DNA of 64,000 nt from Isoetes taiwanensis (lineage: Eukaryota; Streptophyta; Lycopodiopsida; Isoetales; Isoetaceae). The DNA lies in assembly GCA_021234155.1 (NCBI GenBank), contig JAJEKV010000013.1:17551616-17615615 (forward strand), read 5' to 3'. Positions within the stretch are counted from its first letter, which is position 1; every line of letters begins with the position of its first letter. Shown here one piece after another: positions 1 to 64,000 of the stretch. The notes beneath the pieces are model-generated. The model was not told the origin of the DNA. It made no database searches and saw nothing but the letters and a program-made list of their open reading frames with translations. The translations under genes were made by a program, and so were the position numbers.

Positions 1-1075
1 AATTAGATTTAGAAGCTTATGTTACTGCTCACAAAAGTAAATGTGCTTACTCTTATGATAGAAATTGGGACCAAATTGGTAATTTCTTCAGTGGCTTTAA
101 TATTTTTGTTTCAAATTTACATGTTGTCAATTCTAATGCTCCTTTTTCTGATTTTTTGGATAGAATATCTTGAATTTCTAAAAGGGGAGGGGAGAAATAA
201 ATTTGACTCTATGCTGAGCTATCATGAAGCCACCTTGTACTATAATAATACTGGGGTTACAGATCTGCAGACACCAGGGCCAGATGCATCAGATGATGAT
301 ATCAAGCTGTATGAGGTCAGGAGGAATAGCAGTGAGAAATCTTGGGCCAAAATCTATTGCAGGGAGGTTGTGCAGATGTACTGCCTCTTCAACTTTCTGT
401 TTATGTATCACTATTCTATTCTATTCTATTCTATTCTATTCCTTGACAGATAGGCAATTGAGCAGATATAGAGAGTTATATTACTCGCATAAGATGTTAG
501 CAGACCTTTATGGTACTCTACTGATTTTGATGGGGAAGGAGGATATACATCACTTGCTCATGGAAAATGGATCCGAATATAACAGTTATAAGTTTGGAAC
601 AGACAAGGGCTTTTATTGGGTGTACAACAAAATTTTCGACCACATCATGCACCAATGACTCTGCAATTTTCTGATGAGAAACCTCATACTTCATCTCATC
701 CTCCATACATTAAACCTCAAATCATGAACCAGTCAGATCTGCTGATGCTCAATAATTTGTCTTTTTTGTTTAACATCAAACTTAGGTACTTGGAAAATTA
801 TAAGGTTTTTGCAGGTGTTTCTGGATCTCATTGTTGGAATCTAGGACGGTATAAAATGGAGCTCTCTCACAGGGGGCAAAGCAGAACTTTATATACACTT
901 TGACAACTCTATTGGTCTGCTACTATATTTTGAACTGGTTGCTATTCTTATTGCAACTATTACTTTCTTTTTGGATTATTATACCAAATCCTTTGCTAAT
1001 GTGGAATTTTCTATTCCCTTTAGTAAGACTATTGTATGGCTTTAATTAATTAATGGAAAAAACATCTCTCACCTT
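1..1075. other. No recognised gene; short unassigned ORFs
   Basis: Several overlapping short open frames are present, for example 19-453 and 616-903, but none shows a motif I recognise. The best-looking peptide, around 505-720, has no family I can name. The stretch ends in a 26-base A run at 1076-1101, so it could be the 3' part of a retroposed copy. No target duplication was found to prove that. Confidence 0.3.
411..442. repeat. (CTATT)n microsatellite
   Basis: Six head-to-tail CTATT units are visible. The same pentamer ends the LINE-like tails at 2,500-2,573 and 52,225-52,300 and recurs at 24,489-24,512. It may therefore mark the 3' end of a LINE or SINE copy rather than independent slippage. 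Confidence 0.85.
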
Positions 1076-1101
1076 AAAAAAAAAAAAAAAAAAAAAAAAA
1101 A
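1076..1101 (+). repeat. Poly(A) run
   Basis: Twenty-six consecutive A residues follow the sequence CTCACCTT. The run is typical of a retroposon tail on the plus strand, but the source sequence upstream is unidentified. Confidence 0.6.
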
Positions 1102-1310
1102 GGTAAATAGTGGCAAAAAATGCAAATGAAAGCATCTGTGCGGTATTGTTCTGCGAACCCCAACGAATCATAGAGCTATTGCAGATATTGTACCCACTGC
1201 TCTGAAGTGATGTTCTGCATATGCTGCAAAGGCTTGTGCAATACCCTTCGCCAGAAAGTCCTGGGATGATAGTCCTAAAGGTAGAACATTTCTCGCTGAT
1301 GTTCCACATT

Positions 1311-1837
1311 TGTTAACAGGAAATTAAACCCAATTCAAGGACCTTGGACTTGGCCCAAAGGCCTTCATCAGCACACAAACTAACACACTTAACTCTGCCT
1401 CTCACCCAGAATTAAGAGAATTACAAGAACACTCACATCATAATAACATGAATAAAAATATTCAATATGCATTTCTTTATTGAAACTCAACAGATACAAC
1501 ATAATACTCACATAATCATGCTCTTCACTAATGATCTCTCTCTCCACACCTGATTCTCTCCAGTCTAGAGAAATGCCTATTTATAGATGAATGAGTGACT
1601 GTGTGGCAATGATATGGAACTGACATGGCACATGACATCGAAAAGTGGTAGTTTTTGTGCTTTTTCTGTGTGCCTTTTCATATGGATCAATGAGGCAATG
1701 ATGTGGTAGGATCACTGACATGGACCAATGGGAATATGAATAACATTTGGTGATGTGGACCCATGCCAATAATGATGTTGTTTTCAAATGTAATACTCAT
1801 AGCACTAATGCATGCAAAGGGTGGAAAACCCCTAACA
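1311..1837 (-). repeat. LTR (probable 3' LTR)
   Basis: The 527-bp block has TG...CA ends on the minus strand and an abutting polypurine tract at about 1838-1855. On the minus strand it carries CTATAAATAGG at about 1578-1590, a canonical plant TATA box well placed for an LTR promoter. Confidence 0.6.
1577..1591 (-). promoter_or_regulatory. TATA box inside LTR
   Basis: CTATAAATAGG is seen on the minus strand roughly 250 bp inside the LTR. It matches the plant TATA consensus and would direct transcription toward position 1311. Confidence 0.5.
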
Positions 1838-2499
1838 TATTTCCCCCAACCTTTTGATGAGAACCTGGGTTCTCATCACTCTTCTCACTAGGATGTTTGA
1901 TTTTAACCTTGGGTTTTGGTTCTTGATGAAGCAAGGTGCCATAATGAATAAGCATGTTTTTCTTTGGCAAAATCATCCATAAATTTTCCGTGTTGGTTTA
2001 TATGGCCCCGTTCATAATAATTAGTCCATATGAATGGATGAGGCGTGTGAATTGCTCAAGAGAAATCACATCTTTAGCATTCTTCATGTCATACTTGTTT
2101 GCATTTTCTGTGATTTGGAGTTCTTTAACATGAAGTCCTGTAGTTGAATTAACTTTTGGGACCACTTTTCCATAGGGTAATTTGTTGATGATGGGCATGT
2201 TTTCCGCTATATTCATAAATTTTTCTCTTTGGAATGCTTGAGGTATTCCCATGGGACCATTTCCAGAGTCATTATCTAATATCAACTATTCAATGTCTTC
2301 TTTAGCATGTTCAACAAAAGATTGATTTATCAACATCTTCTCAATTATTTGAATATATACTTCTTTTGCATCTGGTGTGCTTTCCATTCTATCGGCATCA
2401 ATCATAAGATGACTATCCCCATGTTCTCTTGTAATCTTATAGTCCACTTCCTTGTGTTCAAACACTAAATCATTAACTAGTATCTTCCACATTTCTCTC

Positions 2500-2573
2500 T
2501 TTTTGTTTGGGTCCCATAGGCCAATCGGTCTCCGTAGACGCTAAAAACTCTATTCTATTCTAGTCTATTCTTT
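2500..2573 (+). mobile_element. LINE-like 3' tail, 5'-truncated copy
   Basis: The block reads CCATAGGCCAATCGGTCTCC, then GTAGACG and an imperfect CTATT repeat. The reverse complement of 52,225-52,300 shows the same order (GGGCCCGATAGGCCGATTGG, TCTCC, ATAGACG, then CTATTCTAT). There it lies directly downstream of a LINE C-terminal coding fragment. This copy is therefore probably the 3' terminus of the same LINE lineage, heavily truncated at its 5' end. Confidence 0.5.
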
Positions 2574-3020
2574 GAATAATTTTAACTCATTTATTTGGAG
2601 TTCTTTAGTTCCTATAGGTTCATCAAGAGTCTTTTCATTATTTCCTATTTTGGGTGTCTCAACCTCATTGCTCATAGATTTGCCACTTCCACACGAACTT
2701 ACATCTAGATGGGACTTAGCATTCGCCTGGGCTGTCATTTGGTATCCTTGCTATTTACAATTGTGGTAGAGAACCTTAGTTATTCTCTCTTGTAGCATAA
2801 GAAAGCATCTTGCATGGTCTCCCCATGAATAATAGTCCACAAATCAGTACGTGGATGATACTTTCTTGTTCCTCAATGCTGATGAGCAGAATTTATAGAA
2901 TGCCATTTCCTTGCTGGATAGTTTTTCTTTGGCTTTTATTTCCATAGCATGGCAAAATGTACTGTCTTGTGGGCCTTGGACTCTCTAGTACCATTTTTGC
3001 ATTTTCATGGAAAGTTCTTC
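2574..3020. other. No gene recognised
   Basis: Mixed-composition DNA without a supported reading frame or repeat. Its right part merges into the LINE fragment that becomes recognisable at about 3,030. Confidence 0.4.
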
Positions 3021-3029
3021 CTCATGGGA

Positions 3030-4560
3030 AGGTAACTAGGCAGACAGACCGGTCGGCATACGCCTTTTAGGAGACACATGGGATGCCGTATTAAGGGGTT
3101 GGAAAAGCATTTGTTCTGGTGGTCTATAGCTAAGTTATCCATAGCTGGCCGCGTAACTGTAGCTAAGTCAGTTCTTAGTAGTACACATGTCTACATGCAT
3201 CTTGCGAATACCAAAGACAAAGATGCAGCTCATTGTTCGTACTGTTAGGAACTTTATTTGGGGTGGCATTGAAAAGGGAGCTAACGTTAAAATCAGTTGG
3301 GCCGAGTGCATTTTTCCTAAACTTTGTGGAGGGTTGGGAATGATTCACTCTCTTCTCCAAAGCAAAGTGCTGATTTCTGAGTTCATATGGTTGATCTTAA
3401 ATAATACTGATAATTCTCTAGGTCTGCATCTCATTTACCAGTTTTTGGAGATGTGTATTTCCTTTGGCTCTCCATCCATTAAGCCACTCCTTCCATGGGC
3501 ATTATAATATCCACTTTCTCCATACCCTAATACATCAAGAGATTATTAGCTGCTTGAGAGACTGTGCGCACTTTGTTTTAGTTCCATCTGATGACCCATA
3601 CCGATCCTATGTCTAACCGTTGGTGGATCCCTTTAGGTCAGCCAGGTAGATCGTCTCTTAGTCTTCTCTGTTCATCCATTGACGTAGTGTCGATGGTGAG
3701 CAGCGATGTGCTGACAATATCTGCATGGTACAATAAGATAAGGTTGTTGACTTGGAATGAGTTCAGATTGGGATTGTATCATTTGACAAAACGTATTTTA
3801 TATTCTTCCTCTAGGTCTACAAGGCATGGCTCCCAAGCTTTGGATGGAGAAGCAACTGGTATATTCGATATATGTTATCTTGCTTCAGCCTGATTTGCTG
3901 CCTTTATCACCAAAATGGCCTTTAGTTATCCATGAGCCTCATTGAAATGCAGTCTGGAAATGGGTATGAAATAAATTGCTGCATCTGAAGTTGTCTATCT
4001 TATGGTGGAAGATCATACATAGATGTGTGGGGGAAATACTACCATTCATAGATTTTGTCCAGATCTCTCCATGATTTGCCCTCTCTACATGCAAAGGGAT
4101 GAGACAATTGAGTACTGCTTCTTTTGTGTCAACATGTTCGGCCTGCTTAGCAGTGGCTTTGGATCCGAATAGTTAGCAGGTCCTATTGTTAGTCTACCCT
4201 AGTTCTTGTGACAAGCTAGAAAAGAGGGCTTTCCCTTTAGCATCTGCTTGGATTATTTGGTCCATTTGGAAGAGACAGAATCTCTTCATCTTCCAAGGAC
4301 AAGTCTTTCAGATACTCAAGTTCTCAATAATGCGTGTAATCCTATTGTGAAAGCTTATATATGCTCTTCCTTAAAAGATGACATTAAATAGTATCATTTG
4401 GGAGCACTATCTTCAGATCCATACTCATTCATAGTCAGTTGTGCTCTTGATGATATTCACTCTCTCATTTTCTGTGTTATGTATATGGTGGGTAGTTTTG
4501 TTCTAGTGTATATTTTCTCCATCGGATAAAAAATCTCCCATGTACTCTTTGTGTTCGAGG
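3030..4560 (+). mobile_element. L1-like LINE fragment, C-terminal part of ORF2
   Basis: The LINE ORF2 region after the RT core can be followed across several frames. At 3,110-3,190 it reads LSIAGRVTVAKSVLSSTHVY, the usual LS-AGR-LIKSVLSA-P-Y block. At 3,240-3,370 it shows NFIWGG, then ISWAECIFPKLCGGLGM and an LQSKVLISEFIW-like block. At about 3,995-4,140 there is a WW-I-H-R block followed by C..C....T-E-C-F residues of the zinc-binding RVT domain. At about 4,215-4,290 comes SAWIIWSIWKRQNLFIF, the conserved W-IWK-RN-IF block. The frame changes several times and stops are present, so the copy is dead. The endonuclease and RT catalytic core are not in this piece. Confidence 0.8.
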
Positions 4561-4930
4561 AGGGGGAAGAAAAACAGTTTGTTGCATAAATGCTCATGTC
4601 TATAGGCCATCTAGGCTTCTGCGGCATACTATTATTTCCTCGTCAAATTTGATTGGGCATAGTTTCTCTTTGAACTTCTGGAATACTTATTTGCGATTGA
4701 AATTCTTGAATTTTCTAGTTGTATTTCTATTTTTTTTTTTAACAAAAAGTACCACCATGGTTGTCTTGTTATCAAAGCAACAGTTCGGGTTTAGGAAGGA
4801 GCAACATGGCTTAGGGGCAAAAGGGGCCAAGTTAAGGCGGCTATTATAATGACAGTCGCAAAGTCCGTACTTGTCTTTCTTGCAAACTTATACATTTTAT
4901 AATAATTATACCATTCCCTGGAAGATGGAG
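4560..4930. other. No gene recognised
   Basis: Contains a T11 run near 4,730 and, at about 4,775-4,800, a short peptide QQFGFRKEQHG that faintly resembles the Q-GFRK block of LINE RTs. This is too short to annotate as an element. Confidence 0.3.
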
Positions 4931-5105
4931 ATGGAAGATTTTGTGCTAGAATCTTGTGTTTTATTGAGATTTGCAAGTACCCTTCAAGAATTGATGAAAA
5001 CAAGCTATGATGTTCACAATATAGCGTAGAGATGGAGATGGTATGCTTTACTGAGATTTGCAAGTACCCTTCAAGAATTGATGAAAACAAGGCTATAACG
5101 TTCAC
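4931..5105. repeat. Tandem duplication, two units of about 80-95 bp
   Basis: The phrase GAGATTTGCAAGTACCCTTC followed by AAGAATTGATGAAAACAAG appears at about 4,966-5,010 and again at 5,059-5,103. Each copy is preceded by GATGGAGATGG and followed by a GTTCAC end. The two units differ at a few positions. Confidence 0.8.
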
Positions 5106-5407
5106 TTGAATGAAGTCATCTTATTTCTACGTGGAATATTGAGACTCATAAAACAATGCCTTAGGCCACTTTTTTGTGTTTTCTTCTCATTGTCCAATTT
5201 TACAATTGGCAAAAATCAAATTTCACTTTCTTTACTCCAAGATATGCTATTATTTGCTAACGATAAACAGATGGCTAAGGCAGCACTATTTATACCCAAA
5301 GCAGAGCTCATCGAATCCCATGAATTGTGGTGCAATTTGCAAAAAAAGTATCGTATGTGGTGAACCAAAAAAGTTGTAATTTGGCCCTACCTCATCTCGT
5401 TAAACGG
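5106..5407. other. No gene recognised
   Basis: An open frame of 85 codons (5,106-5,363) is present, with no motif and no codon pattern that argues for a gene. Confidence 0.3.
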
Positions 5408-5716
5408 AAAACCCATGCTCTTCCCTTTCAATCTACTAACCAATTTGGCGTATATATCCTACCCACTAGAGCTTATATCTACTAGCCAGGTATCAAACAG
5501 GTGCTTTTTGGCCCTATTAGTGAGAAAAATCTTATCTCATTCATTATCCTGTGGTAAATCAAGAAATCTGTTATTGACCTTACCTCATCTGGTAAACGAG
5601 AAACCCACCAATTTAGCGTATATAGCCTACCCACTAGAGCATATATCCACTAGCCAAGCATCCAAAAAGCTGCATTTTGGCCCATTAGTGAGAGAAATCT
5701 TATCTCATTCATTTTG
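5408..5716. repeat. Tandem duplication, two diverged units
   Basis: The block ACCCACTAGAGCTTATATCT...TTTTGGCCC...AGTGAGA...ATCTTATCTCATTCATT at about 5,440-5,545 is repeated at about 5,610-5,720 with scattered substitutions. The units are roughly 180 bp apart. I see no coding potential. Confidence 0.75.
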
Positions 5717-5986
5717 GCACCAAATGTTATGTCATTCCTCATCACATTCCATTTAATGCTTCACTGGGATTGTGGCATATAGCCACTCGAGTGTATATCT
5801 AGTCTAAAACCATTTTAGCTCCATCAGCATATGTCCAAAAGATAGCAAACCAATTGCAACTCGAACAACCTGCCACTGCCATCATGTTTAACAAGCCACA
5901 CAAGAGTCATTAATCTAATCTCAGCCACTGTTCAATAAGCTTTTTAGACCACGAAGTTTTGAAATTCCAACACAGTAGTATAACTG
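5717..5986. other. No gene recognised
   Basis: No supported frame, repeat or regulatory motif was found. Confidence 0.3.
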
Positions 5987-7057
5987 TTGGATTCAAATAT
6001 TTGTCATGCCCATGTGATGTTTGATGGAACACATGGCAATTACATGTGGAAACATATGGTCTATCCTAAAATATTATATTTGCATGCTTGTGTTATTTTT
6101 AAAAAAGGAGAAAAAGCAAGAAATATAACGAAACAGAAAAAGGAGAAATTTGTGGTTTGTTTATACGGCCTGGGCAGTGAGCGGCAGCGTGATTTCGCAT
6201 GTGTGGTTGCACCTTCTGGCATCGAAATCACTGATCCGGACCGGATTGTTGCTGTGTTACCCAAAGAAGAATCCATTTTATTTGATAGTTGTGGCAGTGA
6301 CCGAAACCTTGACATCTGTGGCAGTGGCCGATATGCAGAACTAAAGCATCTCAGGTTTTATTTTGTTCAGTATTATCTTGTGCCAATCTGCTGTGTTATA
6401 TCCTATTCATGTGGAAACATATGGTCTATCCTAAGTTTATTTGAGTCTCTTGGAATAGAACTTAAGTTTAGTTCATCTTATCATCCTGAAACAGATGGTC
6501 AAACAGAAAGGACTAATCGAACTCTCGAAGCTATGTTACGAAGCTATACTGCAAATAAACCTACATTGTGGGAAGATTATTTTCCACTAATAGAGTTTGC
6601 CTATAATAGCTCCTTGCATGCTTCTACAGGTGTTACTCCTTTCCATGCAGCATATGGCTTTACTCCTCGGGCACCTACTAATTGGTTGGCAAATTCTCGA
6701 GTAGAGATGGCTAATCAAGTTGTCAAGGAGATGGGTGGTATTATTACTGCCGTAAGAGATAAGTTAAGTCATGCACAACTTCAACAAAAGAAGTTTGTTG
6801 ATCGCCATCGAAGACACTTAGAATTTTTGGTAGGAGAGAAGGTGTTGGTGTACATTGCACCACACCGTTATGCTTCCGTGAACAAGAAGTATCTAAAGTT
6901 ACGAGCAAGATACTTTGGACCTTATGAAATATTGCGCAAGTTCAATGATGTAAGTTGGATCAAGGGAAGTGGCTTTATGCTAGACGGTATTTTCTTTTAT
7001 TATGAAAAAGATATGCAATTTGTGTTGATATCTCAATGTTTTCTCAGCATAAGTTAA
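5987..7057 (+). mobile_element. Ty3/gypsy fragment: integrase C-terminal half
   Basis: From about 6,440 the translation is a Ty3/gypsy integrase. It includes the SSYHPETDGQTERTNRTLE block with the catalytic-Glu region, then WEDYFPLIEFAYNSS, TPFHAAYGFTPRAP and the downstream DRHRR...F-VGEKVLVY...KL-ARYFGPYEIL region. The upstream 5,987-6,400 part of the open stretch is not recognisable as integrase. No LTR, RT or chromodomain was found beside it. This is a fossil piece of an element, broken and incomplete. Confidence 0.8.
6043..6433. repeat. 26-bp perfect direct repeat flanking 340 bp
   Basis: CATGTGGAAACATATGGTCT plus ATCCTA occurs at 6,043-6,068 and identically at 6,408-6,433. The 339 bp between them do not read as integrase, whereas the sequence after the second copy does. 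The pair looks like a duplication or template-switch footprint inside the fossil gypsy fragment. Confidence 0.8.
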
Positions 7058-7374
7058 TGCACGAGTAATGATTTTGAAACTTTGATTCAGAATGTGGCTG
7101 GCTTCTTGCCATAGTTTATATTTGATGCCTATAGATAATCAAAGGAGCTTTCAATTGTTAAAATTTGCAGTGCTAAATATGTATGACCAGGATACATTAG
7201 GTTGGATCTTGATTAAAAAATGACATTAAAGACTAAAGTCAATAGACTTTGAACCATTGTTTGATGCTCCATCTTTAATTGGCTCGATTAAATGTATGGA
7301 ATGATAAGGCTACTGAGGGATTGACTGATGTAGCTAGAACTGCTAGTAGTTGATGCCTGAACTAATTGTCTCCT
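7058..7374. other. No gene recognised
   Basis: No supported coding frame or repeat was found. A T14 tract at 7,375-7,388 follows. It could be the A tail (minus strand) of the LINE remnant to its right. Confidence 0.3.
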
Positions 7375-7407
7375 GTTTTTTTTTTTAGATATTTCATTTC
7401 ATTGGTT

Positions 7408-7680
7408 TTACCAGTGTGGCATCTTATCTCTTAGTAATAAAAGGAGCAAAACTTTTGGCACTATGCATTCTGCATCAAAAACGCCAGACATACCCTGAAG
7501 ACGAGAAAATATAGAGGACCAAGCATGCCTGCAGTCATTAGTAAACTCAAAGTCCGACAAATATTGAGTGTTAAGCTTGAAATAGGTTCTTGTAGCTCGT
7601 CTATGCACTGGCGCTGTAACCGAAAGCCATTGTGGATTGTGATCAGATATGGAACTATCTAACATGTTTGTCCTTCGCAA
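7408..7680 (-). mobile_element. LINE endonuclease/RT-linker fragment
   Basis: The minus-strand peptide contains ISDHNPQWLSV, matching the SDH-P-end block of apurinic-type LINE endonucleases. It is followed by RR-TRTYFKLNTQYLSDFEF and C-W residues, the usual link between endonuclease and RT (F-LN--L-D-EF---C---W). Only about 90 codons are open, with no RT after them. A poly(T) tract at 7,375-7,388 may be the copy's A tail, suggesting an internally deleted LINE on the minus strand. Confidence 0.6.
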
Positions 7681-7694
7681 GTTACCCGGTAAGC

Positions 7695-8860
7695 TGCCCC
7701 ATCCGCTCTTAGTTGCATTATTCTATTTATCTTTGTTATCCCTTTACTTCTTTTGCACTCCGTTATTCTAGTATTTTGTCTCTCCTTCCTTGCTCTTCTT
7801 TCTGCATTCTTTCACTTGCTCCCTGTTCCCCATCAACTCCTTATCTATGCATTCTAGCTCCTTATCTGTGCATTTTGTTTTATTTGTTGCATTGACCTTG
7901 GGTTGATATATGTGCTATCAGGACCATTCTACAGAATATCATTTCTTTATTTCGTTGTGGTTGCATTGTTTCCTTCTTTGAGTTCCTTCGGCTTGTTGTT
8001 CCGTTTAACTTGGTTCATGTTATTCTCTTTTAGTCTAGTTGCATCATTCCGTCTTTGATTCTTTGTCTCTAGCTCTTTTTCTATTGGTGGTTAGGTTAGT
8101 TAGGGTTAGAGTTTCTTTTGCTAGTGTGGTGTTTTCTGGTTCATTAGTCATTTAAGATCTTTACGTTGTTGACGTCGTCATAGCCTTGTCTGTTATTTCT
8201 ATAGCTTCATTCCCCTACCGCGGGTTACATTGTGTCCTTCTTTTTTATGTTCCTTTGCATTGTTCCTTTGGTCCCTCCATTTTATGAACCCATGGATCAG
8301 ATTCCAGCTTTACTTGCTCATTCGGCTTCTTCATTGCTCCTATGTTTCTGTCTTTTTCTTTCCCTTTTTTGCTCCATTTTCTTGGGTTTCCTCTTGCTTC
8401 CATTTTACTCTGGTTGTTTTGATTGCCCTTTTTGCTCTCACCAAGCCATCCCCTCAAGTGGTCTGGAATAATTGCTTGCCCTTTCTGCCTCATTTGTCCC
8501 GATGCTCTCTTGTCTTTGTTGTCTCGTTAACCCCTTTTATCTCTGTGATCTCATCTTTTTGTTGATGTCTTGTATTCTAGCCATCCCGCCTCGATTTCAT
8601 CCGTTCTCCGGTTGGGTGCTCTTGCATGAAATTTTGCTTGAATCATTATGCATGGATGATATAGGTTGGGTATTTTTATCTTTGCTTTCAGAAGCATTTT
8701 GTCGTTAGGTGTTCTATGTAGTTTGTTGGTACGTTGATTCTACAATTTTGTTTTCTCGTGCTTTGGTGGTGGCCGTGAGTTGGTTTTTGTGTTCGGTTTT
8801 TATGCTTTTTTTTTATGCATTCCAGTTGTCCCGGGTTTCTTGTGCTCCTTTCCCTCTACT
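7695..8860. repeat. Left arm of large imperfect inverted repeat
   Basis: Pyrimidine-rich DNA whose reverse complement matches 10,075-10,889. Matching blocks include TTAGTTGCATTATTCTATTT, CATCAACTCCTTATCT, TTTGTTGTGGTTGCATTGTTTC-like text, GTGTGGTGTTTTCTGGTTCA and CCCATGGATCAGATTCCA. The match runs 7,695-8,460, breaks for about 345 bp that exist only in this arm, and resumes at 8,806-8,860. The open frames here arise from low-complexity T-rich sequence and are not genes. Confidence 0.85.
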
Positions 8861-10074
8861 ACAAACTAGGCTCAAAACATATAACTAGGCCTCACGATCC
8901 ACAAAGTTCCCGAGCCCCAAACCGCATCCAACCTTCGTCCAAGTCAGAATTGAGTAGACCAAAGCTGCACCTCGGCCCCCAACTCCTCAATGTCGACTCC
9001 CAACCCCCATCCCAACAAGAAGGGGTAGAAGTGAAAACTGAATCGCAACCACCTTAGAACCGCTTTGAAATTGGAAGAAAGAGGATTGCGCAAACTGCAA
9101 AACACAATCACACAGATGGTTAACGTGAAAAGGTTAAGAGCCATATGGCCAAGCATGCATCATGCTCGAAAGGCAAGCAGAGCACGAGAGTCTGACGAGA
9201 AAAAAATAGTAGAATATATAAATTATAAAGAATCCTCAAAAGCGACATTGCTATGCCGAGAGAGAAAATATATAGATACACTAGGCCCGACTGGGGGGGC
9301 TCTTCCCCTCAGTGCCCTCTGAAAGCCACAAAGCTACACCGAAGAGAAAATAGGCACATCCAATAGAAGAACCCTTTGGAGCCTACCCAGAAGCAACAAG
9401 TGCTACGCCGGGGGAGAGAGAGTAAAAGCACAACCAATCCGAGAAAAAACCCCATGGGAAAAGAGAGCAAGAGAGAAAATCTATACAAGAGATAATATAC
9501 ACAAGAATATACAAAGCAGGATCGAGAAGTCACCAAGAATCGTCGGAAGCTACATTGCTACGCCGAGATAGAGAGAAACACATATAGAGATATCTAGGGA
9601 CATATAAAGATACACCAGGCCTGACCACAAAAATATCCCCAAGAGAGAATATACACAAGAAAAAAGGGGGCCGCCCAAGAAGAATTGGCCCTAACGAGAG
9701 CTTTAACGTACCAATGTAAAGCCCAACCCAGATATCAGAGGAGGGAGGGGGAAACTCCACACAACAAAGAATTCAGCTCAAGGAAAACGCCATGAAGGAA
9801 AAGAAAGCCAAAAAAGTATATATAGATGACAAAGCCAAAACAAGAGCCTGCTCTATAGAAAGCACAAGCCACAGAAAGAGTGGATCCAAAATTGGCGTGG
9901 GGCCAAAACAGACGTCCCTTTCCCTAGAATGGTGGTGGTTCTCTTCACAGAAGAGAACCGTGGCATTCTAGGGAAAGGTCCTTGCACAACAACATCCGAC
10001 ACAAAGAGGAATCTACCTCCAAACTCCTCTCACAGGCCGAGACTATGGGAGACGAGGCGGGATGCCAATGCAAG
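8861..10074. repeat. Inverted-repeat spacer with dispersed purine-rich units
   Basis: The spacer is purine-rich on the plus strand. It carries several degenerate copies of a unit resembling GAAGCCACAAAGCTACGCCG followed by AGAGAGAAA (near 9,240, 9,322, 9,390 and 9,545). The 9,322-9,480 block recurs at 12,290-12,450. No convincing protein is encoded; reading frames are short and composition-driven. Confidence 0.6.
9917..9978. repeat. Near-perfect 62-nt hairpin
   Basis: The arm CCTTTCCCTAGAATG...GGTTCTCTTC is followed by a three-base turn and its reverse complement GAAGAGAACC...CATTCTAGGGAAAGG. The stem is about 29 bp with a small internal mismatch zone. The stem motif CTTTCCCTAGAAT recurs at 13,920-13,935 and, degenerate, at 12,683-12,700. 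Confidence 0.85.
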
Positions 10075-10889
10075 TAGAGGGGAAGGAGCACAAGAAACCC
10101 CGGGACAACTAGAATGCATAAAGCAAAAACTAGAGAGGATGGCGTGGTGAAAGCAAAAAAGGGCAACCAAAACAACCAGAATAAAATGGAAGGAAGAGGA
10201 AACCCAAGAAAATAGAGCAAAAAAAGGAAAGTAAAAGACGGAGACAAAAGAGCAATGAAGAAGTCGAATGAGCAAGGAAAGTTGGAATCTGATCCATGGG
10301 TGCTTAAAATGGAGGGACTAAAGGAACAATAAAAAGGAACAGAAAAAAGGACACAATGTAACCCGTGGTAGGGAAATGAAGCTATAGGAATAACAGACAA
10401 GGCCATGGTGTCAACAATGTAAAGATCTTAAATGACTAATGAACCAGAAAACACCACACTAGCAAAAGAAACTATAACCCGAACTAACCTAATCAGCAAT
10501 AGAAAAGGACCCAAAGACAAAGAATCAAAGACGGAATGATGCAACTAGACTAAAAAAAAATAACATCAACCAAGTTAAATGGAACAACAATCCGAAAGAA
10601 CTTAAAGAAGGAAACAATGCAACCACAACAAAATAAAGAAATGGTATTCTGTGGAATGGTCTTGATAGCACATATGTCAACCCAAGGTCAATCCAACAAA
10701 TGAAACAAAATGCACAGATAAGGAGCTAGAATGCCCAGATAAGGAGTTGATGGGGAACATGGAGCAAGTGGAACAACACAAGAAGAGGAGCAAGAAGGAG
10801 AGACAAAATACTAGAATAACAGAGTACAAAAAGAAGTAATGGGATAACAAAGATAAATAGAATAATGCAACTAAGAAGGCAGATGGGGC
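10075..10889. repeat. Right arm of large imperfect inverted repeat
   Basis: Reverse-complement partner of 7,695-8,860, with frequent single-base differences and one large length difference. Transcription across both arms would give a long imperfect RNA hairpin with a 1.2-kb loop. Confidence 0.85.
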
Positions 10890-12220
10890 AAGTAACGAGT
10901 GCTAGAGCACCGAAAAAGGAAAAAACACCTCGATCTCGGCATAGGCTCGTGGCTTCTGAGGACCTTCGTGGGTTGTTTTCCCATATTGATGTTGTGGTTC
11001 TTGTATTCCCGATCCCAAGGTAGCCCTGGGCTTCCGGGGATTCTCATAGATCATTTCTCTTTTTCGATACTATAATTCTTGATTGCTCGTCCAGTTTTAT
11101 AGTCTCCTGACACTTGGCCCGTGGGTGGATCCTAACCTCATCAATGCTCGTGGAGTGGCTTGTCTTGCCGAGCTGCCCAATTTTTAGCTCTGATCTCACT
11201 AGCGCGGGTGGAGTTGCTTTTTCAGACGAGCGTCCAAGGGTCGGCGCATGGAGTTGATGTGGCAACCTTAGCGAGACATGTTTTGAGTTGCAGCTTGGAT
11301 GGTTGCCAAGGTGGGCGCATGTAATATTGTGGTGGAAATCTTAGTAAGACTTATTAGGGCGTGCTTCGACGAGTGGCAGTACGTTTGGAGTTGCGGTTTG
11401 GGCAGTGCCGCAGCGATCTTCTGGCTTTCTTCTGTCTTGACATTCTACTAGGGCCTAGCCTCACTATGAAGGATTTTTGTGTTACCCTCGGATTTGTCTA
11501 GACAATCGAGGATACTATTGTTTCTTACTCTTTTTGGGGTTCATCATTTACCCCTATTTATTATTGTACTCATTCATTCAGCTCAATGTTAAGTGGTGTT
11601 CTATTGATGAGCGTGGATCAAACTACAATAACTCATAGGAAAACACAACAATGAATCTCAAATGAGTGAAAACAAAATTAAATGCCTCGAAATTAGACAA
11701 TCACCAAGGTCACATGTATCAATAATAAGTAATCCCACATAGGCTCAAGAATTTGAAGAACACTGTTGAAGGTAAAACTGTCCCTGAGTTAGAAACTTAT
11801 CGTCGGGATAAAAAACCTCGCCCTTTCGGGTTTTCGAGGAAAACTCTAACGATAAATAACTGACTCGAAGAGCAGTTATCGACGAAAAAGTCGTTGAAGA
11901 TGCACCCATGCCCAAAATAGTCTACAGAGAGTGTCAACTCGAAGAAACCCAATGACCCCTGCAACACGCAACCCCAAACTATATATATGCCCAAATCCAT
12001 CACCTTGACTATCGCTCCAAACTGCAAAACAAGGAAAAATCAACCACACCAACCGTTAAAGTGTTAGAGTTCGAAGCAATCGGCCATTGATGAAATGCGT
12101 GACTTGAAGAAGAAAATCTCAAATGGAAAATATATGAAAAATTGAATAAGATTTCGATGGAATGTACAAAGTTGAGAAAGAAGATTGAGAAAATTAGAAC
12201 GTCAATAGGAAAAAACATCC
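10890..12220. other. No gene recognised
   Basis: Nothing here reads as a gene. At 11,815-11,838 there is CCTCGCCCTTTCGGGTTTTC then GAGG, a GC-rich foldback closely resembling 52,336-52,361, which lies in the 3' region of a LINE fragment. That similarity hints at a LINE 3' end on the minus strand here too. Confidence 0.35.
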
Positions 12221-12450
12221 AACAAGGAGAATTGGAAGCCACAATGCTACGCCGAGAAGAGAAAGACTTTGGAAGTTATGCAGACTCTAAAAGCCACAAA
12301 GCTACACCAAGAAGAGAAAATAGGCACATCCAATAGAAGAACCCCTCGGAGCCTATCCAGAAGCGGCAAGTGCTACACTGGGAGAGAGAGTAGAAGCACG
12401 ACCAATGGGAAAGAATTTGAGGGAAAACCCCCACAGAAAAAGAGAGAACC

Positions 12451-13499
12451 CCGAAGGTGCTTCTCGGAAGCAACAATACTACGTCGAGAAAGAATATGAG
12501 AGATGACGAACCAATTCCACAATCCACAGCCCAAACCCATCATGTCTACACGTCAAAACAAAGAGAGCTGAGAAACCACATGCACATCGATCCTTCCAGT
12601 GCAAGCAACACTGACTAAACATAGACAACCAATGACCCCAATAGAGAAAAGGGTGGGAGAGGAGGGTGGGAGGGTTGAATAGAATCATTGCATTCTTAGG
12701 AAAGGTCCTATACATAAAACATCAACATCCGACATAAGAGGAACAATTTCAAACTCAAATAAAGATCGAAGGTACAAGGGATCGTAAGGTATAGAGGAGA
12801 TAACCGGGACTACCATAGGACTGGGATAAAAGGATAAAGAATAAAGCAGACGCTGTGGAGCAAAGGAGCAACAGAATAGCAGGGCAACTAAGGCAAGAAG
12901 GAGAAGACAACGGGGGTAACTAATAGTAAATTGAACAAAAAGGGGCCATTAGAGGTGATGAGGCACTTGACAACAAGGAGGTATGGTAAAGACCACCAAA
13001 CAAGCAATGGACACTAACTATGAATAAATAGAGAAAAGCAGCATGAGGCCCAATAAACCAATGCTCAGTGCAAAGCAACAACATCATGAGGTCTCTTTAG
13101 TTCTATTGATGCTTTCCACCTTTTTTTTTTTGAAGCGTCATTGCTTTAGAGTCTGATCACCAATGTGCCGCTTCATTTCTTCGATCTCGATGTTCCATTA
13201 CCGTTATTCATTTTTCTGTTTTTTCGTGACGTCCTTGTCTCCTTTATGTTATAGTGGTCTTACGTTGCTCCATTAACCCCGTATAGTTCTGTAAGCCTCT
13301 TTAGTGTCTGCCCTGATATTTATTCTTATTCCGATTGTCCTGTTTCTTCCTATGGACTCCTGCACTCCTGCTTGTGCTCCATTGCTTCCGTAGTTCTTGT
13401 TACATTTTTTCTTAGTCACTTCCTCCTTATTCTTCCAAGCTGACTATCTGACACTTTCCTTTCTTGAGTTTTTTCTATCATAGTCTTTCAGTTGTCGTT
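12451..13499. other. Repeat-family DNA, no gene
   Basis: Purine-rich up to about 13,090, then pyrimidine-rich to about 13,500, echoing the strand-skew switch of the inverted repeat to the left. I could not align the two halves to each other convincingly. TGCATTCTTAGGAAAGGTCC at about 12,683 is a degenerate copy of the 9,964-9,983 sequence. Confidence 0.4.
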
Positions 13500-13940
13500 T
13501 ATTTCAATTTTCCGATTTGAGGAACAACCAATACCCAGGGCGTGCCAAAGGTGAAACAACAGCTGAATGAGATTGGTGAACCCAAGGAAGCCAAGGCGAG
13601 ATAACATAGGAGAATGTTGAAGACGAAAAACTAGCCATCGAATGCAAAACCTAGCAAGGAATAGTGGGATGGGAGATGGAGGTATGATGATACTAGATTA
13701 AAGATGCTGCGAACCAATCATGATTTAACAAATAAGAAAGCCGAGACTAAGGAGAAAAATGGAATGCGTAAAAAACAAACAAACATGAGCACTGAACACA
13801 CAATAAACTATGACTACAAGAAAGAGCACATGAACAACAAAACATAAGAATCAATATACCAACAAACTAGAGCAAAAACCATAACAACAAAATACTAAAA
13901 ATCAAGATGTGCTTTGCAAAGGACCTTTCCCTAGAATCTC
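13500..13940 (-). repeat. Diverged third copy of the skewed repeat family
   Basis: The reverse complement contains the CTAGGGAAAGGTCCTTTGCA end, GTTTGTTGGTATATTGATTC and a GCATTCC block. These match in order pieces of the left inverted-repeat arm near 8,710-8,822 and of the hairpin at 9,964-9,990. Confidence 0.5.
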
Positions 13941-14282
13941 TATCTCTCTTTTCATATGTACGTTTTAGTGGCTCTACAATATCTCTACAAGACAATTATA
14001 GGCATGAAGAAATATATATGGAGGAGCTATCATCCTGCTTTTCATATCTCGACCTTGGTGAACAGATCCTTAATTTCAAAATTTCGACTGGGGTCACCAA
14101 TTTTCTAATAGTCAAGAAGCCTTATTTTAGCTACAAAGGCCCTAAAAATACATTGTATCTATTACTTCTATATCTATAGTTTAGTAGCAATCTAAAACTA
14201 TTTAGTTTGAAGGCACTATCAACTTCATGATGTGTCTCAACCATTATAATTGTTTTTCATAATTAATGATTAAAAAGCTTCA

Positions 14283-14313
<31 letters not shown>

Positions 14314-15405
14314 CCCTTTATTATCTGTTCTGTACAACCAGACCAAATAACCACCCACATACAGCCTTTAGCCAGGAAGTAATAAGGGTCTATTAGCAGC
14401 CCAAAACACTATCAGGTACAATAATGTTTCAGCCTTGAAATGGTAAACAATAGAGTAGAAAAAACAATATACTGCTATATTAATTTCAATTTGAGCATAT
14501 TACACATGTAACACATGTTATATATCAACAATTTTTCCATTAAAAGAAGTAAAACAAATTTTAACAAGTAGGGTTCTGCCCTATAAGACTTGCCTGATAT
14601 ATCAGCATTTCTCATTATCAAGAGTCATTCACATACCAGGGAGCTTTTAAGAACACATTTGTATGCAGTCATAAATCACATGTCCACAGGAGCACAACCA
14701 ATTATAACAATCTTGTTGCAGTCTCCATCATAACTTGATATTTACACATAGCATTTTGATGAATACAAAAGCTAGGAGCAAGTAAGCCTGTTACCTGCAC
14801 CCACAGACAAAGCCAAGCATTAGTATGGTTGAGATTGAAAGGGATAGCAGGCGTCATAGGCAAACTTGAGGTCATCCCCCTTCACCTAGCTTGCATTCAA
14901 TATTGAATACAAGGTAAGGTTACATTTATGACATCCTTTGGACAGCCTGCTCAAATAGTCTTTAAAAATCTAGAGCAGCAAGAAATTATTGTCCAAGAAT
15001 GTAACAAAACTAGCATGTTCCACAATATCTGGATTACATTTCTATCAAGCCTAATCATGCAGATGATAATCAATGAACCATGCTCTACGTATAAATATCT
15101 TTAGAACATAGAGATTTTAATCATATATGCATCCAAATAATAATCCCTAATGGCTATGAACAATTTATACCATATCTCAGCAATACATTCTATTTTCATT
15201 ATTCCTAATGTACTCCAATCTAGATCAGTGCAAGTACTTCAGAATTGCTATAAATTAAAGGCCATAAACTCTATTTTAACCTTATCCCAGCATGACAATC
15301 AAATTACATCAATCCTCATGTAATCTAAAGTAGATCTGAACATAATATTCAGAATAGCAATAATCCTCCATGGATCTTGTAAAATTTAAGCAAATACTAA
15401 GCCTA
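13941..15405. other. No gene recognised; poly(A) at 14,288
   Basis: A 26-base A run lies at 14,288-14,313. The rest is AT-rich without a supported frame. It could contain introns or downstream exons of the minus-strand open stretch at 15,406-15,888, but I could not join any with confidence. Confidence 0.3.
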
Positions 15406-15888
15406 TCAAACCTTATTGTGGCGTGCAGCATTTTCCTTCTCCAATATGGCCTCCTTTCCTTTGCTTAAATTCTGCTCAGCATCCTTGATTATGATGATCT
15501 CCTTTGTGATGCCTAAATGATCTCCAGTAATATCTCTGAAGGTACTAGAATCCATCTCCATGTTTTCAGCATCAATCCCCTTAGTAATTCCAATAACACC
15601 TGCTGTGTTTGTGGATCCAAACTTGTTTATTCCTGGATCCATACTAGAAACATCTGAAGGGCCAGATTTTGGGCATTTGGAAATAGCAGATCTACGAAAT
15701 TGGTAGATCTTTTTTGTATTCCCATCATTGTTCTTCTCATCAGCCAGCCTTTTCCTAGTAGCAAGGTTAAGGTCACCTTTTTTCCTAGGCATGCTGGGAT
15801 CCGGGCAGCAGGCCCTCGTCCAGCCAAAACTAGCTAAAACCGTGTAAGAGTAAAGCATCGATATGCCCATATTTATACCATCAAACAT
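15406..15888 (-). CDS. Hypothetical protein or first exon, 160 codons open
   Basis: A 160-codon stretch is open on the minus strand with mixed, protein-like composition: basic near MPRKKGDLNLATRKRLADEK, then charged and acidic. I recognise no domain. Two starts are possible: the first ATG at 15,886-15,888, or an internal one about 32 codons in at MPRKKGD, which begins the basic stretch. Near its end the minus strand reads AATAAG followed by GTTTGA, a passable 5' splice site, so this could be an exon of a longer gene continuing toward lower coordinates. No promoter motif was found upstream. It could equally be a chance open frame. Confidence 0.35.
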   Translation of the reverse strand: MFDGINMGISMLYSYTVLASFGWTRACCPDPSMPRKKGDLNLATRKRLADEKNNDGNTKKIYQFRRSAISKCPKSGPSDVSSMDPGINKFGSTNTAGVIGITKGIDAENMEMDSSTFRDITGDHLGITKEIIIIKDAEQNLSKGKEAILEKENAARHNKV

Positions 15889-17034
15889 TAGGATCCAGTC
15901 CTTAGCACCGTCAGTTTAGTGTCTACCTTATTAGCACTGTCGTGTAGATGATTCCATCAGGGCGATCACCATCGACGGCTTCAAGCGCTCTTCAGAAAAA
16001 CAGTTATGCTTTGCCCTAATACCTGAGCGCAACAAATGCCAAATGTTTCGCAATGACATGTTTGTTCAATACCCAAAAACAAATTTTAACATACCATAAT
16101 GTTACCATATTTTCTTTTGTGTATAGATACTAATAGTGCACTGCCATATAGGTTCAACAAGTCGAAAATTTTCATGCCATCCTTAGGCAAATATATCCCA
16201 TAACCAATGCTAATAAAAAAAAAAAAAAAAAAAAAAAGAATTCTGGTCTTCCACAAGACCTTCAGCCAAGGGTAGTGGAGACAGTTTACTTGTTCATTGC
16301 ACTATCAAGATTCGAAAGATACTAGACTAGCCATTAACATCGATCACATCATTTTGGTGAAGAGAGCTATTGCACTGCACGTCTTCGACTTCGCAATATC
16401 CTAACTGCAATCGGGATGACTAGCAGTCACGACCGGCAAGAAGAGATCCTCAAGAAGTGATAGCCGTTATTCAAGGAGGTGCAAAACAAAGCACCCTCTG
16501 AAGTCTAGGTGCAGGGATTAGGCCTGAGGAAGTCCAAAAGCATTTGCGGGACAACTCTGACTACTAAAAACAGTGATATTTTATATTCATTCTGAATATA
16601 TAAATATATAAACTTTTGGCATATTTTATTTGCTCTTTTGTCTTGTCAAATGTAACAACATGTGACAAGTACAAGAACCAAGGAACTAATAACATGTATG
16701 ACAATATGAAATGTGTGCAGCAAGAACAGTTTGGCTCCAATAGAGTGCATCCATATGGCAGGTCACCTATAGGGTGAAGCCATGTGGAAATGGGTTCCCT
16801 TAGGTTGGCCAAGTTTCATAAATAACTTGGCCATGCCCCCATACTAGGTGCATACAAGTCTACCAATGCATATTTTTACGGCAACATGGTCTAGGATATA
16901 TATACTTACACCGCATATTCTAGGGGAACGTCATATACGACCTCCCTCCCCCCCCCCAAAAAAAAGCATCATGATGTCCTCAATATTATGTTAAGGTGAA
17001 ACAAACCTGCATCAACCTTATGCAACAATAACAA
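15889..17034. other. No gene recognised; poly(A) at about 16,214-16,237
   Basis: AT-rich sequence with an A24 run near 16,214 and a C10A8 run near 16,951-16,968. Short frames such as 16,564-16,812 (minus) have no recognisable content. Confidence 0.3.
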
Positions 17035-17094
17035 TATCTACTTATTTAAAAAGTTTTTGGGTCGCCGACCTCACGCCGGCGCTAACGCTTTTTC
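17035..17094 (+). repeat. Left copy of 60-bp inverted repeat
   Basis: TATCTACTTATTTAAAAAGT, then TTTTGGGTCGCCGACCTCAC and GCCGGCGCTAACGCTTTTTC. Its reverse complement lies at 27,119-27,178 with one difference (TTTTT versus TTCTT). The motif has an AT-rich outer half and a GC-rich inner half. Confidence 0.9.
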
Positions 17095-17130
17095 CCGATG
17101 GTTCTAAGTACTCCCTATTTGGGTTGGGCT

Positions 17131-17555
17131 CCCATGGAAACCCTTCCTATTTTCCATGGAAACCCTTCCAATTTTCCATGGAAAATAGGAAGGGTTTCCA
17201 TGGAAACCCTTCCGGCTTTCATTAAAATCAGGAAGGGTTTCCATGGAAACCCTTTGGAAAATAGGAAGGGTTTCCATGGAAACCCTTCCTAGTTTTAATG
17301 GAAAATTGGAAGGGTTTCCAATTTGAAAATCGGAAGGGTTTCCTCGGAAAATGGGAAGGGTTTCCTTTTTTTTTTTTTTTTTTTAATAAGGCGCACGCCG
17401 CCCAACACGCACGCCGCCGGTGCACGCGCAAGAATAAATATGCACGACACTCAAGAATTCAAATTTTAATTCAAATGGAAACCCTTCCTACTTTCCAAAG
17501 CCATGGGAAAATAGGAAGGGTTTCCACAAATGGGGGAAAATAGGAAGGGTTTCCA
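17131..17555. repeat. Palindrome-based GGAAGGGTTTCC array
   Basis: The 12-mer GGAAGGGTTTCC and its complement GGAAACCCTTCC alternate many times, usually joined by ATGG or TTTTCCATGGAAAA linkers. Perfect palindromes result, for example at 17,188-17,213 and the larger one at 17,158-17,199. A T18 tract and a short GC-rich piece (about 17,370-17,430) interrupt the array, which resumes at 17,476-17,555. The structure can fold into many alternative hairpins. Confidence 0.9.
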
Positions 17556-18724
17556 CATCCAATCAAAAAATTTCTAAGGGCACATGCTCTTCTTGCGCTT
17601 TGCTCTCCGCCATTGCATCTCCTTATGGATCTTATGCACAGTCGCAGTCGCAGTCGCAGGATTTGTGTTGCTTAACCCTTGTCTTTGTTAAATATTGTTG
17701 CGTCATACAAGCAAGAGACCAAAAGAAAAGAAGAAACAAACTCAAGTAAATGGTAAATGTAAAAAGAAGATGTTGCTAAAGACAAGATGTTGCTCATGAC
17801 GTGATATCAGAAATGGAGAATTTGCAACACTGAGTAAGAATGCTCGGCAGCAGGATTTGAATAGAAATATTTAAGCCATTAGGAAGGCATTTTGGATTGA
17901 TTTGGGTCTCCATCATTCATTCTAATCTTCTTAGCAAACTTTTCAAATCCCGGTGTTCTAAGCTGCATAAGGCAGCTAGAGAACAAACTCTGAAAATGCA
18001 GAAGGAAGGAAACTAGTTGATGTATTTCTTTCTTTTTGGTTTTGACTTTTTTTGTTCCCTTATCTATAATATACAAAGTTTTGTCTTTGTTCCAGTCTTT
18101 CTATGATCCCAATATGATAACCATTCGTATTCCTCTTCTTTTCTATTAAAGCAGTTCTTCTCATGCATATCTTTCTGATATATTCGATATATTCTGCATG
18201 GCTAAATTTTGTGGATGCAAGAACTTATGGGCCAATTAAAGTAGTCCAATTGATTTATATAGACTGCATAATGCTTTCCTACAACAGGAATAATCTGAAA
18301 AAAAGAACAAGACATATTAGCCAAGTTACCTTCATCTTTGTTAATAAATTAAGCCATCCTTAATCTTCCATGGAAGCTTGTTGATGGGAAAACTGGAAGA
18401 AGACAATGACATGCATTTCATTTGTGATCTTGCATTCCAATATTTGTTATTGGAAGAAAAGAAAAAGCCATATGTGATGGATATTATTCATTGATACATG
18501 TATCCACTTGACAGAATTTGGATCGAATATAGTCTTGTATGCAATAGAAGATGCCTTCTACAAGATTCAGCTCTCAAGATGCCTTCCTCCAGCTGCTCAA
18601 AGTTGATGCTGCCTTCTCTAAATCCTCGTATATAAAGCTTTAAATGTAAGCAATTCCCATAATGCTTACAGGAAATTGAAATGCACTGACCTTAGAAAAG
18701 AAAATGGGACAAAATCTCCAATTG
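17556..18724. other. No gene recognised
   Basis: Contains a short (GTCGCA)n run near 17,641 and otherwise AT-rich DNA. It may hold the lost 3' part of the PPR gene to its right, but nothing alignable was seen. Confidence 0.35.
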
Positions 18725-19941
18725 TTACTTCTCAAAATTAGATTGTCCAGACTGAAATCCAGTCCCCTCAAGTGCCTGATCATTGTGTCCAAGATCTCCA
18801 AGCCCTGTAATTATTGCAGTCCAGGAGATAAGATTTTGGAGTGGTAGCTTCCTGAAGACTTCTTGAGCCTCCACAACAGAGCCACATTTCATGTACATGT
18901 TGACCAAACAGCTGCCAACAGATAACTTATTTTCCAGTCCCTTTTCAAAACCTCAGCATGTAATTCCCGACCTTCGGGCAGAGCACATATACTGCCACAA
19001 GCTTTCAAGCTCCATATAAAAGTGGATGCATCTGGGGTGACACCCTCCAGTTGCATTTCGCTGAAGCATCTTAGGGCTTCATGGCCACATTCTAATTCAA
19101 CATATCCAGCAAGCAACACATCCCATGACAGAACATTTTGAACTGGAAGCTTATCAAAGACATCTATTGCATCTCCAAGTGAGCCACATCTCACATACAT
19201 ATCAATCAGAGAACTGCCCAGAAAAATATCTTTTTCATAGGATTTTTGGAGGATCTCAGTGTGCATTTCTCGACCCTTCTCTGTGGCTCCTATATTGGCA
19301 CAAGCTTTTAAGATGCAAATCCACGCGACTGCATTTGGAGACAAGCCTACTAAGTGCATCTTCTCAAGACAGTTAAGAGCTTCACGATTTAATCCATGCT
19401 CTGCTTAACCTCCGTTGCTTCAGATTTAATCCATGCTCTCCGTTATCGCATATTTCTGCAACCAAATGCTTAGCAGATTCTATTTTCTTTTCTTTCCTGC
19501 ATTTCTGCAAGGCACAACCAAAGTTCAATGAAAAATGCCGAGCCTTCCTGTTGAAAAAGGTTAGTGTCTCCAAAGAAGGCATTTGCTTCATAACCTGCTT
19601 CTCAACCTGGGTTACAGGGTAGCCCAAAAAGTATTATGCTTGGAATCTATGGAGTTCAGGTATGTCTATTAATCCAATTGGTCCAGAGAATTAACTGTTC
19701 TCAATGAAGCTTGCAATGCATGTGCGAAAGAGAAAGACATACTTAGGTTTGGGCTTCTGGATTTGCAGAAATTAGTCTGATTCGCCATAGCCTGCCGCTC
19801 AAGAGACTGCTCCAAATATGGTTCTAGTCCAGGATCATGTCTGTTCTGCCGGACAAAAGTATTTGGAAGGGGCAATGGGAAGACAAAATAATTCAAAATA
19901 AGAAAAGAAACGTTGGTTTTGGTGTGGCCAATCCAACCCAT
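18725..19941 (-). pseudogene. PPR gene, truncated pseudogene (PLS-type organellar RNA-binding family)
   Basis: PPR proteins bind organellar RNA one repeat per base and act in editing, splicing or stability in plastids or mitochondria. The minus strand shows tandem 35-residue repeats. Examples are WICILKACANIGATEKGREM, SLIDMYVRCGSLGDAIDVFD, VLSWDVLLAGYVELECGHEA, STFIWSLKACGSICALPEG and, in another frame near 18,750-18,900, LVNMYMKCGSVVEAQEVF with NLISWTAIITG. The N-terminal part (19,382-19,627) has FGCALQKCRKEKKIESAKHL, typical of the region before the repeats. Coding is spread over at least three frames with stops near 19,630, 19,380 and 18,900. Only about three to four repeats remain, and no E or DYW tail follows. 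A plus-strand Helitron 3' end begins about 250 bp upstream of the gene's 5' end, so capture by a Helitron is possible. Confidence 0.85.
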
Positions 19942-20191
19942 GAAGCTGATAGGCAGGAGCTTCTCCGGCAGGAAAATCGATCGGCAGCATTTGAAATTGA
20001 TACTTCTCCAGCAAGAAGGGTCCTGTAGTAAAAAGTGCTCACCATGTTTTATAATGCAAAATTTACATGTTCCACTCTATACCTGATTGCTCCTACAAAA
20101 TGCTTCTTGGATCGACTGTAGGCCTTCTTCAATCCTCAATCGCCATGCAAAGAAAACCGCCGGAGTAAGAGCTAAGAACGAAAAAAAGCTC

Positions 20192-20935
20192 TTGGTTGAA
20201 ACTATAGTCACCCGCTCCAACTAATGCACGACAACTAAAGCACATGAACCAACCTTTGTATGGCATTTTGAGAATAACATTTGAGGATCATATTTCCTAC
20301 TTAAAAGAAAGGTTTCTTTGCCTCCCATATTCCTTATAAAACATTGGGCTCTCTACTGGAACATGTCTTTTAATTGTTAGAATTCAATACATTGAGATAC
20401 TGTTGGTAGACAATTTCCACAATATATAGCAAGGCAAATAGCATCCAACACCAAACTTTGTCGTGCTAACTCTTGACACCCTTTAGGCATTTGGCGATAT
20501 GGCGACCAAAGACATACCACGTGACCAATTAATACATTGATGACAATGTAATTAGACAATTTCAATAACAAAAATAATGACAAAATCAAATAAAATCTAT
20601 TTTTGTCAATATCTGTTGTTGAAGTTGCGCATATGGACGTTAACGGTTGAGTAAAAGCACATGCCAGGACGTTAACGGCAACGCCTTGGATAGTTTGCCG
20701 TTATAAAGCATTGTTTTCTCTACTGATATCCATAAACAGAAAGTTATTACATTGATGGTACTGCCATTACATAATTTCAATAATAAAAAATGACTACAAA
20801 GGTAATACTGTCCATTCTTAGCAATATCAACATGCGGCGATGTCGGAAGTTTCACATATGGACGTTAAAATTAAAGACCGGGTAAAGATACATTTAAGAA
20901 CATTAGCCCGGCAACGCCGGGCACACGTTTACTAG
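20192..20935 (+). mobile_element. Helitron 3' end, left copy
   Basis: The last 30 bp have the Helitron terminus layout: a perfect GCCCGGC-AAC-GCCGGGC hairpin (20,906-20,922), nine bases, then CTAG (20,932-20,935) with T as the next base. The 744 bp ending here match 23,082-23,825 in inverted orientation, with one mismatch seen and no length change. The shared block stops at 20,192 without a Helitron 5' TC end, so only the shared 3' portion of a longer or chimeric element is defined. It encodes no Rep/helicase, so it is non-autonomous. The short identical open frames in both copies are not credible genes. Confidence 0.75.
20906..20935 (+). terminator. Helitron 3' hairpin and CTAG end
   Basis: A 7-bp perfect GC stem with a 3-nt loop lies nine bases before CTAG. 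Known Helitrons use this hairpin as the rolling-circle stop signal, and the host base after CTAG is T as expected. Confidence 0.75.
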
Positions 20936-21029
20936 TTTAAGTTAATACTTAGAATGTACCATAAAGATAATTTCTGATATTTAATTTTATCGAAAATATG
21001 AAGGCTATACTGATATACTTATACAAATT

Positions 21030-21770
21030 TATATAGCCTCATACTGTGCCTCAAAAAAAGTTGCGGGCAAGATTGTGACAGTTGGGGGTCCTTGTGGATC
21101 TGCAGAATACAGCTACAGGCTATATGAGACATGCTCAGGCCTGTTGCAGCCGACAGGCCAGCCATTCTAGCAATATCGGGGTCCATATGCCTTGTTGACT
21201 TCGCCAAGGCCTTTGACACTGTGCCTCGAGAAAAGCTATGGGCAAGATTGCAATAGCTGAGGGTCCTTGTAGATGATTTTTAGAATGCAGTTTATAGGTT
21301 ATATGAGACATGCTCAGGCTAGTTGCAGCCGATATGTCAACCATTCAACAGCGGGGTCTGCCAGGGGTGCCCTCTCTAGCTAACACTGTTTGGGTTTTAA
21401 TTGGTCGGTTGGAAAGCTGGCTTGCTGACAATGGAGGCGACGGAACTCAACTTTTGCACTAGATTCCTAGGCAACTAATATACGCTGATGATGTGGACCT
21501 CCTAGCTTACACTTTGGAGGACATGCAACACTATCTAGATGCCCTAGACATATTTTGCCAGGCTACTGACATGCGCGCCAATCTGGCCAAGACAATGGTG
21601 ATCCTCATCTCATCCTCACATCAGCGAAGGCCTCCCTCATTCACTTACCGGGGGCAAAATGTGGAGATGAGATCCACGTACAAGTATTTTGAAGTGGAGT
21701 TTCTACAATGTATTGGAACACCCCCATCTAGTTATGAGTGACAACGGGCTGTAAAACATTCTATGCAATG
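21030..21770 (+). mobile_element. LINE RT fragment (YADD lineage)
   Basis: The plus-strand translation gives LVDFAKAFDTVPREKLWARL at about 21,190-21,250, then GLPGVPS and IGRLESWLADNG. Next come LIYADDVDLLAYTLEDM with the RT catalytic YADD, and MRANLAKTMVI with a YKYFEVEF end near 21,690. The same lineage is seen at 41,532-42,967. An internal duplication of about 190 bp repeats the AGATTG...GGTCCTTGT...GAGACATGCTCAGG segment (21,045-21,170 versus 21,225-21,340). Stops and frame changes make it dead, and no endonuclease is present. Confidence 0.8.
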
Positions 21771-21832
21771 CAGAACAACAGTCATAGAGTGGAGTTCTAT
21801 GATTAGGCCCATTAATTATTTATGGTCTTGGT

Positions 21833-23030
21833 TGTGATGCTCCCCGTGCCTATACGATGCTTCCATCGTATACGTACGGGAAATTCTCCTCGCATGGCAA
21901 CCTCATCACCACAGAAAGGCCCTCCGTCTGACTCAGACCATCTGTGATGGCCAAGTATCCGGGTGAGGGACACAGAGGTGTCATTCGTCCCATGTCTTCC
22001 ATGGGAATCCTATATAGCAGAAGCGTACATACAAGTTAGCACCTAGCAACAATACAAATAAATAATATACCACCGTGAATGGTGGCCCACCATCATCCAT
22101 ATGAATACAACAGAATACCAACATAACAAAGGAAATGCGCCAAGAATAAGGCTCTACCCCGGGCTCAGAATCATGGGGGTCAACTGACAGTCAAGGCCTC
22201 CGGATAACAGCAGACAGAGGTATAACATCGTGTTGGCTAGCATAGAACAATGGCTAGGGTAGTCCACTTCATCCGCCCCTCCTGTGCACACTTTGCAGAT
22301 AGGCTGAACCACGCTATGGCATGGCCATAGCCTTCCAGAGATGTAATCTCATGGAGTTACCTGACGAGACTACTTCGAGCCCAAGATGTCCCTATAGGTA
22401 CGTATCCTGCGGCCCAGGAGGTGTCAGATCCATACTTGGCCCATATGCAATGACCGACTATAGAACTAGCCACAGTAGGGAACCTTGTAGCCATGCTAGG
22501 CAAGATCCCACCCCCACATCCCCACCGTGATCCTTGTCTGGTGCTCAGCCACATCATACCATCGACAGTCAGGAGGGCTCTTGTGCACATGCCGCATTTA
22601 ATGGGTTTTAGAGGGTTCTAGCTAGGAGCATCTCTATTCCTAGGTAGCTTTTAGGTCTCTACCCCCCTTAGCCCCAAAGATACAGGAGGAACAGAAGGAA
22701 AGAACATTCATATTGAAACCATCCATCATAATCTCAAATAGAACATAGAAGAGAGTCTAATCATTCACCTACTCATACAAGGATTAGATTAGAGCACAAA
22801 CTACCTAAAGGTTGACCTGTGTCTTGGCTGGACCCATTGTCTCGAAGAACATCCATGGTTCAAGGTTAGTTGCTATGCTCAAGCTACTCCTCCCTTCTCC
22901 AATCTTCTCCCGAATTGAAAATGGGCAGGATTGGGGGTGGAGACCTAGCTTGCCCCCTCGGAATAGCAAGTCACCTTTGGCCCAATCGATTTGGGCCATG
23001 TGACTCCCGTTATAAGCTAATTAATATTAT
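21833..23030. other. Possible LTR or other repeat; no gene
   Basis: The block starts TGTGATGCTCCCCGTGCC, which resembles the start of many Ty3/gypsy LTRs, and has no coding potential. No matching CA end, target duplication, polypurine tract or second copy was found, so the LTR reading is only a suggestion. Confidence 0.25.
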
Positions 23031-23081
23031 TAATTAGCTTAATTAGATTAATTAAATTAGTTAGTCTATAATTATTTAGTA

Positions 23082-23825
23082 CTAGTAAACGTGTGCCCGG
23101 CGTTGCCGGGCTAATGTTCTTAAATGTATCTTTACCCGGTCTTTAATTTTAACGTCCATATGTGAAACTTCCGACATCGCCGCATGTTGATATTGCTAAG
23201 AATGGACAGTATTACCTTTGTAGTCATTTTTTATTATTGAAATTATGTAATGGCAGTACCATCAATGTAATAACTTTCCGTTTATGGATATCAGTAGAGA
23301 AAACAATGCTTTATAACGGCAAACTATCCAAGGCGTTGCCGTTAACGTCCTGGCATGTGCTTTTACTCAACCGTTAACGTCCATATGCGCAACTTCAACA
23401 ACAGATATTGACAAAAATAGATTTTATTTGATTTTGTCATTATTTTTGTTATTGAAATTGTCTAATTACATTGTCATCAATGTATTAATTGGTCACGTGG
23501 TATGTCTTTGGTCGCCATATCGCCAAATGCCTAAAGGGTGTCAAGAGTTAGCACGACAAAGTTTGGTGTTGGATGCTATTTGCCTTGCTATATATTGTGG
23601 AAATTGTCTACCAACAGTATCTCAATGTATTGAATTCTAACAATTAAAAGACATGTTCCAGTAGAGAGCCCAATGTTTTATAAGGAATATGGGAGGCAAA
23701 GAAACCTTTCTTTTAAGTAGGAAATATGATCCTCAAATGTTATTCTCAAAATGCCATACAAAGGTTGGTTCATGTGCTTTAGTTGTCGTGCATTAGTTGG
23801 AGCGGGTGACTATAGTTTCAACCAA
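23082..23825 (-). mobile_element. Helitron 3' end, right copy (inverted)
   Basis: Mirror image of 20,192-20,935. CTAG lies at 23,082-23,085, the GC hairpin at 23,095-23,111, and the outer base complements to T. I saw a single base difference in about 740 bp. The two 3' termini face each other across 2.1 kb. Beyond 23,825 the sequence becomes a short local duplication (GACTATAGTTTCAACCAATG versus GACAATAGTTTCATCCAATG at about 23,808 and 23,862) not shared with the left copy. Confidence 0.75.
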
Positions 23826-24660
23826 TGTAAACCCTAGTACAAGTGTTTGTAGATAGATAGAGTGACAATAGTTTCATCCAATGTAAACTCTAGATTTGTG
23901 ACGTCTCTTCTTAAGCCATTTCTCATGGCGTTTTTGAAAATTAGACCAAATTCACATTGAATACAACCTCTCAATTGCCGCATTTTTTTCTTGAGGCTCA
24001 TAGTGTTATATCAACTTAGACCAAATTTACATTTGTGCCAATGTTGCAGGGCATAAGTAGATTTTGTGTTAATCTCAAAAGAAATTTGGAATCAAGTTTA
24101 GGAGGCATTTGGTGCTGCCATGCCTCATTCCATGCTTAGTCTTAACAATGTTCTATAATTTTGGCATAATTTTTCAATGTGATGTGCTCGTTTGTTTAAA
24201 AGTAAGTACTAAATTTCATGTTCTTAGTCTAGAATACTCAGAATTTCATCCATGATCAAATGGCTTGGCAGTTCTTCCATAGTAACAACTATGTCTAGAT
24301 CCATTACTTTCTGCTGGATTACAATTGTTCACTAAGCTTCCCTTTGCTAGAATGGGGCAAACTTATCTTCTAATACTTCTCTTCTAAAATGGCCTTTTTC
24401 CCATGAAATCTATGAGTGGAATGTCAGAAGTTAACACCATTGAGAGCATTATTTTCTACTTGAGTAAACTCATCTTCTAATGCTTCTCTTCTATTCTATT
24501 CTATTCTATTTAAAATGGCCCTCTCCTCATGAAATCTATGAGTGGAATGTCACAAATTAATACCATTGAAGAGCATATATTTGCAACTTGCATGCGAGTA
24601 AACTTGTCTAAAAAATACATGAGATTATCTATATTAAAGACAATTGCTATTTCTGATATT
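23826..24660. other. No gene recognised; (CTATT)n at 24,489
   Basis: AT-rich DNA. The phrase TAAACT/ACTTATCTTCTAATRCTTCTCTTCT, followed by AAAATGGCC and ATGAAATCTATGAGTGGAATG, occurs twice (about 24,360-24,425 and 24,468-24,550). The second copy has five CTATT units inserted. Confidence 0.4.
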
Positions 24661-24668
24661 GTAATTTA

Positions 24669-27060
24669 TTATGCTTCCTGTTGAGTGTCAAATAAAAAAC
24701 GTTGCATGTCTTGTATCAGCACATTTTCTGGTTTGAGATTTCTATAGTTAAACACATGTTTGTGCAAGGATTCAAAAATTGATAAAACATCCGCCGTGTA
24801 GAATCTAGATGAACAAAGGAAATGGAACAGTGCAAAATATGCGCTGCATTTTATGTGTCTGAATTGAATCCAATTAGGACATCCAAATTGAGTATTTTCA
24901 CATGAATATACTGGACAAACAGTTGCAGAATATAGGTGCATGCACCTATCTTGCAGTTGGATTAATGTTCTGCTATAAGATTGTCAAGTACAGGTGCATG
25001 TACCTTTCTTGTCATTCCAAAACTTTCATGGTTGTAGGCCATCTAACTTCTTGAAAATTGCAGCATTTGTATCTTTGGCCATGCCAAGTGCACTCACTAC
25101 AGTGCCCAACCGATACACATGGAGATGGAGAAACTACATAGACATACTATTCAAACTTGGAGACTGCAAAAACATGATAAATGATTACCTTGGACAACTT
25201 TCAGATTTGCAATGAGTACTATGCCATGATCAGCACAATCTGTAAAATACGAAAAATAAAATGTGCAGAAAGAAACATCACACGTCTATCTAAACAATCT
25301 GAAATGACCAGATTTGAAAACTAAATGAGACAACTGTCTACCTAGATGCTGCGTTTCAACAAAACGTATGCTCATAATGCAAAGAAGATTTATACTGTTT
25401 TCGTAGTATGAAAGTAAGAAGATGAAAGCAAGTTTCTGTTGTTACCTCATGGTTGCCACAAATGCTCTCACCTCCATAACCTCAGATTCTTAAAGAGTTA
25501 AGTCCTACAGCTTCTGTATCAGACCATAAAATTTCAGAGAAAGAAGAAGCATCTTTGCTTAGCCTAGGAGCTTACCTTGCATGATCGCTCCATTGGAATA
25601 GTGATTTTGCAATCGGAATATTCAAGCAAACCAAGTGGCTTGTCCATGCATATTCTGTAGAAGATCCACAACCAAGTAAAGAAAGAGCGTGGCTCTGCAA
25701 TCGATTTTCTACCTTATTAGTAGCAAAAATAAAATCCGAACTTAAAGAATGATCCAAGACCTTCAGACCTTGCAACATTTTTGAAAGATAATGTCTTGCA
25801 GCTCATACTTTAAGATTTGGAAGCGATGTTCAAATGGAGCGTCCTTAATTTTGACGCATGTGCACCACTGCAAAACCGTCGGGATTTGGATTTTGGTGCT
25901 TCCCAGAGAAAGGCATACATGGTTGACTCCTGAACTCAAATCCACACTTTTGCTGCAAGGTAACAATGCTCGAGAATCCTGAACTGAAATCGGCCCTTTC
26001 TGCAAAAAGCACAGCCAGTGTTTATACCATGTTTACGGGCTGCTTGTTAAAATAAGAGAATGCAAACATACCGGATTTAGAGATAATAAGTAAGAATGAG
26101 CTACTAAACCATTGAATGAGCTACCAAACCGTTAGAGCTATGTGCTTGTCTTGCCACTGCCCCTCTCTTTTATGCGCGTTTTGATGTCCGCCCAAAGCTT
26201 GAAAGCTTGTGATGGGCATGGAAAACCCCTTGGCTCTGTCAGCAACCCAGTTTTCACTGCCGGCATAGCTGCTTCGGCATCTGACATTTTTAAAAATGCA
26301 TTAATCCGTTGGAACTTAATGTCAAATCCATGCATTGACCTCTGTTAACAATAAGAACCCGATCTGACTAAGAGAACCGTAGACAAATCACTCTTTGATT
26401 TAGTTTCCAAAGCTCAATTTAAATGGACAAATTTTAGCAAAAAGAGCAAAGAATCAAAAACTTGAAAGCTGTATGCATAATACCGGACCAGTGGGAGACG
26501 AATCATGTTCTGCCATAGTTGAAATCTGGAGCTTCGTGTTCTTCATCGTCGCCATGAATAGAGAAACATTTCACCCCGAGTCATTTGCTCTAATCAATCT
26601 ATCCGCTGCCCATTAAACATTCACCTCTTCCAGCGATCTCTGCCGCATACAGAGCCTTACAGAAAAATAGAAAAATACGAAATGCAAAGGGTTGAGCAGA
26701 GGTACGAAAAATAGAAACCATGCATGCTTCTTATCTGTGACGCAAGTTCTGGTAGCCAAAATGGATACTGGATTCTTCATAGCTTGCTATTCTGCGGCTG
26801 GGGAGGTTCTTACCCAAAACATAGTTCTTTGTAGCAAATTTTACCTGGACGTTTTCGTAGCTGAATACTGATGGAGCTGCACAGGAAAAAAAAAACAAAC
26901 AGACCGGTATTCCTAAAGAACAACCTAAAACTCTCTCAAATTTGAACTGCGTTTCCCTAATCGTGGAAGACCGAGGGCAGAAGATCACCGCCCCGCCCCA
27001 TGATGTTCGCTGCCCATCGTCGAAAATAACGCTTCCCTTCTCTGCAGTAGAAATTCAAGT
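24669..27060 (-). pseudogene. Putative decayed multi-exon host gene
   Basis: Several minus-strand open blocks have splice-like edges. One is at about 26,890-27,015 after CTACTGCAG. A 32-bp block near 26,855-26,886 sits between CCTGTGCAG and GTAAAA. An ATG exon near 26,486-26,560 ends CCG/GTATTA and joins in frame to 26,138-26,344, preceded by TTAACAG. Another at 25,770-25,995 follows TTTTTGCAG, and one ends at about 25,577 with CATGCAAG/GTAAGC. At the downstream end (24,669-24,941) the peptide SLHKHVFNYRNLKPENVLIQ resembles kinase subdomain VIb (YRDLKPEN), with Asn in place of the catalytic Asp. I cannot name the gene or connect all blocks without stops. It may be one degenerate gene or two. 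Confidence 0.35.
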
Positions 27061-27118
27061 CAATAAGAAATGAAGGAAAACTTTGCCCGGAAAAAAAAAA
27101 AGCGGCGTTACATCGCCA

Positions 27119-27178
27119 GAAAAAGCGTTAGCGCCGGCGTGAGGTCGGCGACCCAAGAACTTTTTAAATAAGTAGATA
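27119..27178 (-). repeat. Right copy of 60-bp inverted repeat
   Basis: Reverse complement of 17,035-17,094 with a single difference. Just inside it lies GGCGATGTAACGCCGC-type foldback sequence (read in reverse) and an A11 run. Outside flanks (ACAATAACAA on the left, ACTAACTTAA on the right) show no clear target duplication. Confidence 0.9.
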
Positions 27179-27784
27179 ACTAACTTAAACCATTTTTGGG
27201 TTGCCCCTAGGGGGGCAAACCCTTGTTTATGTGGGTTTGTGGGTATATCCAGGTATATGCCAGCATATGTTTAGGATATGCTGGTGACTGCTAAAAACTG
27301 GCTGCTGCCAGTAAACTGGCGGTCAGCCCTGTTGTAGGTCGATGCTCTTTGAACCGCCTAACGGGCACCATGGCAAAGCCCTGGATTCAAATGATGCATT
27401 CGGCATTCGTTATGGCGGCTTCTCGGCATTGAAAATTTGAACTGGATTAGCGTTATGGTATGCGATCTTGAAGCTTGAGCTCGGCTCTCTATAGTTTGAG
27501 ATCTTGGGTCCGTGGTACCACCGCGGTGCAGGGGATTCTCGTGCATAACCCAACGTATTTTTTTAGTTCTCCCGCCTTCTACGAATGGTTCAAGAAATGC
27601 TTGATGCGGAGATATGCTTCGAGAATGTCCGGTCTCGAGAATATATGTAGTTTTTTCTCTGGCATGCATGCAAGTGCTCGCATGCATGTGCATTGCACGA
27701 TCACTATGACCCGGTGAAGGAACATGAAGCAAAGATACCAATTTATGCAATCAAAGAGGACCTCCGATTTGTGATGGAAGAGAT
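27179..27784. other. No gene recognised; GGGTTGCCCC foldback
   Basis: A near-palindrome, GGGTTGCCCCTAGGGG then GGCAAACCC, lies at about 27,197-27,221, and a CATATGC/GCATATG-rich patch follows. A 130-codon minus-strand open frame (27,358-27,750) is rich in His, Arg and Met and shows no family motif. Confidence 0.3.
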
Positions 27785-27870
27785 AGTATTTTGGCTAAGT
27801 TGTTGCTTTGGCTTAGTTAGCTATAGATGGACATGTGTTCGATTCCCACAAGTAATACACGAGTTGCTTT
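27785..27870 (+). mobile_element. tRNA-derived SINE-like fragment
   Basis: TTGGCTAAGTTG / TTGGCTTAGTTAGC resembles a pol III A box. About 30 bases later comes TGTTCGATTCCC, an excellent B box. The layout matches Au-like plant SINE heads. A full tRNA cloverleaf does not form, so it is not a tRNA gene. The 3' limit is not defined. Confidence 0.45.
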
Positions 27871-29410
27871 CTATTAAGAAAAGTAATCTCTTTCTACTTG
27901 GGCTCTTAGGGTTTTGAATGATAGCAATTGGTTGATCTCTGTGGTTTACATGCTTCCTGGATGGCGAGGGTTTTCCTAGCATTGCTTAGCTTTACGATAC
28001 ATTTTTCTACATGTGTGCTTTGTGCTCTAAGCCTAGATGATATTTTCCTCAAAGCATGGTATATCATAACGGCTCAATAATTGCATATGTGCAAACAAAG
28101 ACAATAAATTCATAGGTTCTTCATAGTCGTGGGTCGGGTGAAGATTGCAAGAGAGTACCTTGTCACAAGAATTGCGTGCAAAAGGAATAATCTAGCCAGT
28201 CGACAAGAATGCACTAATTTCAGTTCAAAGAAATCTATGTTGGCATAGGAAACTCAAAGTAAAAATTATTTTTAGAGAACAATGATTTCTATGTAGATAA
28301 AGAACTTGGAAATCAGCTAGCACACAAAGCCAGAGGTGGTCAAATTCAAAGGAATTGAATAATTATACAACTTACAAGGTTTTTGCTTACAATATGGATC
28401 TCCCCAAAAGTTGAAAGAAGCTTATATCCGCATTGTGTACTTCCTAGCCAAGACATGTGTTTCAGCTTTCAATACATGTTTCTGATACACAAGTGTTCCT
28501 GCTTCTCATGCTTATCCAGCCAATCAATACATTTTTCAGGTCCATTATGTGCCTTTTTATAAAGAAGGGCCATTCAGTAGCTTGGGGAATGAGAATGGCA
28601 TAGGCGTATATTCCGCACCTTGTTACTCCCATATCATATAAGTCTGGGCTGGGCAAGGGATGGATTTTCCGATTTCAACTAGACAGGATATATAATATGC
28701 AGTTTTAACTTTGGTGTCTGTTTCTGTAATACCGTGTACCTACTTCAGAATTCGTGTAATTGATTCTATTCTAACTAGATGGAGAAGAACCAAGCAATAT
28801 GAACTGTTGACAGTCGCATCCGCTGCTAATCTATGCTTCTGGTTCAAGTAACAGGAAGCATTACATGGTACCCAGTAGAAGGTTTGCCATATGGAGTTTG
28901 GTCTCACTAGCTTATGAGCCAAGTTTTAACTTTATGTAACCGCCTCCACTTTAGGCGTGGCTAGATTATTATTGTTAGTTAAGAGGAATCTCAAACTTGG
29001 ATTATTAAGGTGAATCTCAGGCATGCTCTGGAACCTAGGGACGAGTATCCCAACTAAGTATAGAATAACATTGATAGGGTGGGCTGCCGATTTGGAAAGA
29101 CTTGGTTTAACATCCAGCCCTCCTCATACCTGTTGTATGGAGTTTTGTAGATCCCCGAGCGAGAGAGTGATTATCTGCTTGTAGTCCTGAGGGGGGCATG
29201 GGTGAATATCTTGGATTAGTGGGGTAGATTACAGGCTTTGTTGCCAGACTTAAAAATCTCTCAACTCAAAGTTCCGCCTCCTATGAGATATGTTTGCAAA
29301 AGACTTTGGAGAGGGATGATGAAAATGGAACCTTGAACCTTTGTTCTCTAACTCGCTAGCATTATTAGCTTAGTAGATCTCTACTTCAGAGGGCCTGGCT
29401 CAATATCCAA
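27871..29410. other. No gene recognised
   Basis: Several short open frames are present, none with a recognisable motif. The text around 29,030-29,400 has stops in all frames and no repeat partner in the window. Confidence 0.3.
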
Positions 29411-29528
29411 ACTCCCTTAGGAGACTGTAATATTAACATATAAGTTTGGATCATCATTGTGCACTCTTGACTCCCTTAGGAGACTGTAATATTAACATAT
29501 AAGTTTGGATCATCATTGTGCACTCTTG
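29411..29528. repeat. Perfect 59-bp tandem duplication
   Basis: The unit ACTCCCTTAGGAGACTGTAA...GTGCACTCTTG occupies 29,411-29,469 and is repeated without any change at 29,470-29,528. Identity implies a recent event, or an assembly or replication artefact. Confidence 0.95.
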
Positions 29529-30715
29529 TACATGGATGTATCTCATGGAGTCTTTTAGCTACATGTTTCCGTTTGGTATTGCTCCTTCCTGATCCATGGT
29601 CCAATTCTATTTAGATATTGACATAAATAAGTGTCATTTCGTGATGTTTGACTTAGTTGGCATTTTCTCACATAGCTAATGTTAATGATAAGGTGTCATG
29701 ATGTGCTATGGCTTCTCCAATTCACTATGCTATAAATTGCACCAAACTCCGCTTGATTTCGCTCTATTCCTGTCCATTCTGATCCAAATGCTATGTCTTT
29801 TAATGCCTTTTCTAGAAAAATGTTTAGATTCTCTTTCAGAGTGGTGGCTTTCGAGAAAAGAGATCAAAGGTGGAATGGATTTATTTTTAATTTTTTTTCC
29901 TCTTTCTTTTTGGTATGGTATCTTTGAAACTTCTTGTCAGATGGTGCATTTGCAAATGATTTGAATCTTGGTGCATATTCACCAATATTGCTTTGTTTCC
30001 TTTGTTCTCAACGGTAATTCCCTTTAGCGGGTTCACTATTAGGACCATCTTTGTTAGATATGTATATTCACAACAACCCAATATTATCTTATAAAACAGG
30101 ACTAATTGATCTACTTGTAGATCACCATTCTTTAATTTCAATGTGGGAGGCTACCGTGGCAATTCAGGCAGTTGTAATAAATATTTGATCTCCAATAGCT
30201 ATGTAAAATATGGGTTGAAGCTGCTATGTTCTGCATATGTTAGCTTTGCATATGTTGTGTATTTGACACTTTTAATAAAGGCATATGTTTTAACAACTTT
30301 GTAGCGAAGCTAGGTCTGATTATCTTTGACCTAGCTGCACTTTCTTTTATGCTCTCTCTGTCCATGTTCCAATGGGAGTTTGCATTAGTTTTGTGGTAGG
30401 AATGTTGGAAAGTTGTATGGACGAACTATCCCAAGGTCTATGTTTAGGGTTATAAGAAATTTATCACAGCAGCTGCAAACATTTCTCTTCTTTTGCCACT
30501 CCGTATGCAGTGAAGTCAATCACTGCTCCAAAATTTATTTGATTTTTGATCCCTGGGAAGAAAGATTAAGCAATCAGTGTGCAATCTAACATCTAGGAAA
30601 ATCGGTGTCCGTTTATGAGTAAGTACCTACTATTTTGCATATATTAGAAGATTATTCAAGAAACATTGTAACATTTGGTATTTTCACGGGAGATTATTTA
30701 ACACATTGTGAACAT
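29529..30715. other. No gene recognised
   Basis: AT-rich, without supported frames. Confidence 0.3.
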
Positions 30716-31220
30716 TGTGAATGTTTTACTGAATGTTGTTTGTCAAGATGAGCCACATTTTCAAATGCAATGTTACGCTATATGCCATCTTGTAAGAATG
30801 CAATACACTATGTTATGCTATATGCCATCTTATTAGATGCATTGTAGAAACCAAGTGGTTAATTGAATAAAAATACATTAGAGGTAATGATCCACGTTGA
30901 GCACAACAAATGTACATGTTTGGAGACCATAACATCCTATTGTTTAAATTCGGTTTTTCCGGGGTTCCGAAAACTTTTTGGATTTTTTCTTAAGGTAGTT
31001 TTGCTAAGGTTTTAGGAGTGTTTGTTGCCCGAAAAAATTCCCGATCATCCGAAAATCGGGAAATATATTTTTCGTATGATTTGGGGTTTGTGTTACTAAT
31101 AGAAATTTGTTTTACTGAATGTAGTTTGTCAAGATGAGCTACATTTTCAAATGCAATATTACGCTATATGCCATCTTGTAAGATGCGTAAGTGCAATATA
31201 CTATGTTATGCTATATGCAC
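30716..31220. repeat. About 110-bp direct repeat pair
   Basis: GTTTTACTGAATGTTGTTTG then TCAAGATGAGCCACATTTTC and TATGCCATCTTGTAAGA occur at about 30,722-30,830 and again at about 31,107-31,218, with a few substitutions. The 280 bp between contain a CGAAAA/CCGGGG-rich low-complexity patch. Confidence 0.8.
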
Positions 31221-31609
31221 ACTCGTGGCTCTAGACTTGGCGGTGCACGGGCCTACTTGCCTGGTGCCTTTACTGGCGAAATGCCCGATTCAACGCAATT
31301 ACATGATGTAATGACCATAGGATTCATATTACGAACAGAAGTGTCGAGTCCAAATAGACAATGCGCACCTTCTTAAGCTAAAAAAATGACAACCCGTGTT
31401 CATATCATTTAGACGACTCCACACAAAACAAACAAAATCCAACACAAAAAAACGAAACATGAAAACACACTTTCGAGCCACCAAAGGGCAACCCCTCGTG
31501 CGCAGCACCTTGTTAATGTTAGCCCATAATCTCTCTTTATAGACCAACATACCTAGTGACGTGTCACGGTAGTTATAGGTATAGCATATAAATACGTGGA
31601 AAGTCACAT

Positions 31610-32160
31610 TGATGATGCCCATTCTTCTATACGAGGCCGAAGTCTGGAGCACGGTGGTGTCTCTTGCTACCTAGAATGACTTGGAGCATGTGCAGAAAGC
31701 CTTCTTAGTATGGACAATGGGAGTGCAATTCACAGTCCCATATCAAATTATGCTACATGAGACAAGTTTTTTCCCTCTTCAAAGAGGATCGCCACATTAT
31801 CTACTTTCAAATAGTGGTCAATATGGACGATGCTTGTTTTCCCAACCTAGCTTACACCGCGGCAATGGAGCTGCAATGCCTCAAGGCCTAGAAGGAAAAG
31901 AGAGCTCAAGAGTGCCCTTGAACAGCTCAAGACGACACATTACTAGCACCACATACACACTGGAATGAGGCCCCAACAATACATGCATACCCATTTGCCA
32001 ATGAAAAAGTGCAGATCATTGCCTCAAAATGCACAGATGCACAACATCTTCGAAGTGAGACATGCAAATGGATTGGGGAGCCACGCTAAGATAGGCTTTG
32101 TCAGTGTTGCCAAGTGGGAGACAGTAAAGATGAATATCACACTCTTCAAAGTTGTCCATC
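31610..32160 (+). mobile_element. LINE C-terminal fragment
   Basis: Plus-strand frames give MPILLYEAEVWSTVVSL (the LLYG-EVW block that follows LINE RT) and LEHVQKAFLVWTMGV. Near 31,977 the frame reads YMHTHLPMKK, identical in order to YLHTHLPMKK in the minus-strand fragment near 52,690. In another frame HLRSETCKWIG...RLCQCCQ matches the HRLHMETGRW / RICKACE block at 42,870-42,950. The copy is dead, with stops and several frames. It ends just before the H3-like gene. Confidence 0.7.
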
Positions 32161-33344
32161 TATGTTCTAAAATTCCTAGACCCATAGATAGACCCTTAGG
32201 GTTCTCCATTTTCACTTTTCTTCTCCAGCTAGCTGCTCTCCAGCCAATAAGGCAATTTTTAGGCGCTCGGAAGGCGATTGACATATTTCAAAACATGGCC
32301 CGTACCAAACATACTGCTCGAGTGGTTATGCCCGACAATTATACCAGTGCCCAAGTCCTTGCAGCTCAACAGAAGGCCAGAGAGGCTGAAGAACGAGCCA
32401 GATAGGCAGAAAACCCTAACCCTAATCCAGATGCTGAGGAAGGAGACTAGCAGCAGGAGGAAGCCCAAGATCAAACCCAGGAGCCAGATGATCAAGAAAA
32501 CCTTGAGGATCAGGGAAATGACCTGGAAGAGGATGACGAGGAGGGCGAGCCAATTCCAGAAGAACTAGCACGTCGACTGGAGAAAATGGCCAAGAAGAAG
32601 AGAGCAGTGAAGAGGAAGAGAATTGCGGAGAGGGAGGAGCGCAAAAGACAAAGGGAGAAGCAGCAAAAGCTGAAGGAGGCCAAAGGGAAGGACCCCGAAA
32701 TGCCCAAGAAAACCTGGAGGAAGACAAAGTCAACACCAGCAAAAGGGGTGAGTATAAGGGAGCGAGAGCCCGACAGGCCACCGTCGTCTTCATTGGACAC
32801 AGACTCGGACGAGGATGCGTCAAGAGTGCCCCGCCCAACAGAAGGTTCCGGACCTTCAAACCCAGAGGAGGAGGAGGACGAATCTGCAGCAGCACTGCCA
32901 CACCCGAAGTGGCCAAAGCCAACAACTGAACCAAAGAAGGGCAGACCGGTTCGGGAATCCTTTGTACTCAAGCATGAGCGGGAGTACAGGAAAAAGTTAA
33001 AGGAGTACAACGAGTACATGAAGATGTACGAGAAGTACTCAAAATTTTACGAGGCGAATAAGGTGACGTACGTGGAGGGAGGAAGGCCAACAAAGAAGAA
33101 TACCTTTACGCCGCCTTGGAGAGACCAGTACCACCAAAGAAATCAATGAAGAGAAAAGCAGACTCCTACTTTGCAAGAGCGGCTAGGGAGATTCGTCATT
33201 TTCAGAGGAGCTACGGACTGCTGATTCCAAGAGCTGCCTTTGCAAGACTCACCCGTGAAATCCTGCAAGAATTTGACAAGACAAATAAAGTAACAGATGA
33301 CATGTTACTTGCATTGCAGAAGGCAGCAGAGCAAAGGCTGGTCC

Positions 33345-33945
33345 TGTCAAATATAGAGCACAAGGATTAGAATTTAAATCTTCTACACAATCAAATCTAG
33401 TCCCAGTCTTTATTTAAACTTGTATGACAACCAACTTCTATCTTCTAGCATTTCAGACAATGCTATCCATCTATCATCTAGCATTTCACACAATGCTAAC
33501 AATGCAATTAGACATCGTATTTAACATCATTGCTAAGGTCAATAACCATTGGAATAACTTAACGTATAATTCACTGTTCATTCAATAAAGTGACGCATCA
33601 TACAATCGAGCTGCTAAAGTCTTTTACATCAAACCTTTTGCACTGAAACGACCGCTCAGATTGAAGAGCGTTCAACCAGCCGAATCAACTGATCATCCTT
33701 CTTGTTTTTTAAATTAGCAATCCTAACCGAAGGCAGTCGGTTGAGGATCAAGCACGGCTCCATCAGGTTCATGATGCCGGATTCTATTGGACCGAAAATT
33801 CTTTTTCTAACTTTAGTCTTAAACCTATAAACAGGTTAAAATTTCATAATGTAAAAATCGGCCCAATATATAACCTTGCTTTAACCTTTGCAACTCTTAG
33901 CTTTTTCTTGTGATAAATCCAAACATGAACAAAGGCTTTTTCACA
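33345..33945 (-). repeat. Copia 3' LTR
   Basis: 601 bp, TGTGAAAAAGCC...TTTGACA on the minus strand. It carries GGTTATATATTGG (about 33,866-33,879 on plus) as a TATA-like box. The pol reading frame ends at the LTR edge, directly after a short purine-rich tract. Confidence 0.95.
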
Positions 33946-36874
33946 TTCTCCTTTCATGTTCTGGATTTATCTCTGAATCTTTGTGATCTCCTGTAATTAC
34001 CTTTTCAATGCCAAGCTCCTTCTGCAATTCCATAAATCTGTGTACTGGTAAAACTTTAGTGAAAATATCTGCTGTTTGTTCATTTGTACACTTGTATTCA
34101 ACCCTTATGTATCCTTTGGCCACCATGTCTCTGATATAGTGCACATGTATTTCTTTGTGTTTAGTCCTTTCGTGAAGGACATGATTTTTTGTAATTGCCA
34201 AACAGCTCATATTGTCAATGTACAAAGTAGTTGGTCCTTTCTGAATAGCAACCAGCTCATTTAATAATCTCCTTGCCCAAATGATTTCTCTAGCAGTCAA
34301 AGAAGCAGCATTGTATTTTGCCTCAGCAGTAGACATGGCGATGCATCCTTGTTTTTTGCTCCTCCATGCAACACAGCTACCTCCAACTTTTAAAACATAT
34401 CCTGAGGTGGATTGTCTTGAGTCCATATCTCCTCCCCAATCTGCATCCGAGTATGCTGTCAATTCAAGATCATCATTTGAAAAAGTTAGGCCTCTATTTT
34501 GTGACCCCTTTAGAAACCTCAACACCCTTTTTGCTGCAAGCCAATGCTGTCTACCAGGGTTCGTTCCGAATCTGCTCAGCAAATTTACACTGTAAGCTAT
34601 GTCTGGTCTACAGCAATTCGCTACGTACAACAAGCATCCAACCAATTTCCTGTATGGATACTTCTCCATTTCGATTTTTTCCTCATCATTTTGTGGACAC
34701 ATTCCAAGTGACAATCTTTGACCTGTGGCAATTGGTGACTTTGTGCTGTTACATTCAAGCATACCAAACTTTTTAAGCATGCCCTGAATGTTGTCAGCTT
34801 GTGTAAGCGTCATTCTCCTGAGTTCTCGATTCCTCTGTACCTCCATACCAAGGAATCTTTGAATGGATCCCAGGTCTGTCATGCAAAACCTATTACTGAA
34901 AATCTGTTTACAATGGTTCAGGCAGCCTATATCATTTGAAACAATTACGTTGTCGTCAACATATAGAGCAACAACACAGAAATGATTATTTTTCTTTTCA
35001 TTCTGTAGTTTCTCAAAACCTTGCTCTTTGAGAAACTTGTCAATACACAAGTACCATTGTCTACCAGACTGCTTCAGCCCATACACGGCCTTTTTAAGTT
35101 TCCACACTTTGCCTTCTCCTTGCTCAAACCCAGGAGCCTGCTGCATATAAATCTCCTCATCAAGTTTTGCATTTAGAAAGGCAGTTTGCACATCCATATG
35201 GTGCACTTCTAAGTTTAAGGCATTTGCAAATGCGAGTAAGATCCTGAGACTTGTGAGTTTCACAATAGGAGAGAAAGTTTCCTCGAAATCTATCCCTTTT
35301 TTCTGCGAGAAACCCTGTGCTACCAGCCTTGCTTTATATCTTTTCTCGCCATTATTTCCTAATTTCACCTTGAAGATCCACTTGTTTCCTACTATGTTTC
35401 TCCCATTTGGTTTTTCAACCACATCATAAGTTTCAGTCCTCTCAAAGGACTCCATTTCACGCTCCATTGCTCGTCTCCATTCTTTTGCATTTTCTCCTTG
35501 CATTGCATGTTCAAAGTCCTTGGGTACATCAGGATCTAAGATAGCCATTATTTCATTTATTTCAATCGGTTCCCTTTGCAACCTTTTGCTAGTTCCCCCC
35601 TCGTTCCTTCCATATTCTCCTTCGTTGATGCCTTCATTTTCGTCTCTTAAAATTTCTACTTCTGTACGCCTTCTATTTCTTCTTCCCTTCTCTTTATCTA
35701 GTTCGTTTGGATGCATGTTACTGACTTCAGTCTGTTCTCTAGATTCCAAACCAGATTCGTCTATGTCTGAATCTTCAATATCAAATCTTACCTTTTCACT
35801 ATTTTTGTCTTTCATATCAGTAAAAAGAGTGCTTCTGTCATCCAAGCTTTTTCTATTATTGTATAAAATGTCCTCATTAAATCTGACATCTCTACTTACC
35901 AGTATTCTCCTGTTTTCTGGATCAAAAATCCTGTAGCCTTTGGACATGTCATCATATCCAACCAAATATCCCAACACTGGTCTATCATCCAGCTTTTTTC
36001 TAAGCTCCTTTGGGATGTGTGCAAAACAAATGCAACCAAAAGCTTTTGAGAAATCATACCTTACTTGTTTGCTGCTCCACAGTCGCTCTGGAATTTCTCC
36101 TTGGATGCTAGATGATGGCAAGAGATTTTCGATGCACACTACGGTCTTCACAGCTTCCTCCCATAGATAATTGGGCAGCTCGCAATGTTTGAGCATTGAT
36201 CTAACTCCGTCTAAAATGGATCTGTTCTTCCTCTCGGCAACTCCGTTTTGCTGAGGCGTATGGCTGCAAGTGACTTGTCGCCTAATTCCTTGTGTCCTGC
36301 AATAATTCTTAAACACATTGTTCACATATTCTCCACCTCTATCAGACCTGAGACACTTGATTTTTCTGCCAGTATCTCTTTCTGCTTCGGCTTCGAAAAG
36401 CCTGAACGCCTTGTATGCTTGATCCTTGGTCCTGAGAAAAAAAAAACATTTCGTTCTTCTTGAATGATCGTCTATGAACGTAATGAAGTATCTCCTGCCA
36501 CGCATGCTTCTGATGTTCAAGGGACCACAGAGGTCAGTATGAACCAAGTCAAGTAAGTTTTCTGCTTTGTCTACAGTTCTTCCAAAAGGAAGTCTGGCAC
36601 TTTTTCCTAACATACAACCACGGCACATGAAATTGTCATTTTCTGCTGTAAAAATCAGACCCTCTTTTGCCAATTGTTTTATGTTATCTAAATGTGTATG
36701 TCCAAGTCTTTCGTTCCACAATTTAATGGTCGGAAATTGGACTGAATTTATACTTGCAGAATTATTGCGAAAGCCAAACAAATTGCCAAATCGTTTAGCC
36801 AAAAACTTCAATTCATCATTCAAGTAGATTTTACATGCAAGTTTGTCAAAACAAACTCTATAGCCCATATCCAC
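33941..36874 (-). CDS. Copia pol: integrase, RT, RNase H (fossil element part)
   Basis: A 977-codon stretch. The pre-integrase zinc motif lies at about residues 50-95 (H...H...C..C). The integrase core at about 105-235 shows the family Asp in HTDLCGP, Asp in RSDRGGEY and Glu in NGVAERKNR. The RT at about 480-720 carries YVDD. A Copia RNase H covers the last 200 residues (ADWGGD, STAEAKY, HVHYIRD). The protease-like remnant DDILVLDSG lies between gag and this stretch. It belongs to the element described above and is not a host gene. Confidence 0.92.
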   Translation of the reverse strand: MDMGYRVCFDKLACKIYLNDELKFLAKRFGNLFGFRNNSASINSVQFPTIKLWNERLGHTHLDNIKQLAKEGLIFTAENDNFMCRGCMLGKSARLPFGRTVDKAENLLDLVHTDLCGPLNIRSMRGRRYFITFIDDHSRRTKCFFFLRTKDQAYKAFRLFEAEAERDTGRKIKCLRSDRGGEYVNNVFKNYCRTQGIRRQVTCSHTPQQNGVAERKNRSILDGVRSMLKHCELPNYLWEEAVKTVVCIENLLPSSSIQGEIPERLWSSKQVRYDFSKAFGCICFAHIPKELRKKLDDRPVLGYLVGYDDMSKGYRIFDPENRRILVSRDVRFNEDILYNNRKSLDDRSTLFTDMKDKNSEKVRFDIEDSDIDESGLESREQTEVSNMHPNELDKEKGRRNRRRTEVEILRDENEGINEGEYGRNEGGTSKRLQREPIEINEIMAILDPDVPKDFEHAMQGENAKEWRRAMEREMESFERTETYDVVEKPNGRNIVGNKWIFKVKLGNNGEKRYKARLVAQGFSQKKGIDFEETFSPIVKLTSLRILLAFANALNLEVHHMDVQTAFLNAKLDEEIYMQQAPGFEQGEGKVWKLKKAVYGLKQSGRQWYLCIDKFLKEQGFEKLQNEKKNNHFCVVALYVDDNVIVSNDIGCLNHCKQIFSNRFCMTDLGSIQRFLGMEVQRNRELRRMTLTQADNIQGMLKKFGMLECNSTKSPIATGQRLSLGMCPQNDEEKIEMEKYPYRKLVGCLLYVANCCRPDIAYSVNLLSRFGTNPGRQHWLAAKRVLRFLKGSQNRGLTFSNDDLELTAYSDADWGGDMDSRQSTSGYVLKVGGSCVAWRSKKQGCIAMSTAEAKYNAASLTAREIIWARRLLNELVAIQKGPTTLYIDNMSCLAITKNHVLHERTKHKEIHVHYIRDMVAKGYIRVEYKCTNEQTADIFTKVLPVHRFMELQKELGIEKVITGDHKDSEINPEHERRM

Positions 36875-37177
36875 TAGGCGACCGATGAAATCAAATTCTA
36901 AACTATATTAGGTAACGCATAAGGCATTGCTTAGATTGACAACTTGACCATTCAAATCAAAACTTCCAAAATTCGGACTCCTCCACCCTCTGCAACTCTC
37001 CATCACCCATTTGCACGTAAACACCACTTCTTTTCTCGCTTTCTTTAAGTACATCGATGGTTTCTCGACTCTTCGATCTCTCAAATTCCCACTATCTAGT
37101 ACAAGTATGTCATCATTTTTGTTAGTTTCCTTTTTCGAGGAAATAGTGCAAAATAACATTGTTTGTTACCTCTCGCA

Positions 37178-38137
37178 TCACGGGTCATTTTCTTGAACTT
37201 CGCTTCTTGTGCCAAATTCACTTGCAACATTTTCATTTCTTGCTTTATACATGTTACTCTTTCCTCTTACAGCAGAATTACCATTCTTACCGTTATTCCT
37301 TGCTGAACCCTTTGGACTCGGACAGGCTGATGATATGTGACCAAAGCCTTCACAATTATAACACCTGCTCTCCTTTTCCTTTGCCTTGGGACAATTGCTC
37401 TTTAGATGCGCGTATGCTTTGCAGATGAAGCAAGGTCCAAGCTTGCTCTTGTCAAATCGTCCTCTCCTCTTTCCTGCATAAAGAACTTCTGCAGTTTCTT
37501 CTTCCTCCCCTTTAATTATTTTCCTCTGTTCGATCTCAGTTCTGATCATTAATTCAGCTTTTTCTCTATTCCTGTCAACACTTCTCACTAGTGTAGAGAG
37601 CTGTTCAAATTCAGAGAAAGCACGAGACAAAGAAAGTACATGGAAATCTTTGGTTATGGGAATTCCAGCAGCTTCCATATCAGCAATAATATTGTCATGT
37701 TTTTGAAAGAAAAGTGTCAGATTGTCTTCTTCTCTGAATTTCAGCTTCCTCAGCTCCCTATCCAACATCTCAATTTGTGAAGAGCTTTTTACCTCATAAT
37801 TTTTGAGCAGAAAATCCCACATTTGTTTCGGCGACTTTCCTTTGAGCTTGAACATGATGCTTGAACTAAGCTTGCTTGAGATGATACATCTGGCCTGTTG
37901 AGCCCTTTTTGCAATGCTTCCACTAGTTCCAGTTCCAGCATGAACAGATTCTTCACTTGCAGCATTACCTCCTGAGGTTGCACTGCTCTCACCTTCATCT
38001 CGTTCAACTCCTTCAATGAGATCCCAAAGATCTTCAGCCAACAGCACATCTTTCATCCTCTCCTTCCATGCTTGGAAGCCAGCTTCTTGAAATGTTTCAA
38101 CTCCACTCAACAAGGAGGATCCAAGTCTGGTTGCCAT
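37178..38137 (-). CDS. Copia gag (fossil element part)
   Basis: A 319-codon frame begins just inside the 5' LTR. A UBN2/gag-like helical region covers roughly residues 1-190 (LWDLIEGV, WDFLLKNYEVKSS, LRELKF-type blocks). Two CCHC knuckles follow, CFICKAYAHLKSNCP and CYNCEGFGHISSACP, in the last third. It packages element RNA in the family. It is described only as a part of the fossil Copia element. Confidence 0.9.
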   Translation of the reverse strand: MATRLGSSLLSGVETFQEAGFQAWKERMKDVLLAEDLWDLIEGVERDEGESSATSGGNAASEESVHAGTGTSGSIAKRAQQARCIISSKLSSSIMFKLKGKSPKQMWDFLLKNYEVKSSSQIEMLDRELRKLKFREEDNLTLFFQKHDNIIADMEAAGIPITKDFHVLSLSRAFSEFEQLSTLVRSVDRNREKAELMIRTEIEQRKIIKGEEEETAEVLYAGKRRGRFDKSKLGPCFICKAYAHLKSNCPKAKEKESRCYNCEGFGHISSACPSPKGSARNNGKNGNSAVRGKSNMYKARNENVASEFGTRSEVQENDP

Positions 38138-38143
38138 TAGTTA

Positions 38144-38155
38144 GCTCTGATGCCA
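38144..38155 (-). other. Copia primer-binding site
   Basis: TGGCATCAGAGC on the minus strand, one base from the 5' LTR. It resembles the plant initiator-Met primer site TGGTATCAGAGC that most Copia elements use. Confidence 0.8.
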
Positions 38156-38156
38156 A

Positions 38157-38757
38157 TGTCAAATATAGAGCACAAGGATTAGAATTTAAATCTTCTACAC
38201 AATCAAATCTAGTCCCAGTCTTTATTTAAACTTGTATGACAACCAGCTTCTATCTTCTAGCATTTCACACAATGCTATCCATCTATCATCTAGCATTTCA
38301 CACAATGCTAACAGTGCAATTAGACATCGTATTTAATATCATTGCTAAGGTCAATAACCATTGGAATAACTTAATGTATAATTCATTGTTCATTCAATAA
38401 AGTGACGCATCATACAATCGAGCTACTAAAGTCTTTTACATCAAACCTTTTGCACTGAAACAGCCGCTCAGATTGAAGAGCGTTCAACCAGCCGAATCAA
38501 CTGATCATCCTTCTTGTTTTTTAAATTAGAAATCCCAACCGAACGCAGTCAATTTAGGATCAAGCACGGCTCCATCAGGTTCACGATGCCGGATTCTATT
38601 GGATCGAAAATTCTTTTTCTAACTTTAGTCTTAAACCTATAAACAGGTTAAAATATCATAATGTAAAAATCGGCCCAATATATAACCTTGCTTTAACCTT
38701 TGCAACTCTTAGCTTTTTCTTGTGATAAATCCAAACATGAACAAAGGCTTTTTCACA
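38157..38757 (-). repeat. Copia 5' LTR
   Basis: 601 bp, the same length as its partner and about 97% identical by eye. Its minus-strand 3' end is followed by one base and then the primer-binding site. Confidence 0.95.
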
Positions 38758-38866
38758 GGTCCAGCACTTCGAAGATTCCTTAGCATGTGCTCTCCATGCG
38801 AAGAGAGTCACTTATATGCCTAGAGACATGAAGTTAGCTAGGTTCATAAAGAAGGAAGATTGCTAA

Positions 38867-39440
38867 CTTGATGTAACTGTAAAAATCTTTGTGAATATAA
38901 ATATGTTTTGATCAAGTTGTGAAGTGTAATATTGTGTTTAATGAGGTTGTAATAATGGCATGTGCAATCAGAATTAGTTAAATTCGATAAAAAGTCACTA
39001 TTTTGGGCCCCACCCCTCACAGAGTGCGCCAGGAGCATTTCCAAAAGTTTTGAGAATGCCTCTCACAAGACCGTGAGTGTGTGGCCACTGATCTATGTCT
39101 AGACTTGTCCAAATGTAGAAAGTAAGGGCACAACCCGCCTTAACTCAGCGAGATAACTAGGATTCCATCCTTAGATTGTAATTTTAGAGCCATTTAGGAC
39201 TCAAACAGGAGCCTACCCCTCACAGAGTGCGCCAGGACCATTTCCAAAAGTTTTGAAAATGCCTCTCGCGCACTGTGTGAGAAGCCATATCAAAATGACC
39301 CAAATTCATTCCAGGTACCTCCAAATTAGATAAAATTTCTTGCAGTAAGATCATCAGGAGGTACTCTTCAATCTAGATTACATGTCAATTGCATAGCAGG
39401 ACCTCATAGATATTCCCAAACCCTAAAAATTTCTCAGATT
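38867..39440. repeat. Direct repeats of about 55 bp, spaced about 207 bp
   Basis: ACCCCTCACAGAGTGCGCCA followed by GGA-CATTTCCAAAAGTTTTGA and AATGCCTCTC lies at about 39,008-39,062 and again at about 39,215-39,269. The region lies between the H3-like gene and the TATA box of the next ORF and is otherwise without a gene. Confidence 0.8.
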
Positions 39441-39448
39441 AGGGTTTT

Positions 39449-39458
39449 GCCTATAAAT
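39449..39458 (+). promoter_or_regulatory. TATA box of the 39.5-kb ORF
   Basis: CCTATAAATATGACC is a strong plant TATA box. It is about 120 bp upstream of the ATG at 39,571, with a CT-rich stretch between them as in many plant 5' leaders. Confidence 0.6.
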
Positions 39459-39570
39459 ATGACCACAACCCTCATTTGCATCCTACTCTATCACTCCTCA
39501 CTCCAAGGCGATCTTTCAGCTTCTAGAGGTGCTTCTAGATCTATTTGTTAACCCTAGCAGCATCAACATC

Positions 39571-39981
39571 ATGGCCACTTCTGCATTCAGGCGATGGTGC
39601 GGTAGCCACTTTGCTCATGTGGTCGAGGTCGACATCAACTCGATCTTCACTGTTTTCCAAAAGGAGATCGATGTGGATGCCACTATAAATGCCACACCTT
39701 TTTACCAAGAGATCATGACCGAGTTCCATGCCAAGATAGGACCTTCTCTGGTAGAACTTCCCCCATGCATAGGATATTTTGCACCTAGAACAGCCCTCCG
39801 TGTCGCTCTGAATGACATCCCAAATATAGACAAGTACCTAGAAAATAAAGCTGCTCGTATGCCAAATTACATGACTATATCCATAAATAGAAAGAGATAT
39901 TTCTCCTACACTGCAGCTGTAGCTGTCTTTTTGTCCCAAAGAGCCCAAATCCAGATAGGGGACCCTTTGTTCAACCACTAG
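39571..39981 (+). CDS. Hypothetical protein, about 136 residues
   Basis: The open frame runs upstream to 39,529, but the ATG at 39,571 (ATCATGGCC context, MATSAFRRWCGSHF) is the better start because it follows the TATA box at plant-like distance and has a favourable context. The peptide is well mixed (FYQEIMTEFHAKIGPSLVEL, PPCIGYFAPRTALRVAL) and looks like real, soluble, helical protein, but I know no family for it. The following acidic frame at 39,993 begins 11 bases after its stop in another frame. The pair may be remnants of one gene. Confidence 0.5.
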   Translation: MATSAFRRWCGSHFAHVVEVDINSIFTVFQKEIDVDATINATPFYQEIMTEFHAKIGPSLVELPPCIGYFAPRTALRVALNDIPNIDKYLENKAARMPNYMTISINRKRYFSYTAAVAVFLSQRAQIQIGDPLFNH

Positions 39982-39992
39982 AGATTGAACCC

Positions 39993-40328
39993 ATGGCCAC
40001 AGAAGCAGGTGAAGAGGAGCAGATGCTCCTGGACTATGAGGAGTCAGAACAGGAGGAAGAGGCCGAAGAAGGACAGGGATACGACGTGGAAGACATCATC
40101 GACGTCGACCCCATACAAGAAAGGCAGCAAGCAAGTTTCGAAGGGTTGAGAGTAACAAGGACAACACCTCCACTTGGGTTAGGCATCACCAGTCTAACCC
40201 CAGTCATTATCCAAGGGGAGGAGAACCTGACGCTCCATGATATAAAGAACCTCCCGGAGTGCAGAGACCGAGGTTACAGGGTGGACGAACTCATCAAGAA
40301 TGCCATGATAAATTATATGTATTTTTAA
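39993..40328 (+). CDS. Hypothetical acidic protein, 111 residues
   Basis: The frame begins MATEAGEEEQMLLDYEESEQ and is Glu/Asp-rich for its first 50 residues, then becomes mixed and proline-containing. The last codons (NAMINYMYF) run into an AT-rich repeat whose first 43 bp recur at 41,487-41,531. The natural C terminus has therefore probably been replaced by that repeat. No family is recognised. Confidence 0.4.
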   Translation: MATEAGEEEQMLLDYEESEQEEEAEEGQGYDVEDIIDVDPIQERQQASFEGLRVTRTTPPLGLGITSLTPVIIQGEENLTLHDIKNLPECRDRGYRVDELIKNAMINYMYF

Positions 40329-41531
40329 CTCTTGTTGACTTTTATAAAATTTTCAGGCTATCTTTAAATAAAAAATATGATAGTTATCAAAGTTTGAAAT
40401 TGCTTTCTAGACTAATTTTTACTTTAATCTATTTAAATTTAAATTTTCATCTCAGATGACTGTATAATATGATTAAAATGTTATTTTTTCAAAACGTTTC
40501 AAAAAAGTTTAGATGAAATTAATCAAATGATTATATGTTTTAATTAAAAAAATTTGTTCAATATATATTTATTTCATCAATAATAAACTATTTAATATTT
40601 GTTATTAAATGATAAATTTTATCTTTTAATTAATCTTAATCTAATACTTTTTTTAAAGTATTTTTAAAGTGGTAAGTGTAAATTGTAAAATTCTCATATA
40701 GTTATAAATCAATCACTTATCAAACCATCATATTTCATTTACAAATTATCCTGGTTGGCAAATTTTAAATTTGTTAAGAAATCATTGAAAATAAAAATTT
40801 TATATCTTTGAAATGTCTAATTAGTTTAGAAAGCAAAGGAAATTAATTGCTTTTATAACAATTATACTTTAAATTTAAAGATAAAGTTATATATTTAGAA
40901 CTTATAAAAATTATATAAGAATCAAGAAGAATTAAACATAACATATAACTTTCAAATGATATCCCTGTCTATTATATCTGATTAAATCCAAGTTTTGTTG
41001 AATATGCCATCATTCGATGGGTTGAACCTGTCAACGGCTGCCTGATAAATAAAATTCTTATACAGGGTCTGTGTTTATTGAATTTATTCTGAGTAACTCT
41101 ATTATGCCATACTATTGATAATAAGCACCTCGAAAGAGAATGTTGGAGGGCATGTCCTAGTGGTTCAAAATTTTTTAAATACAAGGGATGCAACATAGTT
41201 TAAGCACAACTAAAACGGGCTCTACTTGCTAGCCATCAGGAGGAGGTGTGGCCACGGCTCCTCGCATTTTCTTCTTTCTGTTTTCAGCTTCAGATGTTCC
41301 TATACTTGGATCAAACAGCACATCTAGCATCTTAGAAAATCCCTGTTCAAAGGAGGGCTTCAGAAGATCTTCGACACTATTCATAAAGTCTTTCTGTTCC
41401 TTTACTAACTGCTCAAATTTCTCGAGGCATCATAACGTATTTAACACAAATTGGACTTATTCAAATCTAATAATCCTTCAAGGATGTCATGATAAGATTA
41501 TATGTATTTTTAACTCTTGTTGACTTTTATA
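40304..41531. repeat. 43-bp direct repeat pair at an AT-rich junction
   Basis: TCATGATAARATTATATGTA followed by TTTTTAACTCTTGTTGACTT and TTATA occurs at 40,304-40,346 and 41,487-41,531. The second copy is immediately followed by the LINE RT sequence. The pair may be an extended target duplication or a recombination footprint. Confidence 0.75.
41231..41430 (-). pseudogene. Coding-like C-terminal fragment, unknown family
   Basis: The minus-strand peptide reads EKFEQLVKEQKDFMNSVEDL, then LKPSFEQGFSKMLDVLFDPS, IGTSEAENRKKKMRGAV and ATPPPDG before a stop at about 41,231. It looks like a genuine amphipathic helix plus basic tail. No ATG-bounded gene surrounds it, and its upstream part ends in AT-rich repeat. 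Origin unknown; it may be an exon or captured fragment. Confidence 0.35.
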
Positions 41532-42967
41532 TCGGACCATCTTGATTGGCAGCACGTTTTCAAAACTGTTAGGCAGCCTACTAGAAAAGAAACTTAGCTT
41601 CTGGGCTGACGAGACCGGAAAGAGAGCAAAATGCCAGGCGGGCTTCAGGAAGAATCATTGCACACTAGACCACGCTCTGAGCTTGCGTGTGTTGATGGAG
41701 AAAGCAAAAAATCCAAAGCATGCTCTTTATCTAGCTTTCATAGACTTCACGAAAGCTTTTGATACTGTTCCAAGGAAGGATTTGGGCATGAGGATGGAAC
41801 AACTTCGTCTGCACCGGCAATTACGGGGGCCATATCCCAATTATATTCGGGAGGTGTTGGTAAAGCTATCGGTCAATCAATCACGGATGAGGAAATTAAG
41901 AGCACCATAGGTGTACGCCAGGGGTGTCCGTTGTCTCCAACCTTGTTTGGATTGTACATCGACGAGCTGGAAGAATGGCTAGGCAGTAGAGGTTTTTTAG
42001 GCTCCATTCTAGGTAATTTTCTTGTGCAACTTCTTCTTTATGCAAATGATGTAGTATTGATAGCAGACAAACCTGAAGGTCTACAATCTCATTTGGATAA
42101 CGTGGCGTCGTTTTGTAATCTAAGGCACATGCATGTAAATTTGACAAAGTCTAAAATCATGGTAGTGGGCACGGTTAATCGGCCAATTTTCACGTACAAG
42201 TCTGAGGTTCTAGAGGCGATGGGCGCCTATAAGTATTTGGGGCTAGAATTTTCGCTTAAGTACAATTGGAAGGAATGTATCGAAAACAGTTGAGGGGGCA
42301 AAGCGACTCTGTACAACATGTTATCTAAGTGCCATAAAGCTTCTCTCCTGGTGGTGCCTCAAAAGATTTTGTTCAAGACTCGGTGCGCATCGGTGCTCCT
42401 CTACGGTTCGCCCATATGGGGTCCCAGTATCTCTTTGCAACAGTGGTCTCAATTAGAAAGGGTTCTGAATCTGCTCGCCGAAACAGGCATGCTTCCTCTT
42501 GAAGCCGAAGCATTGTATCAGACACTTAATTTCATTACCAGAATTCAAAAGCAAATGATGGATGGGCGATTATCCAAACTTGCTTTGTCCGCGATCCACG
42601 ACATCGGGGGTGGTACGCAGGATGCTTGTCAATGGGCGCCGAATCGGTGGGGATATCCTTGGATCGATTGCCGAATCTTGAAGTAGGTGCCCGTGATCTT
42701 GTCCAAACACGTGCTGTGGAGAGGCTTTGGGTACCAAAGGTTCTCGCATGCTCTCATACATTTCAGAAGTAAATCCTATACTGGTGTATTGTGAACAAGA
42801 TTACTTGAAAACTCAAATCCCCAGATATTTGAAACAATACATTGCAAGATATAGAACGAGCTCTCACCGGCTACATATGGAAACAGGGAGATGGTATAAG
42901 ACGCCAAAGGAGGAAAGAATCTGCAAGGCTTGTGAGATGAACATGGTTGAAGACGAAGCCCATGCAA
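41532..42967 (+). mobile_element. LINE RT to C terminus (YADD-type lineage), dead copy
   Basis: In order: KLLGSLLEKKLSFWADE, QAGFRKNHCTLDHALSLRVL, LAFIDFTKAFDTVPRKDL, then GVRQGCPLSPTLFGLYIDEL (41,910-41,965). These are followed by LLLYANDVVLIAD (catalytic box with N in place of the first D of YADD), HVNLTKSKIMVVG and YKYLGLEF. The post-RT blocks LLYGSPIWGPSISLQQWSQL, SHRLHMETGRWYKTPKEERI and CKACE...EDEAHA end at the AT-rich repeat. Several frame changes occur. The endonuclease is absent. Same lineage as 21,030-21,770, 31,610-32,160 and 52,542-52,841. Confidence 0.9.
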
Positions 42968-43464
42968 AAATGATTATATGTTTTAATTACAAAAATTTGA
43001 ATAGTTTATTTTTAAAATAATTTTCAATATATATTTATTTCATCAATAATAAACTATTTAGTATTTGTTATTAAATCATAAACTTTATCTTTTAATTAAT
43101 CTTAATCTAATATTTTTTTTAAAGTATTTTTAAAGCGGTAAGTGTAAATTGTAAAATTCTCATATAATTATAAGTCAATCACTTATCAAACCATCATATT
43201 TCATTTACAAATTATCCTGATTGGTAAATTTTAAATTTGTTAAGAAATCATTGAATTTAAAAAATTTATATTCTTGAAATGTCTAATTAGTTTAGAAAGC
43301 AAAGGAAATTAAATGCTTTTATAACAATTATACTTTAAATTTAAAGATAAAGTGATATATTTAGAACTTATAAAAATTATATAAATCAAGAAGAATTAAA
43401 CATAACATATAATTTTAAAATTATATCCATGTCTATTATATCTGATTAAATCCAAGTTTTGTTG

Positions 43465-43486
43465 AATATGCCATATATGGCATATT
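43465..43486. repeat. 22-bp perfect palindrome
   Basis: AATATGCCATA followed by its exact reverse complement TATGGCATATT. It lies exactly at the outer end of the right AT-rich repeat copy, where homology with the left copy stops. Confidence 0.85.
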
Positions 43487-43587
43487 GGAATATTTAGAAA
43501 TACTTAATGGGTAGAAAATACGTTAAGGAATACGTATGGTATACTTAATGTTATGTTGGAGGTATATTGGACATAATGCCCCCATAA

Positions 43588-43600
43588 TATGGCATATAAG
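43588..43600 (+). promoter_or_regulatory. TATA box of the 43.7-kb ORF
   Basis: ATGGCATATAAGAGGGG, about 150 bp upstream of the ATG at 43,745, fits a plant TATA box with a CT-rich leader before the ATG. Confidence 0.45.
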
Positions 43601-43744
43601 AGGGGAGAGGCCTATTACAGAAACAAAAAAAAATATATTATTGCATGGTGTTTCGAGCCCCAATTCTGCATGCAGCAGATTCTTCATCCCTTCTTTATTT
43701 TCTTTGCCAGATTGTTTGATCTTCCTTTCTTCAGTCACTTCTTC

Positions 43745-44017
43745 ATGGCGAGGCTTAAGTATACTGCCCTGAAGCCCAAGAAAGAGGATGAGTCCTCTTC
43801 TTCCAGTCATCCAGGCATGCAAATGACCTCTGTGGCAAAATTCTCAGCCTTGGAGGTGGAGCGATTGCAGAGACAAGAAGCTTCAGTTTCGGATAAAGTG
43901 CAGCAGTGGGTTGATCGTGTCAATCCTAAAGATGAGCATCTTTTGCAGATGAATATGGAAGCTGATGGGATTTACCTTCGTGTGGCTCTGAAGATGCCCC
44001 CTCCTGATTACTTTTAG
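43745..44017 (+). CDS. Hypothetical 90-residue protein, MARLKYTA start
   Basis: The ATG at 43,745 (CTTCATGGCG context) opens a 90-codon frame. It starts MARLKYTALKPKKEDESSSS, then SALEVERLQRQEASVSDKVQ, and ends LRVALKMPPPDYF. The basic start with a MAR-K-TA pattern is reminiscent of an H3 tail (MARTKHTA), but no histone fold follows. The remainder looks helical and charged. An upstream TATA box and CT-rich leader support a transcribed gene. Family unknown; the histone resemblance may be chance. Confidence 0.45.
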   Translation: MARLKYTALKPKKEDESSSSSHPGMQMTSVAKFSALEVERLQRQEASVSDKVQQWVDRVNPKDEHLLQMNMEADGIYLRVALKMPPPDYF

Positions 44018-44512
44018 TGACGAAATCTTCTGAATACTAAGTTTTCTTTTTGATGTACAGTTCAAAGTAGTGATTAAATCGGATATAAAGGATGTAGAGT
44101 GTGCAAAGAAATCAGATATCCCTCTGTTTGGTCTCCTTCTGGGCTTTTAAAAAATGTCCAAGCTTTTTTTATAAAAAGGCCGAAGTCGGGCTCCTAATCT
44201 ACAGGCTTTTTGTAAAGCTTTTTGTTAAAAACAAGCTTAAGTTTTTGAATTTGATAGTCTTCTGAATCTGAAATACAGTTTTTCTAATAGTGTAATTTGT
44301 TAAGATATAAATTCAGCGAGAAAGATAACAATGTTTATCACTGAAATTCGTTGTTAACAGATTATTTCTTGTATCAGATTTCTGGGTTTGTTATATCAGA
44401 TTGTTTTATTCTTTCTTTTATGTATTTCCTAATTATCTACTACAAGCAAATCCCAAGCAGATATGCATTCAGATACATTTAATAATGATGGAACATAGAA
44501 ACCATTTTACAT
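44018..44512. other. No gene recognised
   Basis: AT-rich 3' flank. A GCTTTTT/AAAAAGC foldback-like patch is seen near 44,160-44,235. Confidence 0.3.
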
Positions 44513-44775
44513 AAACTGAATTAGAAAGCTAAGAAAGGAACAAAGCCAACAAACACACATACTAATACACCTTAATGCAAACAAATGAATAAACTGAATT
44601 AGAAAGCAAAGAAAGGAACAAAGCCAACAAAGTCCAACAAAGCAGCAAATAAAGGAACAAAGCACACGTACTAATACACCTTAATGCAAACAAATGAATA
44701 AACTGAATTAGAAAGCAAAGAAAGGAACAAAGAAAAGAACTAACACATATTAATGCAAACAAATGAATAAATGCT
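44513..44775. repeat. Irregular minisatellite, three units
   Basis: ACTGAATTAGAAAGCAAAGA followed by AAGGAACAAAG and CTTAATGCAAACAAATGAATAA repeats three times, with variable inserts such as CCAACAAAG. Periods are about 70 to 120 bp. Confidence 0.85.
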
Positions 44776-45339
44776 GGAATTTGTATTGGGGTTAGCAGAT
44801 GTTCATATACAGCACTTCTTACATTTCATTTTTCAAGACTTTCTTATAAGCTTTGCCAAAGCAAATATTGAAGCAAGTTCAAATGGTTGGAGATGAATCC
44901 AAAACTTGGAGGATATGTCTGTAGAAAGAAGTCTCCATTCTTCAATAATACAAAATAGTAGAAGCTAAAGAAACCTGCTTATGGATCAAAAGTTCTTATT
45001 TTGAGCACGTCTTCTCATAATTCATGTCCCTTCATGTTGGAAGCAAACTGTAAACGTAGCAAATCCAACAATTAGAAACCAGATGTCTCAACATAAACTA
45101 TACCACAGATTCAGTTGTAACATAAGTTGCATTTCAGCTTGAAGTGAACCTGTCTAGAATTCGTGAAGAGGCCTTGAATCAAACTTCAAAGAAGCTTTGC
45201 CTTGCCTTTATTCCTAAACTTAATAGACACCTTTTTTTTTATCAGCCAAAAACTTATTAAATTGCAACATATCATGATCATCAAGCTGGTATCTACCATT
45301 GTCTCAGGTTATAATGCTAAAGAAGCTAGTGCTATCACT
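44776..45339. other. No gene recognised
   Basis: AT-rich. It may be the 3' flank of the minus-strand exon candidate to the right. Confidence 0.3.
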
Positions 45340-45702
45340 TTAATCTAATGAGATTGATTGACTGTCTGATAGATCAAAACTGTACCACAACCTTCTACAT
45401 GCTTTATGCTCATTATACCAAGCCAAATTAAGCTCTACAGAGTATGATGGTCTGTCAACCAAATCTACTGGCTCTCTAGTTTCTTTCCATGCTCTTCCAA
45501 GTTTCTTGCGCATACTAAGCACTCTTCCCAAATACCATGATTGCATCATGGTATTCTTATTTCTGTTTCTTAGCTCTTTCTCACTCCTAACATCCATCTC
45601 AAGGTAGATTGCACAATCTGACCCGATACCAAGAGAGGTTGCTGCATTCATGCACTTGCCCTCATGGCTTATAAGAGATTGTAGCACAAGGCCCCCAAAA
45701 TT
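45340..45702 (-). CDS. Hypothetical terminal exon, minus strand
   Basis: About 120 open codons beginning FGGLVLQSLISHEGKCMNAA, through WYLGRVLSMRKKLGRAWKET and REPVDLVDRPSYSVELNLAW, to a stop at 45,340. Composition and hydrophobic spacing look like real protein. There is no ATG at its head, so it would have to be an internal or last exon. It may belong with the candidate exon at 47,157-47,250. No family is recognised. Confidence 0.4.
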   Translation of the reverse strand, partial: NFGGLVLQSLISHEGKCMNAATSLGIGSDCAIYLEMDVRSEKELRNRNKNTMMQSWYLGRVLSMRKKLGRAWKETREPVDLVDRPSYSVELNLAWYNEHKACRRLWYSFDLSDSQSISLD

Positions 45703-45980
45703 GAGTTAGTATGACTTTTTTCAAATGGTTTAGTAGTGAAAATCATACTAGAAAATCAAGACGTTTTTGTGGGCCAAAAAGTTTACAAACCATGTCTAGT
45801 TATACAATATGGTTCATGAACACAATTTTAGAATGTAATAAACAAATATTGATTTTTAACATAGCATTGAAACATGATAACTGTAGTTGGTCTCTATAAT
45901 GCCTTAAAGTATATGACGTGTAGTACTGGTTAATATGTCAAGTTTAGAGGAATGATATTTGATCGCGTCTATATTTCTTG
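45703..45980. other. No gene recognised
   Basis: AT-rich; could be intron if the flanking minus-strand exon candidates are joined. Confidence 0.3.
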
Positions 45981-46132
45981 ATACATTGACATTGTAATTT
46001 TGAGTGCATAATCCCTCTGATGTTCTATAGTGATTAATCATCAATACCCTCAAGTGTATATTGACACGATAATTTATAGTGCATGGTTGCTATGTTGTTC
46101 CGTAGTGATTAATCATCAATACCATCAAGTGA
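45981..46132. repeat. Two-unit tandem repeat, about 75 bp
   Basis: Two consecutive units end TAGTGATTAATCATCAATAC followed by C-TCAAGTG. The first halves (ACATTGACATTGTAATTTTG versus ATATTGACACGATAATTTAT) are more diverged. Confidence 0.7.
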
Positions 46133-46279
46133 TAAATAGACTAGTTTGAATTTCTTAATATGATTTTTTGACATGATCCCCAGTAGTTAACCGATACGAA
46201 TACACATGATATCTAATGGTGATTACTTATGGCAACTGTTATTAATTTCTTTATGGTCGCTGTCTTTACTTTTTTGTGG

Positions 46280-46345
46280 CTGCAATGAACATGTGGGAGT
46301 TGAACCCACAATTATTACATGAATTAGAGTCACAAGATGTGATTT
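46280..46345 (-). mobile_element. tRNA-like SINE fragment
   Basis: The minus strand contains GTGGGTTCAACTCCCAC, a perfect T-arm and pol III B box (GGTTCAACTCC). Upstream is TGTGACTCTAATTCATG, which can form a weak anticodon-like arm. No D arm or A box and no matching acceptor stem are present, so this is a retroposon remnant, not a tRNA gene. Confidence 0.4.
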
Positions 46346-47156
46346 AAAGAATCAGAACCCATTAGAAAGCAAAAGGAAATAAGCATTAAAAAGTCAAATT
46401 ATCTTACAGACAATATGTAGTGTGCTGCAAAAATGGATCATCCCAACTCACATATTCAAGTGTGGATGCTCAATTCGTACTCAAGAAAACTTAGAGAATA
46501 TGAGCAAAGAATCAATTGGCAAATGACTTAATGAAAGAATAATCTGATCATCAAATTAAGCATGTACACTCTAAACCATTGAAAATTGGTGATTAACTTT
46601 AAAGCAGGGAATCTATTCAATCTACAAAACTGAAAACTCAGCAGATAAGATCTGAACTTCAAAATGACCTTCTTGCATGGGATAAACCAAATAACCTCAA
46701 CAAAATGGAATTATAATTGCCCAAAGTAAATGGAGATGATTGGCAATGAACAAAGTGACTCATACCTTATTTTGAAATACTATGTGTTGCTTAAAGCCAG
46801 GCCGTCGTGTTGAGAAATTTGAACAAAAAAAAGACATGAAAAGAAACCATAATAATTGTAACCAGACTAGTAATCAGAGTTTGTTGAACCGTAAAAGCTT
46901 TGTTTCTGTATATATATTCTGTCCTCCATCATTGTGCATGCAATGCAAAACGTTAAATACATTAGCTGAGATATGTTAAAAAAACAATAAAAAGAGCAAA
47001 AAGAATGTAGATTAATACCCTAACAGCTTAAGGCAAGAACATGATCAGATGATAAATACTTTTTGGTGAACACCTTTAAATGAGTGATACACTCCAATGG
47101 TATCACTTTCGAACCCCCGATCTCCATTTTCTTGATCGGTTCTGCGTATCTCACCG
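46346..47156. other. No gene recognised
   Basis: AT-rich DNA with short open frames only. Confidence 0.3.
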
Positions 47157-47250
47157 AGATGATTTTGCAAGCAAACTCTTTGATATCACCTTTACTTCTA
47201 CAGAGAAAACCCGAGCGCACAGGTCCAAGATATGGAGGCATTTTCTTCTG
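47157..47250 (-). CDS. Candidate internal or first exon, minus strand
   Basis: Bounded by a GTATTCAG-type acceptor at about 47,251 and an ATCTCG/GTGAGA donor at about 47,157. The 31 codons read KKMPPYLGPVRSGFLCRSKG then DIKEFACKIIS. About 400 bp upstream on this strand lies a possible short 5' leader exon with an ATG (MSRPELACRDLLQ, about 47,590-47,630). Together with 45,340-45,702 this may be a small spliced gene of unknown function. Confidence 0.35.
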
Positions 47251-48512
47251 AATACATCATACCTCATCATAAGTCAAAACTTCAAATTGACGAAAAAGAT
47301 ATCAAATCTGTATACGCATATCCAACTTCAAAAATTGGGCTCTGCTTGAAACGGCTTGTAGAGTGCAAGGCGATTACATTTCACAACAACTAAGGTCCAC
47401 TACATGATAAATGAAGAAAGATTCAACTCTATAACAAGAATTCTTACTTTTAGCAGATATACATAAGAGTTACTTCTCAGGTTGAATCACCAGTAGGCAT
47501 TTTCTTGGAGATATATCCCTGTTTCAATTGGAAAGAAGTATTAAACCGCAATTTTTTTCTGCGAGAAGGCTGTTGTTATCTATTTGATCTGCAACAAATC
47601 TCTGCATGCGAGCTCCGGTCGCGACATGGAAGAGAACTGGTCGCCGTTTACATTAGGGTTAGGATTAGAAATCACGAATTCCCTTAAAGAAATATATTAT
47701 TTGGGGAAAACTAAAAAAGCCCTTACATTTTTCTTATTTTTGGAAATTGTCAAATGGCCCTTACTCTTTCTCTTGGGTCAACAACCACATGGGGCACGGC
47801 TAAAGAATTGATGCTGCTTTCATTGAAGTTGCTGCGAAATGCTACTCTGTATAATGTATAATGTATAATATATCATGCAATGATAGATAGATAGACTGAG
47901 CGCATTTCAACATCCATTGATAAAAAGAGCAAGCTACTCCACTATTCGATAAAAAAAGCAATAAATTCAAGAACAAAAAAGAATCAATAACTTCAATCTC
48001 AACCAGACGGCAAGCAATATGGCTCTCGAAAGTGGAGCTTCGCCTAGTACTAGATTTCAAAAAGGTTGAAAAAAATCTCAGAAGGGAGGTCACAAAATAG
48101 ATTAATCGTTGTATACAAATGGATCAATTAGTAGATTTGTGATTAGAAAAAAGGGAAAAAAGAAAGGAATTTGGAAAATGGATCAAGCTCAAATCTCACT
48201 ACTTCTCATTCAGGACATTTGGGCCATCACATAGAGAGAGATGTTTGACCAGTAACGTTCAATGACCAATGAGAATTTGAAACTAGAGAAATAAAGAGCA
48301 ACAACTTCTTCAACAGCTCAACTTCTCCTCTCTCTTCTCTGTGCTGATTATGGAGTCCCTTTCTTATGCTCTTGTCTGTCCCATGTTTTTTCATCATGTT
48401 TACTTGAACTTTTTGTGACATTGGAACTTGCCAATTGTTTGTGTTGTAGCTAAAATTAAAGGCATCTACATTTGAAAGGCCTGCGATTTATTTACGAGGC
48501 TACTCCAAAAAC
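47251..48512. other. No gene recognised
   Basis: Contains the possible leader of the minus-strand gene candidate, a GATA microsatellite near 47,881-47,893 and AT-rich DNA. Confidence 0.3.
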
Positions 48513-48607
48513 ACACTACACATAAGTTCTATATAGACATCCCCTAAGCGAAAACACATTAGACATAAGTTCTATATAGACATCTCATAAGTTCTATGTA
48601 GACAACT
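48513..48607. repeat. Short tandem repeat, TAAGTTCTATATAGACATC units
   Basis: ACATAAGTTCTATATAGACA recurs at about 48,520, 48,563 and (variant) 48,588, separated by AAACACA-TA-type linkers. Confidence 0.75.
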
Positions 48608-51600
48608 CTTCAATAGCTCTTCCGGCCGGGGAAAATCAAATGCCTAAGGGGGTCCAATGTGAAAATCTACATGTACCGGGCCAGATTCTAGAGGTTGCAA
48701 ACTCATACAACAATCCGTCCCCTGTGGCTTAGGCTTGTGCATAGCTTGAGTAGGATAGAGGACAATGTGGTGCAAGCACCTTTGACATCGTATCTATCTA
48801 CACAAATATCTTACTATTGTAACTCTTGCATTTGAAAACCTCTAGCATTTGAAAAAATTAAAAGACCTTTGTTGTTAGGGAGAATGGCCTGGCACTGTGG
48901 GACGATGTGGTATTTCATCACTGCTCTGAACATCGTATCATCTTCTCCTTCTGAAACTTCGTCTGAATACTTAAAAGCTTCTTGGGTTTCATTAAGAGTC
49001 TTTTTGTCTGTCTTCCGACATGTTGGATGCTAGGAAGAGTTATTTCAATAAACTACAAGAAATGGATTCTAACCTGTACAAAAAATAGAGGAACCCTAAT
49101 GCCAAAAATACAAAACTAGCTTTGAAAGACCTCATTGAGTTTCACTATTGCTCATCAGCCTCCTTTGGCTGCGATCAGCATGCCTTGGCAGATTCGGGCT
49201 TTAGCTGCAGTCTGTTCATCAATAGCATGAAGGCTTCCAAAACTCGTGTTGAGAAAGTCATATGTGCACAGACATACCACGTTCTAGAGTTCATGCTAGA
49301 GTATTTGGCTATTTTGGCATAGTCTGGCAGGGACAGAATAAGGACGAAAACTGATTGATCTCAAAATTTACCCTAGCAAACCTTATTCCTATCTAGCTCG
49401 AGCATTGCATGTTGAGGATCAAAATACATAATTAAGCAAAAATATAGCATGGCACATGGGTCTAAACCATTAAACAAAAACACTAAAATTAATGCAGGCG
49501 TATATGCACTCTAGATATACCAATCATTTTCTAGCTTTCCATTTCTTTAATGCTTGCCTAGATTCTTTCTGGCTATGGATTGATCCATAAGGGCCATTAT
49601 GGTTGCATTTCACCATTGCTAATTCTGCAGGATTCTTATTTACTTCTTATTATGCATGCTTTCCACCGTATCATTGAATTCAATTGGCATTATGCTTTTT
49701 GACATTGAGCATTCCAGCAATTTGCACTTTCATTAGAATAGGTAGGCCTTTGATCCTCTTATTCATCCTTCCAAACCCAAATCAACTTTCCATAAGAGTT
49801 TGTTTAAATTAGCCTCTTGATACCAAAGGCTCCATCGTATTGAATCATATTGGCTTCCTTGATTGTTGGGTTGCCAACTACTTGCAGCATTTCCCGTTTT
49901 CAAAACTTAATCTCACAATCGTTCAAACAACTAAATGAATAAAACAATTATCCGGGACACCTAGCCTAGGCTATAAGATAATTGAACTTAAAATTTCCTA
50001 AATCAATAGCAAACATGTGCTTGTCTAGGAAAACAAAAATTGGAATAATTAAACTCACATTGACATACATAAAAGACATTAGACATGCATACAAAACAAA
50101 CTCATGCCTAAAACCATATTCGTCGTTTTTTTGCATTGCTTTCAATATGGAGGTTAGAGTTCTCCAAGTTAGACACATTTAGTTCAATTTCACAAGTCCA
50201 TAGCTGAGTTCCTTTCGACTTAATACAAACCCTCTGTTGCCACGAGTAGGGCAAAAGAAATGTTATTGCATGATAAATTTCTTGTAGATACTAAATAGTA
50301 TACCACAAAGAAGACATTGGCAAAAAGAAGTACAAATGAACACTTGAACATAGAACTATACATATAATGGTATAAAACAAGAAGAAAACATAAACCACAC
50401 CATGCAACCACTAAACAAGTCAATGTACATAACATAGGTCTATAATTATAAATAAAAAATCATACTCTAAAAGTAGTGCAAAATTAGATATAATAGTTGG
50501 AGTTACTAGTTAATGTAGAAAATTATACTCTAAAGTCCATAGTGACTTTAAGGATTGAAACAAATGTACTAAGAAAATAAAATATAAACCAACATAGTAG
50601 ACCAGTAACAAGCATAGTAAATGAGCATGCCCAAAAACCATGACACATTTTCAAAATCAAACATGGTTTTTGAACTAATAAAAAAAAACTTGGGAGGATG
50701 AAAATTAGGTTTAAAAATATGTATATGATAAATAATAACTAATATGTAAAAACATATTAACTTATAATGTTGACAATGCATGCTTGAAAACGACATGATA
50801 AACTCCAGGACCAGAGGATTATCACGATAGTGTCCAGGCCTAGATGGTTTGCAATGGTGGGATCTTGATAAATTGCAAGACCTGTGGTTTAAGGACATGT
50901 ATTTTCAAATATGCCTAACCATACTTTAGGGGCCACCTAGTAAATTCACCATTCCTCGAAACCTCAATTGCAAATTGAGAACATGTGGAGCAGAGCTTTC
51001 TAGACCAACTAACAAAAGTATATTATATCCTATCGTGAAAAGAACCTATCATAATCGTCTTGGTTTCTTTTAATCTATTCAGTTCAAATCTATACAAGTT
51101 CATTGTGGAAGTTCTATAAAACAAAAAAACTATTATCACATGAAACGAGATGAAACATTGGCGTTCTACTATATAACCCTTGAAAATATATGTCACAAAT
51201 ATCTAGCTAGGCCATTATGTAGCCATCTTTATTTTTCTCGGAACTTTCAAATTGCGTGTACAAAATGGACTTTGTTATTTTGTTGCCTTTATATTGCTTA
51301 ATAGTCCTCTAGTGCTTCTTGGGTTGCTCTTGAAACAAAACTTTGTTTGATGGTGGGGGGTGGGAACGCGCAATTACTCGTCTTGTTTGAAGTAACCATT
51401 AAACCGAACAAGAGGCAAATGCTTTACTACAAGAGTATCCCATCTATGGACTGCACTTTGTTGTTTGCCTCGCGTTAAAGTATATAAGATCTGCACAGGT
51501 TGCATTGGAAAGCTTGACAGGGCTGCCTTTGTTTGGGATTGCCTTGTTTATTGCTTACGTATGTCATTGCACAAAAAACCTCTAGCTCCGCCAAGAAGAC

Positions 51601-52220
51601 TTAAGCATGATGAGTAAAACCTTGCGCTTCTGGATCTTGTTGAACATAAATCAAACATCAATTTTTGCTCCTTTTCATCCTCAACTCACCACACACCATT
51701 TTTTCCCTTTCTCTTGGATAATATTTCTATGGCCTTCTCAATGTCGAGACTACCTATGCTATTATCCGGTACTTTCTGCCATATAATGCCCGATTTGAAG
51801 GAAATTATTGATATTCAAGAACTTGCATTGCTTTATTTCTTTTATGGTAGAACTTTGACGTAGAATATGGGGAATCGAGACTAAATTCAATTAAATATAT
51901 GGAGCAGATTTTGGAAGTATGCTATGAAAGTCTCAGTTTATTCCGTGAAGAAGTGCTCAAGCAAAAACATGATCAACTTAAATTTACCATTCTCAAATAC
52001 ATTACTGTTGGATATTTGAGAAGTCAATATAATGATAACAACTACAAATAGAGCATGTCCAAGGAATTCACTGGACAGCGATTGGTAGGTTGATGTTCAT
52101 GTTGGTGGCATGACGTGGTTAGTGCATCGTTTTCTAGATTGCATGAGATTTGTTATAGTCTAGTGGTAAGGTACTAGGGGCACTTCAAGTTTTAATTCAT
52201 GCTTCTCTATTTTTTTCAAA
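48608..52220. other. Gene desert, AT-rich
   Basis: No credible reading frame, RNA gene or large repeat was found in 3.6 kb. Short frames (for example 49,122-49,322 and 50,569-50,898) lack motifs. At about 52,155-52,205, TAGTCTAGTGGTAAGGTACT followed by AAGTTTTAATTC is a faint A-box/B-box pair, too degraded to call a SINE. Confidence 0.35.
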
Positions 52221-52224
52221 AGGA

Positions 52225-52841
52225 GAAATTAGTATAGAATAGATTAAATGTGTTCTTATCGTCTATGGAGACCAATCGGCCTATCGGGCCCAAATAAAGA
52301 GAGCAACAAACATATTACTGTCAAGATTAAAAAAACCCCGCCTCGAAGGGTTTTCGAGGGGAAAATCTTGGCATTAATAAGTATGTTGGTAGAATGTTAT
52401 TAACACAGTTCAATATTGCACCGGAGGACACAACTGAGTTCATATGTCCATGCCCTTTTGAAGGTATGATCCCAGCAAGCCCACGGAGGTCGTGTTCAAT
52501 GGCACATGTAGCGGTTGGTCAGGCATAACCAATTGAACATATCATGCCCGGATATGACATTCATCCCCAATAGCTCGTCCTTCTTGACAACACTGACAGA
52601 TCATGTCCTCACGTACCTCTTGGACCCATCTGCATGTCTCAATGCGAAGGCGATGTGCACCCATGCGAATGGAAGCTATCAGTCTGCGCTTCTTCATTGG
52701 CAAATGCGTATGCAAGTAGTGTTGTGGGCTTCCTGGGAGCGTGGAATTGACCTGTTGCCGATAGTGTGCCAGTTTGACATGTGTCAGAGCATCTGCATCC
52801 CAGAGTTTGCTAAGGAAGCAAGCATCAAGGTACTGCCTCAA
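52225..52841 (-). mobile_element. LINE 3' end: C terminus plus 3' UTR and tail
   Basis: The minus-strand peptide (52,841-52,542) contains YLHTHLPMKKRRLIASIRMG, AHRLRIETCRWVQEVREDM and ICQCCQ..DECH, the C-terminal zinc-finger-like block also seen at 42,870-42,960 and 32,040-32,110. A 3' UTR with a CCCCTCG/CGAGGCGGGG foldback (52,336-52,361) follows. The tail has GGTCTCC-ATAGACG and an imperfect CTATT end near 52,230. This copy defines the 3' terminus of the lineage. Confidence 0.75.
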
Positions 52842-53323
52842 TTAATCGTGATCTTTCTCTCTTCAGACCTGCACGCACCTATGTGCCTGTACATTCCATC
52901 GTAGAAGCATTGCTTAGAAAAATAGCACTACACTTGAAAATGTAATTATAGTAGTTGATACCACTAGTAATGATTTTAAGAATTGGTACAATCGTATAAT
53001 AAAGCTTCAAGAAAACTAGATTATAAAAACTATTAATAAACCTAGATTATTAAAATATTAATAAAAACTCTTAATAAACTAGATTATAAAAACCTATTGA
53101 CAAGCATAGGAAATAAAAAGCCAACATGGTTTTTGAACTAACAAGAAAAACTTGATACTAAGAAAAATACATTGAAAAACATATATGATAACGACAACTA
53201 GTATCTAAGAGCATCCAAAATTATAATATTGAAAACACGTATATAAAAACCATCTCAAAAAGAGTGATGATTTTAAGAAACCATTTTAAGATCTAGAATG
53301 CATATAACTATATGTGGTTTAAA
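52842..53323. other. No gene; AT-rich
   Basis: AT-rich. AATAAACTAGATTATAAAAA-type phrases recur near 53,010-53,100, and degenerate copies of the 113-bp unit start near 53,245. Confidence 0.4.
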
Positions 53324-53600
53324 CTAGCAATGGTTTTGGAAAGTCAATATATGCTTAAAATACATTTTTCAAACTAATGATGATTTCAAAGAACTATTGT
53401 GCCATGTAGAATTCGTGTAATTAAACATGGTATGAACTAGCAATGATTTTGCGAAATCAATGTATGCTTAAAAAACTGTCTTACAAAGTAGTGATGATTT
53501 ATATAAACTAGTTTAAGTCTTAGAATTAGTACAAAAGTTATGATACGAACTACTAATGGTTTTGCAAAAGCAGCACAGGCATATGGTTTTTATTGACATT
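53324..53600. repeat. 113-bp tandem repeat
   Basis: Units start at 53,324, 53,437 and 53,550, exactly 113 bp apart, each with a CTA-GCAATGGTTTTG-type start. Two full units and a partial third are clear, and an older half unit precedes them. They are diverged by substitution but not by length. Confidence 0.75.
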
Positions 53601-53728
53601 ATGAATTGTTGTATAAAAAACCACATACATACTAGTTTTCATGCTAATTTTTTATGCAAGTTCATTTTCGGGGGCCTTGTGTAGCTTCACCTTAGTCCAT
53701 CTGTCTTTGGACAGCCATGGATTACCAT

Positions 53729-56700
53729 TTAGTTGGCTAACCAAAGTGCCTTTACAAATATCTTTTTGACAGATGGTGCATCTATCTCTTCTACCATGGA
53801 ATCAAAAGTATGCCTTAGCTCTAATTTTGCTGTAATCTCACTGGGCAGGTCATTATTGATTGTTGGAATACAATCATTCCCTTGTTCTAAACTCACATTA
53901 TCTGACTCATCTCCAAGTACGGTCGTGTCTAGTTCCTTGAAGTAGTCCTTGTTGAAAAAATCTTCATGCTTCCAAGGTTTGCTCCACCAAGTATCTTCTC
54001 CACTTTCCTCACAAGTGATTCCTACACGTGCACATAATTCTGATGCATGTTTGTGTCCTGCCTCTAATGCTTCTACTATCATCTCATTCGTGCCTACAAA
54101 GGTGTAATCACTTAAGTCACACCTCAACTCCTTGCCATCCCCATCCAACTTCTTCTCCAAGACTTGCCAAATGTTCTTCTGCTTGGCATGGGCTGCTGGG
54201 AATACCAATTCTTCAACTGACTAAAATTCTGCCACTCTATTAAGAGCACTTGCACTCTCAAGTACATCTGCACCTGTGTAGGATCTTTCGTTCCTTACCA
54301 TTCCATTTATCTTCGAGAAGAAATTCTCACATGCATCTGACCCTGTAGCATCCAATGGGACAACAAGCTCTTTACAAAAATCTCTAAGAAACCTTATAAG
54401 TAACACAACAAAATGGCAAGAAAGTTGAATGTCCAGAAATGTCTCACGACTAATGAAATTTGATTTCAAACAATGTGTCTCATGTCTTGAAATCCAAAGT
54501 CTCCATAACCTGTATTATGCCAAGTGCAATAAGATAGAAGTAGGTACCATAATTATGGACAGAAATAGATACGAACATGCTTACCTGAAGAAGAAAGATA
54601 CGGTTGAGGCATCTTATATCCGGCTCCATAGATCCATGTGAGGAGAGAGGAATATGTCAATGTAGAGGGAAACCACATAGAGATAAGTTTCGGTCCCCAA
54701 TGTTCGCATAGGATTACAATACTTTGGATTGCGTAATTTCTCCAAGCACACTTGAACTCTTCCAGAGGAGATCCTCTGGGCAGCTCGCCAATTTTGCCTA
54801 TCTCTTCTTTCCACATCACCTATTTGAAGACCGTGCTCACCTTGATAATTGTGAAAAACATGCCACACGTAATTTAGAAAGATAAGTTCATCACCCAATT
54901 AAAGCCTCTGAGATGCACTGTCAAGAGGATTGATGAGCTTCTTACTATTATGGATGAAATCTTTATCATGTAGGCCGTGTATGCTGCTATCTTTCTTCAG
55001 AGCAGCACTAAAAACCCATCCTTCCCATGGAATGGCAAATTTCCTTCCTGTTTCTTTCAAGAAAGTGTAATCTTCTAACATACAAACCCTCCGACGTGCA
55101 TCTCCATCAGAAGAGTGTCCAATTAGTGGACCTAACACGCTTCTTAAGTGTAAATTCCAGAAATGCGCTATTTGATCCCATTGAGATCTCACGGCCTCAT
55201 GGTCAAACCTGTTGCATGTCAGCTGTATGGACAAAACCAGTTTGGGCAAACTTGCATGTAATGGATTCACAATAATCACACGGGCATAATGTGCAACCAC
55301 ATTCATTTCAAATGCATCAACAATATTTCTGTAGCCTTCTTCCCCACTCCCAACATGAACTACAAAATTAGTGATATAATGATGATCCCAGGGGATTCAC
55401 CTCTATTATAGGTATATATGCCATGTGCGTTCTTAGGTTGCCAAAAAACCCATTGTATACGATAGTTCCATATGAAAAACCCTTTGTATACGACTATATT
55501 ATTGTAAAAGAATGCAGCCCATATTATATAATTACTTGCCCAATACACTTTTACTTGACAACCCCTTCCATACACATACGATATCTCTATTATTTTATAT
55601 ATATAATATATATTATTATAGTCATATCATATTATCACAGAATCCCCAACAGTAGAAGCTCACCAAAAATGGCGGACCCTTACGGTATGAATATGAATCA
55701 AACACTGGCACCACCACACTCCCTCTGGTATCCATACGACATTCAAACTATAAAAACCTTATATTTTTCTTACATATACGGTACCAGAGCGGCAATAAAA
55801 AAACCCATTTGGTGCACTCACATGTCTCATACCCCATAATCTAGGTGAACCTCCCGGATGATGATCCTCTTTGGACCCATAAAAACCTATCAAACTATCA
55901 TCTCTTGCACACCATTGCACTGCCTTCTTGATTATGGTCTCATCCTCGGCCACGATAGTTGGCACACTTCCATGGATCAAGCCATTTTTCATGACATGAT
56001 TGGAATATATCTTAGCCAAGTATGCAAATGTCTCCTCATTTATTTCAGCCTTGTAGCAAAGTGCCTTACCTGTAGACCGCCTTGTTGTTGACAAACTTGG
56101 GCCTCCAAAGTTCATGGATACAAAGTTATGCATCCTCCTCCCTCCCCAAATTTTGATTGTTTCAAACAACTCCTTTGTTGTTTGCTTGTACCGCTTCTTA
56201 TGGCCGGGCCTTCAGTTAAAAAATTCCACAATGCAGGCTTGCCTTCAAACTTACCACGAGAATATGCCTCTGTAATATCCATACAAAACTTATTCACATT
56301 ACCATGTTTCATAGATTCACGCAAGGTGTCTTGGAGAGATCTTACCTTTACTGACAATGCAAGTGTCCTTATTCTGCATAATCTCAATTCCATTCTCAAG
56401 CTTCTATTCTCAATCCTTGTTTCCTTGGCAAGGTTTTGCAGCTCAAACTTTGTCAAATAATCTACTCTCAAATGGGATTTAGTATTCCTCAAGCCTCGGT
56501 CCACTTTCTCCTCACTTTGCCTATAAACTCTCATGCGAAAGTCTCTTTCCTTTGGGGCAGCAGTTGCAGTAAGAACATTGAAAGTTTGAAAGCATGGCAG
56601 CTTTTGCACTCACTCTACAACGTTTGACATGCCTAAATGTTCCTTGGATCTTAACTACCCTGCCATCTACCATGAACTCTTCATGCAAATCTATACCAAT

Positions 56701-58111
56701 TTAGGCCTGCCTTAGAATCATCTAAGAATGGCCTCAAATCCCTTGTCTTAGATGCATATCTATATGTTAGTTGCCAAAAACCCCAACATAGACAGGCCAA
56801 ATGCAAATTTCCTGTATGTTGTTTTTTCCCGAAAATTTCAATGAGAACAAGAACCAAATACAATGAACTATAAACAAACAAACAAACAAACAGTTTAATA
56901 ACAACCAAACAACTAAGGGTATATGTACCCTTTACATACTTGAATTCTCGCTTGAATAGCTAGTCTCAGCCTCCTTAGAGTGGTTTGCAGCAAACAGCCC
57001 AGAAATTCCAGAAATTCAGCAAATGAGGCACTTAATAGGTAACAAATTAAGTAATACCTCGATTGAAGAATGACAGCATGCTCTTTTGTGAAGGGTCCAT
57101 AATATCCTTTCGAGGCCTTCCATGCTCATGCACTTTGTCCTTCTGGTTCTTTTCTTTGGCACTTGATTTTTGAACATGTCTACTGCTCTTTATATGCTCT
57201 TTCATGTTTTCAACCACATCTCCTCTTGGCGGGAAGAGGAGTAGAGACCTTTGATAAATGACACACAAAATGCAAATATCTTCTTTCTTTGCATAGCCTC
57301 CAAGTGTGTCTTTATACAACTCGAACACGACACCGGATTGCTCAACAAAAGGACCAACTTTCAAAGCCATACACTCTTCAACTGTTGCCCTATTTTCAGC
57401 CATGAGATCAGTTACCAATATCTCTTTTGACACACTTTCCTCGCTGTGAGCAATGCTTTGTGAGTTTCTTTGCAAGCTCAGCTTGTGTTCCTTTGATTCT
57501 ATGTGGCGTGCAGGGTACATCATGTCATCTCGTCCTCTTCCATATTTGATTTGGCATTCAAGGCACCAAATGCTGAACACTCCAACTCCATTGACATCCA
57601 AAGACATGAGCTCAAATCGATCTTTCTTACCCTGACGTTGCATTTTCATCTTGTATTTTCTAAAAGTGTGAATCCACCTACATGTATTAGCCCTTGATGC
57701 AAATTCGGACTGCAACCTGCCTTCAAACTCGACACTTAAACTTGTTTTTTCTTGATTGGCTGGGGTCTGATCTGCAACCTCAATGGCAGCCACAGATACT
57801 TCTTCTTCCAGCTCATTAATCACGAGGCGTCTTCTCTTGAAGGACTGCAAATGTACTTGAGTTTCTAGTACACGAACAAAGACCTCCTCATCTGTAACTT
57901 TGTACCTTTCCTCCTGCTTTTTTGATAAAGGAAGCTTCCTTTCACCCAAGAATACAAACTTATGTCCATCCAAGCGATCGACCTCATCCAATTCTATAGC
58001 TTTTCTCACATCAGCGTACGTTGCATTTTGCTTCACTTTGACGAACCCAACCTCAGAGCATTTCTCGGTCCCATCAACTGCAGACACAATGATATTTGCT
58101 TCAAATGCCAT
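53729..58111 (-). pseudogene. Large spliced transposase-like gene, decayed
   Basis: Exon 1 (58,111-57,058) encodes a ubiquitin-like N terminus (about residues 5-82) and two CC-HH zinc fingers (C183, C186, H203, H209; C280, C283, H306, H312). It ends AATCGAG/GTATTA and joins in phase at 56,811 after AACATACAG. Later blocks are CMDITEAYSRGKFEGKPALW, GGRRMHNFVSMNFGGPS, VPTIVAEDETIIKKAVQW, VGSGEEGYRNIVDAFE, GPLIGHSSDGDARRR, IHGLHDKDFIHNSKKLINPL, RRDRQNW and GSDACENFFSKINGM. The D of AEDET, D of SDGD and E of CENFF are a candidate RNase-H-like DDE triad. Introns at 55,850-55,360 and about 54,571-54,485 have good borders. Stops interrupt at about 54,899, 54,614 and 54,221, and there are frame changes near 56,680, 56,550 and 56,180. 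I know similar uncharacterised proteins in plants, algae and corals, but no family name. No terminal repeats were found. Confidence 0.7.
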
Positions 58112-58649
58112 TTCCTACAGAAAACCCAAAGAGAGAGTTAGGAAGGAGTACTGCAAACATCTATTGACTAATTGAACAAAACTTAAGCTCCTCCTGCTCC
58201 TTCTAAACCGAATCACATTCAAGCCCGGGGTTTCTGCCAAGATTGCAAAAAATAGAGATAACCAGTTTGCAATTTCTTCACCAAAACGAGATATCCTAAC
58301 ACTGGCAAGCAAATAGAAAATAAATTTGGATTCTAACCTCCTGAAATTGTTCTTCAAGGTTTTCTGATGGGTTATGAGAGTTTTTCAAATATGTTTCTTG
58401 GGTGGCTCGAATTCCAGATTCGGATTCCAGAGAGATCAATCAATTGTTTATTCAAAACTTCAAGATTTGCCCCTAACTATGGCGTCTCAGATCTTCAGGA
58501 GGAGTGCCTAACCCTCCTAACGTATGATACGGCTTTGCTCCTTCCCACCTATCTTCCCCTTCTCGACCACCTACGGCAAAATGGTGGTCGAGACGTATTT
58601 CTTCTTTGACCGTATACGGACACTTCAATTCAAAATTAACCCCTAATCA
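58112..58649. other. Upstream region with 11-bp-arm hairpin
   Basis: 5' flank of the transposase-like gene. TCTCGACCACC (58,561-58,571) and its exact complement GGTGGTCGAGA (58,583-58,593) form a hairpin with an 11-nt loop. CGTATGATACGG and ACCGTATACGGA flank it loosely. These could be a terminal structure of a small element, but no partner was found. Confidence 0.45.
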
Positions 58650-61600
58650 GTCACGGTATTGCAACATATGCCTTCAACATGGTGAAATCCCTGGGGTCAG
58701 TTTCAAGGATAAGGAGCAAGCAGGTGGTTCAAACTACTCCAAAGCAGTGAAGCAGTTCTTATAGTCCATCCCCAAGGAGAAGAGGCAGGAATGTATTGAA
58801 AAGCAGTTGTGCTTCAGGTGCTTCCAGCCAGGACATCCGACACATAACTGCCCATTTGTGATGAATGCGGCATTAGCAGAGCTAGGAGAATGAGAGACAC
58901 ACCCGGAGATCGACGAAGAAGATGCTCGAGACTACATCCAGGGTGAGTGCCACATCTTTGCTGTTATTGACTCCGAGAATGCTGAGAGTCAGTACCAGGT
59001 CATTTCGACGATTGGGAAAGTTAGAGCCAAGTCCTTCATAGACACAAGAAGTACCCACAATTTTGCTTCGCCAAGGATAGTAGAGATGTTGAAGCTGAAG
59101 CCTTTGAAGTCTAAGCCTAGATCGGTTGTGTTGGCAAGTGGGGCAATCCGACACACAGCAGGGAAGAGGATCAACTTCGACATAGACTTGCCAGGTATCA
59201 ATGTTAGAATGGGAGCAGAAGTGATGAACATCGGCAAGTACAACTTGATCATAGGCATGGAATACCTTGGATCGGCTGGAGCTGTGATTGATTATGGGAA
59301 GCGAAACGTAATCTTAACGATGCCAGATGGCAAGATCATTGAGATAAGAGGTACAGAGGTCACCCCAATCATGAAATGCATGTCTAGTAAGAAGTTACTT
59401 ATTTGCATAAAGAAGGAGCAAGTGGCCTATGTCTTTAAGCTCGAAGTTGACGAACAAGAGGCAGAGGAAGACAAGGAGGCCAAAGCATTGAGCAAGCTGC
59501 CAAAGCCTATAGCCAAGTTGGTGAAGGAATTCCATGATTTGTTCCCAGATGAGATTAAGCAACTTCCACCTTACAGAAGAGTCGAGTGTGAAATAGCACT
59601 TGAGCCCGGAACGAAGCCAACAAAGTAAGGTACCCTACAGAATGTCACCTCACGGAATTGAAGAAGCAATTGCAGGAGTTGCTAGACCTAGGGTTTATAA
59701 GACCTAGTGTCTCTCCATTTGGAGCGCCATTACTCTTTGTCAAGAAGAAGGATGAAAGTCTCAGAATGTGCATTGACTATCATCAATTGATCAAGCACAC
59801 CATCAAGAACAAGTATGCGCTACCTCGATCAGATGATTTGATGGATCAACTGCAAGGAGCAAAGCTTTTCTTCAAAGATAGACTTGAGGTTAGGCTATCA
59901 CCAGATCAGAATCAAGGAAGAGGACATCCATAAGACTGCTTTCAGGACAAGATATGGCCATTACGAGTTCACGTGTGAGTATGCACCAGTAAAAATTGGC
60001 TTCCATGTACACTGGGGCTGGTGATGCCATTTAGATTGTTCAATGCTCCAGCAACTTTCATGAGGCTCATGAACGATATTTTTCGCGAATTTCTAAATAT
60101 ATTCATCATAGTTTTCTTTGATGACATTCTAGCCTACGACAAATCCTTAGAGGAGCATGCTCAATACTTGAGGAAGGTACTTGAAAAGTTGAGAGAAGGC
60201 ATCAAACTTTATGGTTATCCAAGTGTCACTTCAAGGCTGTAAAGGGTAGAGTACTTGGGGCATGTGATCACAGCAGAAGGGATCTCCACCCCACCCAAAG
60301 AAGATCAAGTGGTAATTGATTGGCGCACCAAAGAATATCCATGAAGTCGGGGAGCTTCCCGCTTTGAAGTGGTATTATAGGAAGTTCGCCAAGAACTTTG
60401 CAAAGGTAGCGGACCACTAATAGACCTCACCAAAGCGAGAAGATAAAAATTGGGCAAGTCATTGGCAAAGGAAGGCCCATACAAAGATTTTGGACGTTGA
60501 AGGAAGCTTTAATGATCGCCCGGTCTTAGTGTTGCCCCGATCCGAGGAAAGATAAGTTGGTGGCAACATATGCCGCCAAGATTGCAACGGAGGGGTCTTG
60601 ATGGGAAGGGAGGGGTGGTAGCGTTATGATTCAAAGGAAGATGAATCCAAGACGCCTGAAACACGCTACCCAACCCATGACCAGAGTTGCTAGCGATGGT
60701 GAGAGCATTGAGAATATGGAGGCATTATCTCACGGGAAGGAAGTTCCAATTGAATACGGACCATCAAAGTCTACAATATGTCTTCAATCACATCTCAACT
60801 TGAGGCAAAGGAGATGGATGGAGTTCCTAGAGGAGTGCGACTTTGTCATTGTGTACAAGCCATGCAAGCTCAATGTGGTTGTGGACGCGCTTTCAAGGCA
60901 TCCCTTGATGACCGAGGTCCACAACAATGCCATATCAATACTCACCCGATGAGTTTGGCAAGAAGATAGAAGAGACGTTGCCTCTAGGCCGAGATTTCAA
61001 GGAAGCATGGGCAAGCCTTTCTAAGGAGGCAAGAACGGACAAAGAGAGGGAAACCTTCAAGGATTTTAAGAAGGAAGGTAACTTTGTATCATAAAATAAA
61101 TTGTATGTACCCGGAGGTATCAAAAGTCGAAGTTGATACTCCATGACACACACAATAGTCCAATAGTCGGACACGCCAGGTTTTTAAAGACCTATTTTAA
61201 GATCGGAAAGCAACTACTTCTAGCCCGCATGAAGAAGCAAAGGCCGTGTACATTCGCGAAAGCCATTGCTATGTCGCCAGACAAAGGCGAGAACAACTCA
61301 ATTTCACGGAGCTTTAGAGCCATTGCACGTGTCGAATGCTAAAATGGGAGATAATCGGCATGGACTTTATCACATGGCTCCCGAGAACCGTAAGGGGCAA
61401 AGATGCCCTAATGATGGTGGTGGACAAGTTGTCGAAGATGGCACATTTTGTGCCGTGCAGGACCACAGACACGGCTTTAGACACCGCCTTATTGTTCACC
61501 AAAGAGATCTTTAGACTCCACGGGATGCCGAGGGAAATAATCTCGGATAGAGACTCGAAGTTCATGAGCGCATTCTGGGAAGATTTGTTTAGCATGATTC

Positions 61601-63088
61601 AGACAAAGGTCTCCATGACTAGGACATATCATCCTCAGACAGATGGGCAGACGGAGCGCACAAATTGAATCATAGAAGACATGTTGAGAAACTATGTCTG
61701 GAACAAGTAGTCTAAATGGAATGATTTTATTCACTTGGTGGAATTTGCCTATAATAGCACCAAGCAAGAATCTTCCTAGATGTCGCCCTTCATGATTAAT
61801 TATGGGTATCAATACTTGGCACCAGATACGTGGCACAACCCAGTGTCCAAAGTGGAAGTCTCTCAGCAGATCTTATCGGATATGCAGCAGTTAATGGAGG
61901 AGGTGAGAGGATATCTCATAGCAGCGAGAAGCAGGCAGAAAAGCATAGCCAGTAGGCACAGAACAATAAGAGAATTCCAGGTTGGGGACAACGTATGGCT
62001 GAAGATCAAAGTCAAGCAAGCGAAGCTCCGCATCGGCAATTGCAAGAAACTTTCTCCAAGATCATTCAGGATAACCAAAAGAGTAGGTAGCCAATCCTAC
62101 AAGTTGGACCTGCCAGCGCATCTCAAGATCCATATGATCTTCCATGTAAGTCTCCTGAAGAGGCACACTACTAATCCAGAGGAAGTATTGAAGACAAAGA
62201 GTTACTGGAAATGACGAACGATCAGCTTGAAATCATCCCAGAGGTTCTTCTTGACAGGTCCTATAAGAAGACAAGAAGATCCCAATTTCTCCAATACCTA
62301 GTGAAATGGGTGCATTTACCTGTGAAAGACGCTACGTGGGTACTACAATCAGATTTGGAGAAGCAGTACCCCCAATTCATGGAGCAATGCAAGGGTCGGC
62401 TCGTCACCGAAGTGGTCGACACTGGACCGATAGGTGAGTGTGAGGTAGATTAAGAAGTCTACTTCCGTCCCACGGAAGTAGACGAACTTGAGAGATAAGA
62501 GGTCATTCAGGCATACATTAATAGGAAAGCACCTCTAGTCAATGCTTACTATGGGAAGGACGCCATCCTTCACGCCAAAGGCAACTAAAGGTGTAGGCAT
62601 GAGTGATCATCTTAGGCATGATAGGGCGTTGTCTCCACGGCCAAGATGGAAGAAACATCATCTTCCTACGCCGGGAGATTAGCCTTGCATCCATATAAAT
62701 TGTAATTAATGGGTGGTTCCCTAATAACCAACTTTTAAATAATTGAATGTAAACTGACGTAGCGTGTTGACCTGCAGGCCAATAGAGGAGTCTAGCGGCA
62801 GGAAGGTCGCACTCCGAAGATTTGCAACACATGTTTTGTCATAATGTGTTGCAAGGAGACCAAATGGAACCTTGATTATAGAATTTTGGAACTATGATTA
62901 TAATAATGGCGTAAACCACAAGATTTTGTGAATAATAGATGATAAAGTAAGAGGGTGAAAGGTCCCCTCACCATAGTATGATCTTAAACAAGGATGTGTT
63001 ATGAAAATTAAACTTAAATATTACCTTGGGGTAATTGTCTTGTAAAAATTATATGCATCAAATGTATTGCAGGGTATGCAGGTTTCCA

Positions 63089-63150
63089 AGGTGGGGAGAC
63101 GTGTGATGCTGGGGACAGCATCAATCCAAGGTGGGGAGATTGTGACGTTC
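63089..63150 (+). repeat. Duplicated polypurine-tract segment
   Basis: CCAAGGTGGGGAGACGTGTG (about 63,089-63,108) and CCAAGGTGGGGAGATTGTG (about 63,126-63,144) are two near-identical copies 37 bp apart, the second abutting the LTR. Several plant chromoviruses carry such repeated tracts just before the 3' LTR. Confidence 0.6.
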
Positions 63151-64000
63151 CAGCATAACATACGGTCCGAATATGTATATCATACTACCACGTCACACGT
63201 ACATGTCACCATGACAAGTACTTGAGAGCCGTAAAGAGTTGCACCTAAGGGGCAACCTCGTATGTTGCACATGTATATTAAACATATGAAATTAAACCCC
63301 TTGCCAAGTGGCAATACCCCATTTGGTCCCTTCTGCATGTATAAGGAACAAAAGGGAAAACCCTAAACCTTTTCCACTTTCGCATTTTGGATTCCCTGAG
63401 CTATTTTGGCCAAGGTAAACTGCCATTCCGCATTGCCAGGTGCCGCTGAGCCACCTTTACACAATAGATTCCTCAGGAGCAGTTGTGGCATGGACGTGAT
63501 TCGAGGAGCTGGAGCAAGCCAAGAATCAGGTAACCTGCGATTCTGTTGTGCAAAGCCGACTCTTAGCTCGACAATGAGCTAGGATAGTATGTTATATCAG
63601 TCTTGGCAGCCTTGTAGATCCTAAGATCACCAGCTATAATGAAGGAACCTAACCATGTATGTTAGGTAAGATAGATTAGATCTTATTCAGTATTTCAGTT
63701 CTTTGATGATGATGATGTTCCATTCTATGCTCTCCTGTGTATGTGGGAAGGGGGTAGAGACCCTGAAACCTTCAGTAGCAGATGATCCTAGATGACCTCA
63801 TTAATTCCCAATTAGTGCGGCCCGTGTACAAGAGCCCGCCTAGTTGTGAGTGGCGAGGCTAGACCGGTGGAATAAGGGGGACTTGTTCCATCACGGATTG
63901 ATTCCTCCGGTGTGTAAAGCCTACCGGGGATCTTAACGAGCTAGGCTTAATGGTTTGCCACTGCGTGTGGGCAAGGCATGAGCTCAACACCTATTGGGTG
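63141..64000 (+). repeat. Chromovirus 3' LTR (runs off window)
   Basis: Starts TGTGACGTTCCAGC directly after AAGGTGGGGAGAT, a typical polypurine tract. The 860 bp to the window edge are non-coding. The CA end is not reached or not identifiable, so the length is a minimum. Confidence 0.7.

Follow-up and report, generated by a model that had tools for sequence, protein, structure and literature searches.

A histone H3-type gene in the Isoetes taiwanensis genome is the first long open reading frame of a chromovirus-type Ty3/gypsy lineage

Introduction

Histone H3 is the substrate by which plants mark transposons for silencing, and the ordinary protein has a tail of ~40 aa that contains K4, K9-S10 and K27-S28. 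Within a 64,000-nucleotide stretch of the Isoetes taiwanensis assembly (C941:17551616-17615615, the whole of which is called the window here), a gene starts like H3, continues into a much longer charged tail and reaches a histone fold that is interrupted by a Copia element. This locus raises the question of whether such a gene belongs to the host, as a variant or centromeric H3, or to the mobile DNA in which it lies, and what a histone of this form might do.

Results

Structure and decay of the H3-type gene

The window gene, for which the term ORF1 is used below, begins at an ATG at 32295 with the H3-type N-terminus MARTKHTARVVMPDNYTS... (MARTKHTA), and its parts are as follows.

32295 to 33116, plus strand: ORF1 H3-type N-terminus (MARTKHTARVV) and long acidic/basic tail
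33068 to 33344, plus strand: ORF1 continued in another frame, with the pre-fold segment, alpha-N, alpha-1, loop 1 and part of alpha-2
33340 to 33344, plus strand: Copia target-site duplication GGTCC, left copy
33345 to 38757, minus strand: Ty1/Copia element within the histone fold (gag_2, integrase, RVT_2), from Pfam matches and an LTR pair
38758 to 38762, plus strand: Copia target-site duplication GGTCC, right copy
38763 to 38866, plus strand: ORF1 end, with the second half of the H3 fold and a TAA stop (38864-38866)

The H3-type start and divergent H3 fold recognized in a preliminary description were both confirmed, as the Pfam Histone profile matches the first half of the fold at 33062-33370 (E 2.9e-9) and the second at 38759-38863 (E 3.8e-6). 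Except for the Copia insertion the fold is collinear with H3; when read through, it shares 51% identity with host H3 (93 sites) and 45% with an Arabidopsis CENH3 reference (94 sites). An AlphaFold model of the first half, made without an alignment, places helices at the expected H3 alpha-N, alpha-1 and alpha-2 with a mean pLDDT of 60, which is too weak for a fold search. The tail is long and charged, as had been described, but it does not form a single open frame with the fold; TAG stops lie in frame at 32403-32405 and 32448-32450, and tail and fold are in different frames, with a frameshift between about 33068 and 33116.

The fold had also been said to stop at a GGTCC and to resume past a Copia element, and this is exactly what is found, with GGTCC at 33340-33344 and again at 38758-38762. 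The Copia LTRs (33345-33945 and 38157-38757) differ at 19 of 602 aligned sites (K = 0.032). Since this GGTCC-flanked element lies inside the fold, it arrived when the histone-bearing element described below was already resident.

The gene is the ORF1 of a broken Ty3/gypsy copy

We conclude with high confidence that the H3-like gene of the window is the ORF1 of a chromovirus-type Ty3/gypsy element, present here as an old and broken copy. In the lineage to which this element belongs, the 5'-most long ORF encodes an H3-fold protein and precedes ORF2, gag and pol. The lineage exists in many copies and at least two families, and in the copies examined the fold is under purifying selection. The earlier proposal of a lineage-specific H3 variant or its decayed paralogue therefore survives insofar as the gene is divergent, long-tailed, decayed and of H3 type; it is not a host variant gene, being ORF1 of a high-copy transposon. 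The window element, assigned to a group of copies called family B, extends from 32,167 to a 3' LTR that starts at 63,141 and runs past the window end.

32167 to 40295, plus strand: left part of the family-B Ty3/gypsy element (leader end, ORF1, ORF2), split by Copia, from DNA homology to relatives from 32167
39571 to 40295, plus strand: ORF2 remnant in two matched pieces (39571-39843, 40215-40295), common to family-B relatives
58708 to 59628, plus strand: zinc knuckle and aspartic protease region of gag-pol
59649 to 61243, plus strand: reverse transcriptase and RNase H region, with stops and frameshifts
61243 to 62363, plus strand: integrase and C-terminal chromodomain (62187-62363), from identity to a bounded family-A element
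63141 to 64000, plus strand, on to coordinate 64633 (633 bases past the window): 3' LTR (TGTGACGTTCC... after the CCAAGGTGGGGAGA polypurine tract), with the end GGGGACGTCACA

At the DNA level, the window is homologous to family-B loci from 32167 onward across ORF1, and again after the Copia element through ORF2 to about 40.3 kb; the open frame 39463-39981 in the ORF2 region has no Pfam match. A stretch from 40.3 to 58.7 kb separates the ORF2 remnant from the zinc knuckle/protease region. In one relative (L037) ORF2 directly abuts the protease/RT region that sits at 59.6 kb in the window, so that L037 is probably the same element with an internal deletion. The window integrase (61243-62196) is 70% identical, and its chromodomain 68% identical, to the bounded family-A element described below. 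The window matches family B or A in the 3' LTR as well as in ORF1, ORF2 and pol. The only LTR-type hallmarks of the window element are the 3' LTR and polypurine tract; a 5' LTR was not found upstream of 32167 within the window, and the capsid part of gag gave no match in the window with family-A gag as the query.

A recurrent motif of about 70-90 bases is seen in the family-B leader and again in the spacer between ORF1 and ORF2 (window 39012-39081 and 39215-39281; L041 2417-2503 and 2628-2717, reverse strand; L043 1860-1942 and 2074-2157). It partially matches itself on the opposite strand and could be a structural or splicing signal.

Several other features of the window were observed in passing. 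On the minus strand, 21833-22707 matches family-A LTRs at about 69-73% and is a remnant of another element of this lineage, while 57047-58114 holds a 355-codon open frame with no Pfam match. Between 40524 and 43474, a pair of direct repeats of about 490 bases, 2.46 kb apart and 91% identical in two blocks, is possibly a small LTR element nested in the histone-bearing one. The sequence at 31500-32166, which adjoins the truncated element start on the left, resembles by eye the 3' end of a LINE reverse transcriptase, and 5984-7057 probably comes from the C-terminal end of a gypsy integrase (SH3_Tf2-1 match at 2.1e-5, under the curated cut-off).

Family B has full-length relatives in the same genome

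Searches of the I. taiwanensis assembly (1,658,258,908 bases, 1110 contigs) produced the intact long-tailed relatives for which the preliminary description had proposed to look. With the window tail as the query there were at least 151 matches, itself included (150 scored of 12,250 first-look candidates, which like all such numbers given here is loose and not a copy number); the best relatives are 86% identical and several are open for 300-537 codons. In L038, L039 and L042 (388 aa) the tail runs into the fold in one frame. When L042 was used as the query, at least 118 rows were obtained (106 of 28,484 candidates scored), and 10 of the 118, including the query, are stop-free over residues 1 to 386-388 at 57-100% identity. 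Nine of these ten ORF1s were read, among which L049 and L050 contain a stretch in another frame and L048 is without five fold residues. A chance joining of tail and fold is thus excluded, because relatives encode both in a single frame (L038, L039, L042 and the nine full-length ORFs).

Family-B ORF1 has about 290 residues ahead of the fold. Its histone assignment is carried by the Pfam Histone match in L042 (E 4e-20) and by a PDB search with L052, which returned H3 chains (1.4e-20). The left end of a family-B element is given by L043, where a 5' LTR (126-1656) is followed by a primer-binding site (PBS), TGGTATCAGAGC, at 1658 and then by ORF1 and ORF2, and this element continues in L054 with gag, knuckle, protease and the start of RT; the L054 piece has no pol match beyond that start. 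No target duplication was seen for any family-B element. A search of viral contigs with the family-B ORF1 alignment gave 128 pattern stretches, none of them a relative.

Two stop-free family-B ORF1s lie on one contig (C907:46167956-46169119 and 46751453-46752616) and are 99% identical, which we read as a recent insertion or a segmental duplication.

Family A and a fully bounded element

A genome search with the Pfam Histone profile (150 of 8705 candidates scored) revealed a second family. The 15 best rows (E 7.2e-46 to 1.9e-45, profile 2-122) were taken as canonical H3 genes, 8 of the 15 being fetched and confirmed. Open frames of 300 codons or more contain 55 of the other 135 scored rows, and for 36 the frame reaches 400 or more; 19 loci from among the 135 (L009-L027), picked largely for long frames, form the family-A comparison set. 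An open H3-bearing ORF1 is present in 16 of the 19, a common left boundary in 13 (among the hits listed) and an exact PBS in 11. ORF1 of this family joins some 300 unrelated N-terminal residues to an H3 fold that is nearly canonical: in the three rows compared it shares 85-89% identity with host H3, and in L016 its Pfam Histone E is 4.1e-43. The N-terminal parts of three family-A ORF1s gave no match at E 1 or better in a PDB profile search.

One family-A element (C1047; L016/L029/L032) is fully bounded, with LTRs at both ends, a polypurine tract and a CCATT target duplication on both sides. Its 5' LTR in L016 spans 442-2014 (1573 bp), the tRNA-Met PBS TGGTATCAGAGC stands at 2016, and the ORF1 methionine is at 2729. 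The order is H3-ORF1, ORF2, gag (with a zinc knuckle), protease, RT, RNase H and integrase with chromodomain, and frame breaks are present in ORF2, gag and protease. The 910-aa pol ORF of L029 matches RVT_1, RNase H, H2C2, rve (just below the curated cut-off) and Chromo (PF00385, E 2.4e-8). The two LTRs share 91.7% identity in their longest aligned piece, which means that the insertion is not recent. The element therefore holds a chromodomain integrase and an H3-fold ORF together, a putative reader beside a relative of its own substrate.

Comparison of ORF1 between families by hhalign covers 177 columns (E 3.9e-22), of which the fold is the convincing match and the part before it aligns poorly; no convincing A-B homology was seen in the rest of ORF1 or in ORF2. 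To the eye the two ORF2s are similar, but their profiles match at E 0.2-0.28 and homology is not claimed.

H3 or CENH3 origin

The possibility that the window gene is centromeric had been raised, and it is not supported here. The CENH3 references in the alignment and trees are plant sequences, and in these references we see a two-residue loop-1 insertion relative to H3 that we take to be the CENH3 marker. When nine family-B folds and the window were aligned with them, this insertion was absent from family B. The tree groups family B with these plant CENH3 sequences (UFBoot 96). In a test from which six redundant or damaged rows were dropped, however, placing family B with H3 cost only 6.4 log units and could not be rejected (p-AU 0.06), so that the CENH3 grouping is not significantly better. 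The family-A fold is near canonical H3, and family B is more divergent. With an Arabidopsis CENH3 fold as the query (150 rows scored of 6892 candidates), an Isoetes CENH3 was not identified; the top 15 rows are the places of the 15 canonical H3 rows, and later rows include element loci such as L015, L017, L024 and L025.

These results bear on the alternative that transposons amplified a host H3/CENH3 variant gene or carried it along as a hitch-hiker, which would make the window copy a paralogue of a host gene. The H3-type start and fold would agree with such an origin, as would the CENH3 grouping in the tree and the EIRHFQ and LLIPxA motifs of family B, which resemble plant CENH3. It is nevertheless highly improbable, since both families have ORF1 within LTR elements, flanked by the PBS and gag, the loop-1 insertion is missing, all PDB matches of a family-B protein among the 60 listed of 175 are H3 with no CENP-A, and the alternative topology stands unrejected.

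Purifying selection on the histone ORF

For family A, dN/dS was calculated pairwise (Nei-Gojobori) among 16 ORF1s, keeping those of the 120 pairs with dS 0.05-1.5. The fold has a median of 0.03 (from 46 pairs), the basic tail one of 0.131 (41 pairs) and the N-terminal part one of 0.14 (31 pairs); these loci were taken from among the best histone scorers, which biases them toward conserved folds, although their silent divergence still suggests constraint. Family-B loci had instead been selected for open frames and for resemblance, in the tail or across the whole ORF, to the window or L042, and seven of the nine ORF1s were used, L049 and L050 being dropped. Within two family-B clades the fold has dN/dS of 0.141 and 0.076, and a 75-column pre-fold segment has values of 0.063 and 0.088, still lower than or similar to those of the fold; between the clades synonymous sites are saturated.

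The low fold values (about 0.03 in A, 0.08-0.14 in B) suggest that the elements probably use their histone. In our reading, such constraint in transposon genes is usually kept only if the product serves each round of transposition, and we infer that the element would need the H3-ORF1 protein. A functionless host H3, captured by transduction and spread by hitch-hiking, is very unlikely in comparison. Gene capture by plant LTR elements is documented in a review on additional ORFs (PMC7264820), but fold dN/dS across the copies is 0.03-0.14 at dS 0.3-0.67, full-length ORFs stay stop-free down to 57% identity, and the constraint on the fold already contradicts a mere passenger unless ascertainment explains that constraint.

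The N-terminus and position 9

MARTKQTA is invariant in 7/7 aligned family-B ORF1s, so that K4 is kept. Position 9 is more variable. The N-terminus is readable in 18 of the 20 family-B loci at hand; of these, 10 carry M at residue 9 (two of them after a stop at position 8), 5, among them the window, carry V, and 3 carry K, whereas position 10 is V in all 18. One clade keeps K9, and in another, B1, residues 1-9 read ARTKQTARM. Residues after position 9 do not match H3 in either this clade or family B generally, and the short H3-type tail (~40 aa) with its K9-S10 and K27-S28 context is absent. In family A, the H3 tail is buried within the fusion of about 300 residues and there is no free H3 N-terminus; its K9-like position varies (ARKSG in L025, PHRSG in L011, PVRGG in L009), which counts against one simple rule for both families.

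Work on the H3K9M mutant describes its tail as a trap for Clr4, the H3K9 methyltransferase of fission yeast, and shows an H3K9M peptide in the G9a pocket with residues 3-12 ordered (PMC5030085). The M9 form of family B has residues 1-9 of this peptide in common but not residues 10-12.

Discussion

A possible role in chromatin

The best overall reading of these sequences, we infer, is an element-encoded H3 variant that would act in chromatin against or around H3K9-based silencing. As the 5'-most long ORF, ORF1 may be well translated from genomic RNA. The collinear H3 fold suggests pairing with H4, and the ORF1 protein would most likely pair with host H4 through its unchanged fold geometry. The element-specific H3, or an H3-H4 complex containing it, would then be placed on element DNA or host chromatin, where H3K4 writers and readers could still be engaged by the ARTKQTAR end that it preserves. 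Because the family-B tail is without the ordinary K9 context (M or V in 15/18, V at 10), such chromatin would resist silencing by H3K9 methylation. This anti-silencing step of the family-B histone is put forward tentatively. A more specific version is unlikely, namely that the retrotransposon evolved an anti-silencing histone whose K9-to-M/V tail would trap or starve host H3K9 methyltransferases, or build nucleosomes immune to H3K9 methylation, while the integrase chromodomain would read host H3K9me in the choice of landing site. Any role in evading K9 methylation fits the families unequally, as the A tail is buried and its K9-like position varies, with K in some copies; moreover, one family-B clade retains K9 and the residues after 9 are unlike H3.

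Tethering and packaging are the main rivals to a role in chromatin. In the first, histone chaperones, H4 or H3K4 readers would serve as docking sites to which the H3 fold and ARTKQTAR would bring the integration complex or virus-like particle, thereby steering integration together with the chromodomain. The presence of chromodomain and H3-ORF1 within the same bounded element and the invariant MARTKQTA of family B are consistent with this, but family A is missing the free H3 N-terminus, and tethering poses no obvious need for a fold held at dN/dS 0.03; it is possible, if doubtful. In the second, the protein would compact element nucleic acid as a nucleoprotein, in the particle or after reverse transcription. 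The fold, which is of a DNA-binding type, and a very basic stretch in the tail would suit such a protein, yet gag already has a zinc knuckle and the family-B tail has an acidic stretch, and we consider packaging quite unlikely.

Significance of an element-borne H3

Plants mark transposons through H3, and a transposon lineage with its own preserved H3 would reverse that relation and make the histone code itself a battlefield. The elements offer a natural, selected set of H3 variants for testing which positions matter in silencing. They are also a warning that, in genomes of this kind, many of the genes annotated as histones or CENH3 may be transposon ORFs.

Comparison with known systems

No histone-carrying retrotransposon was found among the top matches of the open-access full-text literature. 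The word "histone" is absent from the main text of the I. taiwanensis (PMC8566536) and I. sinensis genome papers, as it is from that of the additional-ORF review (PMC7264820) and of a giant-transposon review.

Compared with canonical H3, the Isoetes proteins have a collinear fold and, in family B, a common ARTKQTAR start, but they are about 240-260 residues longer in B and about 280-325 in A, and are transposon-borne. They differ from CENH3 in that family B has no loop-1 insertion. Parallels to the proposed interference with H3K9 methylation are also known. H3K9M, a dominant inhibitor of H3K9 methyltransferases (PMC5030085), shares ARTKQTARM at 1-9 with a family-B clade and differs from residue 10 onward; the oncohistone mimic EZHIP (PMC12713659) serves as a comparison case for this clade alongside H3K9M. 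The geminivirus protein TrAP, an inhibitor of plant SUVH4/KYP (PMC4606454), gives a precedent for a plant genetic parasite that blocks H3K9 methylation, although TrAP is an unrelated protein and acts on the catalytic domain.

Among transposons, the nearest systems are the chromoviruses, including the Tcn1-like group of non-seed plants (PMC3350952, PMC2864245), with which the Isoetes elements have in common LTRs, a tRNA-Met PBS, gag-PR-RT-RH-IN and a C-terminal chromodomain. The Isoetes elements differ from these in having two extra ORFs before gag, the first of which ends in an H3 fold. An orchid Gypsy lineage with an AlkB demethylase (PMC9289625) has likewise kept a host-derived domain that is plausibly aimed at host control, whereas in Isoetes the cargo is a core histone, constrained in two families.
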